Shown here: piece after piece, positions 1-64,000 of the stretch
How the letters are laid out: each line of letters starts with the position of its first letter
How positions within the stretch are numbered: the first letter of the stretch is position 1
From: Acidobacteriota bacterium
GTDB lineage: Bacteria > Acidobacteriota > Vicinamibacteria > Vicinamibacterales > UBA8438
Length of the DNA stretch: 64,000 nt
Direction: 5' to 3'
Assembly (NCBI GenBank): GCA_009861545.1
Contig: VXME01000115.1
Span: 1-64,000 of the forward strand
The notes under the pieces: generated by a model
Told to the model about the DNA's origin: nothing
The model's database searches: none
What the model saw: only the letters and a program-made list of their open reading frames with translations
Position numbers and translations under genes: made by a program

Positions 1-54
1 CCCAGATCTACCCCCGTAACCGCCTCGGCTCCGTCAGATGTGTTTAAGAGATAC
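1..54 (+). other. Residual Illumina P5/Nextera adapter (non-genomic)
   Basis: Positions 36-54 match the Nextera mosaic end AGATGTGTATAAGAGACAG at 16 of 19 bases. Positions 22-35 match the preceding linker TCGTCGGCAGCGTC at 10 of 14, and positions 3-13 match the P5 tail GAGATCTACAC at 9 of 11. The eight bases left between P5 and linker (14-21) are exactly the length of an i5 index. Order and spacing all fit, so this is adapter carried into the contig end with errors, not genomic DNA. The apparent GTG start at 40 of the next reading frame lies inside it. Confidence 0.9.
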
Positions 55-741
55 GGAGGAGAAGGGCCCGGCGGCTTCGGCGGGGGCGGCGGGCCGGATC
101 CGGAGAGACGGCAGCGCATGATGGAGCGGATGCAGCAGATGTCTCCCGAAGAGCGCCAGGAGTTCTTTGCCCGCATGCGGGAACGGCGCGCCGCGGGCGG
201 CGGCGGTCCCGGCGGCCCCGGCGGGCCGAGAGCCTCCCGGCGCCGGGCGAACGCGCAACAAGGGTCGAACGTCCCGGCCGTCGAGCGGGGGGCGAGCACG
301 ATCGACGCGCTGTTCGCCCCCATCGAGGTGGAAGAGACCGACGGACGGGTCTGGGTGCTGAACGGCGGCCGCCTGTCCAGCCTGAACGTCCGTCTCGGCG
401 TGACCGACGGCACGGCGAGCGAGCTGCTGGCCGTGGATGGCGCATCCGCGCCGAGCGGATCCGTGCCGGCGAATCGCGACGTGGAGTCGCTCCGCGCGCG
501 CCTGGCGACGGTTGCCGACGCAGCGGCGCGCGCCGCGCTCGAGCAGCGGCTGGCGGCCCTGGAAGCCGCAGCCCCGGTGTTGCCGGCAACCACCGTTCAG
601 GCTGCCCCGGGAACGATCGGCGCGGGCGTCCGCCTCGTGACGAACGTCAGCACGCCGGACGCGGGAAGCGGCCCCGCGGCCGGCGGCAGCGGATCTCCGC
701 TGATCCCCCAGTTCCCCTTCGGAAGGCGCGGCCGGCGGTGA
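55..741 (+). CDS. Efflux periplasmic adaptor (MacA/HlyD-like), C-terminal part
   Basis: This is the 3' part of a gene cut by the contig edge; the frame is open from the first genomic base and its upstream in-frame GTG is adapter. A Gly/Arg/Met-rich stretch (roughly the first 60 residues, with GGGGG and MQQMSPEERQ-type helices) is followed by a short beta segment, GRVWVLNGGRLSSLNVRLG, then TDGTASELL. That resembles the last domain of MacA-type adaptors, which link an inner-membrane pump to an outer-membrane channel. Its TGA overlaps the GTG of the ATPase gene by 4 bases, which supports a MacAB operon. The low-complexity insert is unusual for MacA of model organisms. The N-terminal hairpin and lipoyl domains are missing, so the assignment rests on the C-terminus and context. 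Confidence 0.6.
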   Translation, partial: GGEGPGGFGGGGGPDPERRQRMMERMQQMSPEERQEFFARMRERRAAGGGGPGGPGGPRASRRRANAQQGSNVPAVERGASTIDALFAPIEVEETDGRVWVLNGGRLSSLNVRLGVTDGTASELLAVDGASAPSGSVPANRDVESLRARLATVADAAARAALEQRLAALEAAAPVLPATTVQAAPGTIGAGVRLVTNVSTPDAGSGPAAGGSGSPLIPQFPFGRRGRR

Positions 742-1526
742 CTCCCTCGAAACCGGTCATCGCGGTCGAGGACATCACCAAGGTCTACGCCATGGGCGAC
801 GTCGAGGTGCGTGCGCTCCGGGGCGTGAGTCTCTCCATCCAGGCCGGCGAGTTCGTCGCGGTCACCGGTCCGTCCGGGTCCGGCAAGTCGACGTTCATGC
901 ACATCCTCGGCTGCCTCGACCGGCCGACCCGCGGCCACTACCTGCTCGACGGCCGGGATGTCTCCCGGCTCTCGCGCGACGAACTGGCCGAGGTGCGCAA
1001 CGGGAAGATCGGCTTCGTGTTCCAGGGCTTCAACCTGCTGGCGCGGACCACCGCCCTCGACAACGTCGAGCTCCCCCTGCTCTACGGCTCCCGCATGAAC
1101 GGGCCGGCGCGTCACGCGCGGGCTCGCGAGATGCTGCACGCGGTCGGGCTCGACGACCGGATGGATCACTTCCCGAACCAGCTCTCGGGCGGCCAGCAGC
1201 AGCGGGTGGCGATTGCCCGCGCCCTGGTCAACCAGCCCGCCATCCTCCTGGCGGACGAGCCGACCGGCAACCTGGACTCGCGCACCAGCGTCGAGGTGAT
1301 GGACATCTTCCAGCGTCTGAATCAGGAGAGCGGCATCACGGTGCTGCTGATCACGCACGAAGCGGACATCGCCGAGTACGGCAACCGGATCATCCGCTTC
1401 CACGACGGCAGGGTCCTCTCCGACCGGCCGAACGCGTCGCGGCGCGTTGCGAGCGACGAATTCGCGGCCCTGCCGCCCGACAACGCCGATGCGGCGTCGG
1501 CGGCATCCGTTCCGCAGACGGCATAG
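738..1526 (+). CDS. ABC transporter ATP-binding protein, MacB/LolD type
   Basis: A 262-residue ABC ATPase. Walker A GPSGSGKS is at residues 44-51, the signature [15 protein letters not shown] starts at 149, and Walker B ILLADEP is at 169-175, followed by TGNLD, which is typical of the MacB/LolD/FtsE group. The GTG start overlaps the adaptor stop (GTGA), implying translational coupling. The permease starts 20 bases downstream. The last ~35 residues after the H-loop region form an Ala/Asp-rich tail that is not part of the nucleotide-binding fold. It powers the associated permease from the cytoplasmic face; the substrate cannot be read from the sequence, though MacAB-type systems move peptides, macrolides, lipoproteins or siderophores. 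Confidence 0.92.
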
Positions 1527-1546
1527 CGGGAAACGAGGTCAGAACG

Positions 1547-2773
1547 ATGTCCGTGCTGATGGTGCTCCGCGTCGCGCTCAAGGCGCTCGGCCGCAACAAG
1601 ATGCGCACCAGCCTGACCATGCTGGGGATGATCATCGGAGTTGCCGCCGTCATCACGATGGTTGCCCTCGGCAGAGGCGCACAGCAGGAGATCGAGACCC
1701 AGATCCGGTCCGCCGGCACGAACATGATCATGGTCCGCGCCGGGAACTACCGCCGCGGCGGGATCAGCATGGGCATGGGCCAGTCGCCGCGGTTGAAGGC
1801 GGACGACGTCGACGCGATCCGCGAGCGGGTGCCGGAGGCGCAGTACCTGGCCGCCGGCGTCCGGACGCGGGATCAGGTCGTCGCGGCCGGCCAGAACTGG
1901 AACACGACCATCCAGGGCACGGACATCGAGTTCCCGCAGATCCGCTTCTGGAACATCCAGCTCGGCACCTTCTTCACCACGACCCACGTCCAGAGCGCGG
2001 CGAAGGTCGCGGTGCTGGGATCCGTCGTCCGCGACAACCTGTTCGGCGAGGGCGTGGACCCGGTCGGCGCCCGCATGCGCATCCGCAACCAGTCGTTCCA
2101 AGTGCTCGGGGTCATGGCCTCCAAGGGCTCGGGACAGTTCGGCGAGGACCAGGACGACGCCATCTTCGTTCCCTACACCACCGTCAACAAGAAGCTGCGG
2201 GGGCGGGACGGGACCAACATCTCCGAGATCACCATCTCGGCCGCGTCGGCCGACCGCATCAACGCCGTGGCCGACGAGATCACGGCGGTGCTGCGCGAGG
2301 AGCATGGCCTGGGGCCGGGCGAGGACAACGACTTCATGGTCCGCACGCAGGAGGACATGACGAGCATGCGGACGCAGACGACCCAGACGATGACCGGCCT
2401 GCTGGCCAGCATCGCCGGCGTCTCGCTGATCGTCGGCGGCATCGGCATCATGAACATCATGCTGGTGTCGGTGACCGAGCGGACCCGGGAGATCGGCCTG
2501 CGCATGGCGGTCGGCGCCAAGGGACGCGACGTCCTGCTGCAGTTCCTGGTCGAAGCGATCGTCCTGAGCCTGGTCGGCGGCCTGGTCGGGGTCGGGCTCG
2601 GGTTCAGCCTGTCGGAGGGCTTGACCCAGTTCCTCGCCTGGCCGACCTCGGTCCCGGCGGATGCGGTGGTCGTCGCCGTCGGCTTCGCCGCCGCGACCGG
2701 CATCTTCTTCGGCTTCTACCCCGCCCGCAAGGCGGCGCAGCTCGACCCGATCGAATCGCTCCGTTTCGAATAG
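1547..2773 (+). CDS. ABC transporter permease, MacB/FtsX family
   Basis: A 408-residue inner-membrane protein. It has an N-terminal transmembrane helix (around residues 22-42), a periplasmic MacB_PCD domain of about 230 residues, and a C-terminal FtsX domain with three helices starting near TMTGLLASIAGVSLIVGGIG. The loop TERTREIGLRMAVGAKGRD is the diagnostic cytoplasmic segment of this permease class. The protein ends with DPIESLRFE, the usual terminus of these permeases. It forms a tripartite pump with the adaptor and ATPase immediately upstream. Length and domain order are normal for the split (separate-ATPase) form of MacB. Confidence 0.93.
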   Translation: MSVLMVLRVALKALGRNKMRTSLTMLGMIIGVAAVITMVALGRGAQQEIETQIRSAGTNMIMVRAGNYRRGGISMGMGQSPRLKADDVDAIRERVPEAQYLAAGVRTRDQVVAAGQNWNTTIQGTDIEFPQIRFWNIQLGTFFTTTHVQSAAKVAVLGSVVRDNLFGEGVDPVGARMRIRNQSFQVLGVMASKGSGQFGEDQDDAIFVPYTTVNKKLRGRDGTNISEITISAASADRINAVADEITAVLREEHGLGPGEDNDFMVRTQEDMTSMRTQTTQTMTGLLASIAGVSLIVGGIGIMNIMLVSVTERTREIGLRMAVGAKGRDVLLQFLVEAIVLSLVGGLVGVGLGFSLSEGLTQFLAWPTSVPADAVVVAVGFAAATGIFFGFYPARKAAQLDPIESLRFE

Positions 2774-2810
2774 CGACGGCCGCCGAGCGCCGACGGTCGT
2801 ACCCTCACGG

Positions 2811-2816
2811 TACAAT
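2811..2816 (+). promoter_or_regulatory. Candidate -10 element for the DoxX gene
   Basis: TACAAT (5 of 6 to consensus) lies 65 bases before the DoxX start, in the short gap after the permease. No convincing -35 is visible. A Shine-Dalgarno-like AAGGAAG is present just before the ATG at 2881. Confidence 0.35.
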
Positions 2817-2880
2817 CGGTGCGCATGCTACCGTTCGGCGAAATGGCGTCGACGCTCGTCTATCGAAAGGAAGTGCCCCG

Positions 2881-3276
2881 ATGACGCGTTTCCTCGATCC
2901 CTACGCGGAGTGCATCCACGACACGCTCCGCATCGTCGCCGGCTACCTCTTCATGCTGCACGGCCTGCAGAAGCTGTTCGGCGTGCTCGGAGGCCAGCAG
3001 ATGGAGCTGGTCTCGCTGCTCGGCCTCGCCGCGCTCATCGAGGCCGTCGGCGGCGCGCTCATCGCCCTGGGCCTGTTCACCCGGCCGGCGGCGTTCATCG
3101 CCAGCGGGGAGATGGCCGCGGCCTACTTCATGGGCCACGTGGCGCGCGAGGGACAGTTCCTGTTCCCGGTCGCCAACCAGGGGGAGCCGGCCGTGCTCTA
3201 TTGCTTCCTGTTCCTCTACCTCGCGTCGGTCGGACCCGGCGCCTGGAGCCTCGACGCGCGCTTCAGGAAGGCGTGA
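2881..3276 (+). CDS. DoxX family membrane protein
   Basis: A 131-residue protein with four predicted membrane helices. It carries the DoxX landmarks: RIVAGYLFMLHGLQKLFG near the N-terminus, then LAALIEAVGGALIALGLFTRPAAF, then an AYFMGH segment. These proteins of unclear biochemical role are usually linked to thiosulfate oxidation or redox and detergent stress. I chose the ATG at 2881 because AAGGAAG sits in Shine-Dalgarno position and the family normally begins a few residues before the first helix. The stop abuts the end of the convergent folK gene with no space for a separate terminator. Confidence 0.88.
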   Translation: MTRFLDPYAECIHDTLRIVAGYLFMLHGLQKLFGVLGGQQMELVSLLGLAALIEAVGGALIALGLFTRPAAFIASGEMAAAYFMGHVAREGQFLFPVANQGEPAVLYCFLFLYLASVGPGAWSLDARFRKA

Positions 3277-3810
3277 TCAGCCTGCGTCCCAGGCTCCCGG
3301 CGGGCCGAGATCGTCCAGCAACTCGCGAACGGTCCGCCGCGTCACCGGGTCCCTGAGGTCGGACGCGATCGCGGCCAGCGGCTCCAGCACGAACCGCCGC
3401 TGCCGGAACCGCGGGTGCGGGACGTGCAAGTCGGACCGGCGGACGACGAGCTCGCCCATCAGGATGATGTCGAGGTCGAGAGTCCGCGGCGCCCCGGGGA
3501 AGGGTCGTTGCCGCCCGCGCGCGCTCTCGATACGCAGGAGGCCGGCCAGCAGCGCCGCCGGCGCCAGGGCGCAGGCGCCGACCGCCGCGGCGTTGAGGAA
3601 CGAGGCCTGGGGCGGAACGCCCACCGGCGCGGTCTCGACGAACGGCGACACGCGCATGCCCGCGAGCAGGTTCCCCAGCGCGGCGACGGCGAACGCAAGA
3701 TGACCGGCCCGGTCGCCCTGGTTGCTGCCGAGGGCGACGGCGGTAATGCGATGAGCGGCCGGGGTGTAGCTCCCCGCCCCTACTGCTGCTTCGCCTTGCA
3801 AGTGATGCAA
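3277..3810 (-). CDS. folK: 2-amino-4-hydroxy-6-hydroxymethyldihydropteridine pyrophosphokinase
   Basis: HPPK transfers pyrophosphate from ATP to 6-hydroxymethyl-7,8-dihydropterin in folate synthesis. The start of the fold is VALGSNQGDR, and the family signature GAPRTLDLDIILMG supplies the two aspartates that bind the two magnesium ions. The RGRQRPFPG loop and HPRFRQRRFVLEPLA complete the match. The listed ATG gives 177 residues and overlaps the end of the DksA-type gene by 31 bases. The conserved fold begins only about 22 residues later, so a shorter, non-ATG start is possible. It is probably cotranscribed with the zinc-finger gene upstream. Confidence 0.92.
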   Translation of the reverse strand: MHHLQGEAAVGAGSYTPAAHRITAVALGSNQGDRAGHLAFAVAALGNLLAGMRVSPFVETAPVGVPPQASFLNAAAVGACALAPAALLAGLLRIESARGRQRPFPGAPRTLDLDIILMGELVVRRSDLHVPHPRFRQRRFVLEPLAAIASDLRDPVTRRTVRELLDDLGPPGAWDAG

Positions 3811-4112
3811 ACCCGCGTCCAGGGAATCGCGTTGAGGCGGGCGGGCGCAATCGGTTCGCCGCAGTCGCGGCAGACGCCGTAGATTCCCTGATCGATGCGC
3901 AGCAACGCCTCTTCTATCGCCTTCAGGATCTTGGCGTCGGTCTGCTTCAGCTTGAGCTGGATGTGGACCTCGTTGTTGCCGCTGGCCTGGTCGGCCATGT
4001 CACCCTGGCGGGTGTTATTGTCCATCGGCGTCGAGAACGACTTGGCGCCGCGCTCGGCGATGATCTCCTTACGCTTCCTTATCAACGCGTCCTTGTAGAC
4101 GGCCTCTTCCAT
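3780..4112 (-). CDS. DksA/TraR-type zinc-finger protein
   Basis: A 110-residue protein with a helical N-terminal half and a C-terminal four-cysteine zinc finger, C-R-D-C followed by C-I-T-C, preceded by the family motif RIDQGIYGVCRDCGEPI. Proteins of this type bind RNA polymerase through its secondary channel and tune the stringent response. The frame could begin further upstream at 4169, but the ATG at 4112 (MEEAVYKDALI) fits the family length and removes a basic N-terminal run. The coiled-coil tip in E. coli DksA carries two aspartates; I did not identify an equivalent pair with certainty, so the polymerase effect may differ. Confidence 0.85.
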   Translation of the reverse strand: MEEAVYKDALIRKRKEIIAERGAKSFSTPMDNNTRQGDMADQASGNNEVHIQLKLKQTDAKILKAIEEALLRIDQGIYGVCRDCGEPIAPARLNAIPWTRVCITCKAKQQ

Positions 4113-4196
4113 GACCCGGCTCCTCCTGTTTCGGCGGCTGGCCGGCAGCGTAATCAGGGAGTCTAGCACGCTTCGTTCGGCGCTCGCCGGGCCCGG

Positions 4197-6767
4197 CTAC
4201 TCGGTCCGCAGGGTCAGCAGCGGCTTGCGGCGCAGCACGTCCACGCTGGATGCGACGCCGACCACCAGAACGACGACGGCAGTCACCAGCATGCCGCCGA
4301 TGTTGATCGCCGGGGCCGGCGTCCACGGCACGTCGAGCACCTGTCGGGTGAGCGCCCAGGTCAGGGCGAGCGCGCCGATCGAGCCGACCAGGCCGGCCAG
4401 CGTCCCCAGCACGCCGTACTCGAACACGTACATCACGGCGATCAGGCGGGTGTTCGCGCCGAGCGTCTTGAACACCGCGGCGTCGAAGAGCCGCTGGAAC
4501 TTCGTCATCGCCACCGAGCCGACCAGGATCAGGCCGCCGGCCAGCAGAGCGATGGCTCCGACCACGCTGACGGCCAGCGTGACGTAGTCGAGCACCCGGC
4601 GGAACGTCCGGATGATCTCCAGGCCGTCGATGACCGAGACGTTCGGGTAGCTGTCCACGAGGTTCCGCTGAAGCGCACCGCGCGCAACGGGCCCCGCCGG
4701 CCCCCGCAAGAAGCTGATGTAGCTGTGCGGGGCGCCGTCGAACGTGCCGGGGCTGAACAGGAACATGAAGCCGCCGCTGCGCGAGTCGTCCCAGTCGACG
4801 GCGCGCACGCTCGTCACGCGCGCCTCGATCGCGCGGCCCAGCACGTCGAACCGGACCGTGTCGCCGAGCCGCATGCCCCGCTCCACCAAGCTGTCCTCGA
4901 TGGAGACCTCCGCCGGACCCGCGGCTGCGGCATCCCAGAACGCGCCGGCGACGATCCTCTCGTTCTCTTCCAGCCGCTCGCGGTAGGTCACGGTGTACTC
5001 GCGCCCGAATCCCGCGCGCCGTACCGCGCGGCGCCCCTCGATGGACGTGTCGGGGCCGGTCACGGCCGTCACCCGGGCGCGCAGCACCGGCAACAGGACC
5101 GGCCCTCCGCCCTCCCCCTCGCCGCCGACGCCGGCGTCCCGGAGAATGCGCGCCACCCCGTCCGCCTGGTCCTGCTGCACGTCGATGAGAAACATGTCGG
5201 GCATGTCGTCCCGCAGCTCGAGCGAGAACGACGCCAACAGGTTCGCCTGCACCGCGTGCACGCCGATGATGAAGAAGCTGCCCAGCCCCACCGCGAGAAG
5301 CACCACGCGTGTCTGGTTGCCCGGACGGCGCAGGTTAAGCGCGGCATGCCGCAGGGGGAACCAGCGCGCCGCCTCGAGTGGGCGCGTCATGCGGACCAGG
5401 GCCCGGCCGAGCAGATGCAGTGCTCCGGCGACGCCGATGAACCCGCCGGCCACGTACGCGCCGACCTCCAGGGAAGCGGCCTGCCAGGCCGCGACCCCGA
5501 CCAGCCCCAGGCCCACGAACACCGTGGCGGCCAGGCGCAGCGGGTCGCGGGGCGCCGCCGACGGCGCCTCCCCCTGCCGCAGCAGCAGCAGCGGCTTGGC
5601 GTGCCGGGTGTCGAGCAGCGGCACCAGGGCGAAGAGCAGCGAGACGAGCAGTCCCACCGCCAGCCCCTGCAGCATCGCCGAGAACGTCAGGTCGGTCGAG
5701 ACGATATCGAAGCCCGTCGTCGCCGCCGCCTGCGCCGCCAGGGAATCGGGCACGGACGCCAGCACCCCCCAGGCGACGCCGATACCGAGCAGCGCCCCGC
5801 CGAGTCCCAGCAGGGCGACCTGCACGACGTAGACGGCCAGCACGCCGGCCGCCGTGGCGCCCAGGCACTTCAGGATGGCCGCGCTGCGCAGCCGTTGCTG
5901 CACGAAGACCCGCGTCACGCTCCAGACGCCGATCCCGCCCAGGATGACGATGACGAAGCCGATCAGGCTGAGGTAGTTCTCGGCGCGCGAGAAGTTCCGC
6001 TCTATGCGGTTCTCGGTTCGCCGGTACGAGCCGATGCGGACGAACGCTTCCTGCAGGTCCTCGCGCAGTCCGCGTACCAGCGGCTCGATGGACGCTTCCT
6101 CCTGCACGCGCAGCAGGAGCTGCCGTTCGACGCGGCTCCCGAACTCGATCAGGCCGGTCTCGGCCAGCGCATCGTGCGCCACGAGCACGCGCGGCCCGAG
6201 GCTGAAACCGCCGAGCTGACGGCCCGGCTCGGTCACGATGGCGTCCCGAATCGTGAACGCCTCGTCGCCGATCAGGATCTCGTCGCCGACCGCGACGCCG
6301 AGCTGCGGCAACAGCTCCCGTCCCACGAGCGCGCCGCGGTCCCGAAGCAGGGCCGGCGAGTACGCGGTGCCGCTCTGCAGCGTGAAGCGGCCGTAGAAGG
6401 GGAAGGCCGTCTCGACGCCGCGCACCTCCACGATCTTCGTCCGCGTACCGGCCCCGGCCGGCAGTCGCGCCATCGTCACGGTGTCGACCGTCTCGGTGAG
6501 CTCGGTCCCCGCGACCTCCGCCGCGCGCGCCTCGATGCGGCCCATCACCTCGTCGGACCACGGCTGGTCCGTGCGGACATAGATGTCCCCGGCGGTCAGG
6601 CTCCGCGCCTCGGTGGCCAGCGCGGTGCGAACGTTCTGCACCAGCGAGCGGAGGGCAACGATGCCGCCGACCCCGATGGCGACGCAGCAGAAGAAGAAGA
6701 TCAACCGGCGCCAGGACGCCCGCAGCTCCCTGTACGCCATGCGCAGGACAAAGCTCATGGTCGGCAA
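4197..6767 (-). CDS. ABC transporter permease, YbbP-like (duplicated FtsX)
   Basis: An 856-residue permease with an N-terminal helix, a large periplasmic domain, two FtsX modules separated by a central membrane block, and a last FtsX module ending in the canonical KPLLTLRTE. This duplicated arrangement is that of YbbP, the permease annotated next to lysophospholipase L1. The ATPase gene ends 5 bases upstream and the esterase gene precedes that, so tesA-ybbA-ybbP appear to be one transcription unit. The cargo is unknown; the family is thought to handle lipid or hydrophobic substrates in the envelope. The start could be M1 or M4 (MSFVLRMAYREL). Confidence 0.9.
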   Translation of the reverse strand: MPTMSFVLRMAYRELRASWRRLIFFFCCVAIGVGGIVALRSLVQNVRTALATEARSLTAGDIYVRTDQPWSDEVMGRIEARAAEVAGTELTETVDTVTMARLPAGAGTRTKIVEVRGVETAFPFYGRFTLQSGTAYSPALLRDRGALVGRELLPQLGVAVGDEILIGDEAFTIRDAIVTEPGRQLGGFSLGPRVLVAHDALAETGLIEFGSRVERQLLLRVQEEASIEPLVRGLREDLQEAFVRIGSYRRTENRIERNFSRAENYLSLIGFVIVILGGIGVWSVTRVFVQQRLRSAAILKCLGATAAGVLAVYVVQVALLGLGGALLGIGVAWGVLASVPDSLAAQAAATTGFDIVSTDLTFSAMLQGLAVGLLVSLLFALVPLLDTRHAKPLLLLRQGEAPSAAPRDPLRLAATVFVGLGLVGVAAWQAASLEVGAYVAGGFIGVAGALHLLGRALVRMTRPLEAARWFPLRHAALNLRRPGNQTRVVLLAVGLGSFFIIGVHAVQANLLASFSLELRDDMPDMFLIDVQQDQADGVARILRDAGVGGEGEGGGPVLLPVLRARVTAVTGPDTSIEGRRAVRRAGFGREYTVTYRERLEENERIVAGAFWDAAAAGPAEVSIEDSLVERGMRLGDTVRFDVLGRAIEARVTSVRAVDWDDSRSGGFMFLFSPGTFDGAPHSYISFLRGPAGPVARGALQRNLVDSYPNVSVIDGLEIIRTFRRVLDYVTLAVSVVGAIALLAGGLILVGSVAMTKFQRLFDAAVFKTLGANTRLIAVMYVFEYGVLGTLAGLVGSIGALALTWALTRQVLDVPWTPAPAINIGGMLVTAVVVLVVGVASSVDVLRRKPLLTLRTE

Positions 6768-6772
6768 CCCGA

Positions 6773-7489
6773 TCAGCCGGCGGCCGCGCCGGCCGGCTCC
6801 AGTACGGCTTCCGGGGGGGCGACGCGCTCCGTCCGGCCATCGCGCATCGCCAGCGTGACGTCCGTGCAGCCGGCCAGCTCCCGGTCGTGGGTCACGAGCA
6901 TGAGCGTCGTGCCGCGCGTCCGGTTGATGTCGACCAGCAGGTCGATGACGTGGCGCCCGTTCGTGCTGTCCAGATTGCCGGTCGGCTCGTCGGCCAGCAG
7001 CAGCGGCGGGTCGTTGGCCAGCGCCCGCGCGATGGCGACCCGCTGTTGCTCGCCCCCGGACAGTTGCGACGGGTAGTGATGCCCGCGCTCGGTGAGGCCG
7101 ACATCGGCCAGCAGCCGGCGCCCCTTCCCGGACGGATTCGCGACGCCGGCGATCTCCAGCGGCACCATCACGTTCTCGAGCGCGGTAAGCGAGGGGATCA
7201 GGTGGAAGAACTGGAACACGAAGCCGATCCGCGCGCCGCGGAGCCGCGCGAGCTGATCCTCGTCGAGGGCCGTAATCTCGGTGCCGCCGATCAGGACCTT
7301 GCCGGTCGACGGGGTATCCAGCCCCGCGATCAGACCGAGCAACGTCGACTTGCCGCTGCCCGAGGGACCGACGATGGACAGCGACTGCCCCGCCGGCACG
7401 GACAGATCCAGCGGATGGAGGATGGTCAGCGCGCGGTCGCCGCTCTGCACCGTCTTCGAGACGCCGCGCAACTCGATCATCGGACTCAA
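6773..7489 (-). CDS. ABC transporter ATP-binding protein, YbbA-like
   Basis: A 238-residue ABC ATPase with Walker [10 protein letters not shown], signature [15 protein letters not shown] and Walker [13 protein letters not shown]. The TTG start at 7489 overlaps the esterase TGA (TTGA) and has GAGG about 7 bases upstream. An ATG three codons later at 7480 is the alternative but lies about 16 bases from that GAGG. It pairs with the duplicated-FtsX permease directly downstream. Confidence 0.92.
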   Translation of the reverse strand: MSPMIELRGVSKTVQSGDRALTILHPLDLSVPAGQSLSIVGPSGSGKSTLLGLIAGLDTPSTGKVLIGGTEITALDEDQLARLRGARIGFVFQFFHLIPSLTALENVMVPLEIAGVANPSGKGRRLLADVGLTERGHHYPSQLSGGEQQRVAIARALANDPPLLLADEPTGNLDSTNGRHVIDLLVDINRTRGTTLMLVTHDRELAGCTDVTLAMRDGRTERVAPPEAVLEPAGAAAG

Positions 7490-8283
7490 GGGTCGACCTC
7501 CTGCTCTGCCGCCACCCGCCGCAGCAGCGGCTCGAGCGCGGGCCAGAGATGCTCGGCGACGCGGGCCGCGCCGGCCTCGTTCGGGTGAATTCCGTCCGCC
7601 TGGTTCAGGTCCGGCACGCCGGCCACCCCCTCGAGCAGGAACGGTACGAACGTCACGTCGCGGCTCTCCGCCAACGTCCGGAACACGTCACGAAAGTTGG
7701 ACGTGTATACGGCGCCGAAGTTCGGCGGCGCCTCCATGCCGGCCAGCACGACCCCGATGCCCCGGTCCAGGGCGCGGTCGATGATTCGCTCCAGGTTGTC
7801 CCGCATCTGATCGACGGGCAGCCCCCGCAAAGCGTCGTTGCCCCCCAGCGCCACCACCAGGATCCGCACATCGCCGTCGAGCGCCCAGTCGAGCCGGCGG
7901 AGACCGCCCGCCGTCGTGTCTCCCGAGACGCCCATCGCGGCGATCTCGATCGGCCAGCCGGCGCCGTCGACGCGCTCCTGCAACCGCGCCGGATAGGCGT
8001 CCTCGGCGCCCAGGCCGAGCCCCGCGGTAAGAGAGTCTCCCAGAATGACCACCCTGGCCCGCAGCGTGAAGTCGTCTCCCCCGGGCAGAGACGCCGCCGC
8101 GCCCGCTGCCGCCAACGGTTCGGTCGCGGAAATCCCCTCGCCGGTGGAGATCGGGTCGACATCGGCCGGCGCGCCGCCGCAAGCGGTCGACATCCCCCCG
8201 GCCACGCAAAGCGCGACGGCCATGCGAAGACCGCGCGTCACGCCGCTGCCAGAATAGCTCCCCACGACATCACTCCATCCCAT
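7486..8283 (-). CDS. tesA: SGNH-family esterase / lysophospholipase L1-like (TesA)
   Basis: A 265-residue exported hydrolase. The SGNH blocks are all present: GDSLTAG with nucleophile Ser84, GVSGDTTAGG, GGND at residues 147-150, and DGIHPNEAG giving Asp230 and His233. In E. coli this fold acts as thioesterase I, arylesterase and lysophospholipase L1. The N-terminus has a hydrophobic segment ending MSTACGG, which could be a weak lipobox or an ordinary signal peptide, so it is probably periplasmic or lipid-anchored. The ATG at 8283 is the most sensible start. The frame stays open for another 1.5 kb upstream, but that is antisense to the peptidase gene. Confidence 0.9.
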   Translation of the reverse strand: MGWSDVVGSYSGSGVTRGLRMAVALCVAGGMSTACGGAPADVDPISTGEGISATEPLAAAGAAASLPGGDDFTLRARVVILGDSLTAGLGLGAEDAYPARLQERVDGAGWPIEIAAMGVSGDTTAGGLRRLDWALDGDVRILVVALGGNDALRGLPVDQMRDNLERIIDRALDRGIGVVLAGMEAPPNFGAVYTSNFRDVFRTLAESRDVTFVPFLLEGVAGVPDLNQADGIHPNEAGAARVAEHLWPALEPLLRRVAAEQEVDP

Positions 8284-8288
8284 CAATT

Positions 8289-8711
8289 CTACAGCCCGGA
8301 CTTCGGTGGCCGCGGCCCGCCGAACCGCAGCGTGCGAAGCCACCATCCGTAGGCGGCCACGTTGATTCCGCAAGCGGCGATGCCCAGCACAACCTGCGCC
8401 TGGCGGGTAAGTCCGGCCGGGTAGAGCACCGGCAGGAGGTAGCGCGCGATGAAGTCGCCGTCGTAGCCCGACGCTCCCGCCTCCCAGCGCAGCCACTGCT
8501 CCAACGGCGTCAGCGGACAGATCGCACCCGTCAACTCGATGCCGACGCCCCACGCGACGGCCGGCAGGTGCAGCCAGGCGAGCCACGGCCAGCGCGGCAC
8601 CGCGAAGCCGCCGAGCACGACGAACCCGACGAACGCCAGATGCACGCCGACCAGCAGATCGGCCGCGAGTCCGTAGAGCACCCCATCCAGTATGTCCCGA
8701 ACGCCTTGCAC
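8289..8711 (-). CDS. DUF2784 family membrane protein
   Basis: A small protein with about four membrane helices and the DUF2784 hallmarks: an early LLVGVHLAFVGFVVLGGF helix with a histidine, WGVGIELTGAICPLTPLEQWLR, then YDGDFIARYLLPVLYP. Function is unknown. The listed GTG gives 140 residues; a second GTG at 8681 (VLYGLAAD) would give 130 and matches the usual family N-terminus better. It lies 5 bases before the esterase gene and is likely the first gene of that operon. Confidence 0.85.
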   Translation of the reverse strand: MQGVRDILDGVLYGLAADLLVGVHLAFVGFVVLGGFAVPRWPWLAWLHLPAVAWGVGIELTGAICPLTPLEQWLRWEAGASGYDGDFIARYLLPVLYPAGLTRQAQVVLGIAACGINVAAYGWWLRTLRFGGPRPPKSGL

Positions 8712-8864
8712 GTCCGTTGGTCACGAACGACGATCGCCCGAACCCCAAGACGTCCACGGGGTTCATTTCATTCCGTGCGATGAAGCGACGCTCCGCATGG
8801 TCGAGACCTGCCGCAGCACCCTTTGCCCTTTCCGGACGTGTAGATGCGGCCCGGCGATTTCGGG

Positions 8865-8870
8865 TACGAT
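8865..8870 (+). promoter_or_regulatory. Candidate -10 element for the P1 peptidase operon
   Basis: TACGAT lies 10 bases before the ATG at 8881. If it is a real -10, the transcript would start at or within a few bases of the start codon (leaderless). No -35 box is clear. Confidence 0.25.
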
Positions 8871-8880
8871 TTGACCCCCG

Positions 8881-9945
8881 ATGACGATTGCAGCAGCTCG
8901 CGCCGGCGCCGTCATCTGCGTAGCTGTTGCCGCCGCCGGGGCCGGCGCCAGCCTGGAAAACGCCACCATGACGACTCGTGGGCTGACCGCCGTCGCCGGC
9001 ATCGAGGTCGGCCATCACACGCTCGCCGCACGGCCGACAGGCTGCACGGTCGTTCTCACCCGCGGGGGCGCCACGGCGGCGGTCGACGTGCGGGGAGCCT
9101 CGCCCGGAACGCGGGAAACGGCGCTCCTCGATCCGGTCAACTCCATTCAGCAGGTGCACGCCATCGTGCTGTCGGGCGGCAGTGCCTTCGGTCTGGCCGC
9201 CGCCGACGGGGTGATGCGCTATCTCGACGAGCAGGGCATCGGTTACCGGACGCGGACGGCGCGCGTGCCGATCGTCCCGGCCGCGATTCTCTACGATCTC
9301 GGCGTCGGCGACCCCGCGATCCGCCCCGACGCCGAGTGCGGCTACCGGGCGGCGCGGGCCGCCCGCAGCGACGGCATCCACGAAGGCAGCGTCGGGGCCG
9401 GGGCCGGCGCCACGGTGGGCAAGCTGGCCGGTCCGGACCGCGCCATGAAGGGCGGCATCGGGACGGCGCTGATCGAGCTCCCGGACGGCCTGCAGGTCGC
9501 CGCGCTGATGGCGGTGAACGCCGTCGGGGACGTGTACGACCCGGCGACGGGCGCCCTGGTCGCCGGCGTGCGGAGCACTGACGGCCTGGGCCTGGCCGGC
9601 GCCCGCGCCCTCCTGCGCCAGCCCGCGCCCGAGCCACCGGGCGGCGAGAACACGACGATCGGCGTCGTCGCCACCAACGCCCGGCTCGACAAGGCGCAGC
9701 TCGGCGTCGTCGCGCGCATGGCGCACGACGGTCTCGCGCGGGCCGTCCGGCCGGCGCACACCCCGGTGGACGGAGACGCCATCTTCGCCCTGTCGACCGG
9801 CAGCCTGGAGAGCCCCGGCAGCCTGCTGCGGATCGGCGCCCTGGCCGCCGACGTCACGGGGGAGGCCATCGTCCGTGGCGTGCGGACCGCCGGCGGGCTG
9901 CCGGGCTACCCGGCCGTCCGCGATCTCAAGGAGGGAACACCATGA
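8881..9945 (+). CDS. P1 family peptidase (DmpA/NylC-like, Ntn-hydrolase fold)
   Basis: A 354-residue self-processing peptidase of family S58/P1. The fold begins LTAVAGIEVGHHT and contains IVLSGGSAFGLAAADGVM. In this family the precursor cleaves itself before a Ser/Thr that becomes the N-terminal nucleophile. The matching position is GENTTIGVVATNARL, with Asn257-Thr258 as likely cleavage site, as in the nylon hydrolase NylC rather than the Gly-Ser of DmpA. The first 29 residues may be a leader; an internal ATG at 8968 is an alternative start. The stop overlaps the next ATG (ATGA), so it is coupled to a CstA transporter. That suggests uptake and cleavage of unusual peptides or amides. Confidence 0.9.
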   Translation: MTIAAARAGAVICVAVAAAGAGASLENATMTTRGLTAVAGIEVGHHTLAARPTGCTVVLTRGGATAAVDVRGASPGTRETALLDPVNSIQQVHAIVLSGGSAFGLAAADGVMRYLDEQGIGYRTRTARVPIVPAAILYDLGVGDPAIRPDAECGYRAARAARSDGIHEGSVGAGAGATVGKLAGPDRAMKGGIGTALIELPDGLQVAALMAVNAVGDVYDPATGALVAGVRSTDGLGLAGARALLRQPAPEPPGGENTTIGVVATNARLDKAQLGVVARMAHDGLARAVRPAHTPVDGDAIFALSTGSLESPGSLLRIGALAADVTGEAIVRGVRTAGGLPGYPAVRDLKEGTP

Positions 9946-11624
9946 ACGCCGTCGTGCTTGCGGTAGTCGGTTTGATCGCGGTCTTCTCCGGGTACCGGTT
10001 CTACTCGAAGTTCATGGCCGAGAAGATCTACCGGCTCGATCCCGACTTCAAGACCCCGGCGCACGCCATGCGCGACGACATCGACTACGTGCCGACGAAC
10101 CGCGTGGTCCTGTGGGGCCACCACTTCACCGCCGTCGCCGGCGCCGCACCGATCATCGGCCCGAGCATCGCCGTCGTCTGGGGCTGGCTGCCGGCGTTCC
10201 TGTGGGTGGTCATCGGCACGATGTTCTTCGCCGGCGTGCACGATTTCGGCGCCATCTGGGCCAGCGTCCGGAACAAGGCGCTGTCGGTCGGCTCGCTGAC
10301 CGGCGAGGTGGTGAGCCACCGCGCGCGCAACCTGTTCATGATCGTCGTCTTCTTCCTGTTGCTGATGGTCAACGCGGTCTTCGCGGTCGCGATCGCCAGC
10401 GAGTTCATCAACACCCCGGCGAGCGTCATTCCCGCCTGGACCGCCGTCATCGTGGCGGTCGGCATCGGCATCCTGCTCTACAAGGTGGGCGTCGGGATCA
10501 CCTGGCCGACGGTGGTCGGGACGATCATCCTCTACGCGGTCATCTACCTGGGCGAGCTGTTCCCGGTCGCGCTGCCCGAGACGGCCGGCATCGCACCGGC
10601 GGCGCAGTGGATCCTGATCCTGTTCGCCTACGCGGCGGTGGCGTCGATGCTGCCGGTCTGGCTGCTGTTGCAGCCGCGCGACTACATCAACGGCATCCAG
10701 CTCTTCGTCGGTCTGGGCATCCTGTACGGCGCGGTCTTCATCGCCGCCCCGACGATAGTCGCGCCGCCGATCAACCCCAACGTCCCGCCGGGGACACCGC
10801 CAATCATGCCGCTGCTGTTCGTCACCATCGCCTGCGGCGCGATCTCCGGCTTCCACGGCCTCGTCAGCTCCGGCACCACGTCGAAGCAGCTCAACACGGA
10901 GACCGACGCGCGCTTCGTCGGCTATCTGGGATCGCTCGGCGAAGGCACGCTGGCGATCGTCGCAATCATCGCGGTCACGGCCGGCTTCTCGATGACCGAG
11001 TGGCAGTCCTCCTACGCCGACGCGGAGAGCTTCGGCGCGGTGGGCGGGATCAGCGCCTTCGTCACCGGCGGCGCGCGGATCGCCTCCGAAGGGCTTGGCA
11101 TACCGCTCAACTTCGCCCGGACGCTGCTCGCCGTCATGGCGGTGCTGTTCGCCGGCACGACCATGGACGCCGGGGTCCGCCTGCAGCGCTACATCGTGCA
11201 GGAATGGGGGACGATCTACAACATCCCGGCGCTCCAGAACGGCTACGTCGCGACCGCCGGCGCGGTGGGCGCCTGTCTGGTGCTGGCGTTCGGCGCGGGC
11301 GGCGCCGACGGCACCGGCGGCATGATCATCTGGCCGCTGTTCGGCACGACGAACCAGTTGCTGGCCGGACTGACACTGCTCGTCATCAGCGTCATGCTGG
11401 TCAAGCTCGGCAGACCGGCGCGCTACACGCTGATTCCGATGGTCTTCGTCACCACGATGGCTCTGCTCGCCGCGCTCTACCAGCTCAGCAGCCTCTACAC
11501 GGAAGGCAGGTTCGTGCTGGTCGCCATCGACATCGTGATCATCATCACCGCCATCTTCGTCATGCTGGAGGCGGCGTCCGCGCTGATGCGCGAGCGGCGC
11601 GCCGCCGCGGCGGGGGTGGGCTAG
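9942..11624 (+). CDS. CstA-family carbon starvation transporter (copy 1)
   Basis: A 560-residue protein with at least 14 hydrophobic segments and the CstA landmarks: DDIDYVPTNRVVLWGHHF, GPSIAVVWGWLPAFLWVVIG and GAVHDFGA-like AGVHDFGAIW near the N-terminus, LLLQPRDYIN mid-protein, then ISGFHGLVSSGTTSKQL and PLFGTTNQLLAGL. Family members take up peptides (CstA) or pyruvate (BtsT). It starts within the peptidase stop codon. A second CstA of similar size lies 1.3 kb downstream in the same operon, which is unusual; this copy has the shorter C-terminal end. Confidence 0.93.
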   Translation: MNAVVLAVVGLIAVFSGYRFYSKFMAEKIYRLDPDFKTPAHAMRDDIDYVPTNRVVLWGHHFTAVAGAAPIIGPSIAVVWGWLPAFLWVVIGTMFFAGVHDFGAIWASVRNKALSVGSLTGEVVSHRARNLFMIVVFFLLLMVNAVFAVAIASEFINTPASVIPAWTAVIVAVGIGILLYKVGVGITWPTVVGTIILYAVIYLGELFPVALPETAGIAPAAQWILILFAYAAVASMLPVWLLLQPRDYINGIQLFVGLGILYGAVFIAAPTIVAPPINPNVPPGTPPIMPLLFVTIACGAISGFHGLVSSGTTSKQLNTETDARFVGYLGSLGEGTLAIVAIIAVTAGFSMTEWQSSYADAESFGAVGGISAFVTGGARIASEGLGIPLNFARTLLAVMAVLFAGTTMDAGVRLQRYIVQEWGTIYNIPALQNGYVATAGAVGACLVLAFGAGGADGTGGMIIWPLFGTTNQLLAGLTLLVISVMLVKLGRPARYTLIPMVFVTTMALLAALYQLSSLYTEGRFVLVAIDIVIIITAIFVMLEAASALMRERRAAAAGVG

Positions 11625-11645
11625 CCTTCCGTTGTCGGTGCCGTC

Positions 11646-11927
11646 ATGAACCCTTCGCGATTCGATGCCGTACGGGAACGGCTCGCGCAGGCCCGTACCC
11701 TGCTGGGCGAGTTCTACACGGCGCCCTACCGGGGCGCGGTGGCCCGCGCGCGCCGCGACGAGGACGACCTGTTCATGCTGTTCGTCTTCGCGGAGCTGAT
11801 GGGCGTGCCGAACCCGGCCGCGTACTACACGCTGGAGCTCCAGCCGCTCCTGCTCGAGCGCTTCCACGAGTGGCACACCCGGATGGGTTTGGAGCACTCG
11901 CCCCTTGACCACTTCCGCTGCTGCTGA
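11646..11927 (+). CDS. Small protein ending Cys-Cys (cory-CC-star-like)
   Basis: A 93-residue soluble, acidic/aromatic protein: helical N-terminal half (RERLAQARTLLGEFY), then EDDLFMLFVFAELMGVPNPA and a C-terminus DHFRCC immediately before the stop. A terminal Cys-Cys on a ~95-residue protein next to an ArsA-type ATPase and CstA fits the family I know as cory-CC-star, whose function is not established. The last 23 bases overlap the TTG start of the ATPase gene, so the two are translationally coupled. The paired terminal thiols suggest metal binding or a redox/handover role, which is inference. Confidence 0.75.
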   Translation: MNPSRFDAVRERLAQARTLLGEFYTAPYRGAVARARRDEDDLFMLFVFAELMGVPNPAAYYTLELQPLLLERFHEWHTRMGLEHSPLDHFRCC

Positions 11928-12924
11928 CGGCCTGCTCGGGCGCGGCATCGTCTTCGTCGGCGGCAAGGGAGGCGTCGGCAAGACCACGACGGCGGCCGCG
12001 CTGGCGCTCGCCGCGGCGGAACGCGGCCGGACGTGCCTGGTCGTGTCCACCGACCCCGCACACTCGCTGGGCGATATCTTCGGACGCGCGATCGGCGATG
12101 CGGAGACCGCGCTGGCGCCCAACCTGACGGGGCTGGAGATCGATCCCGACCGGGCCGCCACGGCGCACATCGCGAGCGTCAAGGAGCGGATGAAGGCGCT
12201 CGTCCATCCGCGGCTGTACGACGAGATCGACCGGCAACTCGACCTGGCCGCCTACACGCCGGGCACCACGGAAGCCGCGCTGATCGAGCGGGTTGCCGAG
12301 CTGATGGCGCAGGCGGGATCGCGCTTCGACCTGGTGATCTTCGACACCGCGCCGAGCGGCCACACGGTGCGGCTGCTCTCCCTGCCGGAAGTGATGAGCG
12401 CCTGGATGGACGGCCTGCTCCGCCACCGCGAGCGCTCGTCCCGGCTCGGCGCCATGCTCGGACATCTCGAAGGCAAGCCGGGGCGGGGCGACGATCTCTC
12501 GCTGATCGACGAACACGCGGATCATGCGCGCGACAGTCGCGAGGCCCGCATCAACGACATCCTGCAGGCGCGCCGCCGCAAGTTCATCGTCGCCCGCGAA
12601 CGTCTGCTCGACGTGGCCGGCACCGCGTTCCTGCTGGTGGTCAACCCGGATCGCCTGTCGATCCTGGAGAGCCGGCGCGTCGTCGACACGCTGGCCCGAT
12701 TCGACCTCCCCGTGTCGTCGGTCGTCGTCAACCGCGTCCTGCCGGACACGGCCGACGCCGCCGGTGCGTTCATCGACGCCCGCCGGGCGCAGGAGCGCGC
12801 TTATCTGCGAGAGATCGAGGAGGTCTTCCCCGCACTGCCACGCACGATCGTCCCGCTCCGGCCGGACGACGTGCAGGGGTTCGACGCCCTGCGCGCCATC
12901 GGCGCCCGGCTCGTCGCCCACTGA
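11905..12924 (+). CDS. ArsA/GET3-type ATPase, single-domain
   Basis: A 339-residue deviant-Walker ATPase: GGKGGVGKTT at residues 19-28 with signature Lys21, switch I STDPAHS near 49-54, and switch II DTAPSGHT at 147-154. These residues define the ArsA/GET3/TRC40 family, which works as dimers to energise arsenite efflux or to deliver membrane proteins. It is a half-length ArsA, and no CxxC zinc motif of GET3 or metal-binding cysteine triad of ArsA is visible. No arsB, arsC or arsR lies nearby. The TTG start overlaps the Cys-Cys gene, and the second CstA begins 2 bases after its stop. A role with these transporters is inferred from context only. Confidence 0.9.
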   Translation: MTTSAAADGLLGRGIVFVGGKGGVGKTTTAAALALAAAERGRTCLVVSTDPAHSLGDIFGRAIGDAETALAPNLTGLEIDPDRAATAHIASVKERMKALVHPRLYDEIDRQLDLAAYTPGTTEAALIERVAELMAQAGSRFDLVIFDTAPSGHTVRLLSLPEVMSAWMDGLLRHRERSSRLGAMLGHLEGKPGRGDDLSLIDEHADHARDSREARINDILQARRRKFIVARERLLDVAGTAFLLVVNPDRLSILESRRVVDTLARFDLPVSSVVVNRVLPDTADAAGAFIDARRAQERAYLREIEEVFPALPRTIVPLRPDDVQGFDALRAIGARLVAH

Positions 12925-12926
12925 CC

Positions 12927-14615
12927 ATGTCACCACTGCTCGCCGCCCTCATCTGCATCGCGGCCTACGCGGCCGCCTACCGCTTGTACGCGCGCTTCCT
13001 CGCCGAGCGGGTATTCGTGATCGACCCGGCCCGGCCGACCCCGGCGGTCCGCTACCGCGACGAGATCGACTACGTCCCGGCCAACCGCTACGTGCTGTTC
13101 GGCCACCAGTACGCGTCCATCACCGGCCTGTCGCCGATGCTCGGCCCCGCGATCGCGGTCATCTGGGGCTGGCTGCCGGCGATGCTGTGGGTCGTCATCG
13201 GCGCCATCTTCATCGGCGCCGTGCACGACTTCGGGGCGCTGGTCGTATCCATCCGCGCCCGCGGGATGTCGCTCGGGAAGGTGACCGAGAACCTCGTCGG
13301 GCCGCGCGGCAAGACGCTCTTCCACCTCGTCATCTTCTTCCTCATCGCACTGGCGATGGGCGTCTTCGTCCACGTCATCGCGGTGCTCTTCTCACCCGAC
13401 TTCTATCCACAGGCGGTGCTGCCGAGCGGGGCCCTGGTCTTCGTGGCCGCGGCCATGGGCGTGGCCGTCCACCGCGGCGGGTGGAGCATCCGCAGCCTGA
13501 CCATCGCCGGACTCGCCATCGCGCTGGGGCTGGCGTTCGTCGGCATCCGGCACCCGGTCGTCGGTCCGTCGCTGGCGCAGTGGAAATGGCTGCTGCTGGC
13601 CTACGCCTTCGGGGCGAGCGTCCTGCCCGTGTGGCTGCTGCTGCAACCGCGCGACTACATCAACAGCCTGCTGCTCTATGTCGGCGTGGGCGCGATGTAC
13701 GTCGGGTTCGTCGCGACGAACCCGTCGTTCGCCGCCCCGGCGGTGGACCTGGCGCCGGCAGGAGCTCCACCGATTGTCCCCTTCGTCTTCGTGGTCATCG
13801 CCTGCGGGGCGGCCAGCGGCTTCCACGCGCTGATGTCGTCCGGCTCCACCGCCAAGCAGCTCGCGACAGAAGGGGACGCCCGCTTCATCGGCTACGGCGC
13901 GATGATCGGCGAGTCGATGCTCGGGCTGATGGCGGTGCTCGCCTGCACCGCGGGGTTCGTCTCGCGGGAAGCGTGGCTGGAGCGCTACGTGAGCTGGCAG
14001 GCCGCGGACAGCCTCGGCAGCAACATCGCCGCCTTCATCAGCGGCACCACGCGCTTCCTGCAGACGCTCGGCATTCCCGAGGCCATCGGCGGCACGCTGG
14101 TCGCCGTCATCGTCGTCTCGTTCGCCCTGACCTCGCTCGATTCGGCCACGCGGCTGCTGCGCTACAACGTCTCCGAGATGGGCGACACGCTACGCGTCGA
14201 GGCGCTCTCGAACCGCTACGTCGCGTCGGGCATCGCGGTCGTGGCCATCTGGGCCTTCGCCTTCATCCAGGTGGACGGCGAGTTCGCCGGGCTGATTCTG
14301 TGGCAGCTCTTCGGCACCACCAACCAGCTCCTCGCCGGCCTCGCCCTGCTGGCCGTCACCCTCTACCTGCTGCGGCGCGGCAAGCCGCTGATCTACACGG
14401 CGGCGCCGATGGTGTTCATGCTGCTGTCTACCTTGACGGTCATGAGCGTCAACCTGACCGACTTCTGGACCGCCGGGCAGTGGCTGCTGCTGGCGCCCGC
14501 CGCGACCATCTTCACGCTGGCGCTGTGGCTGGTGGTCGAGGCGGCGCTGGCGGTGATCCGCTTCCGGCGGGATCCGGTGCTGGACGGGCTGGAGGTGGTG
14601 TTCCGGGAGAAGTGA
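12927..14615 (+). CDS. CstA-family carbon starvation transporter (copy 2)
   Basis: A 562-residue polytopic protein with the same landmarks as copy 1 (YRDEIDYVPANRYVLFGHQ, GPAIAVIWGWLPAMLWVVIG, GAVHDFGALV, LLLQPRDYIN, SGFHALMSSGSTAKQL, QLFGTTNQLLAGL), but the two clearly diverge along their length, so this is not a recent tandem duplication. I chose the ATG at 12927, 2 bases after the ATPase stop; the frame stays open much further upstream but only as antisense/shadow. The C-terminus carries a charged tail (RFRRDPVLDG) absent from copy 1. It is the last gene of the operon. Confidence 0.93.
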   Translation: MSPLLAALICIAAYAAAYRLYARFLAERVFVIDPARPTPAVRYRDEIDYVPANRYVLFGHQYASITGLSPMLGPAIAVIWGWLPAMLWVVIGAIFIGAVHDFGALVVSIRARGMSLGKVTENLVGPRGKTLFHLVIFFLIALAMGVFVHVIAVLFSPDFYPQAVLPSGALVFVAAAMGVAVHRGGWSIRSLTIAGLAIALGLAFVGIRHPVVGPSLAQWKWLLLAYAFGASVLPVWLLLQPRDYINSLLLYVGVGAMYVGFVATNPSFAAPAVDLAPAGAPPIVPFVFVVIACGAASGFHALMSSGSTAKQLATEGDARFIGYGAMIGESMLGLMAVLACTAGFVSREAWLERYVSWQAADSLGSNIAAFISGTTRFLQTLGIPEAIGGTLVAVIVVSFALTSLDSATRLLRYNVSEMGDTLRVEALSNRYVASGIAVVAIWAFAFIQVDGEFAGLILWQLFGTTNQLLAGLALLAVTLYLLRRGKPLIYTAAPMVFMLLSTLTVMSVNLTDFWTAGQWLLLAPAATIFTLALWLVVEAALAVIRFRRDPVLDGLEVVFREK

Positions 14616-14639
14616 CGCGCTGTCGGGTCGAACGCGTCA
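14613..14639. terminator. Candidate bidirectional hairpin between convergent genes
   Basis: TGACGCG (14613-14619) and CGCGTCA (14633-14639) form a perfect 7-base inverted repeat around a 13-base loop. It overlaps the stop codons of the CstA gene and the convergent HNH gene. There is no run of T on either side, so a classical intrinsic terminator is not proven. Confidence 0.3.
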
Positions 14640-15294
14640 AGGCTCACCGTCGCGCAACCTGCCTTGGCGCTGCAACTCCCTGGCCACGAATGGCGCGTGG
14701 CGCCTCAGGTGGTCGAGCGAAATGTGGCTCTGCCAGTATTCTTCGGCGAATTTCGAGCGGGCCCTGCAACACTCCAGATCATTCAGGTGCAGACGCTCGA
14801 TAGTCTCCTCGACCGCCGTCAGAACGTCCGCGGATGGCCCTCTGCCCGGCATGACCTGAAACTCGTACAGGTTCCAGAGCGAACCAACCGTCCTCGATAT
14901 CGAACGGATCCAGCACGCCTGCGACTGCACCCTTTCGGGCGTTCATCAGTGAGCAGGCCAATCGGTAGTTGCGCCACTCGTAAACCTGATCCCACCGCAT
15001 GGACTTCGCGACCATATGGTCAACGCTCGGCGCTCCCGTGCCGTCTGGAATGTAGAGGGACAGGTACGAACAGATGCGATTGTAGCTCTCCAGCAGGTCG
15101 CCGGGTGCTGCACGCCAATATGGTGGAAACGCTCCCGAGGGGATCTCCTCTCTCGATTGCGCAACCTGCTCGTAACGCCGGCCAGCAGCGCGGGGCGGCA
15201 TCTCTCCGACGCGTTCGGCGATGGCCCGCAACCCTGGCCGTCTCACATCCGCGTCGAAGTTCGGTGGTTCTTCTGCGGGCCTGACGGGGATCAC
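14637..15294 (-). pseudogene. HNH endonuclease, PtuB-like, frameshifted
   Basis: The first part begins at a GTG overlapping the TGA of the AAA ATPase gene. It contains a C-terminal-half HNH-like core: VDHMVAKS with Asp92-His93, then YEWRNYRLACSLMNARKG. The frame is lost after GWFALE. A second frame continues directly with LYEFQVMPG and a tail ending LRRHAPFVARELQRQG. One extra C in the CC pair at 14870-14871 accounts for the break. The joined product would be about 215 residues, reasonable for the HNH partner of an AAA ATPase in Septu-type pairs. The metal and nucleic-acid residues lie upstream of the break, so a shortened product may still fold. Whether the indel is natural or a sequencing error cannot be settled here. 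Confidence 0.65.
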
Positions 15295-16592
15295 GGAGTT
15301 CCCCCACGGTCCTCCACGAACGCGTTCCAGCGAACCCAGAACTGGTCGACATCCGGAAGGACGCCTCGCAGTTCCTTGTGAACCTCCATCACTTGGTCGA
15401 GTGGGGCATTGGTTTGCCTGAGGAGCCTCCGGGCACGCAGGACTGCCCGTTCAGCCTCGATACTGCCCCACTCGGTCGCCAGGTCGAAAGCCTCGCTAGT
15501 CAACCACGCGCCGGGGGTACCGCGCGGCGTGTACGGGCGGCGACGGAGCTTTGCCTCCGGCGGGTTGCCGTCGAGATCCAGATCGAACCACGCGTCCTGC
15601 TTCGGGTCGAACCACGGTTCGGCGGACGCGAGTACCAACGGCGCATGCGTCGATGCGATCAGCTGCAGGGTCGCGCCATCCAGAAGCTCGGCGCCGACGT
15701 CCCGTAACGCTTTGAGAATCGACCGTTGCCACCTCGGATGCAGATGGCTCTCGACCTCGTCGAAGAGCATGGTGACCTGCTGAACCGCGTCCTCACCACG
15801 CAAGTCGGCCGCGACCCGATGCTCCGCCCAGGCCCACGTCAATACGTAAGCAAGTGCCACCACACGACGAATGCCGGACGATGCATGCAGGATCGGTACA
15901 GCACCCGCGTACGTTGTACGGATGGAAGGAATGTCTCTCGCATCGTCGATAGACAGCCTAATCGGTTTGCCTGGCTCGAGCCGGTCACCTCGCTCCCAAT
16001 CCGGTGACAGCGCGCTCAGAGCCTGCTCCATGGCTCTTGACTCCGCGTCCCCGCCCTTCATCCAACTCGACCAGTCCTGTATCAGCCCGTTACATGTAGG
16101 AACTGAGCGGCCGTTGCCCACTTCTCTCAACCCATCCCATACCTCGGTCTCCGTGAGCACGTACGCCGGCGGTCTCCTGGAGTCCTCAGCCAAACGAAAC
16201 AGATCGTTGCGAATCACGTCCCACACGGAAAACGAGCCATCGCCATGCACGTACACGACGAGGCCCGGGAACTGCCGGTATAGGCCCACTCTCTTCCAGG
16301 TCTCGGCAGCCCGCGAATAGCTCTCGCTGAACGTGACGGCCTCATCACGGAAACGAATACGGGCCTCGATGTTCGCCCTTTCGCCGTGATCTCGTGGTCG
16401 AGCCACGAGACCGGAAGTCATGCGGCGGTTGACTTCCGCCGGCCAAGCCCCGGTCAGCGTCCACCACGCGGTATCCAGCAGAAAGCTCTTTCCGAGACCG
16501 TTGTCGCCCGTGATGAGGTTCACTCGTGGGGCGAACTCCACCTCCATACGAGGTGCGGGGCCCACGTTCTCGAGCTTGAGGTACTCCAGCAT
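15291..16592 (-). CDS. AAA/ABC-like ATPase, PtuA-like (Septu-type defence)
   Basis: A 433-residue SMC/OLD-like ATPase. Walker A GDNGLGKS is at residues 29-36, an ABC-signature-like SSGIRRVVALAYVL lies in the C-terminal half, and Walker B MLFDEVESHLHP is followed by the switch STHAP. This composition and the overlapping HNH gene fit the two-gene Septu architecture, where the ATPase complexes with an HNH nuclease to stop phage. The ATG at 16592 gives the classical N-terminus MLEYLKLENVGP. The frame is open further upstream, but that would overlap the Uma2 gene. The defence role is inferred from architecture. Confidence 0.8.
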   Translation of the reverse strand: MLEYLKLENVGPAPRMEVEFAPRVNLITGDNGLGKSFLLDTAWWTLTGAWPAEVNRRMTSGLVARPRDHGERANIEARIRFRDEAVTFSESYSRAAETWKRVGLYRQFPGLVVYVHGDGSFSVWDVIRNDLFRLAEDSRRPPAYVLTETEVWDGLREVGNGRSVPTCNGLIQDWSSWMKGGDAESRAMEQALSALSPDWERGDRLEPGKPIRLSIDDARDIPSIRTTYAGAVPILHASSGIRRVVALAYVLTWAWAEHRVAADLRGEDAVQQVTMLFDEVESHLHPRWQRSILKALRDVGAELLDGATLQLIASTHAPLVLASAEPWFDPKQDAWFDLDLDGNPPEAKLRRRPYTPRGTPGAWLTSEAFDLATEWGSIEAERAVLRARRLLRQTNAPLDQVMEVHKELRGVLPDVDQFWVRWNAFVEDRGGTP

Positions 16593-16609
16593 GGGCGTCT
16601 TTTCCGGCC

Positions 16610-17179
16610 TCAGGCGAACGCCTCTCGGACGCGCACGGCGAAGTCGGGGAGCACGGGATCTCCTTCCAGGATGTCCGTGTCGCGGAGCACCTCGGCCGGC
16701 TGCCCGTGGCGGTGGACGGTCACTGACCGCGTATCGGGATACGCAACCCACACGGTCCGCGTGCCTGCCTCCAGCCAGTCCCTGATCTTGTCCTGAACCG
16801 CGGCCGTCGAATCGCCCGGCGAGACCACTTCTACCGCCAGATCGGGCGCCATCTCGGGGAACCCGGAAGGAGCCTCCTCCGTTCCCAGCCGCTCGCCGGC
16901 CACGAAAGCCACGTCCGGCGCTCGCACCGTGTCCGGACTCCGCCGCAGCAGGAAGCCGGTTTCCGCCGCAAAGACCCGACCCAGATCCCGCTCCAGCACA
17001 TGATTGCCGATGAAGAGCCCGAACTTGTGTGCGACCTGTCCGTGTCGTCCTCCCGCCGGCGCCATGACAACGAGGTCTCCTCTCACGAGCTCCGTTCGCC
17101 GGCCCTGGGCCGAGAGGCGCACGGAGATTGCCGGCAAGTCGTCAGCCGTGACCTGGGTCCTTGCGGCGCTCACAACCAT
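16610..17179 (-). CDS. Uma2 family (DUF820) putative endonuclease
   Basis: A 189-residue protein of the Uma2/DUF820 type. It has the PD-(D/E)XK pattern: Glu30 in TELVRGDLVVMAP, His47, APDVAFVAGERL around 88, PDLAVEVVSP with Asp113 and Glu117, and Lys131 in DKIRDWLEAG. The family is abundant in cyanobacteria and some soil phyla and is considered restriction-enzyme-like, but its target is unknown. It lies 17 bases upstream of the AAA ATPase gene on the same strand, so the three may be one transcription unit. An association with the Septu-like pair is possible but such Uma2 genes also occur singly. Confidence 0.85.
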   Translation of the reverse strand: MVVSAARTQVTADDLPAISVRLSAQGRRTELVRGDLVVMAPAGGRHGQVAHKFGLFIGNHVLERDLGRVFAAETGFLLRRSPDTVRAPDVAFVAGERLGTEEAPSGFPEMAPDLAVEVVSPGDSTAAVQDKIRDWLEAGTRTVWVAYPDTRSVTVHRHGQPAEVLRDTDILEGDPVLPDFAVRVREAFA

Positions 17180-17323
17180 GATTCGATTCCTGCATCATTC
17201 TACGCTGCCGGTCGGTCTCCTTCCGGGTCGGTCGATGCACGTGCCGGAGGCCGCTCAGGCCTTGAGGGCCTGCCCAGACCACCAGGGCCGCATCAGGTTC
17301 GATGTATCGTCTTCTGCGGCCGC

Positions 17324-18061
17324 ATGACCCTCGGCGAAACTTCCGGCCAAGGAAACGTGAGGACCCGCGCCTCCATCGGCGAGCTGCGGGAGCGGTCCCT
17401 GCACCGCGCGCTCAAGGAGCGCTACGCAGCCGAGGGCGGCAGCACCGAGACGGCCGTCGACGGTTACGTCGCCGACGTGGTGCTCGGCAACCGGATCATC
17501 GAGATACAGACCGGCGACTTCTTCCCGCTCAAGCGGAAGCTGCCCCCGCTGCTCGCGAATCACGAGGTCACGCTGGTGTATCCGGTCGCGAAGGACCGCT
17601 ACATCATCAAGCGGCGGGACGACCCACACGTGCCGGCGAAGCGGCGCCTGTCGCCCCGGCACGGCTCTCCGTTCGCCGTCTTCGGCGTCCTCCCGAGCAT
17701 CGCTTCCCTGCTCGAGCATCCCAACCTGACGCTGGACGTCGTGATGGTGATCGAGGAGGAGATCCGCGTGCCGAACGCCGGCCGGCGACGGTGGGGACGG
17801 GAGTGGGTGCGCGCGGACCACCGCCTCCTGGAGGTGGTGGAGACGCACACCATCCGGCGCATGGCCGACCTCTTCGCCATGGTCGATCCCGGACTGCCCG
17901 ACCGGTTCACCACGCGGCACCTGGCCGAGACGATGCAGGCGCCGCGCCGCCTCGCCCAGCAGGCGGCGTTCTGCTTTCGCGAAGCCGGGGTCACCGCGAT
18001 CTGCGGCAAGGAGGAACGCGCGCTCCTCTATCGGCGTTGCGCGCCGGCCCGGCGCCGATAG
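17324..18061 (+). CDS. Hypothetical protein with PD-(D/E)XK-like N-terminus
   Basis: A 245-residue soluble protein I cannot place in a named family. The N-terminal third reads LHRALKERYAAEG, then VDGYVADVVLGNRIIEIQTGD: an acidic residue (Glu32), Asp51 and Glu60-Ile-Gln62 in the order and spacing of a PD-(D/E)XK nuclease core, followed by lysines 70 and 72. The middle is basic (KRRDDPHVPAKRRLSPRHG). The C-terminal third is helical (FTTRHLAETMQAPRRLAQQAAFCFREAG) and may be a winged helix. It is divergent from the Uma2 gene across a 144-base gap. I chose the ATG at 17324 because the frame upstream is antisense to Uma2. Function is inferred only as a possible nuclease. Confidence 0.6.
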   Translation: MTLGETSGQGNVRTRASIGELRERSLHRALKERYAAEGGSTETAVDGYVADVVLGNRIIEIQTGDFFPLKRKLPPLLANHEVTLVYPVAKDRYIIKRRDDPHVPAKRRLSPRHGSPFAVFGVLPSIASLLEHPNLTLDVVMVIEEEIRVPNAGRRRWGREWVRADHRLLEVVETHTIRRMADLFAMVDPGLPDRFTTRHLAETMQAPRRLAQQAAFCFREAGVTAICGKEERALLYRRCAPARRR

Positions 18062-18434
18062 TCGGCACGGCTGGGGTCACCGCAAACGCTGCCGATAGCC
18101 GGCGCCGCCGCGGTGGCCGCGCACGCGGGGCGGGGATCGATAGCGCGGAATGCGGTGCGGATGGAACCGCGGCGCGGGTGTACCAAGTCCGCGCCGCGCC
18201 CCACGGGGACGAGCCCGTCCCCTTCGGCGGAAGACAACGCAGGATGTATCGGCCGCGGTCGCTCCGATCTTTACCCCGGCGTCCGCAATCACCGCCGTGC
18301 ACGCCGGCCGCGTAGTCCGATCGACCGGCCGGCTCTCGGTGCGTGTCCGCGCGCTGCAGCCGCCGCCTTGCGAGGCAAACCGAGAACGGTTACGGTAGTC
18401 TTCATCGACCATGGGAAGCTCGAGAGGATTCCTC
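18062..18434. other. Intergenic region, 373 bases, no gene recognised
   Basis: I see no coding region with family resemblance on either strand. GGGGAC and GTCCCC at 18205-18222 make a 6-base stem with a 6-base loop, without a following T run, so it is at most a weak terminator. A promoter for the cytochrome gene should lie in the last 100 bases, but no convincing -35/-10 pair is visible. Confidence 0.5.
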
Positions 18435-19388
18435 ATGCGCCTGATTCGACCGGGCCGTACGGCAGCTCGCCGCGTGCGAGCCGCCGCGTCGTGCGCAGGC
18501 GCGCTCGCCGCGGCGTTCGCGCTTGCCGGACACACCGTTCAGTCCCAGACTCTGGCGGACGGCGTGTACACGGCCGGGCAGGCGGCACGCGGGCAGCAGG
18601 TCTATCAGGCTCAGTGCGCCGTCTGCCACGGCGACGCGCTCGAAGGCAGCGTCGGCCCGCCGCTGGCCGGAGACGGCTTCCTCTCGATCTGGGGCGCGCG
18701 ACCGCTGGTGGAGCTCGTAGACAAGATCCACTACACCATGCCGCTCGAGGCGCCGGCGCCGCTGTCGCGGCAGGAGTCCATCGACCTGACGGCCTACGTC
18801 CTCCGGGCCGGCGATTTCCCCACCGGAGAAGCCGAGCTGACCGACGGCATGCTGGCCGGCATCGTGCTCCCCGCGCCGCCGGCCGCCGCAGGGTCCGCGG
18901 CCGGCGGCGACCTAGCCCTCGTCCCGGTGGCCAACCTCGCCCAGTTGATGCGGGCCGTCACCTTTCCCAACTCGAACGCGATTTTTAACGTGCAGCTCAA
19001 GGATCCCGGAGACCAGGTGCTGCCGGCGCCGGGGGCCCGGCCCTTCGACTACGTCGAGTGGGGATCGACGGTCTATCCCGGATGGCAGGCGATCGATCTG
19101 GCCGCGCTGGCGCTCGTCGAATCCACGCCGCTCTTCCTGGCGCCGGGGCGTCGCTGCGAGAACGGCAGGCCCGTGCCCGTGGATCGGGCCGACTGGAAGC
19201 AGTACACCGAAGAGCTCGTGGAAGCAGGGCGGGCCGCCTACCGGGCGTCGCAGTCCCGGAGCGTCGATGCCGTGATCGAGGTCGCCGACCAGCTCAACAA
19301 CGCCTGCGACAACTGCCACACGATCTATCGTGACGCGGGCGCCGAAGGGAGCGGGCAGGGAGCGGACCGCTGCCCGGAGATTCCCTGA
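18435..19388 (+). CDS. Two-heme c-type cytochrome, exported
   Basis: A 317-residue secreted protein with an Ala-rich signal peptide (about residues 14-37). The first heme site CAVCH is at 61-65 in a class I cytochrome fold, with a likely Met ligand in IHYTMPLEAP. After a linker of about 180 residues, a second site CDNCH lies at 291-295, only 22 residues from the C-terminus, as in class II (cytochrome c-prime type) proteins. The start at 18435 has AGAGG 7 bases upstream; an ATG 24 bases earlier is in frame but less well placed. It probably acts as a periplasmic electron carrier or oxidase subunit. Three exported proteins follow on the same strand with gaps under 50 bases. Confidence 0.85.
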   Translation: MRLIRPGRTAARRVRAAASCAGALAAAFALAGHTVQSQTLADGVYTAGQAARGQQVYQAQCAVCHGDALEGSVGPPLAGDGFLSIWGARPLVELVDKIHYTMPLEAPAPLSRQESIDLTAYVLRAGDFPTGEAELTDGMLAGIVLPAPPAAAGSAAGGDLALVPVANLAQLMRAVTFPNSNAIFNVQLKDPGDQVLPAPGARPFDYVEWGSTVYPGWQAIDLAALALVESTPLFLAPGRRCENGRPVPVDRADWKQYTEELVEAGRAAYRASQSRSVDAVIEVADQLNNACDNCHTIYRDAGAEGSGQGADRCPEIP

Positions 19389-19435
19389 CGACGCCGCCGT
19401 CGCGGCGGCCGCGGACGGCCGGGAGGAAACGAGCC

Positions 19436-20098
19436 ATGCGCCTGATTCCCGTCGTTGCAACAGCGTCGATCCTGTCGATTGCGGCGCCGGCGTTCGCGCA
19501 ACAATGGACCGAGTACGCGAGCCGGGAAGATCGCTTCACGTGCAATTTTCCGGGTGAGCCGACCGTCACGGAGACGACCTGGACCTCGGAGTTCGGGGCG
19601 GAGCTGCCGGCCCGGGTCTATGCCGCCGAGGTCGGACCGAGCCGGTACACGGTGACGGTGGCCGACTACAACCACGTCGAGAGGATACTCACGGAAAGGG
19701 CCGGCAACTGCCCGCCGGGCGCGGAGCGCTGCAGCGGCGGCGGACTGACCGGCGAGGGGTACTGGAGGCACGACCTGCTGGGCGCGATGCTCTATGCGAC
19801 CTGGACCTTCCTGCAGCGGGACACCGAGCCGACGCACCTGGGCTACAACAACGTCGATCGCGTCGAAGGCTACCAGTTGCACCTGACCAACCCCGACCAG
19901 TCGCGCACCTTCGTGTCGATCTACATGCACCAGAACAAGCTCTACGTACTAGAGGGCACCGTCCCGCGCGGCTACCCCGATCCGGCGCTCTTTCAGCAGT
20001 CCCTGGGGTGGCTCGACGAGGACGGGAACGGGCTTCGCTACCAGTCCACCTACTCCAACGGATTCCCGGCGCCGCCCCGCGTCCCGGCAGTGTTCTAG
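19436..20098 (+). CDS. Exported hypothetical protein
   Basis: A 220-residue protein with a clear signal peptide (cleavage after the AFAQ segment near residue 22), preceded by GGGAGG at proper distance. The mature part is rich in beta-type segments and aromatic residues, including WTEYASREDRFTCNFPGEP near the start and YMHQNKLYVLEGTVPRGYPDPALFQQSLGWLDE near the end, broken by a Cys-Gly stretch with two cysteines (NCPPGAERCSGGG). I do not recognise the family with confidence. Its position between a cytochrome and a DUF6152 protein implies a periplasmic role in the same unit. Confidence 0.75.
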   Translation: MRLIPVVATASILSIAAPAFAQQWTEYASREDRFTCNFPGEPTVTETTWTSEFGAELPARVYAAEVGPSRYTVTVADYNHVERILTERAGNCPPGAERCSGGGLTGEGYWRHDLLGAMLYATWTFLQRDTEPTHLGYNNVDRVEGYQLHLTNPDQSRTFVSIYMHQNKLYVLEGTVPRGYPDPALFQQSLGWLDEDGNGLRYQSTYSNGFPAPPRVPAVF

Positions 20099-20117
20099 GA
20101 GCGTGAGGAGGATGAGC

Positions 20118-20513
20118 ATGCGGTTCAAGCTGGCTGTCGCGGTCGTCTGTGCGGCTTCCTTCGCGTTGCCGGCCTGGGGACACCATTCCCACGGCAACTA
20201 CTCCGATGCGTTCACGGACATCGAGGGGGTGGTCACGGAGCTCCACCTGCTGGTCCCGCACTCGTGGCTCTACCTGGAGGTCGAGGGCCCCGACGGTGAG
20301 CCGCAGATCTGGGCTCTCGAGGCCACCAGCCGCAACGGGCTCCTGCGGATCGGCATCACGCGCGACTACATCGGCCCGGGCGACATGGTGAAGGCGCGCT
20401 GCCACCCGGTCAGGGACGGCTCCAACGGATGCCTGCTCGGGTTCCTGAAGGCCAGGGACGGATCCGTCAAGGACTGGGACGGCGGCGAGGCGCCTGCTCC
20501 CGCCGACTTCTAG
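20118..20513 (+). CDS. DUF6152 family exported protein
   Basis: A 131-residue protein with a signal peptide ending ALPAWG, followed by HHSHGNYSDAFTDIEGVVTELHL. The His-His start and the later pattern VPHSWLYLEVEGPDG, EATSRNGLLRIGITRDYIGPGD and RCHPVRDG match DUF6152, a small secreted OB-like family common in acidobacteria and proteobacteria. AGGAGG at 20106-20111 supports the ATG at 20118 (6-base spacing) rather than the nearer ATG at 20112 or the GTG at 20103. Function is unknown; the HHS cluster at the mature N-terminus could bind a metal. Confidence 0.85.
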   Translation: MRFKLAVAVVCAASFALPAWGHHSHGNYSDAFTDIEGVVTELHLLVPHSWLYLEVEGPDGEPQIWALEATSRNGLLRIGITRDYIGPGDMVKARCHPVRDGSNGCLLGFLKARDGSVKDWDGGEAPAPADF

Positions 20514-20562
20514 CAGGAGCTTGCGCCGTAGAACGTAACCACTCCCTGCGTCAGCGTGCACG

Positions 20563-21636
20563 ATGGCGAATAGACACGTAAACGGCTCGGGTGCGGGTGT
20601 GCGTACGCGGGCGGGCGCCTTCGCGCTGGCGCTGGCGACCTGTGTGGGCGCCGCATCCGTCGCGTTCGCGCAGCAGACGCCGTTCGACCGCCTGCCCGCC
20701 GCCCTCCTCGACGCCACGCCGCCGTCCGGCCGCGTGCGCGGCGCCCCGGGCAGGATGACGATTCACCGCACGCCCTGCCCCAACCTGCCGCTGGCCGAGG
20801 TCCGGCGCCGAATCGTCGACCTTGCCGTCCAGGAATGGGGGTTCTTCGGGTTTCCCGTCGTGGACCGGACGAACGTCGACGCCGCGGACCGCGCAGCCCA
20901 GCGCGCCCGGCGGCGCCGGCGGCGCCCGAATCGCACCGAGTCCGCGCGGATAGCCCCGTCCATCGCCGGCTATTGGGCGGTGACGCCGCACGGGGGCTGG
21001 ATCCTGAACGAGCAGAACACGGCCTGGAAGGGACGGCGCGGGGTCGCCTCCAGATGGCGCTATCCCTGGTCCGCCGCCTTCGTGTCGTGGGTCATGTGCG
21101 AGGCCGGCCTCGGCGATGCCAGCCGCTTCGAGCGCGCGGTGGCGCATCACGTCTACATCGACCAGGCCATTCGAGCGAACGCGGCCGACGGGTCACCGGC
21201 CGCCTTCGCCGCGCACGACATCGGGAAGGCGACCATCGTGCCGGGCGACCTGCTGTGCAGCGCGCGGCGGCCGGCCTACCGCTCGATTGCCGAACGGCGC
21301 CGGCAGATGGGCAACGGCGCGCGGACCCATTGCGACGTCGTCGTCGCGCTCGACCCGTCCCGCGATCGCATCCTGGCCGTCGGGGGCAACGTGCGCGGCA
21401 CGGTGGCGCTGAAGCTGTTGCCTGCGGCGCGCGGGCCGGACGACCGCCTGCGTCCCGTCGGCGGGGGCCGTCCGATGTTCGCGCACCTGAAGCTGCGCGC
21501 CGCGTCGATCGAGGCGAACGCGTTCGACCACACGCCGACGATGCGGATCCTCCGTTGCGCGGAGGGGTTCCGGGCGCGAACCGTGCTCGCCGCCGCACAC
21601 CTGGTGCCCGCCGAGCCCCGCACCGCTCGATGCTGA
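20563..21636 (+). CDS. DUF2272 domain exported protein
   Basis: A 357-residue protein with a signal peptide (cleavage near AFAQQ) and an Arg-rich linker around residues 110-127. The DUF2272 domain follows: PWSAAFVSWVMCEAGLG with a Ser/Cys-containing helix, HHVYIDQAI, VPGDLLC, ARTHCDVVVAL and VGGNVRGTVALK. This resembles the CHAP/NlpC-like cysteine peptidase layout, with the conserved HCD and the early SW..C segment. A peptidoglycan-hydrolase role is inferred. It is last in the run of exported proteins and convergent with the VWA operon. Confidence 0.85.
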   Translation: MANRHVNGSGAGVRTRAGAFALALATCVGAASVAFAQQTPFDRLPAALLDATPPSGRVRGAPGRMTIHRTPCPNLPLAEVRRRIVDLAVQEWGFFGFPVVDRTNVDAADRAAQRARRRRRRPNRTESARIAPSIAGYWAVTPHGGWILNEQNTAWKGRRGVASRWRYPWSAAFVSWVMCEAGLGDASRFERAVAHHVYIDQAIRANAADGSPAAFAAHDIGKATIVPGDLLCSARRPAYRSIAERRRQMGNGARTHCDVVVALDPSRDRILAVGGNVRGTVALKLLPAARGPDDRLRPVGGGRPMFAHLKLRAASIEANAFDHTPTMRILRCAEGFRARTVLAAAHLVPAEPRTARC

Positions 21637-21670
21637 GCGCGCCGGCCGTCTACTGCCGCCAATGGTCACG

Positions 21671-22747
21671 TTACGGCAGCAACGCCGCGCCGAGTGCCGC
21701 CGCGGCGACCAGTTGCCACCAGAGTTGCGTCCGCTCCTTCAGCAGCAGCGTGCCCGCGCCCAGCACGACGGCGGCGGCGAGCAGGAAGTACCAGTAGAGA
21801 TCGGTGAACGACTCCTGCCGCTGGACCACGCCGCGGGCTGAGCGCTGCACGTCGGAGAGGATGCGCAGGGCCACGACGTGATCCGGCTCGGAACCCAGCT
21901 CGAAGTACCGGCCGCCGCCCGCCTGCGCGATGGCGCGCAGCGAGCGCCGGTCGAGCACCGAGTGAATGGGCGGCTCCGGCTCCTGGTAGCGCCCGACGGG
22001 AAGCTGCGGGATGAAGCCGCCGCCGGTGGTGCCCACACCGATGACGTAGACGCGGATGTTGCGGTCCTGGGCCAGCTTCAGCGAGCGAGCCACCGCCCCG
22101 CTCCACGCCTGCCCGTCCGAGAGCACAACGAACGCCCGCGCGCCGAGCCGGGGGCCGTACAGCTCCTCGTCCTTCTCGATCATCCGGACGCCCCACGCGA
22201 GCCCGTCCTCGATATTGGTATTCCAGCTCGTGTCGTCGCGCAGCCGGAACGGCGGCTCGTCGGCCAGGTGATCGAGGAAAAAGAAGAGCGCGTTCGGATC
22301 GCTGGTCAGCCGCACCTGCGGCGCCGCGCGGTGGGCGAACAGCGCCAGCGCCACCCGCTCGCGGCGCCAGCCGAGCACCGCGGCTAAGGACCGGACCCAC
22401 CCCACCGAGCGCTGCCAGCGGGCGGGCTCGACGGCGGCCACCCGCATCGACGTCGAGCCGTCCTGCAGGACCACGAAGTCGACGCCCGCCGTCTCGGTCA
22501 CCGACACCAGGGCCTGCGGCCGGGCCAGCGCCACGATCGCCAACGCCGCCGCTACGTTGACCGCGAGCCAGAACCCCAGGCCCCCGGCAAACCGGTGGCG
22601 CTGCGGCACGGGCGCCGTCCGCGACGCCTGCAGCCTGCGCACGTCACGGCGCCGCCGCGCAAGCTGCCAGAGCCATACCGGCAGCAGAATCGCCGGCACG
22701 GCCAGCAACCACAGCAGCAGCGGCTCCTCGAAGCGAATCGGCGGCAT
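21671..22747 (-). CDS. VWA domain membrane protein, MxaL/BatA-like
   Basis: A 358-residue protein with an N-terminal BatA-type helix pair, a von Willebrand factor A domain, and a C-terminal helix after FTDLYWYFLLAAAVVLGAGTL. The metal site (MIDAS) motif is intact as DGSTS in VDFVVLQDGSTSM. It is the sixth gene of a MoxR, DUF58, membrane protein, VWA, small membrane protein, VWA series. In methylotrophs the gene at this position of the mxa operon is mxaL, needed for maturation of calcium- and PQQ-dependent methanol dehydrogenase. The ATG at 22747 follows the previous stop by 4 bases. Confidence 0.85.
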   Translation of the reverse strand: MPPIRFEEPLLLWLLAVPAILLPVWLWQLARRRRDVRRLQASRTAPVPQRHRFAGGLGFWLAVNVAAALAIVALARPQALVSVTETAGVDFVVLQDGSTSMRVAAVEPARWQRSVGWVRSLAAVLGWRRERVALALFAHRAAPQVRLTSDPNALFFFLDHLADEPPFRLRDDTSWNTNIEDGLAWGVRMIEKDEELYGPRLGARAFVVLSDGQAWSGAVARSLKLAQDRNIRVYVIGVGTTGGGFIPQLPVGRYQEPEPPIHSVLDRRSLRAIAQAGGGRYFELGSEPDHVVALRILSDVQRSARGVVQRQESFTDLYWYFLLAAAVVLGAGTLLLKERTQLWWQLVAAAALGAALLP

Positions 22748-22751
22748 GCTC

Positions 22752-23435
22752 CTATCCGCGCCTCCGGATGCGGTCCCCCGCGCCGAGGGTCGGCGACTCG
22801 TCCATCTCCGGGTCCACGTCGCGCTGCACCGGCACGTAGATCTCGATCTCTTCCAGCTCGCCGTCCTCCGGCGCTTCCCCTTCGCGGCCATGCTGGCTGC
22901 GCGGCGTCGCCGGGATCTCCGCTCCCGAGGCGATGTCCGCGCGGAGTCTGAGCAGGTACTCGTAGTTGTAGGCCGCGTCCAGGTGGCCCGGGCTCTCCTG
23001 CAACACGCCCAGGTAGACGTCGATCGCGCCGTCCAGCGCGCGCAGCACCTGCTCGCGGTCGGCCTCCGGATCCAGCGCGGCGCGGGCCGCCGCGTTGGCC
23101 AGCACGAACTGCAGCCGCAAGTTCCCGGCCGCGTCCGGCGGCGCGTCGGCGTAGTCGGCCAGCAAGCCGGCGTAGTCGCCCCGCCAGTAGCGCAGCGCCG
23201 CGCGGCGCGTCTCCACGTCGGCCCGCGTGCCGCCGAACAGCCACGGCGCCGTTCCCGCGACGTCCAGGGAGCGCTCCAGCTCGGTGTAAGCGGTCTCCGC
23301 GCTGTCGAAAGAGAACGTCGCGATCTGCTGCTCGGCCCGCGCCACGCGGCGATCGAGGCGGCCGGCCGCCGCCACCGCGGCCGCGATCCCGCCCAGGATC
23401 AGCGCCGTGACCAGGTACTGGAATGCCGCCTTCAT
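22752..23435 (-). CDS. Small membrane protein, MxaK-like position
   Basis: A 227-residue protein with one N-terminal helix (FQYLVTALILGGIAAAVAAAG) and a helical, TPR-like periplasmic or cytoplasmic part in which EQQIATFSFDSAETAYTELE and ALRYWRGDYAGLLADYADAP can be aligned with tetratricopeptide pairs. The last 40 residues are acidic. It lies between two VWA genes, with a 1-base stop/start overlap upstream. That place corresponds to mxaK in mxaRSACKL operons. The sequence itself gives no more than a membrane-anchored helical protein; the mxaK call is from gene order. Confidence 0.65.
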   Translation of the reverse strand: MKAAFQYLVTALILGGIAAAVAAAGRLDRRVARAEQQIATFSFDSAETAYTELERSLDVAGTAPWLFGGTRADVETRRAALRYWRGDYAGLLADYADAPPDAAGNLRLQFVLANAAARAALDPEADREQVLRALDGAIDVYLGVLQESPGHLDAAYNYEYLLRLRADIASGAEIPATPRSQHGREGEAPEDGELEEIEIYVPVQRDVDPEMDESPTLGAGDRIRRRG

Positions 23436-24532
23436 CAGGGGAACCTCCGGAAGTGCCGGACACCGAGGGTCAGGGTCGCCGCGGTCAGCCAGAGCAGGAC
23501 CGCGGCCAGCGCGAACGGACCGAAGCGCGGCTCGTGGGCGGTGTAGCGCCGGACGCGGATGCGCCCCTCGGCCAGCTCGTCGATCTCGTGGATGGCGGCG
23601 AGAATGGCGTCCTCGTTCTCCGCCGGAAAGAACTTCCCGCCGGTCCGCTCCACGGCCAGCTTCCACTGCTGGTCGGAGATGACCTCGCCGAGCGCCTGGT
23701 CGTAGGCGGTGCGGATGAAGTAGACCGGAATCTGGTTGTCGGCGGCTTCCTGCATGATCGCGTCCAGCGTCAGGTCCTCGAACCGCGCGTGGGTGTCCTG
23801 CCCGTCGCTGAAGATCACCATCAGGTTGCCGGCCGCGCCGAGGAAGTCGAACGTCCGGAAGAGCTGCACGCCGCGGCTGATGGCGTTCATCACCAGGGTG
23901 CCGTGGTCCGGAAAGCGGCGGTACTCCTCCGGGGTGCCGATCAGGCTGATGCTGAGCAGGATGTTCTCGTAGTCGGTGGTGAACGGGGTGACGATGTACG
24001 CCTCGTTGCCGAACTGCACCAGCGACGTCAGGTCGTGGTACGGCCCCTCCATGCGGCGCCGGACGAAGTACTCCGCGGCGGCGACGTTGGCGAGGAAGGT
24101 GTTCCCCGCCGCCAGCCGCTGGGTCGCGAAAGCGGTGTTCATGCTGAGTGACGCGTCGATCAGTATCGCGATGCGGTGGCCCGGATACGATTCCTCCTCC
24201 TGCACGAGCGCGGTGTGCGGGTCGGCCAGGGCCACGGCGAACAGCGCGAAGCCGGCCAGGAAGATGGCGAACGTGACATGCCGGACCGACGCCAGGTGCG
24301 CCCGCGACGCGAGCCGACGCGCCGGCAGGGCGGGCAGGACGATGTTCGCCGCACCCGGGGTCCGCGGCCGCGCATGGCGCCAGAGCAGCATGGCGAGGGC
24401 GACGACGGCGAGCCCGCCGGCCACGACGACGGCCGCGTCACGCCGGAGCAGTGAAAGCCCCGCGCCGTCGAGCAACCGGAGCTCGGCCAGCATCTCGCCC
24501 AGCCGCGCGAGCATCGCGCTCAAGGTCTCCAT
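23435..24532 (-). CDS. VWA domain membrane protein, MxaC-like
   Basis: A 365-residue protein with two N-terminal helices, a VWA domain with intact MIDAS motif DASLS in HRIAILIDASLSM, a conserved FGNEAYIVTPFTTDYENI segment and VIFSDGQDTHARF, and a C-terminal helix. The start could be the ATG at 24532 or one five codons upstream at 24547; both overlap the preceding gene. In mxa operons this position is mxaC. Together with the MoxR and DUF58 proteins such VWA proteins are thought to insert metal or open protein complexes in the periplasm. Confidence 0.83.
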   Translation of the reverse strand: METLSAMLARLGEMLAELRLLDGAGLSLLRRDAAVVVAGGLAVVALAMLLWRHARPRTPGAANIVLPALPARRLASRAHLASVRHVTFAIFLAGFALFAVALADPHTALVQEEESYPGHRIAILIDASLSMNTAFATQRLAAGNTFLANVAAAEYFVRRRMEGPYHDLTSLVQFGNEAYIVTPFTTDYENILLSISLIGTPEEYRRFPDHGTLVMNAISRGVQLFRTFDFLGAAGNLMVIFSDGQDTHARFEDLTLDAIMQEAADNQIPVYFIRTAYDQALGEVISDQQWKLAVERTGGKFFPAENEDAILAAIHEIDELAEGRIRVRRYTAHEPRFGPFALAAVLLWLTAATLTLGVRHFRRFP

Positions 24533-25851
24533 CGGTTCGCGGCCCACTGCTTCCAGTTGCGGTACAGGCGACTCGCGCGGCGCACCGGCTCGAACAGCTC
24601 GACCTGCAGCGACTGCAACACCTCGATTCCCGCCTCCAGGTGGGCCGCCAGGTCACTCGCCGCCACAGCGGGAGTCGGATTACCGGCCGGCACCTCGGAC
24701 ACGGAGCCGTACCGCGCCCCCGCGAAGCCGGCCAGGCCGACGCGCAACGTCTCGATGGCGGGTGCGCCCTCCGCGGACTCGACACGCACGCGCGGCAGCT
24801 CGCCGTCGATGTCCCGCGCGGTGAGCGCCGAGGAGACGAAGACCGTCTCCCGACCGAACAGCCCCCGCCGCACCGGCAGCCGGCCTTCCGGATCGACCGC
24901 CTTCCCGGCGACCGCCGCGCCGCCGACCGCCGTGCCGGCGGCCCGCTGCGCCACGGGCCGTCCCAGCGCCAGCGCCGCGGCAATGCGAAGCGCTGCCAGC
25001 GCCCGCGCCACCAGGTCGCCGGTCCAGCCTTGCGCCGCCGTCGCGTCCCGCACCGCCCGCAGCTCGCCGAGCGCCGTGCGGGCCACCCGCCAGGCGGGCA
25101 CGCCGTCCTCGCGCACCGCCGCCACGCCGCGCCACTCGCGCCGCACCCCGACCGCTCCGAGCAGGAGCACCCCGGCGGCCGCCACCCCGATCGCCATGGC
25201 TGCGATGCCGATCAGGTTCGCCCGGAACAAGCGCGCCTCGACGTCGCCGAACGTCTCGCCCGGCAGCTCCCGGATATCGACCGCCGTGGCCGGCACGAGC
25301 GACAGCACCCGGACCGACTCGGGCGGCAGGACATACGCCAGCTCCCGCCCCTCGGTCGCCGTGCCCCCATCGATCGAGCGCTCGATGCGGTAGCGGAGCT
25401 CCAGCGCCGGCAGCTCCACGTCGAGGCCGAAGTAGTCCTCGCCGATGATCCGCAGCGCGTAGCGGTACTGGAAGAAACGGCGCGGCCCGCGCACCACGTC
25501 GTCGTAGCGCTCGCCGTCGAGCACCTCGAACGGCGACACGCCGAGCGTCTCCGGCTCGAGCCACGCCAGGTCGGGGACCACGCGCGCCGTCTCCGTATCG
25601 ACCACGGCGCAGGTCAGCACCATGTCGAAGCGCTCGCCGACGTGGACCGCGTGACTCGCGATGCGCCGCCAGCACTGCATCGCCTCGACCGCCACCATGT
25701 CCGGTCCCGGCTGGGCCGCGGCGGGCGCGGGCCAGAGAGCGGCGACCAGCAGCAGGCCTCCGCCCGGAAGTCCGCGATTCCACATCGCGCCACGACGACA
25801 CGGACGAGCGATCCCGCCATGCACTCCCGATCTCCGACGCCTCTGCAACAC
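24520..25851 (-). CDS. Membrane-anchored exported protein, MxaA-like position
   Basis: A 443-residue protein with a signal peptide ending PAPAAAQ, a beta-rich periplasmic domain of about 170 residues (DMVAVEAMQCWRRIASHAVH to ELAYVLPPESVRVL), one helix at LFRANLIGIAAMAIGVAAAG, and a cytoplasmic C-terminal helical half. The GTG at 25851 (or TTG at 25848) follows GGGGAGG; a later ATG at 25785 would shorten the leader. Gene order puts it where mxaA sits. The bare sequence is not a strong match to any named family that I can verify by eye. Confidence 0.7.
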   Translation of the reverse strand: MLQRRRRSGVHGGIARPCRRGAMWNRGLPGGGLLLVAALWPAPAAAQPGPDMVAVEAMQCWRRIASHAVHVGERFDMVLTCAVVDTETARVVPDLAWLEPETLGVSPFEVLDGERYDDVVRGPRRFFQYRYALRIIGEDYFGLDVELPALELRYRIERSIDGGTATEGRELAYVLPPESVRVLSLVPATAVDIRELPGETFGDVEARLFRANLIGIAAMAIGVAAAGVLLLGAVGVRREWRGVAAVREDGVPAWRVARTALGELRAVRDATAAQGWTGDLVARALAALRIAAALALGRPVAQRAAGTAVGGAAVAGKAVDPEGRLPVRRGLFGRETVFVSSALTARDIDGELPRVRVESAEGAPAIETLRVGLAGFAGARYGSVSEVPAGNPTPAVAASDLAAHLEAGIEVLQSLQVELFEPVRRASRLYRNWKQWAANRWRP

Positions 25852-25865
25852 GCTGCCTCCCCTCG

Positions 25866-26777
25866 TCAGCGCTTCCGCAGGCGGCGGTCGGCCAGGAAGT
25901 CGACCACCTGGTGATGGAACCGCTCGGCGTCGGCGCCCAGCCGCAGCACCTCAAGGCCGAGGCCCACCGCCTGCGCTTCCACCCCATCCTGCCACGCCGC
26001 CACCCGCTCTGCGAGCCGGCGCACGTCCTCCGCCGACAGCAGCCGCGACTCGCCCGTCTCGACGTCGCAGCCCTCGACCCAGCCCGCCGACAGCTCCGGC
26101 AGCTCGAAGGCATGGCGGCTGTCGATCAGCACCACGAACACGTCGTGGGTCGCGTTCAGCGCCAGCAGCTCCTCGAGCAACGGCTCCGTGTCCTCGAAGA
26201 GAAAGTCCGACACCACCGGCACCATCGACGGCTTGCGCAGCAGGCCGAGAAAGCTGTCGTCGATCCGCCGCGGCTCGTGTGCCGAGCGCTCCAGCACCAG
26301 GTCCTGATACGCCTCCAGGCAGTGGATCGCGTGGTTCCGGCCGACCTGCGGCCGCACCAGCAGCCGCCGCGACCGCGCATCGAACGTGATGAGGCCCACC
26401 CGGTCCTGGAAGAACGCGCCGGCCAGGGCCAGCGTGCCCACGGTCCGGGCGATGACGGAGGCGATCGGCGCGCCCGCGGCCCCACAGCGGGTCGACAGCG
26501 ACGTGTCGGCCACGATGACGAGGCGCGCCGTGCTCTGCTGCTCGAACTCGCGGGTCACCAGCGGGCTGAAGTTGGTCAGGGTCGACTGCGGCCAGTCGAT
26601 CGACGTCAGCCGGTCGCCGGGCTGCCAGTCGCGCAGTCCCGCGAACTCGAACCCCGCGCCCTGGAAGACGCTGGGATGCGCGCCCGCCATGTACTCGCGC
26701 ATGCGCCGCACGATGACCAGCTCGATGTCCTGAACCTCGGTCCAGCTCACGAGCTCGTCGCCGGTGCGGACGCTCAC
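25866..26777 (-). CDS. DUF58 protein, MxaS-like
   Basis: A 303-residue DUF58 protein. The hallmark is EFAGLRDWQPGDRLTSIDWP near residue 45, followed by a VWA-like fold with ARLVIVADTSLST (MIDAS-like DTSLS), and VVSDFLFED later. The GTG start overlaps the MoxR TGA (GTGA). DUF58 proteins are obligate partners of MoxR AAA ATPases. In the mxa operon the corresponding gene is mxaS. It probably acts as an adaptor between the ATPase and the VWA membrane proteins. Confidence 0.9.
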   Translation of the reverse strand: MSVRTGDELVSWTEVQDIELVIVRRMREYMAGAHPSVFQGAGFEFAGLRDWQPGDRLTSIDWPQSTLTNFSPLVTREFEQQSTARLVIVADTSLSTRCGAAGAPIASVIARTVGTLALAGAFFQDRVGLITFDARSRRLLVRPQVGRNHAIHCLEAYQDLVLERSAHEPRRIDDSFLGLLRKPSMVPVVSDFLFEDTEPLLEELLALNATHDVFVVLIDSRHAFELPELSAGWVEGCDVETGESRLLSAEDVRRLAERVAAWQDGVEAQAVGLGLEVLRLGADAERFHHQVVDFLADRRLRKR

Positions 26778-27814
26778 GGGATCGGCACCTGCTCGATGAT
26801 CTCGCCGATGACGGCGTCGACCGAGACCCCCTGACCGGCCGCGTGCGGCGCCAGCCAGACGCGGTGGCCGAGCACGTAGCCGGCCAGGTCCTGCACGTCC
26901 TCCGGGTACACCTCCGCCCGTCCCCGCGCGAGCAGCGCCCACACCTTCACCAGCCGCCCCCAGCAGATCGTCGCGCGCGGCGATCCGCCCAGATCGACGT
27001 AGCGCTCCACCAGCTCCGACGGCGAGCGCCGCCGCCAGTCCGTCTCCTCGTCGTAGGGCCGCGAGGCCGCCACCAGCCGCTGGATGTAGCGGGCGATGGC
27101 GTCGTGCAGAAAGACCCGCTCGGTGATGCTCGACCGCAGCTCGACCACCCGCTCCTTCGACATCAACCCGTCGAGCGATACCTTCTTGAAGTCGAAACCG
27201 ACCAGCCGCTCCTCCTCCTCCGGCGGCAGGTAGCCGATGTTCACCATGATGGCGAAGCGGTCGGTCGCCGCCTCCGACAGGGGGAAGGTCCCCTGCCCCA
27301 GCTCGATCGGGTTCATCGTGGCGATGGCGAAACTGAAGGACGGCAGGCGGTAGGTGTCCTTGCCGACGGTCACCGTGCGGTCCTGCAGACCCTCCAGAAA
27401 CGCGCTCTGCGACTTCAGCGGGATGCGGTTGATCTCGTCGAGCAGGATCACCTCGGCCGAGGCCAGCGGACCGAACTCGGTGATGAACTGCCCGGTCGCC
27501 GGATTGATCATCTGGAAGCCGATCACCTCGGTCGGCTGCAGGTCCGCGCGGCCCTGCAGGCGCGCGAACTTCGCGCCGCTGATGGCGGCCAGGATCACGC
27601 CGAAGAACGTCTTGCCCACTCCCGGCACGCCGCGCAACAGCAGGTTGCCGGCGTTGACCTGCCGGTTCTCATCGGCATCGTACGTGGTCGGGATCTCCGA
27701 CAGCAGGACGGTGTTGGCCAGCACCTTCTCGCGCTCGTAGCCGACGAGCGCCTTGGCGCCCTCGGCGACGATCGCAGCGTGGAAATCGATGGCCTCCTGC
27801 AGATCCGCGTGCAT
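26774..27814 (-). CDS. MoxR-family AAA ATPase, MxaR-like
   Basis: A 346-residue AAA+ ATPase: Walker A GVPGVGKT at residues 62-69, Walker B VILLDEINR at 122-130 and sensor ATMNPIELGQGTFPLSEAATDRF, the classical MoxR segment. It is the first gene of the six-gene operon and shows no strong promoter in the 130 bases before it. MoxR proteins act as chaperone-like machines that mature metal- or cofactor-containing enzymes; in methylotrophs MxaR works with MxaS, A, C, K and L. This one is the anchor for reading the cluster as mxa-type rather than Bat-type, because of the gene order. Confidence 0.93.
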   Translation of the reverse strand: MHADLQEAIDFHAAIVAEGAKALVGYEREKVLANTVLLSEIPTTYDADENRQVNAGNLLLRGVPGVGKTFFGVILAAISGAKFARLQGRADLQPTEVIGFQMINPATGQFITEFGPLASAEVILLDEINRIPLKSQSAFLEGLQDRTVTVGKDTYRLPSFSFAIATMNPIELGQGTFPLSEAATDRFAIMVNIGYLPPEEEERLVGFDFKKVSLDGLMSKERVVELRSSITERVFLHDAIARYIQRLVAASRPYDEETDWRRRSPSELVERYVDLGGSPRATICWGRLVKVWALLARGRAEVYPEDVQDLAGYVLGHRVWLAPHAAGQGVSVDAVIGEIIEQVPIP

Positions 27815-27919
27815 CTCTGCGTGTGATCCTAGCAGTCGTGAACGCCGGGCAGACGCGCTTTCAGCGCGGGACGGAGTCGTGTCCGCTCACGACACAGGTA
27901 CCTGTCCCGCCCCGCCGTG

Positions 27920-27925
27920 TATAAT
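27920..27925 (+). promoter_or_regulatory. -10 element of the tRNA-Glu promoter
   Basis: A perfect TATAAT lies 21 bases before the mature 5' end of tRNA-Glu, right where a short leader would begin. A consensus -35 is not evident 17 bases upstream. Confidence 0.6.
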
Positions 27926-27946
27926 TCTCTGTTCTGCTTCCCGGAC

Positions 27947-28022
27947 GTCCCCATCGTCCAGAGGCCTAGGATCCAGCCCTTTCAAGGCTGAGACACGGGT
28001 TCGAATCCCGTTGGGGACGCCA
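27947..28022 (+). tRNA. tRNA-Glu (anticodon TTC)
   Basis: A 76-base tRNA. The acceptor GTCCCCA pairs with TGGGGAC, followed by discriminator G and an encoded CCA. The anticodon stem CAGCC/GGCTG encloses the loop CTTTCAA, giving anticodon TTC. The T arm carries GGTTCGAATCC. All stems pair, so the gene looks functional. A 10-base piece overlapping its 3' end, GGGACGCCAC, recurs at 28071-28080. Confidence 0.97.
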
Positions 28023-28180
28023 CCCTGCCACCAATAAATTCTTTATTCGTAGCAACTTTCGGGACGCCACGAGCAAGAGGTGGAATTGAGCGGGGACCCC
28101 TGCGAGACTGACGGGACACGACCAGAGCGGGTCGGACGGGCGCGATTCTCCGCCAATTCTTGCGGTGATAGGATGGAACC

Positions 28181-28345
28181 ATGTTGGACGTGAACATCGT
28201 CGAGCTACTGACGCTGGCGACGTCGCTGGTGGCCGCGATCGGCGTGCTGGTGGTAAACGCGAAGCTCGACAAGCTGGCCGGCAAGGTGGCGACCCTTGAG
28301 GCCGGCCACCACGCGCACGTCAACGCGCCCGGCCTGCACCACTAG
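28181..28345 (+). CDS. 54-residue membrane mini-protein, hypothetical
   Basis: A small reading frame preceded by ATAGGA. The product has one hydrophobic helix (IVELLTLATSLVAAIGVLVV), a short heptad-like helix (NAKLDKLAGKVATLE) and a His-rich tail (GHHAHV and LHH). The regular pattern of a helix plus amphipathic coil, not random composition, argues for a real gene. It resembles in design, though not in sequence, the 67-residue protein at 30936. No family recognised. Confidence 0.5.
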   Translation: MLDVNIVELLTLATSLVAAIGVLVVNAKLDKLAGKVATLEAGHHAHVNAPGLHH

Positions 28346-28747
28346 ACCGCAACAAGCCGCAGACGGCGCGGGGCGTTCCCAAGCGGCCTGAGGGTGCAGC
28401 CGTGGAGGGCGAGCAGCCCGGCATCCCATCTGTGATTGAGCCGGTGGCCGATCGGCTTCCACCGGATCGTCCCGCCTCGGCCGTCAACGCTTCCGCGGCA
28501 CACGCTGCCCGCGGTCGCCATCGCCAAACCAGCCGGAGGTGTCCGTCTCTCGACACGCGGCCGATGACCGGGCGGCCGGGGCGGAGCGGGGCGAGACGAA
28601 GTGTTCCCTGCCGACCCGTCGCCACCGCCGCCGCTGCGCGCGGAAGCGTTCCACGACCGACCTGCGGCTCTCGCCATCCCGAGCCGGCGGGGCGTCAGAT
28701 GGGCGATCTCCTTGTCGTGGCGCGTGATGGCCACCGTCTCGCCGCTT
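28346..28747 (-). pseudogene. Decayed Phd/PIN-type toxin-antitoxin remnant (tentative)
   Basis: The 402 bases between the mini-protein and the beta-propeller gene hold no intact gene. On the minus strand at about 28690-28743 one frame reads SGETVAITRHDKEIAHLTP, which matches the core of Phd/YefM-type antitoxins. A second frame just after reads VVERFRAQRRRWRRV, like their C-terminal helix, implying a frameshift. Further along (28343-28475) LNHRWDAGLLALHGCTL resembles the last part of PIN-domain toxins. No start codon and several frame changes remain. The antitoxin core is the reliable piece; the PIN tail is weak. Confidence 0.35.
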
Positions 28748-29752
28748 CTACGGCGCAAGTTCCTGGCGTGGGAACCGGGCGATCCCGTAGCTGCCCCTGA
28801 TCCCGCCGATCCAGATCTCGTCGTTCGCCTCGATGGCCACGGTGCCGACCTGGAAGAACTCGTTTCCCTTGTAGTCCACCAGTTGCCGGACCTCGAACGT
28901 CGTCGGATCGACCTCGGCCACGCGCGCGGCCGACAGCTCACAAGGATCGAGGTCCCCGCACTGGGTCAGGTGACCGGCGACGATGACCTGGCCGGTGGGT
29001 CCCCAGCGCACGTTGTCGACGTTGAAGCCAACCGGAATCCGGTCGACGCGCGGCGGACTCTGGCCGCGTGACAGCCGCACCAGCGCCCGATCGCTCCAGC
29101 CCCCGATGTAGAACCACTGCCCGTCTTCCGAGGACACGAGACCGTTGGGACCGGGCATCCGGCTGCCGGGCACTTCGACCCAGCCCGTCGTGGGATGCCA
29201 TTCCCAGAGCTCCCCGCCTGCGCGGTCGAAGTTCGTCGCGCCGAGATAGCCGTCGGGCAGCGCCGTAATGGAGTTGATGCGGGCGGTGCCCTCCGGCGCC
29301 GGAATGCATCCGATCCACTTCATCGTGGGAACGGCGCCGCCGACATCCAGCGCAAAGACCTCGATGGCCTCGCGCGCGCCGTGACCGACGACGTAGAGGG
29401 TATGCACATCGCCGCCGCCCTCCCGCAGGGTCAGTCCGTGCGGCTGGAACACGTCGTTCGGACCGGGGCAGGCGCTGTAGGTATCGCGGTCGTGCTCCGG
29501 CGGCAACGCTCCCGCGGGAAAGATCTCCTGGGCGCTGTGATCACCAAGGTTCACCGCGTAGACGGGACCTTCCGAAGCGGAGTATCGCCCCGATGCGATT
29601 ACCCAGGGGGCGTCCGGAACCCGGTAGAGGTCTTCCGGATTGGTCGTGCCGCAGACGAAATTCACATCTCCGGCGGGTTCGCAGGTCTGGGCGTCGAGCG
29701 GGTCGCCGACAAAAGCCAACACCGACGCGAGGAATACGAGCACTCGCAACAC
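28748..29752 (-). CDS. Exported beta-propeller protein (SMP-30/gluconolactonase-like)
   Basis: A 334-residue protein with a signal peptide (cleavage near PLDAQ) and repeated beta-blade segments: LYRVPDAPWVIAS, VFQPHGLTLREGGGDVHTLYVVGHG, INSITALPDGYLGATNFD, GPNGLVSSEDGQWFYIGGW and GFNVDNVRWGPTGQVIVAGH. The PNGL and FNVDN elements resemble the calcium and active-site loops of SMP-30/paraoxonase-type six-bladed propellers. Four cysteines are available for disulfides (such as CEPAG and FVCG near the N-terminus). A lactonase or esterase activity is plausible, but the substrate is unknown. Confidence 0.75.
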   Translation of the reverse strand: MLRVLVFLASVLAFVGDPLDAQTCEPAGDVNFVCGTTNPEDLYRVPDAPWVIASGRYSASEGPVYAVNLGDHSAQEIFPAGALPPEHDRDTYSACPGPNDVFQPHGLTLREGGGDVHTLYVVGHGAREAIEVFALDVGGAVPTMKWIGCIPAPEGTARINSITALPDGYLGATNFDRAGGELWEWHPTTGWVEVPGSRMPGPNGLVSSEDGQWFYIGGWSDRALVRLSRGQSPPRVDRIPVGFNVDNVRWGPTGQVIVAGHLTQCGDLDPCELSAARVAEVDPTTFEVRQLVDYKGNEFFQVGTVAIEANDEIWIGGIRGSYGIARFPRQELAP

Positions 29753-29864
29753 GGCACACCTCCATCCTTTCGTGACGCCCCGAAGTATACCAACGCGCGC
29801 CGGCTCGCCGGCCGGCGACCACCCGACGTCGCCGGCGGGATGGGCCGTTCCGAGCCCGATCCGG

Positions 29865-30770
29865 TCAGCGTGCGCCTTCGCGGATCACGTCCGCCGACGG
29901 CCCCCGCACGTCCCAGACCACACCGAGCCACGACAGCAGCACGACGCCGTAGTGGGTGAAGTCGACCTCCCACCAGTAGAACCCCTGGCGCTCGGAGGCC
30001 GGGTAGCGGTGGTGGTTGTTGTGCCAGCCCTCGCCGGCCGTCACCAGAGCGAGCCAGAAGCTGTTGCGGCTGGCGTCGTTCGTCTCGTAGCGGCGGCTGC
30101 CGAGGCAATGGCCGATCGAGTTGACGGCGAAGGTGACGTGGTAGAGCAGCGTGGTGCTGCAGAACAGCGCCACCACGACGAGCTGCCCGCCGCTCACGCC
30201 CAGCCCCGGGTAGGCGGCGCCGAGCCAGTGACCGAGTCCGAAGAGCGCGACGCCCAGAATCACCGGTGCGACGTAGTGGTGCTCGTCGAGCCAGCGCAGC
30301 TCCGGGAACTTCGCGAAGTCGCGGATCCACTCGACCCGCGTCCGATCGTTGCCGGCGGCCATGATCCAGCCGGCATGCGCCCACAGGATCCCCTTGACGC
30401 CGGGCGGATGGACGTCCTGCGCCGTGTCCGAGTGCCGGTGGTGCCAGCGGTGGTGCCCACCCCACCAGAGCGGCCCGCGCTGCGCGGCCGAGGCGCCGAG
30501 CCACGCCAGCACGAACTGGAACGCGCGGCTCGTCTTGAACGCCCGGTGGCAGAAGTAGCGGTGGTAGCCGGCGGTCAGCCCGAACATCCTTGCGAACAGC
30601 GTCACCAGGCCGATGGCGACGGCTGTGCCGGAGACGCCGGTCCAGAGCACCAGCAGGCAGGCGAGCTGGATGGCGAGGAACGGCACGTTCCTGAGCCACT
30701 GGATCCGCTCGGGATCGAACGCTTCGGCGGCGACAGGTCCGACAGTCCGGGTCACGCTTGCATCCGACAC
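29865..30770 (-). CDS. Acyl-CoA desaturase (fatty acid desaturase, stearoyl-CoA type)
   Basis: A 301-residue membrane di-iron enzyme with all three histidine boxes: HRYFCH at 70-75, HHRWHH at 106-111 and HNNHH at 250-254 inside GWHNNHHRYP. The four helices are placed in two pairs around the boxes as in delta-9 desaturases. It introduces a double bond into acyl chains using oxygen and an electron donor. The GTG at 30770 is preceded by AAGGGAGAG at suitable distance and is preferred to a GTG 36 bases upstream. No partner ferredoxin or reductase gene is adjacent. Confidence 0.93.
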   Translation of the reverse strand: MSDASVTRTVGPVAAEAFDPERIQWLRNVPFLAIQLACLLVLWTGVSGTAVAIGLVTLFARMFGLTAGYHRYFCHRAFKTSRAFQFVLAWLGASAAQRGPLWWGGHHRWHHRHSDTAQDVHPPGVKGILWAHAGWIMAAGNDRTRVEWIRDFAKFPELRWLDEHHYVAPVILGVALFGLGHWLGAAYPGLGVSGGQLVVVALFCSTTLLYHVTFAVNSIGHCLGSRRYETNDASRNSFWLALVTAGEGWHNNHHRYPASERQGFYWWEVDFTHYGVVLLSWLGVVWDVRGPSADVIREGAR

Positions 30771-30889
30771 GTGGGCACTCTCCCTTCGCGCGCTTGCGGA
30801 GCGCACAAGCGCCGGATTTTATCGCATCCATCGCCCCGCCGTTCCCGTTCGGCCCCATCCGGGGGAGCATCCGAACAACCGGGACCGAG

Positions 30890-30895
30890 TACAAT
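30890..30895 (+). promoter_or_regulatory. Candidate -10 element for the 67-residue protein gene
   Basis: TACAAT (5 of 6) lies 40 bases before the ATG at 30936 in the divergent gap after the desaturase start. There is no clear -35. Confidence 0.3.
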
Positions 30896-30935
30896 CAACG
30901 AGTCGACGCTGTACCCGTCAGGCAGGATCGCAAAC

Positions 30936-31139
30936 ATGGCCGTCATGCTGTCCGAGACATACGAAGCCTTCAAGGAGGCGGGCGCCTCCGACGCGCGGGC
31001 GCGCGCCGCCGCCGAGGAAATCGCCGCGTTCGAGTCTCGGCTCATTCGCGTGGAGACGAAGCTGAACATGGTACTCAGCGGTACCGTGGCACTGATTGTG
31101 GGCATGATCACCCTTGTAATCCGCTCCTTCATCAGTTGA
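30936..31139 (+). CDS. Small coiled-coil protein with C-terminal membrane helix
   Basis: A 67-residue protein. An alpha-helical, Ala/Glu-rich N-terminal half (SETYEAFKEAGASDARARAA and the following IAAFESRLIRVETK) ends in one transmembrane helix (GTVALIVGMITLVIRSFIS). The architecture, coil then membrane tail with lysine at the interface, is like the small DUF1640/CCDC90-like proteins seen in many bacteria. The ATG at 30936 is preferred as the frame is otherwise open far upstream. No specific function can be given. Confidence 0.7.
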   Translation: MAVMLSETYEAFKEAGASDARARAAAEEIAAFESRLIRVETKLNMVLSGTVALIVGMITLVIRSFIS

Positions 31140-31152
31140 GTCGAAGGACGCG

Positions 31153-31521
31153 ATGTGCGACGATGGTGCCATGCTGCGGACCGGACGCCGACAGGTAGTC
31201 GCCGCCGCCGGCTGCGTCCTGCTGGCGACCATCGTCTTGTGCCCGCTGATGGCGACCGCGGCGGCCGTGCCCGCGGCATCCAGTTGTCACGATCGGCCTC
31301 AGGATCACCACGGCGACACCTCTGCCGCGTTCACCTGCTGCGCCACCGTCGTCGTGAAGCCATCCGTGCAGGCGGCCCATGAAGGCGACGCGGCTCTGCC
31401 GCCCGCTCTCGAGGGCGAGCGGCACGCCGCACCGTACACGGCGGGGTGGCTCGCCGACCATCCGCGGCCCCAAGCCGTCTCGCCGCCGCTGTTCCTGCGG
31501 CACGCCTCTCTGCTGCTCTGA
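31153..31521 (+). CDS. Small exported Cys/His-rich protein before metal efflux operon
   Basis: A 122-residue protein with a hydrophobic signal segment (VAAAGCVLLATIVLCPLMATA) and a mature region with CHDRPQDHHGDTS and TCCATVVVK. The histidine and cysteine clusters are potential metal ligands. It sits 166 bases before the CusCBA-type operon on the same strand. Similar short Cys/His-rich exported proteins often precede copper or silver efflux genes. No named family recognised. Start may also be the ATG seven codons in (MLRTGRRQVV). Confidence 0.55.
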   Translation: MCDDGAMLRTGRRQVVAAAGCVLLATIVLCPLMATAAAVPAASSCHDRPQDHHGDTSAAFTCCATVVVKPSVQAAHEGDAALPPALEGERHAAPYTAGWLADHPRPQAVSPPLFLRHASLLL

Positions 31522-31687
31522 TCGTCCGTCTCCGTCACGCCCGCCGTCTTTCCGCCCGAGCGCGCCGGTTCGGCGCACGTCCGCGTGCCGCCGCGACCGG
31601 GTTCCCGCACACCGGAACGGTCGTGGGGACCACGCCCGGCGGACAACCGATGCCGCCTCGAACACGAGGAAAACCGGGGACGATCAC

Positions 31688-33034
31688 ATGCACGCATCTC
31701 TACCGCGGCGCCGCACCGCCCGACTCGCGGCCGCCCTGATCGCCGCAAGCCTGCTCTCGGCCCTCGCCGCCGCCCAGCCGGCAGCCCCGGAGGACACGCT
31801 CGACTTCTACGCCGTCGCGCCGGATCTGCGCCACTACGTGGCCGGGGCGGTGGAGCGCAACCCGACGGTCCTCGAGGCGCAGGCGCGCTACGAGGCCGCC
31901 CGGCAGCAAGTGCCGCAGGTTACCGCCCTGCCCGACCCCGTGATCAACTTCACCCAGGCCCTGCGCAGCGTGGAAACCCGCGTCGGCCCGCAGCTCAACA
32001 GCGTCACGCTGACCCAGGCCTTTCCGTGGTTCGGCACCCTGGAGCTGCGGGGCCGGGTCGCCGTGCTGGAGGCGACGGCCCTGCTTCACCACTACGAAGC
32101 GAAACGCCGGGACGTGGTCGCGCGGGTCAAGGAGGCCTACTACGACCTGGGCTACGTCGACGCCGCGCTCGGTCTCGCCGGCGAGGAGCAGTCGTTGCTC
32201 GAGCACTACGAGACGCTGGCCAGCGCCCGCTACGCCACCGGCCAGGGCCTGCAGCAGGCCGTGATCCGGCTGCAGGCGGAGATCAGCCTCGTAGTCGACC
32301 GGCGATACGCCCTCGAGCGGCAGCGCGCTGCGCTCACGACGCACCTCAACACGCTGCTCGACCGCCCCGCCGAGGAGCCGGTTCCCATAGTGCCTCCCCC
32401 GACCCGACCCGCTGTCGAGGTCGACCGGGAGCAGCTCTACCGCCTGGGGGAGCGGCACCGCCGCGAGCTGCGGGCGGCGAGCGCGCGCATCGAGGGCAGC
32501 GAGCAGGCCATCGAGCTGGCGGAGATGCATGCCCGGCCGGGCTTCACCGCCAGCGTGGGCGTGACCAACGTCGGCCGCCGCGACGATCGCGCCGGTCTGC
32601 CGCTGCCGCCGGACAACGGCAGGAACGCCGTCACCCTCTCCGTGGGGGCATCGCTGCCGCTCTGGAGCGCCCGCTACCGGGCCGGCGTCGAGCAGGCGAA
32701 CGACGAGTTGCGGGCGTACACCCGGCAGCGGGCGGCGGCGCGCAACGCCATGGAGATGGAGGTCCAGGAGGCGGTCGTCCGGCTGGAGACCCTGGACCGG
32801 CAGATCGACCTGCTCGACACCGTGCTGATCCCGCAGACCGAGGAGGCGCTGCGCGCCACCGAGACCGCGTACGAGACGGGGCAGCTCGGCGTCCTCGAGC
32901 TGCTCGACAGCGAGCGCACGCTGATCGACGTGCGCACGATGCGCGCGCGCTACCTGTCGGACCTCCTCATCGCGCTCACCGCCCTCGAACGCGCGATCGG
33001 CACGCGGGTGCCGCTCACCGGGAGAACGCCATGA
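31688..33034 (+). CDS. TolC-family outer membrane factor (CusC-like)
   Basis: A 448-residue outer-membrane channel protein with a signal peptide (cleavage near LAAAQP), two repeats of the TolC helical hairpin domain, the typical AVERNPTVLEAQARYEAAR opening and YETGQLGVLELLDSERTLIDVR late segment. It is the outer-membrane part of the tripartite pump, and its TGA overlaps the ATG of the adaptor gene. No lipobox is seen, unlike E. coli CusC. Upstream bases show GAGGA about 18 bases before the ATG, so a strong ribosome site is not evident. Confidence 0.9.
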   Translation: MHASLPRRRTARLAAALIAASLLSALAAAQPAAPEDTLDFYAVAPDLRHYVAGAVERNPTVLEAQARYEAARQQVPQVTALPDPVINFTQALRSVETRVGPQLNSVTLTQAFPWFGTLELRGRVAVLEATALLHHYEAKRRDVVARVKEAYYDLGYVDAALGLAGEEQSLLEHYETLASARYATGQGLQQAVIRLQAEISLVVDRRYALERQRAALTTHLNTLLDRPAEEPVPIVPPPTRPAVEVDREQLYRLGERHRRELRAASARIEGSEQAIELAEMHARPGFTASVGVTNVGRRDDRAGLPLPPDNGRNAVTLSVGASLPLWSARYRAGVEQANDELRAYTRQRAAARNAMEMEVQEAVVRLETLDRQIDLLDTVLIPQTEEALRATETAYETGQLGVLELLDSERTLIDVRTMRARYLSDLLIALTALERAIGTRVPLTGRTP

Positions 33035-34563
33035 AGAACGCAATCGCGGTCGGCGTCGTCAGCTTCGGACTGGGCATCGCGGCCACGATGCTGGCGACGG
33101 TCGGCCCCGCTGGCCGGCAATGGTCCACCCGCGTCTTCTCCTCTCTCCATGAAGCTCCGGCGCCCTCACGCGCGGCGCCCGCCGAGGCGCCGATGGAAGG
33201 CGACGAACGGGAAATTCTGTACTGGCGCGCGCCGATGGACCCGACCTTCACGTCGGACCGGCCGGGCAGGTCGCCGATGGGCATGGACCTGGTGCCCGTG
33301 TATTCGAGCGACGCCGGGAGCCTGCCGCCGGGCACGGTACGGATCGACCCCGGCTTCGTGCAGAGCATAGGCGTCCGCACCGAGCCGATCACCCGGCGCA
33401 ACGTCGCGCAGACGATCCGCACGGTCGGCACCCTCGCCCACAACGACCGGCAGATCGCCTGGGTCAACACGAAGTACGACGGCTGGATCGAGAACGTGGC
33501 GGTGAACTACCTCGGCGAGACGGTCGAGGAGGGACAGGTGCTCTTCGACATCTACAGCCCGCAGCTCGTCACCACCCAGATGGAGTACCTGCAGGCGGTC
33601 GACTACGCCGCGCGGCTGGAGACGTCCGCGTACCCCGCGATCGCTGAGCGGGCGCGCTCCCTCGTCGCCTCGACCCGCGCGCGGCTCAACTACTGGGACA
33701 TCGCCGACGCGCAGATCGCCACGCTGGAGCGCGAGCGGACCCCGCGCCGCACGCTGTCGGTCCTCTCGCCGGTCACCGGCGTCGTCGTCGAGAAGCTGGA
33801 CCAGGCCCTCGACGGGATGCACGTGCGGGCCGGCATGAACCTCTACAAGATGGCCGACCTGACCACCATCTGGGTCGACGTCGAGGTCTTCGAACACCAG
33901 GTCGAGGCGATGCGCGTCGGGCAGCGGGCGCGCGTCGAGCTGCCCTACCTGCCCGGAAGGCCCTACACGGGATTCGTCCGCTACCTGTATCCGCACTTCG
34001 ATGAACAGACGCGCACGATGACCGTCTCCATCGAGCTGGAGAACCCCGACCTGACGCTGCGCGCCGGCATGTACGCCAACGTGACCTTCGACGTGCCGGT
34101 GGCGCGCGACGCCCTGACCGTGCCGGAGGAGGCGGTGATCCGCGGCGGCACCCGCGATCTGGTGGTCCTCGAGCGGTCACCCGGAACGTTCCAGGTCGTC
34201 CCCGTCACCCTCGGCCGCTACGGCGCCGGGGTGTGGGAGGTGCTGGAAGGCGTCGAGGACGGGGACACCATCGTCGTGTCGGCGCAGTTCCTCATCGACT
34301 CCGAGAGCAACCTGACGGCGGCCATCCGCACCCTCGACTCGGGCATGGATGTGCCGGGCATGCCGGTGATGCCGGCCGGCGGCCGGGCCGCGTCGGACAT
34401 GCCCACGGAGCACCGGCACGGCGAGGAGCACCTGGCGACGCCCATCGGCGAGCAGGCGACGCCGGACATGCCCGCGGAGCACCTTCTTGGCGCGGAGCAA
34501 GTGTCGTCGCCTCCCAGCAGAGCGGGCGACATGCCCACGATGCCGGCCGGCCACCGGCACTGA
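33031..34563 (+). CDS. cusB: CusB-type periplasmic adaptor with Met/His-rich tail
   Basis: A 510-residue adaptor with an N-terminal anchor helix, then a heavy-metal-binding module at residues 62-91 (ILYWRAPMDPTF, SPMGMDLVPVY), barrel-sandwich and beta-barrel domains, and a C-terminal tail from about Met439. The tail is rich in Met, His and Pro and repeats the motif DMP(T/A)EH (DMPTEHRHGEEH, then DMPAEH), plus GMDVPGMPVMPAGG near its start and MPTMPAGHRH at its end. CusB itself ends soon after the membrane-proximal domain. The extra ~70-residue Met/His arm should bind copper or silver. The ATG overlaps the TolC stop by 4 bases; the pump gene follows 20 bases after the stop. Confidence 0.9.
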   Translation: MKNAIAVGVVSFGLGIAATMLATVGPAGRQWSTRVFSSLHEAPAPSRAAPAEAPMEGDEREILYWRAPMDPTFTSDRPGRSPMGMDLVPVYSSDAGSLPPGTVRIDPGFVQSIGVRTEPITRRNVAQTIRTVGTLAHNDRQIAWVNTKYDGWIENVAVNYLGETVEEGQVLFDIYSPQLVTTQMEYLQAVDYAARLETSAYPAIAERARSLVASTRARLNYWDIADAQIATLERERTPRRTLSVLSPVTGVVVEKLDQALDGMHVRAGMNLYKMADLTTIWVDVEVFEHQVEAMRVGQRARVELPYLPGRPYTGFVRYLYPHFDEQTRTMTVSIELENPDLTLRAGMYANVTFDVPVARDALTVPEEAVIRGGTRDLVVLERSPGTFQVVPVTLGRYGAGVWEVLEGVEDGDTIVVSAQFLIDSESNLTAAIRTLDSGMDVPGMPVMPAGGRAASDMPTEHRHGEEHLATPIGEQATPDMPAEHLLGAEQVSSPPSRAGDMPTMPAGHRH

Positions 34564-34583
34564 CGTCGAGCGGGAGAAGAACG

Positions 34584-37500
34584 ATGCTCGCCAGGGTCAT
34601 CGAGTGGTCGATCGGCAACCGCTTCTTCGTGGTCCTCGCCGCGGTGTGCATCGCGTTCGGCGGGATCTACGCCTTGCGGGCGATGCCGCTCGACGCGCTC
34701 CCGGATCTGTCCGACGTGCAGGTGATCATCTTCACCGACTACCCGGGACAGGCCCCGCAGGTGGTCGAGGACCAGGTCACCTACCCCATCACGACGCAGA
34801 TGCTGGCGGTCCCCTCCGCCACCGTGGTCCGCGGCTACTCGTTCTTCGGCTTCTCGTTCGTCTACGTGATCTTCGAGGACGGCACCGACCTCTACTGGGC
34901 GCGCAGCAGAGTGCTCGAATACCTCAACTACGTCGGCGGCCGCCTGCCCGCCGGCGTCACGCCGACCCTCGGCCCCGACGCCACCGGCGTCGGCTGGGCC
35001 TACCTGTACGCGCTCCGTTCCGACGAGGTCGACCTGGCCGAGCTGCGCTCGCTCCAGGACTGGTTCCTCAAGTACGAGCTGACCGCGGTGCCCGGCGTGT
35101 CCGAGGTCGCCAGCATCGGCGGCTTCGTCAAGCAGTACCAGATCACCGTCGACCCGAACCGCCTGCGCGCCTACGACATCCCGCTCTCGCGCATCCGCAG
35201 CGCCGTCCAGCGGAGCAACAACGACGTCGGCGGGCGGGTGCTGGAGATGTCCGAGGCCGAGTTCATGGTGCGCGGCGAGGGTTACATCCAGGGGGTCGAC
35301 GACGTGAAGCGGGTGGCGCTGGGGGTGGACGACTCCGGGACGCCGATCTCGGTGCAGGACGTCGCCACGGTGCAGATAGGACCGGACATCCGCCGCGGTC
35401 TGGCCGAACTGAACGGCGACGGCGAGGTGGTCGGCGGCATCGTCGTCGTCCGCTACGGCGCGAATGTGCACGACGTGGTCGAGCGGGTGAAGACACGCCT
35501 GGCGGAGCTGCAGTCCGGCCTTCCCGAGGGGGTCGAGATCGTCCCGGTCTACGACCGGACGGCCCTGATCGAACGCTCCATCGACACCCTGCAGGAAAAG
35601 CTGCTGGAAGAGATGGCGATCGTCGCCCTGGTTTGCGCCGTCTTCCTGCTGCACGTGCGCTCGGCGCTGGTCGCGGTGCTGACCCTGCCGCTGGCAGTGC
35701 TGATGGCCCTCATCGTGATGTACCTGCAGGGCATCAACGCCAACATCATGTCGCTGGGCGGCATCGCGATCGCCATCGGCGCGATGGTGGACGCCGCGAT
35801 CGTGATGGTCGAGAACGCGCACCGGCACCTGGAGCGCGACGGCGGCCGCCTGCCGCACTGGCAGATCGTCACCCGCGCCGCCACCGAGGTCGGCCCCACC
35901 CTGTTCTTCGCGCTGCTGGTCATCACCATCTCCTTCGCCCCCATCTTCACCCTGGAGGCGCAGGAGGGCCGGCTCTTCAAGCCGCTGGCGTTCACCAAGA
36001 CCTACGCGATGGCCGCCGCCGCCCTGCTCTCCATCACGCTGGTCCCCGTGCTGGTCGGCTACTGGATTCGCGGCCGCGTCGTCTCCGCGCATGCCAACCC
36101 GATCGCGTGGCTGCTGATGGCGCTGTACCGGCCCGCGCTGCGGCTGGTGCTGGCGGGGCGCTGGGTGGTGGTCGTCGTGACGCTGGCGGCGGTCGGCGCG
36201 ACCGCAGTCCCCTTCTCGCGGCTCGGCTCCGAGTTCATGCCGCCGCTGTGGGAGGGCGACCTGCTCTACATGCCGACGACCCTGCCGGGGGTGTCGATCA
36301 CCAAGGCGCGCGAGATCCTGCAGCAGACCGACCGCATCCTGCGGACCTTCCCGGAAGTGGAGCACGTCTTCGGCAAGGTCGGCCGCGCCGACACCGCGAC
36401 CGACCCGGCGCCGCTGAGCATGCTGGAGACCACCATCAAGCTCAAGCCGGAAGAAGCCTGGCGGCCCGGCATGACCCCCGAGCGGCTGACCGACGAGATG
36501 AACCGCGCGATCCGGTTCCCCGGCGTCACCAACGCCTGGACCATGCCGATCAAGACCCGCATCGACATGCTGTCGACCGGCATCAAGACCCCGGTGGGCA
36601 TCAAGATTTCCGGACCCGACCTCGCCGTGCTGGAGGAGGTCGGCCGCAACGTCGAGGCCGTGGTCCGCGAGGTGCCGGGAACCCGTTCGGCCTACGCCGA
36701 GCGCGTGATGGGCGGCAACTACCTGAACTTCTCGGTCCGGCGCGACGAGATCGCGCGCTACGGGCTGACCGTCGGCGACGTGCAGGACGTCATCCAGTCG
36801 GCCATCGGCGGCATGAACATCACCACGACGGTGGAGGGCCTCGAGCGCTATCCCGTCAACCTCCGCTACAGCCGCGACCTGCGCGACAACCCCGCGGCGC
36901 TGCGGGACATCCTCGTGCAGACCCCGACCCGGCAGCAGATCCCCCTCGGCCACCTGACCACCATGTCGTTCGTCAAGGGACCGCCGGCCATCAAGAGCGA
37001 GCAGGCGCGTCCCAACGCCTGGGTCTACGTGGACATCGAGGACGTCGACGTCGGGACCTACGTCGAGCGCGCCCGGCAGGCGGTGGCCGCGCAGGTGGCG
37101 ATCCCCACCGGCTACAGCCTCGGCTGGAGCGGCCAGTACGAGTACATGGTGCGCGCGCAGGAGCGGATGCAGCTCGTGGTGCCGATCACGCTGCTCCTGA
37201 TCTTCCTGACCATCTACGCCAGCACCCGCTCGGTCGCGCGGACACTCATCGTGCTCTCCGCCGTGCCGCTGTCGCTGATCGGCACGTTCTGGCTGCTGTA
37301 CGTGCTCGGCTACAACCTGAGCATCGCCGTCTGGGTGGGCATCATCGCGCTGGCGGGTCTGAGCGCGGAGACCGGGGTGGTGATGCTGCTGTACCTGGAC
37401 CGCGCCTGCGACGCCGCGCGCGCTGACGGTCGACTGACGACGCTCGCCGAGCTCCGCGAAGCAGTTTTCGAAGGTGCGGCGCGCCGCGTCCGGCCGGTGG

Positions 37501-37688
37501 TGATGTTGAGCGCCACTACCGCGTTCGGGCTACTGCCCATCATGTGGAGCACCGGCACCGGAGCCGACGTGATGAAGCGGATCGCGGCGCCGATGGTCGG
37601 AGGCGTGGTCACGACGGCCGTCGTCGTCCTGCTGGTGTTTCCCGCGGTCTACTGCATCTGGCGAGGCTGGGGCCTGCGGCGCACCTAA
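34584..37688 (+). CDS. cusA: CusA/CzcA-type heavy-metal RND efflux pump
   Basis: A 1034-residue RND transporter. It has the N-terminal anchor and first large periplasmic loop, the TM4 segment IAIGAMVDAAIVMVENAHRHLE and the late IIALAGLSAETGVVMLLYLD, whose AETGVVM element is typical of copper/silver HME pumps rather than cobalt-zinc-cadmium ones. The motif SEFMPPLWEGDLLYMPTTLPG in the second loop is also family-typical. It is in an operon with TolC-type channel and CusB-type adaptor and should export Cu(I) or Ag(I) from the periplasm. No metal-sensing regulator is present within the window. Confidence 0.93.
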   Translation: MLARVIEWSIGNRFFVVLAAVCIAFGGIYALRAMPLDALPDLSDVQVIIFTDYPGQAPQVVEDQVTYPITTQMLAVPSATVVRGYSFFGFSFVYVIFEDGTDLYWARSRVLEYLNYVGGRLPAGVTPTLGPDATGVGWAYLYALRSDEVDLAELRSLQDWFLKYELTAVPGVSEVASIGGFVKQYQITVDPNRLRAYDIPLSRIRSAVQRSNNDVGGRVLEMSEAEFMVRGEGYIQGVDDVKRVALGVDDSGTPISVQDVATVQIGPDIRRGLAELNGDGEVVGGIVVVRYGANVHDVVERVKTRLAELQSGLPEGVEIVPVYDRTALIERSIDTLQEKLLEEMAIVALVCAVFLLHVRSALVAVLTLPLAVLMALIVMYLQGINANIMSLGGIAIAIGAMVDAAIVMVENAHRHLERDGGRLPHWQIVTRAATEVGPTLFFALLVITISFAPIFTLEAQEGRLFKPLAFTKTYAMAAAALLSITLVPVLVGYWIRGRVVSAHANPIAWLLMALYRPALRLVLAGRWVVVVVTLAAVGATAVPFSRLGSEFMPPLWEGDLLYMPTTLPGVSITKAREILQQTDRILRTFPEVEHVFGKVGRADTATDPAPLSMLETTIKLKPEEAWRPGMTPERLTDEMNRAIRFPGVTNAWTMPIKTRIDMLSTGIKTPVGIKISGPDLAVLEEVGRNVEAVVREVPGTRSAYAERVMGGNYLNFSVRRDEIARYGLTVGDVQDVIQSAIGGMNITTTVEGLERYPVNLRYSRDLRDNPAALRDILVQTPTRQQIPLGHLTTMSFVKGPPAIKSEQARPNAWVYVDIEDVDVGTYVERARQAVAAQVAIPTGYSLGWSGQYEYMVRAQERMQLVVPITLLLIFLTIYASTRSVARTLIVLSAVPLSLIGTFWLLYVLGYNLSIAVWVGIIALAGLSAETGVVMLLYLDRACDAARADGRLTTLAELREAVFEGAARRVRPVVMLSATTAFGLLPIMWSTGTGADVMKRIAAPMVGGVVTTAVVVLLVFPAVYCIWRGWGLRRT

Positions 37689-37774
37689 CCAGGCACGCCG
37701 CGCTCGCCGGCGCGATGCTCTCGGATCTCGCACAGTCCCTTGAGAACTTCCGCAGCGATGTTGCGTTCACCCAT
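37685..37774 (-). pseudogene. Truncated HTH/XRE antitoxin stub
   Basis: A 29-residue frame with start ATG and stop: MGERNIAAEVLKGLCEIREH then RAGERGVPG. The beginning (M..RNI..E...G...I..HR.G) is like the N-terminus of HigA-type XRE antitoxins and nothing of the helix-turn-helix remains after it. It overlaps the 3' end of the CusA gene by a few bases. Most likely it is the surviving start of an antitoxin cut off by a rearrangement. A random short frame cannot be excluded. Confidence 0.4.
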
Positions 37775-37870
37775 TCTTGATCTCCTCGACTACCTGCCGC
37801 CACGAGGCCAACTCCGCCGACGAGCACGACGACTTGCGCGACCTACGGCGAAACACCGCCCTCAACGCGA

Positions 37871-39721
37871 TCAGCTAGCGGGCGCTTCCGTCATGAAGTA
37901 CGGCTTGCGGGAAGCATCGCCGTTGATCAGGGCCTCGATCTCGTCGAGGTCTTCCAGGAACTCGCGGGCGGGCACCCTCCGGTAACGCCAGCAACTGAAT
38001 GTCGGCCCTCTCGATTCACCAACTGCTTCACGGGCCCGCCGTACCAGTTCAAGCGCCTTCGACCTGTCGCCGGCCACCCAGTTGGCAATCGCGAGGCACT
38101 GCAGATAGTTGGGATGCTCGTCGGACGGCGAATCGTCCTCCCGATCGAGTTCGACTACCTTTGTGAACGGCTCGCTGGCGATCTCTTCGGTCGCACCCCA
38201 CACCGCCATCCCGTAATTGAACGCATCCTGTACATCCATATCTGCGACGCCGCGTTCCCGGTCGCGGAGCAGTTTTGCCGCCGTCTTGCACTTCCCGAGC
38301 CCGATATGGCGCAGAGCAAGGACAGAACGCGCCCTATCACGTTGCTGCTCCCCGAGCTCCCGATCCTCGAGAATCGGCTCCAGGATGGACACCGCGACAC
38401 CGATTTCATCCGGCGTCTCTTCAAGCGTGCTCGCGATCCAGATCCTGTCGTCGAGACTCAGGGCCACGACGGCAACAGACTCCGCAACGGCTCGCAACCC
38501 GCCCGGAGCCACCAGGGATATGGCCTCCCGAACGAGCGGAGGCGGCACGTCATCGGAATGCAGAACGCGCAGTGCATCCTCGCCCGCCCCCGCGGCATCT
38601 CCGCGGTCGGCCCTGAAGTACGCCCGCTTCAGATACGCCTGCGGCGGCTCATGGCCGGCGGCGATCGCGCGGTCGAAAAGCGATCCCACGGTTTCCGATC
38701 GGCGCCGGTACTCCTCCAGGAAGGCTCCCAGAGCGAACAGCACCTCCCCATCGCGTGCATGTACTCTCTCGATCTCCCCCAGCTTCCTGTCCATGACGTC
38801 AGGACGCTCGTACGCGACGCCACGCTGGCGCCAGCTTCTGCTCGCGCGCCCGACGTAGTCCAGTGCCCCATCGCGATCCGCCAGGTTGCGGCTGACGATC
38901 TCGCTGACGAGATCGCAGTACTCCTTTGCGAGGCGACTCCTCGGCCGGTCCTTCGTGAACACGACTTGGTTCAGCAGCGAAAGGCTGTCGTAGCGGTGCA
39001 CGACCAGCGGACCGCGCCGGAAGTCCAGCTGCTCCCTGAACGCATCGATCTTCGCCTCGAGAATTCTGTCCTCGTCGTCCAGATCAGGAACGTTGGACAT
39101 CACGAAATGCAGGTCGATAGGTGACGTGCGCGACTCGCGAGACTCGGCCCGGATGTCATGCACGACCTTCGACAGCCCGCGCAGGTTCTGATCGTTCGGG
39201 AAGAACAGGATCGCCACCGCATCGGGAAGCTGGCGGGTACAAATGCCGCCGGTATCCGTATGGCCGGTACGGGAATCGATGAGCACGTAGTCGGGTCTTA
39301 CGACCTGTTTCCACTGTTCCTTGAGATCTTCGAACAACAAGTAGCCGTCATGCTGCTCGTACAGCGCCCCCCAGTCGATCCGGCTGAAATCCGCGGCGTA
39401 CGTCGCCCGTTGCGCGCCGGACGGCATGATCCACAGTTGGCCGGCGCCGGCGCCGAAGCCGGGTGCTTCGCTGATGTATCGCTCAACGTTCGGAGCCCGC
39501 TTGGAGACCAGGTACTCACCGACGAAGTCGATGACCCCCGGAACGTCGTCCGCCGGACGCAGAACGCCGAACGTGTCGAGGCCGGGCGCTTCGAGGTCAA
39601 AATCGACGGCGAGTACGCGGCGCCCCCTGCGAACCAGTTCAACCGCCGTGTTGACGAGCGCCATTGTGCGCCCGACCCCACCCTTGAACGAATAGAAGGT
39701 CGTGACGTACACGGGATTCAC
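37871..39721 (-). CDS. KGGVGR-type ParA/MinD-like ATPase with TPR-like tail
   Basis: A 616-residue protein. The first ~270 residues form a ParA/MinD-like fold with deviant Walker A FYSFKGGVGRTMALVN, in which the usual Lys-Thr is replaced by Arg-Thr (KGGVGRT), a DFDLEAPGLD segment, and a DYVLIDSRTGHTDTGG switch II. The rest is alpha-helical with TPR-like units (HEPPQAYLKRAYFRADRGDAAGAGEDALRV). The KGGVGR variant is known as a distinct family often seen beside effector genes in defence islands. The GTG at 39721 is listed; a GTG three codons in is possible. The MqsA-like gene precedes it by 10 bases, so the three genes form one operon. Confidence 0.8.
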   Translation of the reverse strand: MNPVYVTTFYSFKGGVGRTMALVNTAVELVRRGRRVLAVDFDLEAPGLDTFGVLRPADDVPGVIDFVGEYLVSKRAPNVERYISEAPGFGAGAGQLWIMPSGAQRATYAADFSRIDWGALYEQHDGYLLFEDLKEQWKQVVRPDYVLIDSRTGHTDTGGICTRQLPDAVAILFFPNDQNLRGLSKVVHDIRAESRESRTSPIDLHFVMSNVPDLDDEDRILEAKIDAFREQLDFRRGPLVVHRYDSLSLLNQVVFTKDRPRSRLAKEYCDLVSEIVSRNLADRDGALDYVGRASRSWRQRGVAYERPDVMDRKLGEIERVHARDGEVLFALGAFLEEYRRRSETVGSLFDRAIAAGHEPPQAYLKRAYFRADRGDAAGAGEDALRVLHSDDVPPPLVREAISLVAPGGLRAVAESVAVVALSLDDRIWIASTLEETPDEIGVAVSILEPILEDRELGEQQRDRARSVLALRHIGLGKCKTAAKLLRDRERGVADMDVQDAFNYGMAVWGATEEIASEPFTKVVELDREDDSPSDEHPNYLQCLAIANWVAGDRSKALELVRRAREAVGESRGPTFSCWRYRRVPAREFLEDLDEIEALINGDASRKPYFMTEAPAS

Positions 39722-39731
39722 ACTGTGCAGG

Positions 39732-40316
39732 TCAGGCTACGAGCCGGAAAGGGGTCCGCCTGCGACGCCGCGCCGCGGACGCGTCGAGCATCCGGAAACG
39801 AGATGCGCCGACGGTCTCGGACGTCTCCGACGCTCCTGCATCTTCCATGTGTTGCAGCGCCTGTACGTTGCCGGGCGACGCCAGCAGGCGAAGATAGCGA
39901 TCGTTGGCCCGGTTCTGAATCAGCAACCCGTTCTCCCAGCGGTTCAACGTCGCTTCGCCGAGCCCGGTCACCTTCGCGAACGCGACGCGCGACATGCCAT
40001 GCAGAGCACGGATGCCGCGGACCTCCTTGGGCGCCAGAACGCCCAGATGCTGGCATATGGCCTCGTGCTGCAGCGTCTCGGCCTCGTGATCGAGGAACTC
40101 GAAACCGCACGATCGGCAGACGCGAACCGGGATCCTGGCCGTCACCTCGACAGCGGATGCGCCCACGCCGTGGATGAACGTGTGGTCGCGCCACACGGTG
40201 CCCGCCGGCCCGTCGCACTCGAAGCACGCCTGATCCTGCGGCGTCTCCCTGCCCGGCTTCGAATCGATGGCGGACAGCGCGGCGACGGACTCGTCAACCG
40301 GTGTTCTTTCATGCAT
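39732..40316 (-). CDS. MqsA-like antitoxin: zinc-finger plus HTH protein
   Basis: A 194-residue protein. The N-terminal half has a four-cysteine zinc site at residues 31, 34, 67 and 70 (CFECDG and VCRSCGFEF). The C-terminal half holds an XRE-like helix-turn-helix (residues ~98-130, MSRVAFAKVTGLGEATLNRWENG). This layout is that of MqsA/YgiT antitoxins. The tail after 150 is an Arg/Ala-rich extension. The ATG overlaps the stop of the toxin-like gene by 8 bases, and toxin-first order matches mqsRA. Confidence 0.85.
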   Translation of the reverse strand: MHERTPVDESVAALSAIDSKPGRETPQDQACFECDGPAGTVWRDHTFIHGVGASAVEVTARIPVRVCRSCGFEFLDHEAETLQHEAICQHLGVLAPKEVRGIRALHGMSRVAFAKVTGLGEATLNRWENGLLIQNRANDRYLRLLASPGNVQALQHMEDAGASETSETVGASRFRMLDASAARRRRRTPFRLVA

Positions 40317-40662
40317 GGTCGGAATAGTGAAAGCTGCGCCCGAGTACCCGGCCGGACCGCAGTTCCAGCTTCACGTAGACGAGCGGCGCGCCCGATCCGA
40401 GGTCAATCTTCATGACGTAGCCAGTGGCGCCCGGCGGCTTCCGCAATTCGACGACATCGACGGCGTTGCCATCCTCAAGTCGGGAGGCGATGAGCTCCCA
40501 GGCCCCGGCCTCGGTGAACGGCACGTCGAGTCCCCCTGCCGGATCCAGCACCTGCTGCGGCTGCCATCGCGCCGGGCGCGCGGCGCTGAATTCGGTCCGC
40601 CGGGCCCGGGGTCGCCGCGCGAGCAGAGCAAGCTGATGCCGAGTCGCTTCGTCGATGCTCAC
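40309..40662 (-). CDS. MqsR-like putative toxin
   Basis: A 117-residue protein starting at a GTG with GGGGAG 5 bases upstream. Conserved-looking segments are RPARWQPQQVLDPAG, FTEAGAWELIASRLEDG, VVELRKPPGATGYVMKIDLG, LVYVKLELRSGRVLGRSFHYS. The ending VYVKL...GRSFHYS resembles the last strands of the MqsR/RelE fold. It precedes an MqsA-like gene with overlap, so an mRNA-interferase role is inferred from position and short length. The sequence similarity to MqsR itself is low by eye. Confidence 0.65.
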   Translation of the reverse strand: MSIDEATRHQLALLARRPRARRTEFSAARPARWQPQQVLDPAGGLDVPFTEAGAWELIASRLEDGNAVDVVELRKPPGATGYVMKIDLGSGAPLVYVKLELRSGRVLGRSFHYSDHA

Positions 40663-40710
40663 CGACGCTCCCCGACCGGCCCCAGCAGGACACAACCATC
40701 AAGGAAAACA

Positions 40711-40739
40711 ATCATATGAGACACAACCCCTTGAATCAA
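40711..40739 (-). promoter_or_regulatory. Sigma-70-type promoter of the toxin/antitoxin/ATPase operon
   Basis: Read on the minus strand, TTGATT (complement of 40734-40739) and TATGAT (complement of 40711-40716) are separated by exactly 17 bases. Each matches consensus in at least 4 of 6. The start would fall about 7 bases downstream, leaving a leader of about 40 bases before the GTG. The segment is visibly AT-richer than its surroundings, as often seen for acquired TA loci. Confidence 0.65.
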
Positions 40740-40840
40740 GAATGCGGATCCATCATTTGTGCCCGTCGGACGAGCCCAGCAGACTGGCTGGACCACATCC
40801 GGCCGATGACGCCTGGGTGTCGCGGTCGTACCAACCCGCC

Positions 40841-43800
40841 TCAAGGTGTCACACGTTCCAACCCCCGCAGGAACGCGTCGGGGGCGACGAACCGGGTGTG
40901 GAACTTGCTCCAGTCGTCCTTGTAGCGCTGGTAGACCGGGTCGTCCTCGAGGGTGGCCGAGGCATCCGGGTCGTACTCGGGGGTGTCGTGCGTCGGCAGC
41001 GGCCCGACAGTTTTGGAGTGCGCCGTGTTGAAGTCGCCGTCCTTGACCCAGCCGTCGGTGATCAGGACGAAGTCGCGGCGCCAGCCCGCGGGCGGGTCCG
41101 GCGGGGCCGCGAAGCGAAGCCGGAGCTCGTCGCCGGCGTTCATGATCACGTAGCGGTCCTCGACCTCGGCCAGCAGCTCGCGGACGTCGCCGAAGCGGGT
41201 GTGGTAGCCGACCAGGTCGCGCCACCGGGGCCGCAGGCTGGCCAGCTCGTAGCGCGGCAGTTCCAGACGGCGCGGACCGACGTACTCGGTCACGTTGTAG
41301 CCGCGGTAGTCGAGATCCGCGACGGCGGGCGTGAGGCGCCGCGTCGCCAGCGGAGCGTCGTCGCGCAGCGGCGCCCAGGCGATCCGGTCCCAGTAGATCT
41401 CCAGGTTCGTGCGCAGCCGCAGCCGTTGCGGATACCGCCCGTCGAACAGCCGCTCCACCGGAATGACCATCGTCTTGAGCTTGCCGGCCGGGAAGCCCAG
41501 GTCCTGGTGCATGACGGTCCAGTGCCCCTTGCCGTCGAGCGCCTCCACCGCCACGCCGCGCGGCGCCGGCAGGCTGCTCTGTCCGAGGGCGACGTTGATG
41601 CTGCTGTCGGTCGGGTAGATCCAACCGTAGGCCAGCAGCCGCAGCGCGGCGTGCGCCTCGGCGTCCGGGCCGAGCTCGACTTCGAGGAAGTGATCGCGGG
41701 TGATTCCCTGGTGGGTCCCCCGCTCGAACGTGGCGACGTAGCGTCCGTCGCGCTTGCCGACCAGGTCCCCGACGTCCTTGCCGGCATCGTCCCAGGCGCC
41801 GGCGATGGGTTGCGACGGGCCGGTGACGATGGGATCCAGCGGGGCCGCGTCGCGGGCGAAGCGCTCGTCGACGAAGACCTCCGTGTCCGCCGGGTGGTCG
41901 ACGACCAGCAGGGACGCGTGGTCGACGAAGTGGGTCTCCCAGAGCTCGGCGGTGATGCGCAGGTCGTACTCCCCGTCGCGCGGGGCGAGCTGATCGCCGC
42001 GGATCAGCACGCGATCCTCGGTCTGCGTGACGCCGGCGGTGTCCTGCGCGTTGATGCGCATCCCGAGCGGCGACCGCCAGAGCACGTCGGTGACGAAACG
42101 CAGGCCCGTACCGTCGTCGGCGAAGAGCCACGGGCAGGAGCCCTTGAGCCGCTGCTCGGCGACGAACTCGCCGCGCGCCGGCAGGTTGAAATCGGCCTGC
42201 ACGACGCCGTTGGGCCACGCCACGCGCGCCACGTCGATCCGCGGCTGCTCGCCCAGGCCGAAGTGGACCGGCCCCCCGGTCAGCACCTGCTTCTGCACGA
42301 GCAGTCCGGCGCGCGCCTCGATCTCGCCGCCGACCCCGAACGAGTTGATCCGCTGATCGCCCGCCGCAATGTGGGCCCGCGGGCGAATCCGTTGCCAGCC
42401 GTAGCCGGCGCTGCCCCGCCCCGCCAGCCGTACCGGCGCGCCGTCCTCCACCCCCACCAGGTCGAGCCAGCCGTCGGCGTCCAGATCGGCGACGCCGAAG
42501 ATCTCGGCCGTGACCGGCGCGTCGAGGTCGTCGTCCTGCAGCACCGCACGCTCGTCGGCCAGCCAGATCCGTGAGCCCGCCGGTCCCGAGCCGAGCAGGT
42601 CGAGCGCGCCGTTGTTGTCCAGGTCGGCCAACAGCAGCCGCCGGGATCCGGGAGCGGCGTCGGCCGGCACGGCGGACCACTCGGCGACGGGCTCGCGATC
42701 CCACGTCCCGTCGTTCCAGCTCGTGCGGCTGACCTGACCCGCCGCATCCAGGGTGACCACGTCGAGGACGCCGTCCGCGTTCAGGTCGCCCAGGGCCAGG
42801 GCGACGACCGGCCGCGACGCCTCCCACGCCGGCCACCCGCCGAACCGACCGGCCTGCAGGTTCTCCAGCGGATGCACGCCGCCCGCCGCGTCCAGCAGGA
42901 CCGCGTCCGGGTCGCCGTCGACGTCGAGATCGCCCCAGCCGAAACCGCGCAGGCCGGCCACGGCGGGGAACGGCCGCACCGCCTCGAACGTGCCGTCGGC
43001 GTTGTTGCGCAGCACCCACGGCGCCGCGTCCAGGGGGCCGTGAACGATGTCGAGATCGCCGTCCATCTCGATGTCGGCCGCCCAGGCGCCGTAGCCCGCG
43101 AGGCTCCCCATGTCGATGTCGTTCGCCGGCACGGGGGTGTTCTGTTCGAACTCACCGTCCTCGTTGCGGGTCAGAAGACCGAAGCCACTTGCGCCCACAA
43201 CGGCGAGATCCATGCGGTAGTCGCCGTTCCAGTCGAGAGGAAGAAGCGCCTCGGCAGCCGGCCCGGTCGCGGGCCCGCCGCCCGGAAAGGGGAGCTCCGG
43301 TCCCGCGTCGGCCCCGCCCACCCGGCGCACGGTCTCGCCGTCGGTGGCAACGATTGCCGGCGTCCCGTCCTCGCCGCCGTGGACTATGGCCAGCGCGGCC
43401 GCCTCGACAGTTCCCTGCGCTACCGGCTGGATTCGCTCCGCCACGTAGGCGAGCGTCCGATCCGGCGCCGCCGCGGTCGACGGGGGCGACGGCATCGCCA
43501 GAAAGCGCATCAGCGGCGCCGCGATCTGCTCTGCGCTGACGCTGACCACCGCCAGGTCCTCACGGAAAGCGGGCGTGCGGACCAGCACGTTGCGGAGCAA
43601 CTGGGCCATGGTCGCGGCCCGTCCCAGGTCGCCGCCGGCGGCGGCCTCGGACAGTCCCTGCAACTGCTCCATGGCCAGCTCGGGCCACGCCGCGCTGCGT
43701 TGCGTCAGGCGCTCTATCGTGTCGTCCAGGACGTCGCCGTCCTCCGTCCGGGCCGCCCACCGCGCCCGCTCCAGCAGCACGGCCAGGTTGTCGGGCCGGC

Positions 43801-44470
43801 GCGCCAGGACCTCTTCCAGCCACCGCCGCGCCTCGGGCAGGTCGGGTTCTGCCCCGCCCCGCTCCAGCTCCTGGGCCAGGGCGAAGCGGGCTTGCTCGTG
43901 ATCGGCGTCGAGCGCCGCCGCGCGCCGATACTGGGCGACCGCCTCCTCGGACCGCCCGCTGAAGCTGGCGAGCTGACCCTGCAGAAACGCCACCGCGGCA
44001 CTGTCCGGCGCCAGGGCGTACGCCGTCTCCAGCGCCGTCGTCGCCCCTCCGTCGTCTCCCACGCCGACCCGGGCCACGGCCAGGTTCGCGTGAATGGCCG
44101 GCTCGCGCGGGGCCAGCTCGCTCGCGCGGACGAACTGGTCGCGCGCGTCGCTCAGCAAACCGACCTCCAGCGATGCCAGCCCCCGGTAGAAGACGCGCAC
44201 CGTCTCCCGATACTCGGCCGAGCCGGCCGATGGAAGCCCCGCCGGCGCGCAGGCGAACCAGGAGCCCGCGCTCACGGCCACGACGATCGGCAACAGGAGC
44301 CTGCGGCGCAGAAGTCCCGCGCCGACGGAACGCCCAACGCGACAACGGGCAACATGGCCACCCCAAGGTCGCGTCACCGCCGCCAGCGCCAGTCGCCGCC
44401 ACCGGGCAGCCGCCGGTCCGCGCGAGCCGGGGGTCGAGCCGAAAGAACCTGATATTTGCACGTTCACCAC
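40841..44470 (-). CDS. Large TPR/FG-GAP lipoprotein with UnbV-like segment
   Basis: A 1209-residue protein. An N-terminal signal segment LLLPIVVAVSAGSWFACAPAG looks like a lipobox. TPR-type helices follow (residues ~75-300), then FG-GAP/VCBS repeats rich in DxDxDG (residues ~380-620, e.g. DLDVDGDPDAVLLD, DLNADGVLDVV, DLDNNGALDLLG, DLDADGWLDLVG), an ASPIC/UnbV-like stretch (GGEIEARAGLLVQKQ), and a C-terminal domain of over 500 residues that I do not recognise. The ~45 residues before the signal segment are likely not translated; a GTG at 44377 is an alternative start. It is surface-exposed or periplasmic and its calcium-binding repeats suggest a scaffold. Convergent or divergent neighbours do not link it to an operon. 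Confidence 0.8.
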   Translation of the reverse strand: MVNVQISGSFGSTPGSRGPAAARWRRLALAAVTRPWGGHVARCRVGRSVGAGLLRRRLLLPIVVAVSAGSWFACAPAGLPSAGSAEYRETVRVFYRGLASLEVGLLSDARDQFVRASELAPREPAIHANLAVARVGVGDDGGATTALETAYALAPDSAAVAFLQGQLASFSGRSEEAVAQYRRAAALDADHEQARFALAQELERGGAEPDLPEARRWLEEVLARRPDNLAVLLERARWAARTEDGDVLDDTIERLTQRSAAWPELAMEQLQGLSEAAAGGDLGRAATMAQLLRNVLVRTPAFREDLAVVSVSAEQIAAPLMRFLAMPSPPSTAAAPDRTLAYVAERIQPVAQGTVEAAALAIVHGGEDGTPAIVATDGETVRRVGGADAGPELPFPGGGPATGPAAEALLPLDWNGDYRMDLAVVGASGFGLLTRNEDGEFEQNTPVPANDIDMGSLAGYGAWAADIEMDGDLDIVHGPLDAAPWVLRNNADGTFEAVRPFPAVAGLRGFGWGDLDVDGDPDAVLLDAAGGVHPLENLQAGRFGGWPAWEASRPVVALALGDLNADGVLDVVTLDAAGQVSRTSWNDGTWDREPVAEWSAVPADAAPGSRRLLLADLDNNGALDLLGSGPAGSRIWLADERAVLQDDDLDAPVTAEIFGVADLDADGWLDLVGVEDGAPVRLAGRGSAGYGWQRIRPRAHIAAGDQRINSFGVGGEIEARAGLLVQKQVLTGGPVHFGLGEQPRIDVARVAWPNGVVQADFNLPARGEFVAEQRLKGSCPWLFADDGTGLRFVTDVLWRSPLGMRINAQDTAGVTQTEDRVLIRGDQLAPRDGEYDLRITAELWETHFVDHASLLVVDHPADTEVFVDERFARDAAPLDPIVTGPSQPIAGAWDDAGKDVGDLVGKRDGRYVATFERGTHQGITRDHFLEVELGPDAEAHAALRLLAYGWIYPTDSSINVALGQSSLPAPRGVAVEALDGKGHWTVMHQDLGFPAGKLKTMVIPVERLFDGRYPQRLRLRTNLEIYWDRIAWAPLRDDAPLATRRLTPAVADLDYRGYNVTEYVGPRRLELPRYELASLRPRWRDLVGYHTRFGDVRELLAEVEDRYVIMNAGDELRLRFAAPPDPPAGWRRDFVLITDGWVKDGDFNTAHSKTVGPLPTHDTPEYDPDASATLEDDPVYQRYKDDWSKFHTRFVAPDAFLRGLERVTP

Positions 44471-44502
44471 CGTTGATCCTTGATATTCTTGCCAACCGTA
44501 GC

Positions 44503-45930
44503 ATGGTCGGCAAACTCCCCGGCGCCGTGGCAGTGGCCGTCGGACTGGCCATCGGAATCGCCGGTGGCGCGGTCTCCGCGCAGCCGGGTCGGACCTCCCC
44601 GCTGGTCCTCTCCGGTGCGCGGCCCGACCCGCAGGCCGGCACGCTGACCATCGCCGGCGCGGGCTTCGGTCAGCTTCCCTTCGTCACCCTCGACCTGGTG
44701 CCGCTCGCGGTGCGCTCGGCCACCGATACCGAGATCGTCGCCGCCGCGCCGGTCTCGCTCATGCCCCCGGGCGACTACGTCCTGACCGTCAGCCGCGGCG
44801 CGGGGGCCGGAGAGCACGCGTCGCTCGACGTCGCCCTGCATGGCGGTGCGGCGGCCGGCGGGTCGACGCCCGCCACCCGCTCCGGCGCGGGCGCGGGACC
44901 GGGCCCGGCGGCGAGGACCAACGGCACGGACGGGCCCCGGCTGGCCGCCGGACCGGATGCGGTGGCCGCACGGGTGGGCGATCGCGTGATCACGGTAGCC
45001 GAGGTGGATCGCGCGTGGCGCCGCCAGGATCCCGGGGGCTTCGCCGCGCTGGCGCGCGAGATCCACGACACGCGCTGGCGCTTCACCGACACGCTGGTGG
45101 CCGAGGCGCTCATCGCGCACGAGGCGGACGCGCAGGGACTGACGCCCGAAGCGCTGCTCGAACGGGAGATCCCGCCGCGAATCGTCGAGATGCCCGAATC
45201 GGCGGTGCGATCCCTCTACGCCGACGTGGGCACCGCCGCGCGCGGCGCCAGCTACGAGCAGATGGAGCCGGCGCTGCGCGCCTGGCTCGAACGGGTGACG
45301 GCGCGCGAGCTGGCCCGGATGAACTACCTGGAGGAGCTGACCGCCGTCTCCATCAACGCCGAGCTGGCCCTGGACGCGCCCCGGGTGGCCGTGGAGCGCA
45401 CGGCGCAGGACGCGCGGCTCGGTCCGCAGGACGCGCCGGTCGAGCTGGTCGTGTTCGGCGACTTCCAGAACGCCGACTACGGTCGGTTCACCGCGGCGTT
45501 CGGACGCGTCCGGGAGACGTACGGCGAGCGGGTCCGGATCGTGTTCAAGCACCTGCCCCCGCCCGACCGCCCCGCCGCGATCCAGGCGGCGCAGGCCGCG
45601 CAGTGCGCCAATCTGCAGGAGCGATTCTGGCCGTTCCACGACGCATTGCTGTCACGGCCGGCGGTGCTCGACGCGTTCCGTCTCCGGCAGGCGGCGGGCG
45701 AGGCGGGCCTCGACGTGGATCGGTTCGACGCCTGCGTCGCGGGCGGGGCAACGCACCGGACGATCCTGGACGCACTCGAAGAGGCCATCCGCTACGGCCT
45801 GCACGCCAGCCCCAGCTTTCTCGTCAACGGCCGGCTCGCACCGGAGCCCCCGCCGTTCCTGCCTCCGTTCGAGTTCTTCACGCGGCTCATCGAGGAAGAG
45901 TTGCTGCAAGTGTCACGGCGCGGACGCTGA
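44503..45930 (+). CDS. DsbA-like thioredoxin-fold protein without CxxC, SurA-like N-terminus
   Basis: A 475-residue exported protein with a signal peptide ending GGAVSAQ, an IPT/TIG-like beta domain (residues ~35-110), a flexible Gly/Ala linker, a SurA-N-like helical region (RVGDRVITVAEVDRAWRRQD, VAEALIAHEADAQGL), and a C-terminal DsbA-like domain. At the place of the catalytic Cys-x-x-Cys in FGDFQNADYGRF the residues are Asn323-Ala-Asp-Tyr326, so no active-site cysteines exist. The other family marks remain: FKHLPPPDRP, AAQCANLQERFWPFHDALL, DACVAGG and cis-proline SPSFLVNG. It is likely a chaperone or scaffold rather than an oxidase. Its end overlaps the convergent CRTAC1 gene by 18 bases. 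Confidence 0.8.
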   Translation: MVGKLPGAVAVAVGLAIGIAGGAVSAQPGRTSPLVLSGARPDPQAGTLTIAGAGFGQLPFVTLDLVPLAVRSATDTEIVAAAPVSLMPPGDYVLTVSRGAGAGEHASLDVALHGGAAAGGSTPATRSGAGAGPGPAARTNGTDGPRLAAGPDAVAARVGDRVITVAEVDRAWRRQDPGGFAALAREIHDTRWRFTDTLVAEALIAHEADAQGLTPEALLEREIPPRIVEMPESAVRSLYADVGTAARGASYEQMEPALRAWLERVTARELARMNYLEELTAVSINAELALDAPRVAVERTAQDARLGPQDAPVELVVFGDFQNADYGRFTAAFGRVRETYGERVRIVFKHLPPPDRPAAIQAAQAAQCANLQERFWPFHDALLSRPAVLDAFRLRQAAGEAGLDVDRFDACVAGGATHRTILDALEEAIRYGLHASPSFLVNGRLAPEPPPFLPPFEFFTRLIEEELLQVSRRGR

Positions 45931-47766
45931 TCGCCGGAGGCCGGCCGCCTCGTCGATGACGATCCGCGTGTTGGGAGAGATGTCCGCGAACCGCTGCGTC
46001 GCTCCCGAGGGCCACGCCACCTCCAGCGTCTCCACCACAGGGTCTGGCCCGAGCCCGAAGGTCAGGGGCAGCTCGCTCTGCGAGGCATAGCTCGACCCGC
46101 TGCGCGCCATTCGTGACTGTCTGCCCGACGCGCTCGCCACCTGCACCACCGCCCCGATCCCGCGCCGGTTCGAACGCGTGCCGACCAGTCGGACCCGCAG
46201 CCAGTTGTTCCGGTTGCCGCCGTCGTTGCGGAGCAACCGCGCGGGCCCGTTCAACGCGGTGAGCACGAGGTCGAGATCCCCGTCGCCGTCGAAGTCGGCG
46301 TAGGCGGCCCCCCGCCCCATGGCCGGCCGGACGAACGCCTCGCCCGCTCCGCGGCTGGCGTCCTGAAACGTGCCGTCGCCCCGGTTTCGGAGCAGCAGCG
46401 GCGGCTGGCTGAGCCGCGCTCGCGAATCCAGCATCCCCTGCGACTCGTCGGTGCCGCCGTTCGCGGCGAAGATGTCGAGGCGGCCGTCGAGGTCGACGTC
46501 CAGGAAGAAGACCGCCCAGGTGACCGAACGGTAGCTGGCGCGGCCCACCGCCGTGCGGGGCGCGGCGTCCACGTAGAAGCCGTCGCCCGCGTCGCGATAG
46601 AGGCCGAGCATCTCGTGGAGGAAATTGCCGACGAGGATGTCCGGGCGGCCCGACCGATCGTAGTCGGCCGCGTCCACTCCCATGTTCGCGCGCGCCCGTC
46701 CCCGCTCGCTCAGGGACACGCCGGCGCGCAGGCCCACGTCGACGAATCGTCCCGCTCCGTCGTTGTGGTACAGCTTTGCGGGCACGCGGTCGCTGCCGAC
46801 GAACACGTCGGGCCAGCCGTCGGCGTCGTAGTCGAGCACCGCGACCCCCATCGCCTTGTCGGTCGGGTCGTCGAGGCCGGCCTGCGCGGTGACGTCCTCG
46901 AAGCGACCCTGCCCGGCGTTGCGGTACAGGGTGGGCGCGACCGGACGGTACGCGTCGGGACCGCAGTACCCCGGTGGATTGCCGCACCCCGTGTCCGTCT
47001 CGGGCGACCAGTCCACGTAGTTGCCGACGAAGAGGTCGACCAGGCCGTCGCGGTCGTAGTCGAGCCACGCGGCGCTGACCGCGAACCCGCCGTCGCCGAT
47101 GCCCGAGCCGGCGGTCACGTCGCGGAACGTGCCGTTCCCCGCGTTGCGGTAAAGCCGCCCCCCGTCCACCGTCGTCAGGAAGAGGTCGTCGCGGCCGTCG
47201 TTGTCGTAGTCGGCGACCGCGGCTCCGAGGCCGTAGACTTCGGCGCCGTCCAGGCCGCTCCCCGCGAAGACGTCGCCGAAAGTGCCGTCCCCGTTGTTGC
47301 GGAACAGGCCATGACGGGTCTCGCCGGCCGATCCCCACCGCCTGCCGTTGACGAACAGCAGGTCCGACCGGCCGTCGCCGTCCAGGTCGAGCACGGCGAC
47401 CCCGCCGCCGAACAGCTCCGGGTACCAGTGATCGCCCGCGGCCCCGTTGTCGTGCGTGAAGTCGATGCCGGCCTGCGCCGTCACGTCGGTGAACACGACC
47501 GCGGCAGGCACCGCGTTCTGCGCTGCCGAACCCGCCCGGCCCGCGGCGCCCGGCAGTCCCGAGGCGCCGGGTTGCCCGGTCGATCGGCCTCCGCTCAGCA
47601 CCAGCACCGCGCAGGCGATTCCGATCAGGAACCGGTGGCGGTTCGAAGACCGGCCAAACGCCCGAATCGCGCAGCGCGAGAAGGAAACCCGGCGGGGCGT
47701 CCGCGACCGGGAAGCGGCGTAGCGGGGGACGATGCCTCGTCGGCCGCACACGGCGGAGTCACTCAC
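45913..47766 (-). CDS. CRTAC1-type protein (FG-GAP/VCBS repeats and ASPIC/UnbV domain)
   Basis: A 617-residue exported protein with a signal segment near residue 35 (RFLIGIACAVLVLSGG). It has six or seven FG-GAP-type repeats with calcium loops such as DLDGDGRSDLLFV, DYDNDGRDDLFL, DYDRDGLVDLFVG, DYDADGWPDVFVG, DVDLDGRLDIFA and DFDGDGDLDLVL. The C-terminal ASPIC/UnbV domain contains NRRGIGAVVQV and ASQSELPLTFGLG with VAWPSGATQRF. The GTG at 47766 overlaps the TGA of the TPR gene by 4 bases. The protein is the last of the TonB receptor, small protein, TPR, CRTAC1 run. The function of these families in bacteria is unknown. Confidence 0.88.
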   Translation of the reverse strand: MSDSAVCGRRGIVPRYAASRSRTPRRVSFSRCAIRAFGRSSNRHRFLIGIACAVLVLSGGRSTGQPGASGLPGAAGRAGSAAQNAVPAAVVFTDVTAQAGIDFTHDNGAAGDHWYPELFGGGVAVLDLDGDGRSDLLFVNGRRWGSAGETRHGLFRNNGDGTFGDVFAGSGLDGAEVYGLGAAVADYDNDGRDDLFLTTVDGGRLYRNAGNGTFRDVTAGSGIGDGGFAVSAAWLDYDRDGLVDLFVGNYVDWSPETDTGCGNPPGYCGPDAYRPVAPTLYRNAGQGRFEDVTAQAGLDDPTDKAMGVAVLDYDADGWPDVFVGSDRVPAKLYHNDGAGRFVDVGLRAGVSLSERGRARANMGVDAADYDRSGRPDILVGNFLHEMLGLYRDAGDGFYVDAAPRTAVGRASYRSVTWAVFFLDVDLDGRLDIFAANGGTDESQGMLDSRARLSQPPLLLRNRGDGTFQDASRGAGEAFVRPAMGRGAAYADFDGDGDLDLVLTALNGPARLLRNDGGNRNNWLRVRLVGTRSNRRGIGAVVQVASASGRQSRMARSGSSYASQSELPLTFGLGPDPVVETLEVAWPSGATQRFADISPNTRIVIDEAAGLRRSASAP

Positions 47767-49400
47767 GGCACTTCCCCGTCGGGCCACGGCGTGCGGCACG
47801 CCTCGCCCCGCTCGTAGCGCCGCAGGTTCTCCTGCAACCGACCGGAAACGCCGGCGAGTCCGGCGCGCAGGGCTCCGGTGACGAGATCGCGCTGCAGCGC
47901 CGCCGCGCGGTCGAAGGCGCCGACCTCGGCCAGCGCCATCGCCATCGTCTCCCCCAGGTCGAGACTCCTCCCCCGCGAGGCGAGACCGTCCGCCATGGCC
48001 AGCGCGCGCGCCCCGTCGCGGACGCGCTCGTCCGGGGCCGCGGCCAGCACGCGCGCGAGTGCGTGGGCCACCCCGGCATCGTCCGGGTACGCTTCCAGCG
48101 CCTGCTCGAGCCGCGCGCGGGCGGCAGACCAGCGGTGGAGCACGACAAGGGTCATGGCGTGCCCGAAGGCCGCCTCGACGAGATCCGGGCTCATCCGCGA
48201 CGCCTGCTGATACTGCGCCAGGGCGCCCTCCGGATCGCCGGACCGGCGCAGGCTGTAGGCCAGGCGCAGGCGGGCCTCGGCGTACGACGCCCGCCCCCGC
48301 AGCGCCGCGGCGAACCGTTCGGCCGCTTCCCGGTACCTGCCCTCGTCCTGCAGCAGCACCCCCAGGCTGTACTGTGCCTGCGCCAGCTCGGGCGCATCCG
48401 CCGCAGCCCGCTCCAGCTCCGTGCGCGCCGTCCCCGTGTCGCCCCGCAGATAGAGCGCCGTGCCGAGTCGGTGCCGAAGCTCCGCGTCTGCAGGATCGAG
48501 CTCCAGGCCGCGGCGGAACGCGGCGACGGCCCCGTCCCAGTCCTCGCGGTTCAGCGCCTCGATACCGCGCGTCTCGTACGCCTGAGAGCTCTCCAGCAGT
48601 CCGTCCAGGGCGGCCATCAGCGGGTCGGCGGGCCGGATGTCGGCCGCCTCCCGCTGCCGCAGGTGCTCCTGCGCCCGCTCCGCTTCGCCGAGCCGCAGAT
48701 AGGCCTGCCCGAGCGGATAGTGGGCCGCCGTCGCCGAGGGTTCGAGGGCGAGGATCTCCTCCAGGCCCCGGGCCGCCGGCTCGAACTCCTCCCGCATCAG
48801 CGCGACGCGGGCCAACCCGAACCGCGCGGAGAGCGAATCGGGATAGAGGCGCAGGGCGCGCGCGAACAGCGGCTCGGCGGCCTCCGCGTCTCCCTGCGCC
48901 AGGCGCACGTCGCCCAGCCAGACCAGAACGGCCATGTCGTCCGTCTGCAGTCGCCGCGCCGCCTCGAAGCGATCGGCCGCCTCGTCGAGCGCGCCGGCGT
49001 CCCGGTGCAGATGCGCCAGGTAGTAGGGCCAGCGGACATCGGCCGGGGCCAGCGTCTGCGCGTTCCGGAACGCCGGAACGGCGGCGCCGGGCAGCTCCGC
49101 CGCCATGAGCACCATGCCGAGCGCGCCGTAGGTCTCCGCCGCGCCCGCGGCCGGGGCCCGCCCCGCGGCCTGCAGGCTGTCGATCGGCTGCCAGCGGGAC
49201 TCTATCTGCTCGCGGACCGAGTCGCTGACCTGCGCGAGGTCGGGGAGGACGACGGCTTCCAGCGGACGCTCGACCGCCGTGCTCCCCTCCTGCCCGCGCG
49301 CGCCGGACGCCGGCGAGTCCGTCCCGCCGCACGCCCAGCCCAGGAACGCCGGCGCGAGCAGCAGCAACACCGCCTGACGCCGGCCGCGCGCGGCCGGCAT
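47763..49400 (-). CDS. TPR-repeat lipoprotein
   Basis: A 545-residue lipoprotein: signal segment VLLLLAPAFLGWACGGT with a lipobox LGWAC, then about 12 TPR units, e.g. WPYYLAHLHRDAGALDEAADRFEAAR, AVLVWLGDVRLAQGDAEAAEPLFARA, AHYPLGQAYLRLGEAERAQEHL and AQYSLGVLLQDEGRYREAAERFAAAL. The ATG at 49400 overlaps the stop of the small protein upstream by 3 bases, and the next GTG overlaps its TGA, so translation is coupled in a chain. It probably forms a protein-binding scaffold at the membrane for the CRTAC1 partner. Confidence 0.88.
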   Translation of the reverse strand: MPAARGRRQAVLLLLAPAFLGWACGGTDSPASGARGQEGSTAVERPLEAVVLPDLAQVSDSVREQIESRWQPIDSLQAAGRAPAAGAAETYGALGMVLMAAELPGAAVPAFRNAQTLAPADVRWPYYLAHLHRDAGALDEAADRFEAARRLQTDDMAVLVWLGDVRLAQGDAEAAEPLFARALRLYPDSLSARFGLARVALMREEFEPAARGLEEILALEPSATAAHYPLGQAYLRLGEAERAQEHLRQREAADIRPADPLMAALDGLLESSQAYETRGIEALNREDWDGAVAAFRRGLELDPADAELRHRLGTALYLRGDTGTARTELERAAADAPELAQAQYSLGVLLQDEGRYREAAERFAAALRGRASYAEARLRLAYSLRRSGDPEGALAQYQQASRMSPDLVEAAFGHAMTLVVLHRWSAARARLEQALEAYPDDAGVAHALARVLAAAPDERVRDGARALAMADGLASRGRSLDLGETMAMALAEVGAFDRAAALQRDLVTGALRAGLAGVSGRLQENLRRYERGEACRTPWPDGEVP

Positions 49401-49786
49401 CAGGAACAGAACAGGTTGCAGCCGTCCCGGCGTTCGCGACGCGTCGACGGCGTGGAGTCCTCGACCTTGCGGTCGATCACCATCATGACCAGGCCTATCC
49501 CGACGCCGGCGGCGATGAGCCCCCATACCTTGCGCGCCCCGCCGCGGTCGCCGTCTCCCGCCGGTGCCTGCATCGCCGCGGCCCGCATCTCCCGCGGCCG
49601 CGCAAGCGAGCCGGCAGCCGCCGCCTCGCGGTCCGCCGTCGGCGCCTGTCGCGCCGTCACCTCCGAAGCCGCCTTCAGGGCCGAATCCAGCAGACTTCCC
49701 GCGAACGCCGCAGGCGCGTGCGCCATCACCAGTACCAGCGTCAACGCCAGCGCCGTCATCCGCTTCCAGCTCGTGCTCGCAGTCAT
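49400..49786 (-). CDS. Small exported membrane-anchored protein, hypothetical
   Basis: A 128-residue protein starting at the ATG at 49786. It has a signal segment (LALTLVLVMAHAPAAFAG), an Ala-rich middle, a second helix (VWGLIAAGVGIGLVMMVID), a basic patch and a tail DGCNLFCS with two cysteines. The stop overlaps the start of the TPR lipoprotein gene. Its role is unknown; being between a TonB receptor and a TPR lipoprotein suggests it belongs to that assembly. Confidence 0.65.
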   Translation of the reverse strand: MTASTSWKRMTALALTLVLVMAHAPAAFAGSLLDSALKAASEVTARQAPTADREAAAAGSLARPREMRAAAMQAPAGDGDRGGARKVWGLIAAGVGIGLVMMVIDRKVEDSTPSTRRERRDGCNLFCS

Positions 49787-49862
49787 CGTCGTCCTCCTCT
49801 CGGCAGCATGCGAACGGCCAGGGGGCTCGCGCCGGCGAAACCCCTGGCGTGACCGCAAGCCT

Positions 49863-52800
49863 CTAGAACCGCAGGTTCGCGTACACCTGCAGCACCCGCG
49901 CGTCGAGCACCGTGATCGGCCGGCCGAACGCGATGCCGATCGTGTTCTCGATCGACTGGACCGAGTTGGAGTTCATCGCGTTGTAGAGGTCGATGCTGGT
50001 GTCCAGACGCACGTCGCCCAGATCGAACGTCCGCAGGAACCGGAGATCGAGCTGCGTGAAGCGCTTGGTGAAGTACTGGTTCGGCGCGGTGATCGCCAGC
50101 GTCCGGTTGGGGCTGCCCGCGAAACCGACCCGCGTGCTCGTCGGATCGCAGGTGCCGTTGCCGTCCGCCCAGCAGTGGATGTCGGCGTTGGTGAAGTCGC
50201 CGATGGCGTTGATCGGCGTGCCCGGCGTGTTCTTGTAGATCCAGCTCAGCGTGAAGTCGGACGGGAGCGGGATGTCGCCGTGCATCCGGAAGTCGGCCAG
50301 GTTGCCCCAACTGTGGGTGTGGGTGCAGTTCGGGCCGCCCGGCGGGAGGTTGTTGAACAGGTCGCGCGGCTGGTTCGGCTCGTCCACGGTGAAGCAGTTG
50401 CCGATCGTCTGCGTCCCGAGGTCGAGGCCCCCGGTCACGCGGATGCCGTTCGGCAGGCGCCCGTCGACGGAGAAGACGAAGCCGTTCCAGACCCGGGTCT
50501 GGGCGCCGTAATTGTCGGCTATGGTCACGAGCCGCTTGCTCTGCCCGAACAAGTCGGGCCTGATGTCGTAGTAGCCGCAGAGCGGCTGGCCCGGCGAGAG
50601 ACCACTCACCACGTCGTACAGCCGGCCGCTCGCCGGGGTCGAGATGCAGTACTCGTCGAAGTCCGCGGGGCCGGTCAGCAGGTTGTCCGACACCCAGAAG
50701 CCGCCCGACCAGTTGCGGTTGTAACCGCCGCTGACCGACAGCCCGGTCAGCAGCTCGCGCTGAATCTCGGCCAGGAAGTCCCAGGTATAGGGTCGGTTGT
50801 CGTACAGGACGTCAGGATCGAACATCGTGGCGGGACAGGCTTCCGGGCTCGCTTCCGAGCACCCCTCCAGGTTGCCGAAGATGTAGTCCTCCGGCTCCAG
50901 ATCCGGAAACTGGCCGTAGTTGGCGTTGCTGATGTCGCCGCACTCGCCGTTCGCGCCGAAGTTCGCCGTGTCGCAGTCCGCGATCCAGTTCTGATTCGCA
51001 TCGATCCACAGCCGGTTCGCCGTCGAGACCGACGAGTTGAACGGGTGGAACTCGCGGGTCAGACGGCTCCGCGTCAGCTCGTTGAAGCGGCCCATCGACA
51101 CCTTTACCGCCGTCCGGCCATCGCCCGTCAGGTCATAGCTGACGCCGCCGCGCGGGTTGATGTCGGTCCAGTCCGGGACGCCGCGCAGCTCCGGCACCGT
51201 CCGCGCGCCGACGGAGGGTCCGGCCCCCAACTGTGCGGCCGGGAACCCCATGCTGACATAGTCGGTTCGTATCCCTCCCGTCAGCGTCAGGTTCCCGACG
51301 GTCCACGAGTCCTGGACGTAGAGGCCCAGCTCGGCGTTCATCCGCTCCTGCTGGAAGTACGGCTGCGTGTAGTAGATGAGGGCTATCGGATTGCCGGCCA
51401 GCAGCGCCCACGCCAGCGTGTCCTGGTGGGCGGTGGTCCGCTCCTCGTCGTTGAACGCCTGCTCCAGCGTCACGCCGACCCGGAAGTTGTGCGAGCCGGT
51501 GACGTACGACATCCGGAAGTACTCCATGCTCCGCCCGGTCCGCGCGCGGGGGGCGATGTTCAGGATCGGGGCGCCCCAGCGGTAGCCGGTGGCGAGGTCG
51601 CGGATGTGCCGATCCTCACCGTCGACGACGCCGGTGGCGGGGAAGTTGATCCAGTTCGCCGTCTGCCAGCCGCCGCCCGCCTCGAGCAGGAGGCGCGTCG
51701 TGACGGGCGAGGTCCACGAGCCCTGGACGACGCCGTTGGGCCACATGTCCCAGCCGTTCTCGTTCTCGATGGCGTACTGGCCCGTGTACCCGGTCGTGCA
51801 GCGGCAGTCCTTCTGGATGTCGAGGAAGCTGGCGAACCGGTGCCGCTCGGCGGCCTGCCAGGTGAGGCGGACGGCGTGCGTCCGGTTCCAGTCGAAGTCG
51901 TAGGCCGGCCGGCCGGAGTCGCGCTCGTGGAAGATGGTCCGGGTGTTGTAGAAGCCGGGCGCGCCGGGGCCGCCCCGCAGGCCGAACGGATCCTCGATCT
52001 CGTTGGGGCCGCCCACCCGCATGTCGGGGAACTGCGCCCCCGCCATGCCGAACCCGTTGTGCCCCTGCAGCGCGTTGAAGAAGCCGCCGGGCGGCTGGAT
52101 GCGGCGGCCCCAGCGCGCGATGGAGGCGTAGTACCACGCCTTGTCCGTCACGATCGGACCGCCCATCGTGCCGGCGGCGCGCCAGATGTTCACCATCTGC
52201 GGCGGCTCGATGCCGAACTCCTCCAGCTCGGGGGTCAGGTTCTCCGCCTGCATCCCGCCGCCGGAGTACTTCGTGTTGAGCGAGGCGGTGAAGGTGTTGC
52301 TCCCCTCCCGCGGGATGGCGTTGATGGTGGTGCTGCCCGAGCCGTTCTCGGCGCCCATGCCGGCGATCTCGACCTGCATCTCCCCGATGGTGTCGGAGTT
52401 GGTGATGTAGCCGGAGCCGGAGGCGGTGCCGATGTAGTACTGATTGCGGAAGCCGTTGAACGACGCGCGGGTGCCCGGCTTGCCGTGGTAGAAGCGGTAG
52501 GCCCCCTGCGCCGACCAGGTGTCGCGGGTGCCGCCGACGTCCGCCCGGTCCTCGGTGAACCCGGGCGTCACCTGGGCTATGGTCTGCAGGCCGTAATTGC
52601 CCACCGGCAGGACTTCCAGCTCCTCGGTGTCGAGCACCGCCTGCTGGCGCACGGTCTGCACGTCGACCACCGGCGCCTCGCCCGTGACCGTAATCGTCTC
52701 CTCGACCGACCCGACGGCCATCTGGGCGTCGATCGTCGCCGTGAACCCGGCGCCGATCGTGATCCCGTCGCGGACGACCGTCGAGAAGCCGGGCAGGGTG

Positions 52801-53066
52801 AACGTGACGGTGTAGCTTCCGAGAGGAAGCTGCACCACGCTGTACAGCCCGGCGCCGTCGGTGAACGCCACCTGCGGCGCACCCAGCGCGGCGGACGTCA
52901 CCTCCACGGTGACGCCCGGCAGCACGCCACCGGTGTTGTCGGTCACCTGCCCGGCGATGGCGCCGAGCTGCTGGGCCGATGCACCGGCCGTACACAAGAG
53001 AGCCGCGCAGAGCGCGGCGGAAGTGACAGCGCCGAAACGAACCCGTTGCCTGAACGCGTGCGACAT
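49863..53066 (-). CDS. Oar-like TonB-dependent receptor with CarboxypepD_reg domain
   Basis: A 1067-residue outer-membrane receptor. After the signal peptide (ending ASAQQ), residues ~32-115 form a carboxypeptidase-regulatory beta domain (GAIAGQVTDNTGGVLPGVTVEV, LGSYTVTFTLPGFS), the plug follows (TITVTGEAPVVDVQ, with QTVRQQAVL), then a beta-barrel with aromatic ends, finishing at RVLQVYANLRF. This is typical of acidobacterial receptors. No TonB box is obvious before the plug. It is first in the operon leading to the TPR and CRTAC1 genes and should import or display a large substrate; which one is unknown. Confidence 0.92.
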   Translation of the reverse strand: MSHAFRQRVRFGAVTSAALCAALLCTAGASAQQLGAIAGQVTDNTGGVLPGVTVEVTSAALGAPQVAFTDGAGLYSVVQLPLGSYTVTFTLPGFSTVVRDGITIGAGFTATIDAQMAVGSVEETITVTGEAPVVDVQTVRQQAVLDTEELEVLPVGNYGLQTIAQVTPGFTEDRADVGGTRDTWSAQGAYRFYHGKPGTRASFNGFRNQYYIGTASGSGYITNSDTIGEMQVEIAGMGAENGSGSTTINAIPREGSNTFTASLNTKYSGGGMQAENLTPELEEFGIEPPQMVNIWRAAGTMGGPIVTDKAWYYASIARWGRRIQPPGGFFNALQGHNGFGMAGAQFPDMRVGGPNEIEDPFGLRGGPGAPGFYNTRTIFHERDSGRPAYDFDWNRTHAVRLTWQAAERHRFASFLDIQKDCRCTTGYTGQYAIENENGWDMWPNGVVQGSWTSPVTTRLLLEAGGGWQTANWINFPATGVVDGEDRHIRDLATGYRWGAPILNIAPRARTGRSMEYFRMSYVTGSHNFRVGVTLEQAFNDEERTTAHQDTLAWALLAGNPIALIYYTQPYFQQERMNAELGLYVQDSWTVGNLTLTGGIRTDYVSMGFPAAQLGAGPSVGARTVPELRGVPDWTDINPRGGVSYDLTGDGRTAVKVSMGRFNELTRSRLTREFHPFNSSVSTANRLWIDANQNWIADCDTANFGANGECGDISNANYGQFPDLEPEDYIFGNLEGCSEASPEACPATMFDPDVLYDNRPYTWDFLAEIQRELLTGLSVSGGYNRNWSGGFWVSDNLLTGPADFDEYCISTPASGRLYDVVSGLSPGQPLCGYYDIRPDLFGQSKRLVTIADNYGAQTRVWNGFVFSVDGRLPNGIRVTGGLDLGTQTIGNCFTVDEPNQPRDLFNNLPPGGPNCTHTHSWGNLADFRMHGDIPLPSDFTLSWIYKNTPGTPINAIGDFTNADIHCWADGNGTCDPTSTRVGFAGSPNRTLAITAPNQYFTKRFTQLDLRFLRTFDLGDVRLDTSIDLYNAMNSNSVQSIENTIGIAFGRPITVLDARVLQVYANLRF

Positions 53067-53212
53067 GAGACACCTCGCGATCGAACGGAACGAATCGCCG
53101 TGGTTCTGCGTCTGACCGTTCAGGCCCTTGGCCTGCCCGGCCGACGTAAACCCTTCTTGCCGCGATTGTAGTGCCGACGATCCTGCCGCGCAAGCAGCGT
53201 GCTAACCCGCGC

Positions 53213-53218
53213 TATACT
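53213..53218 (+). promoter_or_regulatory. Candidate -10 element, leaderless-type, for the VWFA gene
   Basis: TATACT (5 of 6) is 7 bases before the ATG at 53226, too close for a ribosome site between. If active, the mRNA would begin at or a few bases from the start codon. No clear -35. Confidence 0.3.
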
Positions 53219-53225
53219 GCGAAAC

Positions 53226-54545
53226 ATGTCGTTCCAGCTTCCCCGGAAGGCCTCGCTTCTGGTCGCGGCGGTGCTCGCGGCCGGCGCCCTCGACTCCGCC
53301 TCGGCGCAGCCGCCGCCGGTGTTCCGGTCGGGCGTCACGCTGGTCACCACCGACGTCATCGTGCGGGACGGCGACGGCCAGTTCCTGCCCGACCTGACCC
53401 TCGACGACTTCACGATCTACGAGGACGGCCAGCCCCAGCGGATCGCCTCCCTGGTGCTAGTGCACGGCGGACGGGTGTTCAACCAGTTGCTGCCCCCGCC
53501 GCCGGTGCCGGAAGGGATTATCCTGCCCGGACGGACCGCCCCGGCAGCGAGCGCGACGCCGGGACGGATCTTCGTCATCTTCATCGACGACCTGCACATC
53601 CGGCCACCGGACACGCCGCTGATCCACCGCGTGATGGACCTGCTGCCCGAGACGCTGATCCACGAGGGGGACGAGTTCGGGATCATCTCGAGCGGCAAGT
53701 CCGCCATCCGCGTGCAGATGACGAGCGACCGCAACCGGCTGCGGGCGATCGACCGGGCCGTGGGCGAGGCGTTCGATCCGCGGCAACTGATCGAACGGGC
53801 CACACAGCTCTCGTCGCTCGGCGAGTCGCGCTGGCGCGCCCACGTCGCCTTCAAGACCGCGATCGAGACGGTGCGCGGGCTCGAGCAAATCCGGCACCGG
53901 CGCAAGGCCTTCCTGTACGTGAGCGCCGGCTACAACTTCAATCCGTTCGACGACAGCCGCGTCAACGCGCGCATCGAGTCGATGCAGCAGGTGGGGTTCT
54001 TCGAGGGCGTCGATCTGCCGGCGTTCGACGAGCCGGCCCTCGATCAGTTCGCGACCACGGACGCGTTCGGCGAGGTATTCAGCGACTCCGAGCTGCACAA
54101 CGAGCTGCTGCTGCTGATCGACGAGGCGAACCGCGCCAACGTCTCGTTCTACACCATCGATGTCCGCGGTCTGACCACCATCCCTGATCTCGACTTCGAT
54201 CTGCGGACCACCGAGTGGAACGAGTACATCCGCAAGCAGCACTCGTCGCTGCGGACGCTGGCGGAGCTGACCGGCGGGATCGCGGTGGTCAACCGCAACA
54301 CGTTCCGCGAGGCGTTCACCGAGATCGACGCCGAGACGAGCGACTACTACGTGCTCGGCTTCTACTCGTCCAACCCGGACGAGACGCGCCGGTCGCGCGA
54401 GCTGCGAGTCGAGGTGGCGCGCGAAGGGGCGGAGGTCCGTTCGCGGACCCACTACCTGCTGCCGTTCCCCGATGCCCGGCCCGCGGCGCCACCGGGAGCG
54501 GCGCCCGTCTCCCCGACAGAGGCGCCAGGGTCCGCACGGCGATAG
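53226..54545 (+). CDS. VWFA-related acidobacterial domain protein, exported
   Basis: A 439-residue protein with a signal peptide (cleavage near DSASAQP). The N-terminal beta part has FRSGVTLVTTDVIVRDGDGQF and DLTLDDFTIYEDGQPQRIA, the diagnostic opening of the VWFA-related family (TIGR03436) that is confined mainly to Acidobacteria. The VWA-like core follows, with IFVIFIDDLHIRPPDT at the usual MIDAS position (Asp-Asp rather than DxSxS). The tail is Pro/Ala-rich. The gene is monocistronic, convergent with the DUF5916 gene across 19 bases. Confidence 0.9.
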   Translation: MSFQLPRKASLLVAAVLAAGALDSASAQPPPVFRSGVTLVTTDVIVRDGDGQFLPDLTLDDFTIYEDGQPQRIASLVLVHGGRVFNQLLPPPPVPEGIILPGRTAPAASATPGRIFVIFIDDLHIRPPDTPLIHRVMDLLPETLIHEGDEFGIISSGKSAIRVQMTSDRNRLRAIDRAVGEAFDPRQLIERATQLSSLGESRWRAHVAFKTAIETVRGLEQIRHRRKAFLYVSAGYNFNPFDDSRVNARIESMQQVGFFEGVDLPAFDEPALDQFATTDAFGEVFSDSELHNELLLLIDEANRANVSFYTIDVRGLTTIPDLDFDLRTTEWNEYIRKQHSSLRTLAELTGGIAVVNRNTFREAFTEIDAETSDYYVLGFYSSNPDETRRSRELRVEVAREGAEVRSRTHYLLPFPDARPAAPPGAAPVSPTEAPGSARR

Positions 54546-54564
54546 CGGACGGGTCGGAGGCCGG

Positions 54565-56928
54565 TCAGTACCGGAAGAGGTACGAGATCTTCATGAAGAT
54601 CGCGCGGTTGGTCCGCCGGTACCGCTGCGTGAGGAAGCGCACCGGGTCCAGCCGGTCCTCCTGCTGGTAGTGGCCGTCGTAGCCCACGTAGAACACCGTT
54701 CCGGAGTTGACGCGGTAGGTCAGCAGCAGGTTTCCGTCCAGTGTCCGGTCGAACGAGTTGTGCTCGAGGATGTTGCGCAGCAGCAGCCGCTCGGTGAACT
54801 GATAGGTTGTCAGCGCGCGCAGCACCTGGATGTCGAAGACCAGCGTGCTCGTCCGGGGATCCTCCAGGCGGCTCAGCTCGACGTTCAACTGCGATTGCAG
54901 GCGCGACACGGGCCGGAATATGGCGGTCAGGCTGCCGAGGCGGCCGCGGCCGAGAAACGGCATCCCGCCGTAGCGTATGGACTCTCCCCAGGAGACATTG
55001 CCGACCAGCGCGATCCGCCGGCTGGCGTTGATGTCGAAGTCGACGCCCTGGTTCCACTTCCAGAAGTCGATCCCGCCGTACCGCTCCAGCGCCCGCTCGG
55101 CGCTCAGACCCAGGCGCACGTTGCGCGCGAAGGTGAAATCGAGCCCGGGGCCGACGGTTTCATCCATCAGCACGTTGTCGAACGAGTAGTTCCGCCCGTA
55201 GCGCACCCGCGGCCCCCAGTTGACCAGCCAGTGCTCCGGCCACCAGCGGTAGGCCAGGTTGGTGAACATGCGCTTGTCGTCGACCCGCCGGACGAACCCG
55301 GTGTCGATGCGAAAGTCGGGACTGGTGCCGCCGTAGAAGGCGGAGAAGTTCACGTTCCGCCCCACGTGATTGAAGAAGGTCCCCATCGTCTGCCCGACGC
55401 GCTCGACCCCCTCCTCGTCACGGTGCCACGACTGCGACAGGAAGACGTTCCAGCGGTTGGTGGCGCCGAGCCGCATGTTGGAGTCGAACGCTGCCATCCG
55501 GCTGTAGCCGTCCATGAAGTCGCGGTTCGTGAACGTCGCGCCGACGAACGACTCCGGGTACAGGTCGAAGCGGGCGCGGCCGACGGCGACGTTGGCGGTC
55601 CTGCCGAACGCCGGGTCCGACGGGTCGTCGCGCTTGCCCGGCGCCTCGTCGTCGGCGAAAAGGACGCCGAGGGAGCTGCGGCCCACCTTGCCGCTCACCT
55701 TGCCCCCGTAACGCGGGTCGACGATGGTGCGGGTATGGATCGGCGTGATCGGCGCGAAGACGTTGAAGATCTCCTGCCCCTCCAGGAAGAACGGCCGCAG
55801 CTCGGGATAGAAGAGCGGGAAGCGCTGGTTGACGTCGATCTGCGGCAGGTCCGATTCGATCTGCGAGAAGTCGGGGTTGACGGTGAAGTCGGCGGTCAGA
55901 TCCGAGGAGATGCCGTACTTCACGTTGAGCCCGGCCTCGGCGACGTCGTCGTCGACGAACGCGCCGGCGGCATCGAGCGCGCCGAGGCGGAACGCGGTGA
56001 CCGTCGGCAGGATCTCCAGGTTGCGGCTGGTCGACAGGTCGGCCAGCCCCTCGATCACCCCCATCTGAGCGAGAAACTGCGCGATGTCCCGCGAAACCGG
56101 CGACCAGACGACGGTCTCGTCCTTCCCCTGAATCGCGCGCGAGACCTGGAACCCCCAGCGGTGCGTCTCCCCCTCGCCGACCGCCGGGTAGCGCAGGCTC
56201 TTGAAGGGGATCGCCAGCTCCGCGGTCCAGCCGTCCGCCGACGGCACGCCGGCCGAGACGAACAGGGCGTCCCACGAGATGTCCCCTTCCGGAATGCCGC
56301 TGGGGGGCGTGTCCGACGGCCCTCTTCCCTGCGACCCGAGGGCCCGCCGCTGCGTCCGGTTGCGCAGGCCGGTCGAGTTCAGGATGGCGTCCCCCTGCAC
56401 CCCGAAGCCGTTGACGGTGAACTGATAGGCGCGCTGCCGGTCACGGAACGGGTCGAAGAAGAGGGAGACCGTGTCGTCCTCGGCGATCTGATCCCGATCC
56501 GAGCGGTTCGCCCGCATCAGATCGGGGCTGGCGTATCCCGCGCGGATGCCGACGTAGAGGTTCTCGCCGTCGTAGGCGATGTACACGTCGGTCGGCTCGC
56601 TGGCGACGGCCCCTTCGACCGGCGCCGTCTGCACGAAGTCCGACAGGTGCGCGGCCCGGCGCCAGACGTCGTCGGTGAGTTGCCCGTCGATGATCGGGGG
56701 CTCCTCCACCCGGACCGCGGAAACGACCGGTTGCCCGGCGGCGTGCGCCGCGGCCCCGACCAGCAGCGCCAGCGCCAGGAGCCCGCGGTGAAACGCCGCG
56801 TGGTACCGAGAGGCATATTCGACCGGGGAGCAACGCCGTCCACGCGGGTTGCATCGCCGCTTGAATGCAGCGGGGCTTTCGCCACGGGCTCTCAGGGCGG
56901 TTCCGCCGGCCGTTCGCGATGCGATCAT
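54565..56928 (-). CDS. DUF5916 protein: CBM9-like domain plus outer-membrane barrel
   Basis: A 787-residue protein. After a signal segment (GLLALALLVGAAAHAAGQ) comes a CBM9-like domain (PPIIDGQLTDDVWRRAA, PTDVYIAYDGENLYVGIRA), then GFGVQGDAILNS and the DUF5916 stretch with FPLFYPELRPFFLEGQEIFN and SQIESDLPQIDVNQRFPLF, and an amphipathic beta region ending in Tyr (ISYLFRY) as in outer-membrane proteins. The ATG at 56928 overlaps the CRTAC1 stop (ATGA) but leaves a 45-residue leader before the signal segment, so the true start may be internal and non-ATG. It is the last gene of the cytochrome, CRTAC1 and DUF5916 unit. Confidence 0.88.
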   Translation of the reverse strand: MIASRTAGGTALRARGESPAAFKRRCNPRGRRCSPVEYASRYHAAFHRGLLALALLVGAAAHAAGQPVVSAVRVEEPPIIDGQLTDDVWRRAAHLSDFVQTAPVEGAVASEPTDVYIAYDGENLYVGIRAGYASPDLMRANRSDRDQIAEDDTVSLFFDPFRDRQRAYQFTVNGFGVQGDAILNSTGLRNRTQRRALGSQGRGPSDTPPSGIPEGDISWDALFVSAGVPSADGWTAELAIPFKSLRYPAVGEGETHRWGFQVSRAIQGKDETVVWSPVSRDIAQFLAQMGVIEGLADLSTSRNLEILPTVTAFRLGALDAAGAFVDDDVAEAGLNVKYGISSDLTADFTVNPDFSQIESDLPQIDVNQRFPLFYPELRPFFLEGQEIFNVFAPITPIHTRTIVDPRYGGKVSGKVGRSSLGVLFADDEAPGKRDDPSDPAFGRTANVAVGRARFDLYPESFVGATFTNRDFMDGYSRMAAFDSNMRLGATNRWNVFLSQSWHRDEEGVERVGQTMGTFFNHVGRNVNFSAFYGGTSPDFRIDTGFVRRVDDKRMFTNLAYRWWPEHWLVNWGPRVRYGRNYSFDNVLMDETVGPGLDFTFARNVRLGLSAERALERYGGIDFWKWNQGVDFDINASRRIALVGNVSWGESIRYGGMPFLGRGRLGSLTAIFRPVSRLQSQLNVELSRLEDPRTSTLVFDIQVLRALTTYQFTERLLLRNILEHNSFDRTLDGNLLLTYRVNSGTVFYVGYDGHYQQEDRLDPVRFLTQRYRRTNRAIFMKISYLFRY

Positions 56929-58715
56929 CGTTCGATCGGCGTCGCCGCGACGATCCCGGCGCCTTCCTCGATCGTGATCCGCTGGTTGGCTTCCAGCGGT
57001 CCGGTCTCGTCGACGCGCCCGCCCGGCCACGCCACCCGCACGGCCTCGACCTGCGTTGCGGCGCCCAACCCGAGGGACACCGGCAGCTCGCTCTGCGAGG
57101 CGTAGCTCGACCCGGTCCGCACCCGGCGCCAGCGCGTTCGGCCCCCGGTGGTCACCTCGACGCGCGCGCCCACGCCGTCGCGGTTCGCAGCCGTCCCGAC
57201 GAGCCGCACCCGCAGCACGTTTCCAGCCGCCGTGTCGTTGCGCAGCAGCCGCGGCGCCCCGCCGTTGGCGGTGATCACCACGTCGAGATCGCCGTCGCCG
57301 TCCGCGTCCGCGTAGGCCGCCCCGCGCCCGACGAGCGGCGCGTCGAACCCCTCGCCGGCTCCCGTCACTTCCTCGAAGCGGCCGCCGCCGAGGTTGCGGA
57401 ACAGTTGCGGGCGCTGCGCGTGACTCACCCGCGTCTGGACCCGGCCGACGTCGTCCGCCACATGGCCGTTCGCGGCGAGGATGTCCAGGCGGCCGTCGAG
57501 GTCGACGTCGAAGAAGAAGCAACCGAACGTCAGCGTCAGCAGCGTCGCCCGGCCGAGCGGCGAACGGGGCGCGTCGTCGATGAACAGCCCGTTGCCCTCG
57601 TTGTGGTACAGGGCCAGCATCTCGTTCGAGAAGTTGCCGATCACCAGGCCGGGCAGCCCCGAGTCGTCGTAGTCGGCGGCGTCGGCCCCCATGCCGGCCC
57701 GCGCCACCCCGGTCTCGCTGAAGGCCACCGCGGCAGTGACCGCAATGTCCTCGAACGTGCCGTCGCCCCGGTTGCGGAACAACTGGTTCGGCTGCGTGTC
57801 GTTGGCCACGAACAGGTCCATCCAACCGTCCGCGTCCGAATCGAACATCACCACGCCCAACGCCTTGGCCGACGGCGCCGCCACCCCCGCGGCCGCCGTC
57901 ACGTCCTCGAAGGTCCCGTCGCCCCGGTTGCGGTACAGCGTGGCGCTCTGCCCCGCGTACGACTCCGGGGTGCAGTAGGACTTGGTCTCGCCGTCGAGGG
58001 TGCAGAACAGGTCGGTCTCCGCCGTCCACTCGACGTAGTTCGCCACGAACAGGTCGAGGTGCCCGTCGCCGTCGTAGTCGAGCCAGAGAGCGCTGGTCGA
58101 GAACCCCGGATCGCCAACGCCGGCCGCGGCAGTAACGTCCGTGAACGTGCCGTCCCCGCTTCCTCTGTAGAGCCGATTGGGGCCGAGCGCGGCCAGGTAC
58201 AGGTCGACGTGCCCGTCGTTGTCGTAGTCGGCCGCGGCCCCGCCGATGCCGTAGATCGGGGAATCGAGTCCGGACCCGCGGGTGACGTCGGTGAAGGACC
58301 AGCCGCCGTCGTTGCGGTACAGCGCCGGCGGCGTGCCGTCGCCCCGTCCCGGCCAGTCGGTCGAATTGATCAGCAGCAGGTCCTGCCGCTCATCGCCGTC
58401 GGCATCCAGCCAGACGGCGCCCGCACCGAGCGTCTCCGGCAGGTACTTCTCGCCGAACGCCCCGGTGTTGTGGGTGAACCGGATGCCGGCCTCCGCGGTG
58501 ACGTCGGTGAAGACGATTGGTGCTACCCGCGCGTCGGCCGCGGTCTCGGCCCGCGGCGTGTCGGGTCCGGATGCGGCGTCGGGAGACTCTTCCCCGGCCG
58601 GCCCGCCGCAGCCAGCCGCGGCGGCCAGCACGATGGCGACGGCGCCGAACGCGGCGCGGAACACGGGGCGCGGCGGCAGCGTGCGAATCATCGTGCCGGG
58701 TCCGCTCGCTTCCAT
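56925..58715 (-). CDS. CRTAC1-type lipoprotein (FG-GAP repeats and ASPIC/UnbV domain)
   Basis: A 596-residue protein with a lipobox-like signal end AIVLAAAAGCGG (Cys at about residue 36), then FG-GAP repeats with calcium loops DADGDERQDLLLI, DYDNDGHVDLYLA, DYDGDGHLDLFVA, DSDADGWMDLFVA, DVDLDGRLDILA and DADGDGDLDVVI, and a C-terminal ASPIC/UnbV domain (GVGARVEVTTGG, SQSELPVSLGLG, VAWPGGRVDE). The start ATG shares one base with the stop of the cytochrome gene (TGATG). It is a homologue of the 45913-47766 protein, but here lipid-anchored and in a different operon. Confidence 0.88.
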   Translation of the reverse strand: MEASGPGTMIRTLPPRPVFRAAFGAVAIVLAAAAGCGGPAGEESPDAASGPDTPRAETAADARVAPIVFTDVTAEAGIRFTHNTGAFGEKYLPETLGAGAVWLDADGDERQDLLLINSTDWPGRGDGTPPALYRNDGGWSFTDVTRGSGLDSPIYGIGGAAADYDNDGHVDLYLAALGPNRLYRGSGDGTFTDVTAAAGVGDPGFSTSALWLDYDGDGHLDLFVANYVEWTAETDLFCTLDGETKSYCTPESYAGQSATLYRNRGDGTFEDVTAAAGVAAPSAKALGVVMFDSDADGWMDLFVANDTQPNQLFRNRGDGTFEDIAVTAAVAFSETGVARAGMGADAADYDDSGLPGLVIGNFSNEMLALYHNEGNGLFIDDAPRSPLGRATLLTLTFGCFFFDVDLDGRLDILAANGHVADDVGRVQTRVSHAQRPQLFRNLGGGRFEEVTGAGEGFDAPLVGRGAAYADADGDGDLDVVITANGGAPRLLRNDTAAGNVLRVRLVGTAANRDGVGARVEVTTGGRTRWRRVRTGSSYASQSELPVSLGLGAATQVEAVRVAWPGGRVDETGPLEANQRITIEEGAGIVAATPIER

Positions 58716-61561
58716 CAGTACGCCGGCCGGGCCGGCGCGCCGTGCTCGTGAATCGCCTGCCGCTCGTTGTTGTCCTCCGGCGAGGCGCGCCGGAAGGGAC
58801 CGGTGATGGCCTGGGCCGCCTCGTCCGCCTTGAAGCGCTCGTACAGCGCCCGCTCGCGGGCCGCCTCCTCGGGACGCCCCGCCCCCTGATGGCTCAGCAT
58901 CAGGTTGTAGTGCGCCTGCAGGTCCTCCGGATCGATGCGCAGCACCTCTTCGAGGACGGCAACCGCGTCGTCGAAGCGCCGTTCCAGGAAGTGGATGCGG
59001 CCGATCTGGTTCAGCACTACGCGGTCGCGCGGGTACTGCGCCCGCGCCGCCTCGAACTCGGCCAGCGCCTCGTCGTAGCGCCCCAGCGCGCGCAGTGCTG
59101 TACCGAGGAAATAGTGCGCGCGCGCAAGCCCGGGCGACAGTTCCAGCGCCCGTTCAAGCAGCGGAACGGCGGTCTCGACGTCGCCCTCCTGCAGGCGCGC
59201 GCGGGCCACGTTGACCGGTCCGTCCGGATACTCCGGCTCGATCTCCATCACCGTCCGGAAGGCCGCCTCCGCACCGCGCAGGTCGCCCTGCAACAGCAGA
59301 CCGATGCCGTAGTCGTTCCACCGCTCGCGCAGCGACGGCGCCTCGACGCGCGGGACCTCCGGCAGCGCGACGTCGGCTTCGATCACCTCGAGCGACGCCT
59401 CCGCCTCGGCCATCACCGTCGTCGGAATGTCCGGAATCGCCTTGATGCCTCCGGAAACGTCGCTGGTGTCGCCGGTGAAGCGCCACTCCGCGTCGTCGTA
59501 GTCGGCGGTCGCGGGCGCCGCCTTCGCATCGCGCACCCCGGCGAACGCCCACTGCGTGTTCCACCACGCGAACTTGCGGTAGTTGACCTTCGCCCGCAGG
59601 AAAATCCGGTCGCCGGCATCCTCCGGCACCCGCAGCCGGTAGTGGACGGTGTCGGCGGCGCCGGGCGGAATCAGACGGACATAGGCGACGGAACGGGTCA
59701 TCCAGGCGTTGCGCTTGTTGATCGGGTTGCCGTGCGCGTCGAGCTGCAGGCTGCGGTAGAAGTGGGCGCCGGGATCCACCGGCCCGCTGCCGCCGTCGGC
59801 CGCCGCGCCGCTGTGCAGCAGCACGCGCCCGGTGTCGTCGACGGCCTCGAACTCCACCCACACGTCGAAAGCGTCGACGGTGCCGCCGGGAAAGAAGTGC
59901 CCCACCTTGCGCGTCCGGACCACCACCTCCACCCGGACCGACTCGCCGCGGCGTACGGCGACCGGGGCCAGGTCGAGGGGCGCGATCACCTCGCCGGGCG
60001 TCGTCACCACGCCCCCGGCGCCGAAACGGGCCGACTCCTCGCCCACCGCGAACGTGCTCGCCAGCCGCGGCTCGGCGCTCCGCTCGTTCGCCGGTCCCGG
60101 CGGCGGGGTCTCGTCCGCCCGCGTGATTCCGAACACGTCCACCGAGATCTGCCCGTCCCGCAGGAAGTCCTGCACGATCCGCAACTGCTCGTCGTCGCCG
60201 TTGACGAACGGCAGCGCCGTGTTCGCCCCCGGGAAGCGGTGCGAACGCACGTAGCCGTCGCCGGCGGCCGGATCGTCCGACCGCACCAGCGGCATGTGGC
60301 AGTCGTTGCAGGTGAGCGGCCTCTCCGGGTAGTAGAACGAGCGGGCGCCCTGCCCCGACACCCCGGACGCCTGCCAGTTGTCGTACTCGTTGAAGCCGCG
60401 GATCCAGCGGTAGCCGTTCACCGGCACGTCCAGGTGCACCTTGTGGCAACTGGAGCAGAACTCGGCGCTGTCCTCGCGATGGAACGGTTTCAGAAAAGTG
60501 CGCCGGTGCGGCTCCGGGGCGAGCTCGGTGACCAGATCGTGCGCCCAGCGCAGCAACGGCGCCTCGCTGGCGGCCAGATCGTGCAGCGGCGGGTACTCGA
60601 CGATGAAGTCCCCCTGCCCCATCGTGCCCCCGACGTGCACGATCGAGTGGCAGGAGGTGCAGCCCAGCCCCGCCTGCGCTTCGGGCGTGTCGATCTGCTC
60701 GCGGATCGGCCGGTCGAAGCGGCCGTTGAAGAACACGGCGTGATCGTGGCAGCCGGCGCACCACTTCGACGGCCGCGTGCCCACCACGTCCTGCATGTAC
60801 TCGATGGAGCGCCGGTACCACTGGTTGTTGAAGGACGAGAAATGGTGCGCTGACGCGTTCCACTGCTCGTAGATGTCCTGGTGGCACCGCCCGCACGTCT
60901 CGCTGGTGAGAAAGAAGTCGGCGGGAATCACGTCGCCGGTGTTCGTGCGCGCGGACGAGGGAAAGAAGGGGCTGTCGGGTCCGTCTCCCTCGCCCTCCAT
61001 GGTCGCCGGCGGCCGCACCGGATTCACGATGCGGTGCGCGTCCCGCCAGCCGGCGTCCCACGTGGCGCGCAGGGCCGGCGTCATCAGCGCCGCCGCCGCC
61101 AGCGCCGCGATCCCGCCCCGGATCGCCCACACCGGCGCGGGCGCCGACACCGCCGTACGCCACGCATGCGCACCGACCAGGACCGCGCCCGCCCCTGACG
61201 CCGCCACGTGCAGATCGAGCAGCCACTCGTACGGTCGCGTCGCTCCCACCACGAGGACGGCGCAACCGAGCAACAACCCGACCCCGAGAAGACCGAGGCC
61301 CGCCGCCGGCAGTCGTCCGAGGGATCGCGCGCGGCGCATGACCCACACGAGGGTCAACGCCGCCAGGGCCAGACCGAGGAGGGGATGCGCCACGACGTTG
61401 GCGACGTACGCCAGGGAGGCGCTCGGCGCCGCCGCGAGCCACACCGAATTCAGGATCAGCAGGACGCCACCGGCGACCAGCGCGTTCGACAGGCTCGGCG
61501 GCAGCACCGGCCGCGGATGCCTGGCCTTCGCGTTGTCCGCCGATCCGATCTCTCCCGTCAA
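58715..61561 (-). CDS. Membrane-anchored five-heme cytochrome c with TPR tail
   Basis: A 948-residue protein. Four to five N-terminal helices (residues ~25-160) are followed by a cytochrome region with five CxxCH sites: Cys223-His227 (CGRCH), 268-272 (CAGCH), 301-305 (CTSCH), 369-373 (CSSCH) and 418-422 (CNDCH). A beta-rich module follows, then a TPR tail (residues ~740-900, e.g. GLARAHYFLGTALRALGRYDEALAEFEAARA). The TTG start at 61561 is preceded by GGGGGA. Cytochrome C554/NrfA-like folding is possible, judged from the heme spacing. The gene is coupled to a CRTAC1 lipoprotein and DUF5916 barrel, suggesting an electron or redox process across the envelope. Confidence 0.85.
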   Translation of the reverse strand: MTGEIGSADNAKARHPRPVLPPSLSNALVAGGVLLILNSVWLAAAPSASLAYVANVVAHPLLGLALAALTLVWVMRRARSLGRLPAAGLGLLGVGLLLGCAVLVVGATRPYEWLLDLHVAASGAGAVLVGAHAWRTAVSAPAPVWAIRGGIAALAAAALMTPALRATWDAGWRDAHRIVNPVRPPATMEGEGDGPDSPFFPSSARTNTGDVIPADFFLTSETCGRCHQDIYEQWNASAHHFSSFNNQWYRRSIEYMQDVVGTRPSKWCAGCHDHAVFFNGRFDRPIREQIDTPEAQAGLGCTSCHSIVHVGGTMGQGDFIVEYPPLHDLAASEAPLLRWAHDLVTELAPEPHRRTFLKPFHREDSAEFCSSCHKVHLDVPVNGYRWIRGFNEYDNWQASGVSGQGARSFYYPERPLTCNDCHMPLVRSDDPAAGDGYVRSHRFPGANTALPFVNGDDEQLRIVQDFLRDGQISVDVFGITRADETPPPGPANERSAEPRLASTFAVGEESARFGAGGVVTTPGEVIAPLDLAPVAVRRGESVRVEVVVRTRKVGHFFPGGTVDAFDVWVEFEAVDDTGRVLLHSGAAADGGSGPVDPGAHFYRSLQLDAHGNPINKRNAWMTRSVAYVRLIPPGAADTVHYRLRVPEDAGDRIFLRAKVNYRKFAWWNTQWAFAGVRDAKAAPATADYDDAEWRFTGDTSDVSGGIKAIPDIPTTVMAEAEASLEVIEADVALPEVPRVEAPSLRERWNDYGIGLLLQGDLRGAEAAFRTVMEIEPEYPDGPVNVARARLQEGDVETAVPLLERALELSPGLARAHYFLGTALRALGRYDEALAEFEAARAQYPRDRVVLNQIGRIHFLERRFDDAVAVLEEVLRIDPEDLQAHYNLMLSHQGAGRPEEAARERALYERFKADEAAQAITGPFRRASPEDNNERQAIHEHGAPARPAY

Positions 61562-61681
61562 GAGCAGTCCCCCGTGCTTCTATTGTAGCCGCGGGGACTC
61601 GGCCGCCCGGACCGTACGCACGCCCGAGAGCCCGCGGCAACCTCGAGCGCGGCTGCTAAGATGGATTCAGAGGGAGTCGTC

Positions 61682-63031
61682 ATGGCAGCAAGCACAATCA
61701 CCGAACGCCCCGTGCACCGGGTGGAGAACCTCGTTTCCGACGAGGATCAGCACATCCTCAACATGACGCCGGACGAGGCCCGCCGGCGCCTGCTGGCGGA
61801 CGACGCGGCCGGGGTGCTCGACATCCGAGGCTCGTTCGCGCTCGTGGCGCGCGACGGCGAGCGCGTCCGCCTGGCCCGCAGCCTCAGCCGGCCCCTGCGG
61901 TACTTTCTGGCCAAGGAAGCGGCTGGTCCGCTGCTCGTCGTTGCCGACCGCATCGACGCAATCCACCGCTTTCTGGCCGCCGAGGGCTACGCGAACCAGT
62001 TCCACCCGACCTACACGCGGATGGTCCCGGCGCACCACGTGACGGAGATCGCACTGGTCGGCTGCCCCGACCCGAACCCGCGCTACACGCGCTTCTTCAC
62101 CCCCGCGATGGCCACGCTGCCGGGGGATCTCGACCTCATCGGGCGGCGCTACGTTGAGGCCGCGCTGGCGGAGATTCACACCTGGCTCGACGCCGTTCCG
62201 CCGGAGGAACCGCTGGGGGTGCTGTTCTCCGGCGGTCTGGACAGCGGCGCGCTGCTGCTGTGCCTGCACGATGCGCTCCTGCAGCGGCAGGAATCGCCGG
62301 CGCGGCTCAAGGCGTTCACGCTGAGCGTGGCAGGCGGCGGCGCGGACGCCGCGCAGGCCCGCCGCTTCCTGCGCGAGACCGGCCTCGAGTTCCTCCTGGA
62401 GGAGATCGACGGGCCGGCAGACGGGCTGGACCCGAGAGACGCGGTGAGGGCCATCGAGGACTACAAGCCGCGGGATGTCGAGTGCGCCACCGTCGGGCTG
62501 GCGCTGCTGGCCGGGATCCGTGAGCGCTATCCGGCCTGGAGCTGGCTCTTCGACGGAGACGGCGGCGACGAGAACCTGAAGGACTACCCCATCGAGGAGA
62601 ACGCCGAGCTCACCATCCGCAGCGTCGTGTCCAACCGCATGCTGTACCAGGAGGGCTGGGGCGTGGATGCCATCAAGCACTCGCTGACCTACAGCGGAGG
62701 TCTCAGCCGCGGCTGCGTCCGCGGTCACGCGCCCGCCCGGCGGTACGGCTTCCGCCTGGTCAGCCCCTACACCGCGCCCAACGTAGTCGCCGTGGCCGAG
62801 GGCATCCCGTTCGACGCGATCAGCGGGGGCTCGCACGAGCGTCTGTACGCCCTGAAGGGCGAGGTGCTGAGCCGCGGCATCCGGCAGGTGCTGGGCCGGG
62901 AGCTGCCGGTCTTCGCGAAACGCCGCTTCCAGCACGGCGCGATGGAAAACGAGGCGTTCGATGCACTGTTCTCCGGCGACACGGAGCGTTACCGCGGCTA
63001 TTTCCTTGCGCAGTATGCGCCGCGCGCCTGA
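61682..63031 (+). CDS. Asparagine-synthase-like PP-loop protein
   Basis: A 449-residue protein with a C-terminal Asn-synthase-type ATP-pyrophosphatase: PP-loop LFSGGLDSG at residues 181-189, then FDGDGGDENLKDYP and GFRLVSPYTAPNVV. The N-terminal half is amidotransferase-like in outline (GSFALVARDGERVRLARS) but lacks the N-terminal Cys nucleophile, so it probably uses ammonia or another acceptor, or adenylates a carboxylate. I chose the ATG at 61682 since AGGGAG sits 5 bases upstream; an earlier ATG at 61661 is in frame. The stop overlaps the radical SAM gene, implying a common pathway. Confidence 0.8.
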   Translation: MAASTITERPVHRVENLVSDEDQHILNMTPDEARRRLLADDAAGVLDIRGSFALVARDGERVRLARSLSRPLRYFLAKEAAGPLLVVADRIDAIHRFLAAEGYANQFHPTYTRMVPAHHVTEIALVGCPDPNPRYTRFFTPAMATLPGDLDLIGRRYVEAALAEIHTWLDAVPPEEPLGVLFSGGLDSGALLLCLHDALLQRQESPARLKAFTLSVAGGGADAAQARRFLRETGLEFLLEEIDGPADGLDPRDAVRAIEDYKPRDVECATVGLALLAGIRERYPAWSWLFDGDGGDENLKDYPIEENAELTIRSVVSNRMLYQEGWGVDAIKHSLTYSGGLSRGCVRGHAPARRYGFRLVSPYTAPNVVAVAEGIPFDAISGGSHERLYALKGEVLSRGIRQVLGRELPVFAKRRFQHGAMENEAFDALFSGDTERYRGYFLAQYAPRA

Positions 63032-64000
63032 TTCGGCGCGGCGCGCGAACGACCGACGCACGACGGGAACGGGTCGCGATGCGGCCGCCGTGCCTGCTGC
63101 CGGCGGCAGTACGACCGACTGGATACGCTCGCGGCGGGGTCCGAAGATCGACACCGATCCGGCCCGGCCGATAGCGCATTTTCGGGAAGAGGAACGCCGG
63201 CTCGACGGCTCCCGCGCGGTCGTGCTGCACGTGCTGCTCGCAGGCGCCGAGTGCCCCTTCACCTGCATCTACTGCGACCTCTGGCGCCGGACCCTGGACG
63301 GACCGACGCCGCCCGGCGCCATTGCGCGGCAGTTGGAAATCTCCCTCCGCGAGACGGGGACGCTGCCGGCGACGTGCGGCGTCAAGCTCTACAACGCGAG
63401 CAATTTCTTCGACCCGCGCGCCGTGCCGCCGGGCGACGACGCATCCATCGCGGCCCTCCTGCAGCCGTTCGACCGCGTGACCGTCGAGTGCCACCCGCGG
63501 CTGGTCGGGCGGCGCTGCCTGGAGTTCGCGGATCGCATCCCCGGCCGGCTCGAGGTGGCGATAGGCCTGGAGACCGCCGATGCGGCGGCGCTGGCAAGGC
63601 TCAACAAGGGAATGACGCTCGACGACTTCGACTCTGCGGCGGCGCGCCTCACGAGCGCCGGCATCGGCCTGCGGACGTTCGTACTGCTGCCGGCGCCCTT
63701 CGTACCGGTGGCGCGGGCAGTCGAATCGGCCCTCGACGCGGTGCGCCACGCGGTCGACCGGGGCGCCCGGCACGTCACCCTGATTCCGAGCCGCGACGGC
63801 AACGGCGCCATGGACGAGCTCCGCGAGCAGGGGCTGTGGACGCCGCCGGGGCTGGACATGATCGAGGAGGTGACGGAAGGCTGCGCCCGTATCTCGGGCG
63901 CCGTGGTCACGGTGGACCTCTGGGACATCGACCGCTGCCTGCCGTGCCGGCCCTGCCGGCCCGCACACCTCGTCCGGCTGCGGCGTTTCAACCTCACGGG
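63015..64000 (+). CDS. Radical SAM protein, RaSEA-like, 3' end outside window
   Basis: The frame runs from an ATG at 63015 (17-base overlap with the previous gene) to the end of the window with no stop, at least 328 residues. The iron-sulfur motif is Cys80-x3-Cys84-x2-Cys87 in ECPFTCIYCDLWRRTL. Following segments match the archaeosine-synthase radical SAM partner (RaSEA/TIGR01210-like) in order: VKLYNASNFFDPRAVP, VTVECHPRLVG, LEVAIGLETADAAALARLNKG, LIPSRDGNGAMDELREQGLW. The Cys pair near the end (CLPCRPC) is an extra site. RaSEA makes archaeosine from a lysine-modified tRNA base in archaea. A start further in, near GTG 63090, would remove the Arg-rich leader. Confidence 0.8.
   Translation, partial: MRRAPDSARRANDRRTTGTGRDAAAVPAAGGSTTDWIRSRRGPKIDTDPARPIAHFREEERRLDGSRAVVLHVLLAGAECPFTCIYCDLWRRTLDGPTPPGAIARQLEISLRETGTLPATCGVKLYNASNFFDPRAVPPGDDASIAALLQPFDRVTVECHPRLVGRRCLEFADRIPGRLEVAIGLETADAAALARLNKGMTLDDFDSAAARLTSAGIGLRTFVLLPAPFVPVARAVESALDAVRHAVDRGARHVTLIPSRDGNGAMDELREQGLWTPPGLDMIEEVTEGCARISGAVVTVDLWDIDRCLPCRPCRPAHLVRLRRFNLT

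Follow-up and report, generated by a model that had tools for sequence, protein, structure and literature searches.

The mxaRSACKL genes help methylotrophs to complete their methanol-oxidising enzyme. They are known from the calcium-dependent methanol dehydrogenase, and their biochemical job is poorly understood. Methylotroph plasmids of Methylocystis, Methylobacterium, and Paracoccus were used as the true mxaRSACKL reference, and the annotated order after mxaFJGI in these plasmids is MoxR, DUF58, MxaA, vWA, MxaK, and vWA. We analysed a window, the whole stretch of 64,000 nucleotides, that lies on contig C115 in a draft genome of 6.35 Mb (Acidobacteriota, Vicinamibacterales, family f1). ORF and domain calls place six minus-strand genes (27814–21671), denoted R, S, A, C, K, and L, in this window. 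The coordinates and the MoxR-DUF58-A-VWA-K-VWA order given in the preliminary description were correct, and the mxaR-S-A-C-K-L order that it had recognised equals that of the annotated clusters of the three methylotroph genera.

R (26774–27814, minus strand, 346 aa) is a MoxR-family AAA+ ATPase (AAA_3 PF07726, E = 2.4e-34; AAA_lid_2 PF17863, E = 6.6e-13) with intact Walker A (GVPGVGKT) and Walker B (ILLDEIN) motifs. S (25866–26777, minus strand, 303 aa) is a DUF58 protein (PF01882, E = 6.1e-19) carrying a MIDAS-like DTSLS motif. C (23435–24532, minus strand, 365 aa; PF13519, E = 3.4e-7) and L (21671–22747, minus strand, 358 aa; PF00092, E = 2.7e-8) are VWA membrane proteins with the intact MIDAS motifs DASLS and DGSTS, respectively. 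The Pfam and NCBIfam search gave no matches for A and K. The alignment and the AlphaFold model (mean pLDDT 81) of A (24520–25785, minus strand, 421 aa) predict a signal peptide, an Ig-like domain, a TM helix, and a helical C-terminal domain; the two invariant Cys residues both lie in the Ig-like domain, and Foldseek with this model returned generic Ig-like folds only. For K (22752–23435, minus strand, 227 aa), hhalign and the model point to a TM helix and TPR-like helices, and the Foldseek E-values were weak. The overlapping starts and stops described earlier are present at R/S (4 nt, GTGA, with the GTG start of S overlapping the R stop), A/C (13 nt), and C/K (1 nt), and K and L abut with a gap of 4 nt. 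S and A are the exception and are separated by 80 nt with the ATG at 25785, or by 14 nt with an upstream GTG (the open frame of A extends to 25851). The promoter/terminator scan gave no promoter-like site or other usable signal and, as had been described, no dehydrogenase lies within or next to the operon.

The conservation of the operon was investigated in 149 genomes of the Vicinamibacterales (order sample), 396 genomes of the phylum (phylum sample), and 39 neighbourhoods of window-type loci of up to 20 kb. The six-gene arrangement is far beyond chance, because 29 of the 39 related loci have all six genes in the identical order. S is absent in five neighbourhoods, all from one genus, R and S are absent in two from another genus, and three neighbourhoods are interrupted by a contig end. 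The A protein was found in 69 of the 149 genomes of the order sample, and in the phylum sample it was confined to the Vicinamibacterales, with one weak match elsewhere (E = 6e-4). Searching with the A protein brought up named relatives that are MAGs of Acidobacteriota, and several of these carry the title Vicinamibacterales. The one exception is a record titled Bifidobacterium breve, which is evidently mislabelled.

The neighbours of the operon in the window (a c-type cytochrome gene at 18411–19388 and DUF6152, DUF2272, SMP-30-like, and desaturase genes) are not conserved among the relatives, and a local client was therefore rejected. DUF2272 is the sole searched neighbour kept in the closest relative (L065), whose A protein is 88% identical. 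A PQQ dehydrogenase adjoins the operon in several relatives (L067, L070, L072, L080, L087, L091, L099, and L101). It was rejected as a conserved neighbour, since the rate in family f1 (3/14) is about that expected from approximately 50 such genes per 6.35 Mb; four of the loci outside f1 belong to one genus. Throughout the 39 neighbourhoods, no conserved dehydrogenase or cytochrome gene stands beside the window type, and no pqq or pqqU gene lies near it.

The PQQ dehydrogenase that the preliminary description had expected elsewhere in the genome is present. Nine matches to TIGR03075 exceed the cut-off, and the genome encodes approximately 50 near-full-length PQQ-dehydrogenase homologues. The best of these is a XoxF (677 bits to TIGR03075; closest PDB entry the lanthanide enzyme 4mae, 796 bits), which disposes of the objection, raised in advance, that the genome might contain no PQQ dehydrogenase. 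The gene beside XoxF can be read from its sequence as XoxJ-like. The D-x-D lanthanide signature was found in 21 of the 21 homologues checked, and the genome scan that had been proposed for xoxF and pqq genes gave, besides XoxF, pqqB, pqqC, and pqqE over the cut-off. For marine genomes, Acidobacteria among them, a published study describes large sets of lanthanide quinoproteins, with as many as 70 in one genome (PMC11996626). PQQ is scavenged by many organisms (PMC12124388), so missing PQQ synthesis is compatible with a quinoprotein client.

A second R-S-A-C-K-L set was met through a MoxR match near pqqB. This cassette is linked to PQQ synthesis or import; it is the main discovery of the analysis and a more valuable lead than the window operon. 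On contig C8 of the window genome (L061), pqqB, pqqC, and pqqE are followed by the second set and then by a thioredoxin-like gene, and the PQQ dehydrogenase on this contig is cut by the contig end. The C8-type cassette occurs in 26 of the 149 genomes, all of family f1 (26 of the 28 f1 genomes), and each of the 26 has pqqC or a PqqU-like importer. In 19 of the 26, pqqC or pqqU is on the same contig as the cassette, and in the remainder they are on different contigs. According to the coordinates, the cassette lies 2.2–4.5 kb from pqqU in 13 genomes and 5–18 kb from pqqC in eight. Relatives without pqq genes have the cassette directly behind a PqqU-like TonB receptor. Along its whole length, this receptor aligns with E. 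coli PqqU (E = 5e-70), and the next different PDB receptor reaches 56 bits; its best family is NF041535 (PqqU; E = 2e-85), with a score that falls short of the equivalog cut-off. A protein of approximately 740 aa with a CxxCH motif precedes pqqU in the four loci examined. In the window genome, a homologue of this protein is encoded near XoxF. The occurrence of PqqU in the class Vicinamibacteria without PQQ synthesis has already been published (PMC12124388); we met no mention of its link to an RSACKL cassette in literature that was not searched for this link specifically.

The window and C8-type operons share the six genes and their order. In the hhalign comparisons, the window proteins matched the C8-type proteins with E-values of 8e-165 (R), 3e-82 (S), 5e-59 (C), 3e-37 (L), 5e-9 (K), and 2e-6 (A), and for none of the six did another RSACKL set in the comparison give a better profile match. 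In the DUF58 tree, the window type joins the C8 type (support 98/93) and not Mxa, on long branches that carry a warning for this grouping. Unlike the window operon, the C8-type operon is physically linked to genes that make or import PQQ, has a thioredoxin-like gene after L (in the window genome), and is found in f1 only. The window set is most likely the sister system of the C8-type operon.

PQQ-dehydrogenase homologues were found in 67 of the 69 genomes with the window type vs 42 of the 80 without it (p = 1e-10), an association of presence and absence that is confounded by phylogeny (shared ancestry). The association held outside f1 (43/45 and 38/76) and weakly within f6 (22/22 and 3/5, p = 0.03); within f2, no excess of PQQ-dehydrogenase homologues accompanied the window type. 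With respect to PQQ supply, no association with the window type was observed outside f1 (p = 0.62). pqqC was absent in 53 of the 69 window-type genomes, and, at the thresholds used, both pqqC and PqqU were absent in 37. Four genomes of the same family (G066, G079, G090, and G105), all drafts that are 85–94% complete, have a PQQ supply and many PQQ dehydrogenases, and the window type was not found in them. Likewise, 67 genomes outside the order in the phylum sample have PQQ dehydrogenases without the window family. A specific tie of the window operon to PQQ, as suggested at the outset, is not supported by these distributions, and the PQQ-linked set of this genome is the C8 operon.

We tentatively favour the reading that the window operon encodes a membrane-bound, ATP-driven MoxR-VWA maturation complex, the most likely client or clients of which are among the approximately 50 exported PQQ-dehydrogenase homologues. 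A cytosolic MoxR ring and the DUF58 protein would act on the exported enzyme by way of four membrane partners, namely the two VWA proteins (C and L), A with its Ig-like domain, and K with its TPR-like helices. ATP hydrolysis would then drive the remodelling or metal loading of this client, as in a chaperone or metal insertion system, and the client would be one or more of the exported, mostly lanthanide-type homologues. The quinoprotein client is a leading but unproven guess, which we put first in view of the PQQ link of the sister cassette and of the distribution data.

It is quite possible, however, that a complex of the same MoxR-VWA type serves another exported or membrane client, such as a haem or β-propeller protein, a terminal oxidase, or a metalloenzyme, and that the operon resembles mxaRSACKL in architecture alone. 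The clients of MoxR systems are diverse, as reported in a study of RavA-ViaA (PMC3893208). Such a client would agree with the missing link of the window type to pqq/pqqU or a dehydrogenase, with the 37 genomes without PQQ supply, and with the absence of the window type from relatives that use PQQ; furthermore, YncE-like propeller and CxxCH proteins adjoin some loci (L068, L069, L075, L088, L090, and L102). Against such a client, these neighbours do not recur at every locus, the sister operon that is architecturally closest has a link to PQQ, and nearly all window-type genomes (67/69) have PQQ-dehydrogenase homologues. A further version of the quinoprotein reading proposes two parallel RSACKL machines in the Vicinamibacterales, one genetically coupled to PQQ supply, made or imported, for lanthanide-type quinoproteins and the window one for another subset of the expanded quinoproteins of the order; we consider this version less likely than not.

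We regard it as improbable that the window operon is a Bat aerotolerance operon, meaning a usual stress system of the MoxR-BatA/B kind whose accessory genes have diverged. The Bat-order operon on contig C59 of the same genome shares with the window operon MoxR, DUF58, an A-position protein, the VWAs, and a TPR protein. R and S score higher against this operon than against Mxa (R, 148 vs 55–67 bits), and L matches it (51 bits) and not MxaL. The score difference for R says little, because with true MxaR, too, the Bat MoxR (131) outscores the R of the window operon (56). The preliminary description had held that best matches of A and K to Bat proteins would argue against its reading, and this objection stands in part: A aligns with the protein at the A position of the Bat operon (E = 2e-5), and K aligns with the Bat TPR protein (E = 5e-8) at least as well as with MxaK (E = 3.4e-7, probability 93%, over most of its length). 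However, neither BatD nor BatE was found among the six window genes in the Pfam and NCBIfam search, and K is placed between the two VWAs as in Mxa, whereas the Bat order is VWA-VWA-TPR-BatD-BatE. Moreover, the Bat-order operon already present on C59 is complete, with BatD and BatE.

A client from the acidobacterial "empty quinoprotein" group TIGR04528, which consists of PQQ-dehydrogenase-like propellers that are without PQQ by family name, would account for the operon in genomes lacking PQQ supply, and the group has four matches at E ≤ 1e-150 in the window genome and is present in many operon-bearing genomes, but it is also common in operon-less genomes (families f4, f12, f14, and f15) and does not reach E = 1e-150 in several operon-bearing ones (G015, G036, and G109), which makes this client very improbable.

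If the version with two parallel RSACKL machines is true, RSACKL would be a general quinoprotein-assembly system, including lanthanide enzymes and imported PQQ, and not a speciality of the calcium-methanol dehydrogenase. The pqq/pqqU-linked RSACKL cassette, in organisms in which every quinoprotein checked has the lanthanide signature, makes general quinoprotein loading by RSACKL directly testable. The coupling of RSACKL to PQQ import and the reason for the two copies in some lineages also become testable.

Compared with mxaRSACKL, the window operon has MoxR, DUF58, a signal/TM protein, a VWA, a TM-TPR protein, and a VWA in the same order on one strand, and C matches MxaC (E = 3e-17) in addition to the match between K and MxaK. 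Unlike the mxa genes, the window operon is not downstream of mxaFJGI, none of which is conserved in the 39 neighbourhoods, and it occurs in the Vicinamibacterales only in the samples used here. The supposed kinship of A with MxaA did not extend beyond layout, as no homology was detectable by hhalign (probability 0.5%, E = 0.13) against an MxaA profile sampled from Alphaproteobacteria only, and A (421 aa) is clearly longer than MxaA (267–315 aa). The R tree, which like the DUF58 tree carries long-branch warnings, gave four long branches that are not separated from each other. The window set is Mxa-RSACKL-like in architecture and is not filed as an Mxa member. Given these profile matches, a single MoxR-DUF58-VWA superfamily seems to comprise the Mxa and Bat systems and both acidobacterial sets as its branches.

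The source genome carries a second RSACKL operon on the minus strand of contig C8 (locus L061, 17476-5153), which adjoins the PQQ synthesis genes pqqB, pqqC, and pqqE. A thioredoxin-like gene lies at the end of this operon, and a PQQ dehydrogenase at the same locus is truncated by the contig end. In the related locus L142 (2188-13195), genes for a secreted protein of approximately 740 aa, a PqqU-like TonB receptor, and a C8-type RSACKL cassette form a co-directional cluster, which was likewise found in the relatives' loci L084, L141, and L143. The secreted protein contains a CxLCHQ motif in all four clusters, and an ion-channel gene follows the cluster in L141 and L142. A homologue of this protein is encoded in the source genome close to XoxF and a XoxJ-like gene (L062, contig C125, 1972-9159).

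PQQ dehydrogenases were also located near reduced forms of the window-type operon. The DUF58 gene is absent from the operon in L080, L087, L089, L091, and L101, which belong to one genus, and a PQQ dehydrogenase lies approximately 2-3 kb downstream; that of L101 has an N-terminal cytochrome domain. In L070 and L072, only A-C-K-L are left, with neither MoxR nor DUF58 nearby, and a PQQ dehydrogenase is divergent from A. Other neighbours of the window-type operon, in two families, were a YncE-like β-propeller and CxxCH secreted proteins (L068, L069, L075, L088, L090, and L102). The acidobacterial operon of L176 is in a record titled as a Bifidobacterium breve MAG, a label that is evidently wrong.

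Contig C92 of the source genome contains a CRISPR-like array (L136, 12630-16873) of more than 40 direct-repeat units, spaced mostly at 71-73 nt.

One product of the source genome (contig C133, 19255-20802) matched TIGR04528, the "acido-empty-quinoprotein" family, over the cut-off; the name of this family of PQQ-dehydrogenase-like propellers implies no PQQ, and the same genome also encodes PQQ synthesis.

Follow-up and report, generated by a model that had tools for sequence, protein, structure and literature searches.

A three-gene set for an Asn-synthetase-like ligase, a RaSEA-like radical-SAM protein and a halogenase-like flavoenzyme recurs in at least five bacterial phyla

The last genes of the stretch of acidobacterial DNA analysed here (the window, bases 1-64000 of a 72,954-base contig), together with the gene just beyond it, form a previously undescribed three-enzyme set that is present in at least five bacterial phyla. 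The genes specify an asnB-like ligase (A), a radical-SAM protein (R) and a FAD-dependent flavoenzyme (F), and we refer to them as the trio, or A-R-F. No description of the trio was found in the open-access papers searched. We put at about even the chance that A-R-F constitutes an obligate three-enzyme pathway to a low-molecular-weight product, often coupled to a module of UnbV/UnbU-type proteins. The genes considered are as follows.

61682..63031, plus strand: gene 1 (A), Asn-synthetase-like/beta-lactam-synthetase-like PP-loop ligase (PF00733, alignment, model)
63015..64000 in the window, running to contig base 64049, plus strand: gene 2 (R), RaSEA-like radical-SAM protein (TIGR01210, Cys motifs)
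Contig 64031-65617, plus strand: gene 3 (F), PltM/CtcP-like flavin-dependent halogenase-like protein (profile match, motifs)
40841..44470, minus strand: TPR/FG-GAP/UnbV protein, TPRUnbVc (profile match at 40886-42208, 503 bits)
56925..58715, minus strand: FG-GAP/UnbV (ASPIC) protein, a generic paralogue (PF13517 and PF07593)
58715..61561, minus strand, divergent from the trio: multihaem-cytochrome-c554/TPR protein (PF13435)

The product of gene 1 (449 amino acids; an alternative start is the ATG at 61661) contains an Asn-synthase domain that scores 35.7 bits against Pfam PF00733, above the cut-off of 21, and retains both ATP motifs, SGGLDS and GDGGDEN. Across a 35-member alignment of the A family, SGG.DS and DGDGGDEN are invariant and no conserved N-terminal Cys was found. 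Comparison of an AlphaFold model of the protein (pLDDT 86) with known folds using VIA-align returned beta-lactam synthetase (1m1z, Z 25.8) and AsnB (1ct9, Z 24.6) as near ties. Because the model can be aligned only from about residue 10 onward, which corresponds to AsnB residue 39 onward, gene 1 lacks any equivalent of the AsnB stretch that bears the nucleophilic glutaminase Cys. Against the AsnB model TIGR01536 the protein scores 26 bits, with a cut-off of 267. A thus shares its fold, PP-loop and GDGGDE motifs with beta-lactam synthetase and AsnB, as well as with carbapenam synthetase and TsnB9, and, as in beta-lactam synthetase, a working glutaminase would not be expected; it differs from beta-lactam synthetase and AsnB in having an N-terminal domain shorter by ~30 residues and an identity of about 20%. 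An earlier note on this DNA had described gene 1 as a nucleophile-less Asn-synthase-type PP-loop protein, and the above-cut-off Pfam match, the motifs and the missing Cys-bearing N-terminus bear that description out. No relatives of A were found in a plasmid collection.

For gene 2 the top NCBIfam model is that of RaSEA (TIGR01210, E 1.7e-19), with a score of 70 bits against a curated equivalog cut-off of 212. All 35 R family members tested match this model (lowest E 1.2e-30), and a search of the window's genome for a match above the cut-off found none. The three Cys of the radical-SAM motif CxxxCxxC are invariant in 80 of 80 R relatives, and each of the four Cys of a C-terminal CxxC...CxxC is found in 70-72 of them. 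On its sequence, then, R is a relative of RaSEA that falls far below the RaSEA cut-off: the top model and CxxxCxxC uphold the earlier label of a RaSEA-like radical-SAM protein, but the score does not carry it into the RaSEA family proper. R is also distinguished from RaSEA by the additional C-terminal CxxC...CxxC and by being bacterial. RaSEA too works with an amino-acid-attaching partner, ArcS (PMC11298593), whereas the partner of R is an Asn-synthetase-like ligase. Searching the PDB with a profile of the R family gave no match. A fold search with the gene 2 model (pLDDT 91) assigns neither function nor substrate, because many radical-SAM families are near-tied (queuine lyase at 17.2, Elp3 at 16.9, BioB and HydE).

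The ATG of gene 2 at 63015 gives a 17-base overlap with gene 1 (63015-63031), which had been read as fusion of the two genes in translation. When we compared gene 2 with two close relatives (L033 and L034), changes within codons 1-37 were distributed over codon positions 1/2/3 as 7/7/5 and 14/7/5, and those within codons 38-330 fell mostly at position 3. Codons 1-37 thus lack the third-position bias seen further on, and the model of this stretch is disordered (pLDDT below 50 for residues 1-25 and 27-30); the true start is therefore probably further downstream, at a GTG at about 63090, and the overlap is probably a start-site artefact. The overlap between genes 2 and 3 (64031-64049), on the other hand, looks sound, because conserved motifs fix both ends. 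Neither gene 1 nor gene 2 is a chance open reading frame, since both families are conserved across phyla.

Gene 3, just past the end of the window, encodes a 528-amino-acid flavoprotein. Among solved relatives, the F family profile matches PltM (E 2.5e-76) and the tetracycline 7-halogenase (E 5.4e-74) over most of its length. Invariant in the family is K84, which aligns with Lys87 of PltM, a catalytic residue whose substitution in the K87A mutant abolishes activity (PMC6424973). The WxWxIP motif, which reads GWLWVIPF in PltM, is altered in F, where it is mostly W-x-[YW]-x-L-[RP]-F and most commonly GW-x-Y-x-L-R-F. F therefore resembles PltM and CtcP in being matched along almost its whole length and in keeping the catalytic Lys, but differs from them in its changed WxWxIP motif and in having no PKS or phenol-making genes nearby. 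Halogenase activity would be plausible for F and, because this motif is altered, is not assured. We rejected an ordinary halogenase cluster, as PKS/NRPS or carrier neighbours are absent.

The three genes are strictly inherited together. In a survey of 80 loci from GTDB genomes, the order asnB-like, rSAM, FAD was constant wherever all three were present, and trio-bearing loci came from Acidobacteriota, Gemmatimonadota, Planctomycetota, Bacteroidota (Dyadobacter luticola) and Myxococcota, the last represented by one record titled Deltaproteobacteria that a tree tool placed under Myxococcota. Among 297 Acidobacteriota genomes, R and A occur in the identical 30 (hypergeometric p 8e-42, shared ancestry ignored), and F occurs in 28 of those 30 and in none of the rest. 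Even among ten genomes picked mainly for scattered or incomplete-looking genes, where the genes are seemingly unlinked or incomplete, A was found in all ten (two of them partial matches) and F in nine (one of them weak). The earlier suggestion of a possible new pathway is strengthened by the order conserved across phyla and by this co-occurrence. In a tree of A, the window's lineage groups, with support, with three Gemmatimonadota sequences, which suggests, but does not prove, transfer between phyla.

Several loci depart from the complete arrangement. Two genomes, G098 (L173) and G176 (L029 and L172), keep A and R and have no F match at E 1e-20, while the relative G055 has F in place. Three Planctomycetes (L102, L103 and L105) carry R without the other two genes, next to two unrelated genes that are themselves conserved as a pair, and have A and a flavoenzyme elsewhere in the genome.

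Analysis of the genes that neighbour the trio revealed a module made up of TPRUnbVc, UnbV and an RnfD-like membrane protein, UnbU, of the NQR2/RnfD family (PF03116). TPRUnbVc is a TPR/FG-GAP protein that combines an UnbV region with a conserved C-terminal domain of ~450 amino acids, which has one invariant Cys and many invariant Trp; the copy in the window (an ORF of 1209 amino acids, 57% identity by tblastn) lies about 17 kb from the trio. As UnbV is common in these genomes (4-12 matches per genome in seven genomes), a lone UnbV neighbour means little, and we counted as evidence only operon-type UnbV/UnbU and TPRUnbVc. Of the 20 Gemmatimonadota loci in the GTDB set whose flanks are long enough, 11 have TPRUnbVc next to the trio, as does a single locus each from Planctomycetota, Bacteroidota and Acidobacteriota. 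The named strain Dyadobacter luticola T17 has TPRUnbVc as well as the whole trio. In the Acidobacteriota stretches L148-L154, Unb-module genes are found no more than a few kilobases from the trio, and co-directional six-gene runs of trio plus module, in two gene orders, are found in L082, L090, L152 and L154. TPRUnbVc is present in all 30 trio genomes versus 101 of 297 overall (p 3e-16, phylogeny ignored), leaving 71 Acidobacteriota genomes that have it without the trio; it was not found in the plasmid collection. Operon-type UnbU occurs in 13 Acidobacteriota genomes, eight of which carry the trio (p 4e-6, phylogeny ignored), and is missing from the other 22 trio genomes. UnbU is thus linked to the trio but optional, and the link to the Unb module is not obligatory, because UnbU is found in only eight of the 30 trio genomes and has no match at E 1e-12 in the window's own genome.

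The other two window genes listed above have a less certain place. The protein encoded at 56925..58715 scores 48 bits against enediyne UnbV, compared with 151-175 for operon-type UnbV; it is not an operon-type UnbV, and whether it belongs with the trio is uncertain. Equally uncertain is the membership of the protein encoded at 58715..61561, whose family is also found near the trio in L033, L046, L050, L082 and L095. More broadly, bases 40841-62000 of the window and 9684-12835 of L002 (a stretch of the window's contig in which 4031-5617 corresponds to contig 64031-65617) hold many FG-GAP/UnbV, TPR and cytochrome-c genes, and the contig holds four of the genome's 12 UnbV_ASPIC matches.

UnbV and UnbU are known to accompany enediyne biosynthesis. 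The enediyne PKS cassette has the form E3/E4/E5/E/E10 (PMC5181780), and a row of genes on an S. clavuligerus plasmid (DUF1702, a VCBS protein, 'enediyne biosynthesis protein UnbU', a type I PKS and a thioesterase) fits it; going by gene order, UnbV would be E4 and UnbU E5. Operon-type UnbV scores 151-175 bits against the UnbV beside the S. clavuligerus enediyne-type PKS (~530 amino acids, 27-30% identity), versus 92 bits or less for the other, generic UnbV proteins of the window and its relatives. BLAST puts operon UnbU at least as near to ordinary RnfD as to enediyne UnbU. As in the enediyne cassette, UnbV followed by UnbU, adjacent and often overlapping, occurs near the trio in several loci, and the pair is absent there in the window's genome; unlike in that cassette, the pair goes with A-R-F and the TPR/UnbVc protein rather than with an enediyne PKS, and neither the recurrent neighbours of the 80 loci nor the window's cluster included a PKS. 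A role for UnbV/UnbU was not found described in the open-access papers searched.

Plasmids provided two further points of comparison. On a Serratia proteamaculans plasmid (NZ_MT039191.1, L174 10362-16056), genes for DUF1702, a VCBS (UnbV-like) protein, an RnfD (UnbU-like) protein and an L-histidine N(alpha)-methyltransferase share a locus with ketosynthases, a carrier protein and a glycosyltransferase, placing an UnbV/UnbU pair in a biosynthetic setting. Plasmid pFRL3 of Streptomyces sp. FR1 (NC_023283.1, L158 10001-10780) encodes a RaSEA-like radical-SAM protein (172 bits, cut-off 212) among P450, SHMT, glycosyltransferase and carbamoyltransferase genes, in what appears to be a natural-product locus, and a similar protein is plasmid-encoded in Streptomyces sp. 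F8. The pFRL3 protein is 30% identical to the product of gene 2, but it is closer to RaSEA and no A or F partner is annotated beside it.

The gene content, conservation of the set, co-occurrence, Unb linkage and active-site motifs are observed directly; in the scheme that follows, each chemical step, substrate and product is inferred, as is what the Unb module does. A would adenylate a carboxylate and join it to an amine, as beta-lactam synthetase does, without a glutaminase of its own. R would then use 5'-deoxyadenosyl-radical chemistry on the amide or amino-acid portion so formed, possibly C-N cleavage if the analogy with RaSEA holds, and F would halogenate or oxidise the product, which in many lineages may be coupled to the TPR/FG-GAP protein and the UnbV/UnbU-type pair. 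Several lines of evidence support such a small-molecule pathway: the exact co-occurrence and conserved order of the genes, the fold of A, the PltM-like F with its catalytic Lys, the Unb linkage in four phyla (Gemmatimonadota, Planctomycetota, Bacteroidota and Acidobacteriota), the presence of TPRUnbVc in every trio genome of the Acidobacteriota set, the enediyne-like UnbV and the pFRL3 natural-product locus. Most specialised-metabolite clusters contain a transporter, a regulator, a carrier protein or a PKS/NRPS; none of these is conserved beside the trio, which counts against a small-molecule pathway, as do the optional UnbU, the common UnbV, the RnfD-like character of UnbU and the altered WxWxIP motif. 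We propose tentatively, at slightly less than even chances, that the trio represents a new biosynthetic class: a ligase/radical-SAM pathway that includes a halogenase, uses neither PKS nor NRPS, and occurs among mostly uncultured bacteria of at least five phyla. Its product would work through, or be handled by, an UnbV/UnbU envelope module of the kind that goes with enediynes.

The strongest rival explanation is that the trio modifies an exported protein before its export, with the TPR/FG-GAP/UnbVc protein or UnbV as the likeliest target. It holds this place because TPRUnbVc is present in all trio-bearing Acidobacteriota tested, and the gene adjoins the trio in several phyla. Quinone-cofactor maturation uses a radical-SAM and flavoprotein pair, and F does weakly match the maturation flavoproteins QhpG (1.6e-7), LodB and GoxB, but small-molecule halogenases are by far its nearest solved relatives. 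The invariant Cys and many invariant Trp of the TPRUnbVc C-terminal domain also count for this reading, and a ligase resembling lasso cyclases or beta-lactam synthetase could use a peptide; yet the 71 genomes with TPRUnbVc and no trio, its distance from the trio in many genomes, the tight gene boundaries and the lack of any conserved small precursor gene in our survey of conserved families all argue the other way, and we consider protein modification unlikely. A RiPP with its own precursor peptide was rejected, as the family survey, whose systematic scope stopped short of very short ORFs, showed no conserved small gene.

Alternatively, instead of a secreted metabolite the product might be a dedicated redox or metal-binding cofactor for an envelope electron-transfer system in which UnbU, UnbV and TPR/cytochrome proteins take part. 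The kinship of UnbU with NQR2/RnfD proteins, the multihaem cytochrome/TPR genes that flank the trio in the window and some relatives, the absence of conserved export genes, and the maintenance of the three-gene order across phyla with A at 52-68% identity would all suit such a cofactor. However, operon-type UnbU is missing from most trio genomes, several genomes have UnbU and TPRUnbVc but no trio, and the sporadic spread of the trio (30 of 297 genomes) is unlike that of a core cofactor. We regard an envelope cofactor as improbable.

The earlier note had raised, as one possibility, base modification by amidination of a deazapurine-type compound, which we considered as an archaeosine-like change to a 7-deazapurine in tRNA or DNA. 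In its favour, R is a relative of RaSEA, the R model is similar to Elp3 and to further radical-SAM enzymes that modify RNA, TGT is present in 18 of 18 genomes tested, and the window's own genome (G000) has QueC. QueC is needed to make preQ0, yet it is missing (at E 1e-10) from 15 of the 30 trio genomes versus 19 of the 267 other Acidobacteriota genomes (p 1.6e-8, not corrected for phylogeny and owed mainly to one clade). Since half of the carriers lack QueC, the trio does not require self-made preQ0, and a pathway with that requirement is excluded for half of the trio genomes; the presence of TGT in all 18 genomes tested makes queuine salvage possible in trio hosts. The shortfall of R from the RaSEA cut-off (70 versus 212 bits) and a halogenase-like third enzyme also speak against deazapurine chemistry, and the only recurrent cross-phylum neighbours are Unb-type genes. 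Beside the trio in the window we found no queuosine, TGT or ArcS genes; past base 64000, where the earlier note had advised looking for queuosine-type genes, there are none, and the halogenase-like flavoenzyme and TPR/cytochrome-type genes lie there instead. TGT lies ~10 kb from the trio in one acidobacterial clade only, inside a conserved housekeeping block, and we rejected this linkage as a functional sign because it is not seen in other phyla and the clade also conserves several of the neighbouring gene families. A tRNA-type archaeosine-like product is unlikely, and we give the amidination of a deazapurine in tRNA or DNA very little credence; the natural-product half of the earlier proposal survives.

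The clade in question is QueC-less and TGT-positive, with tgt about 10-13 kb from the trio, which suggests salvage of queuine or preQ1 there. It comprises G089, G108, G117, G126, G135, G160, G168, G184, G214, G222 and G270 (family f49, genus g84), together with G152.

The chemistry of Acidobacteriota, Gemmatimonadota and Planctomycetota is little known. If the small-molecule pathway that we favour is correct, the trio would provide a compact three-gene marker for an uncharacterised metabolite or cofactor in soil and marine members of these phyla, with one named strain, Dyadobacter luticola T17, among its carriers. It would also allow the function of UnbV and UnbU to be studied where no PKS is present.
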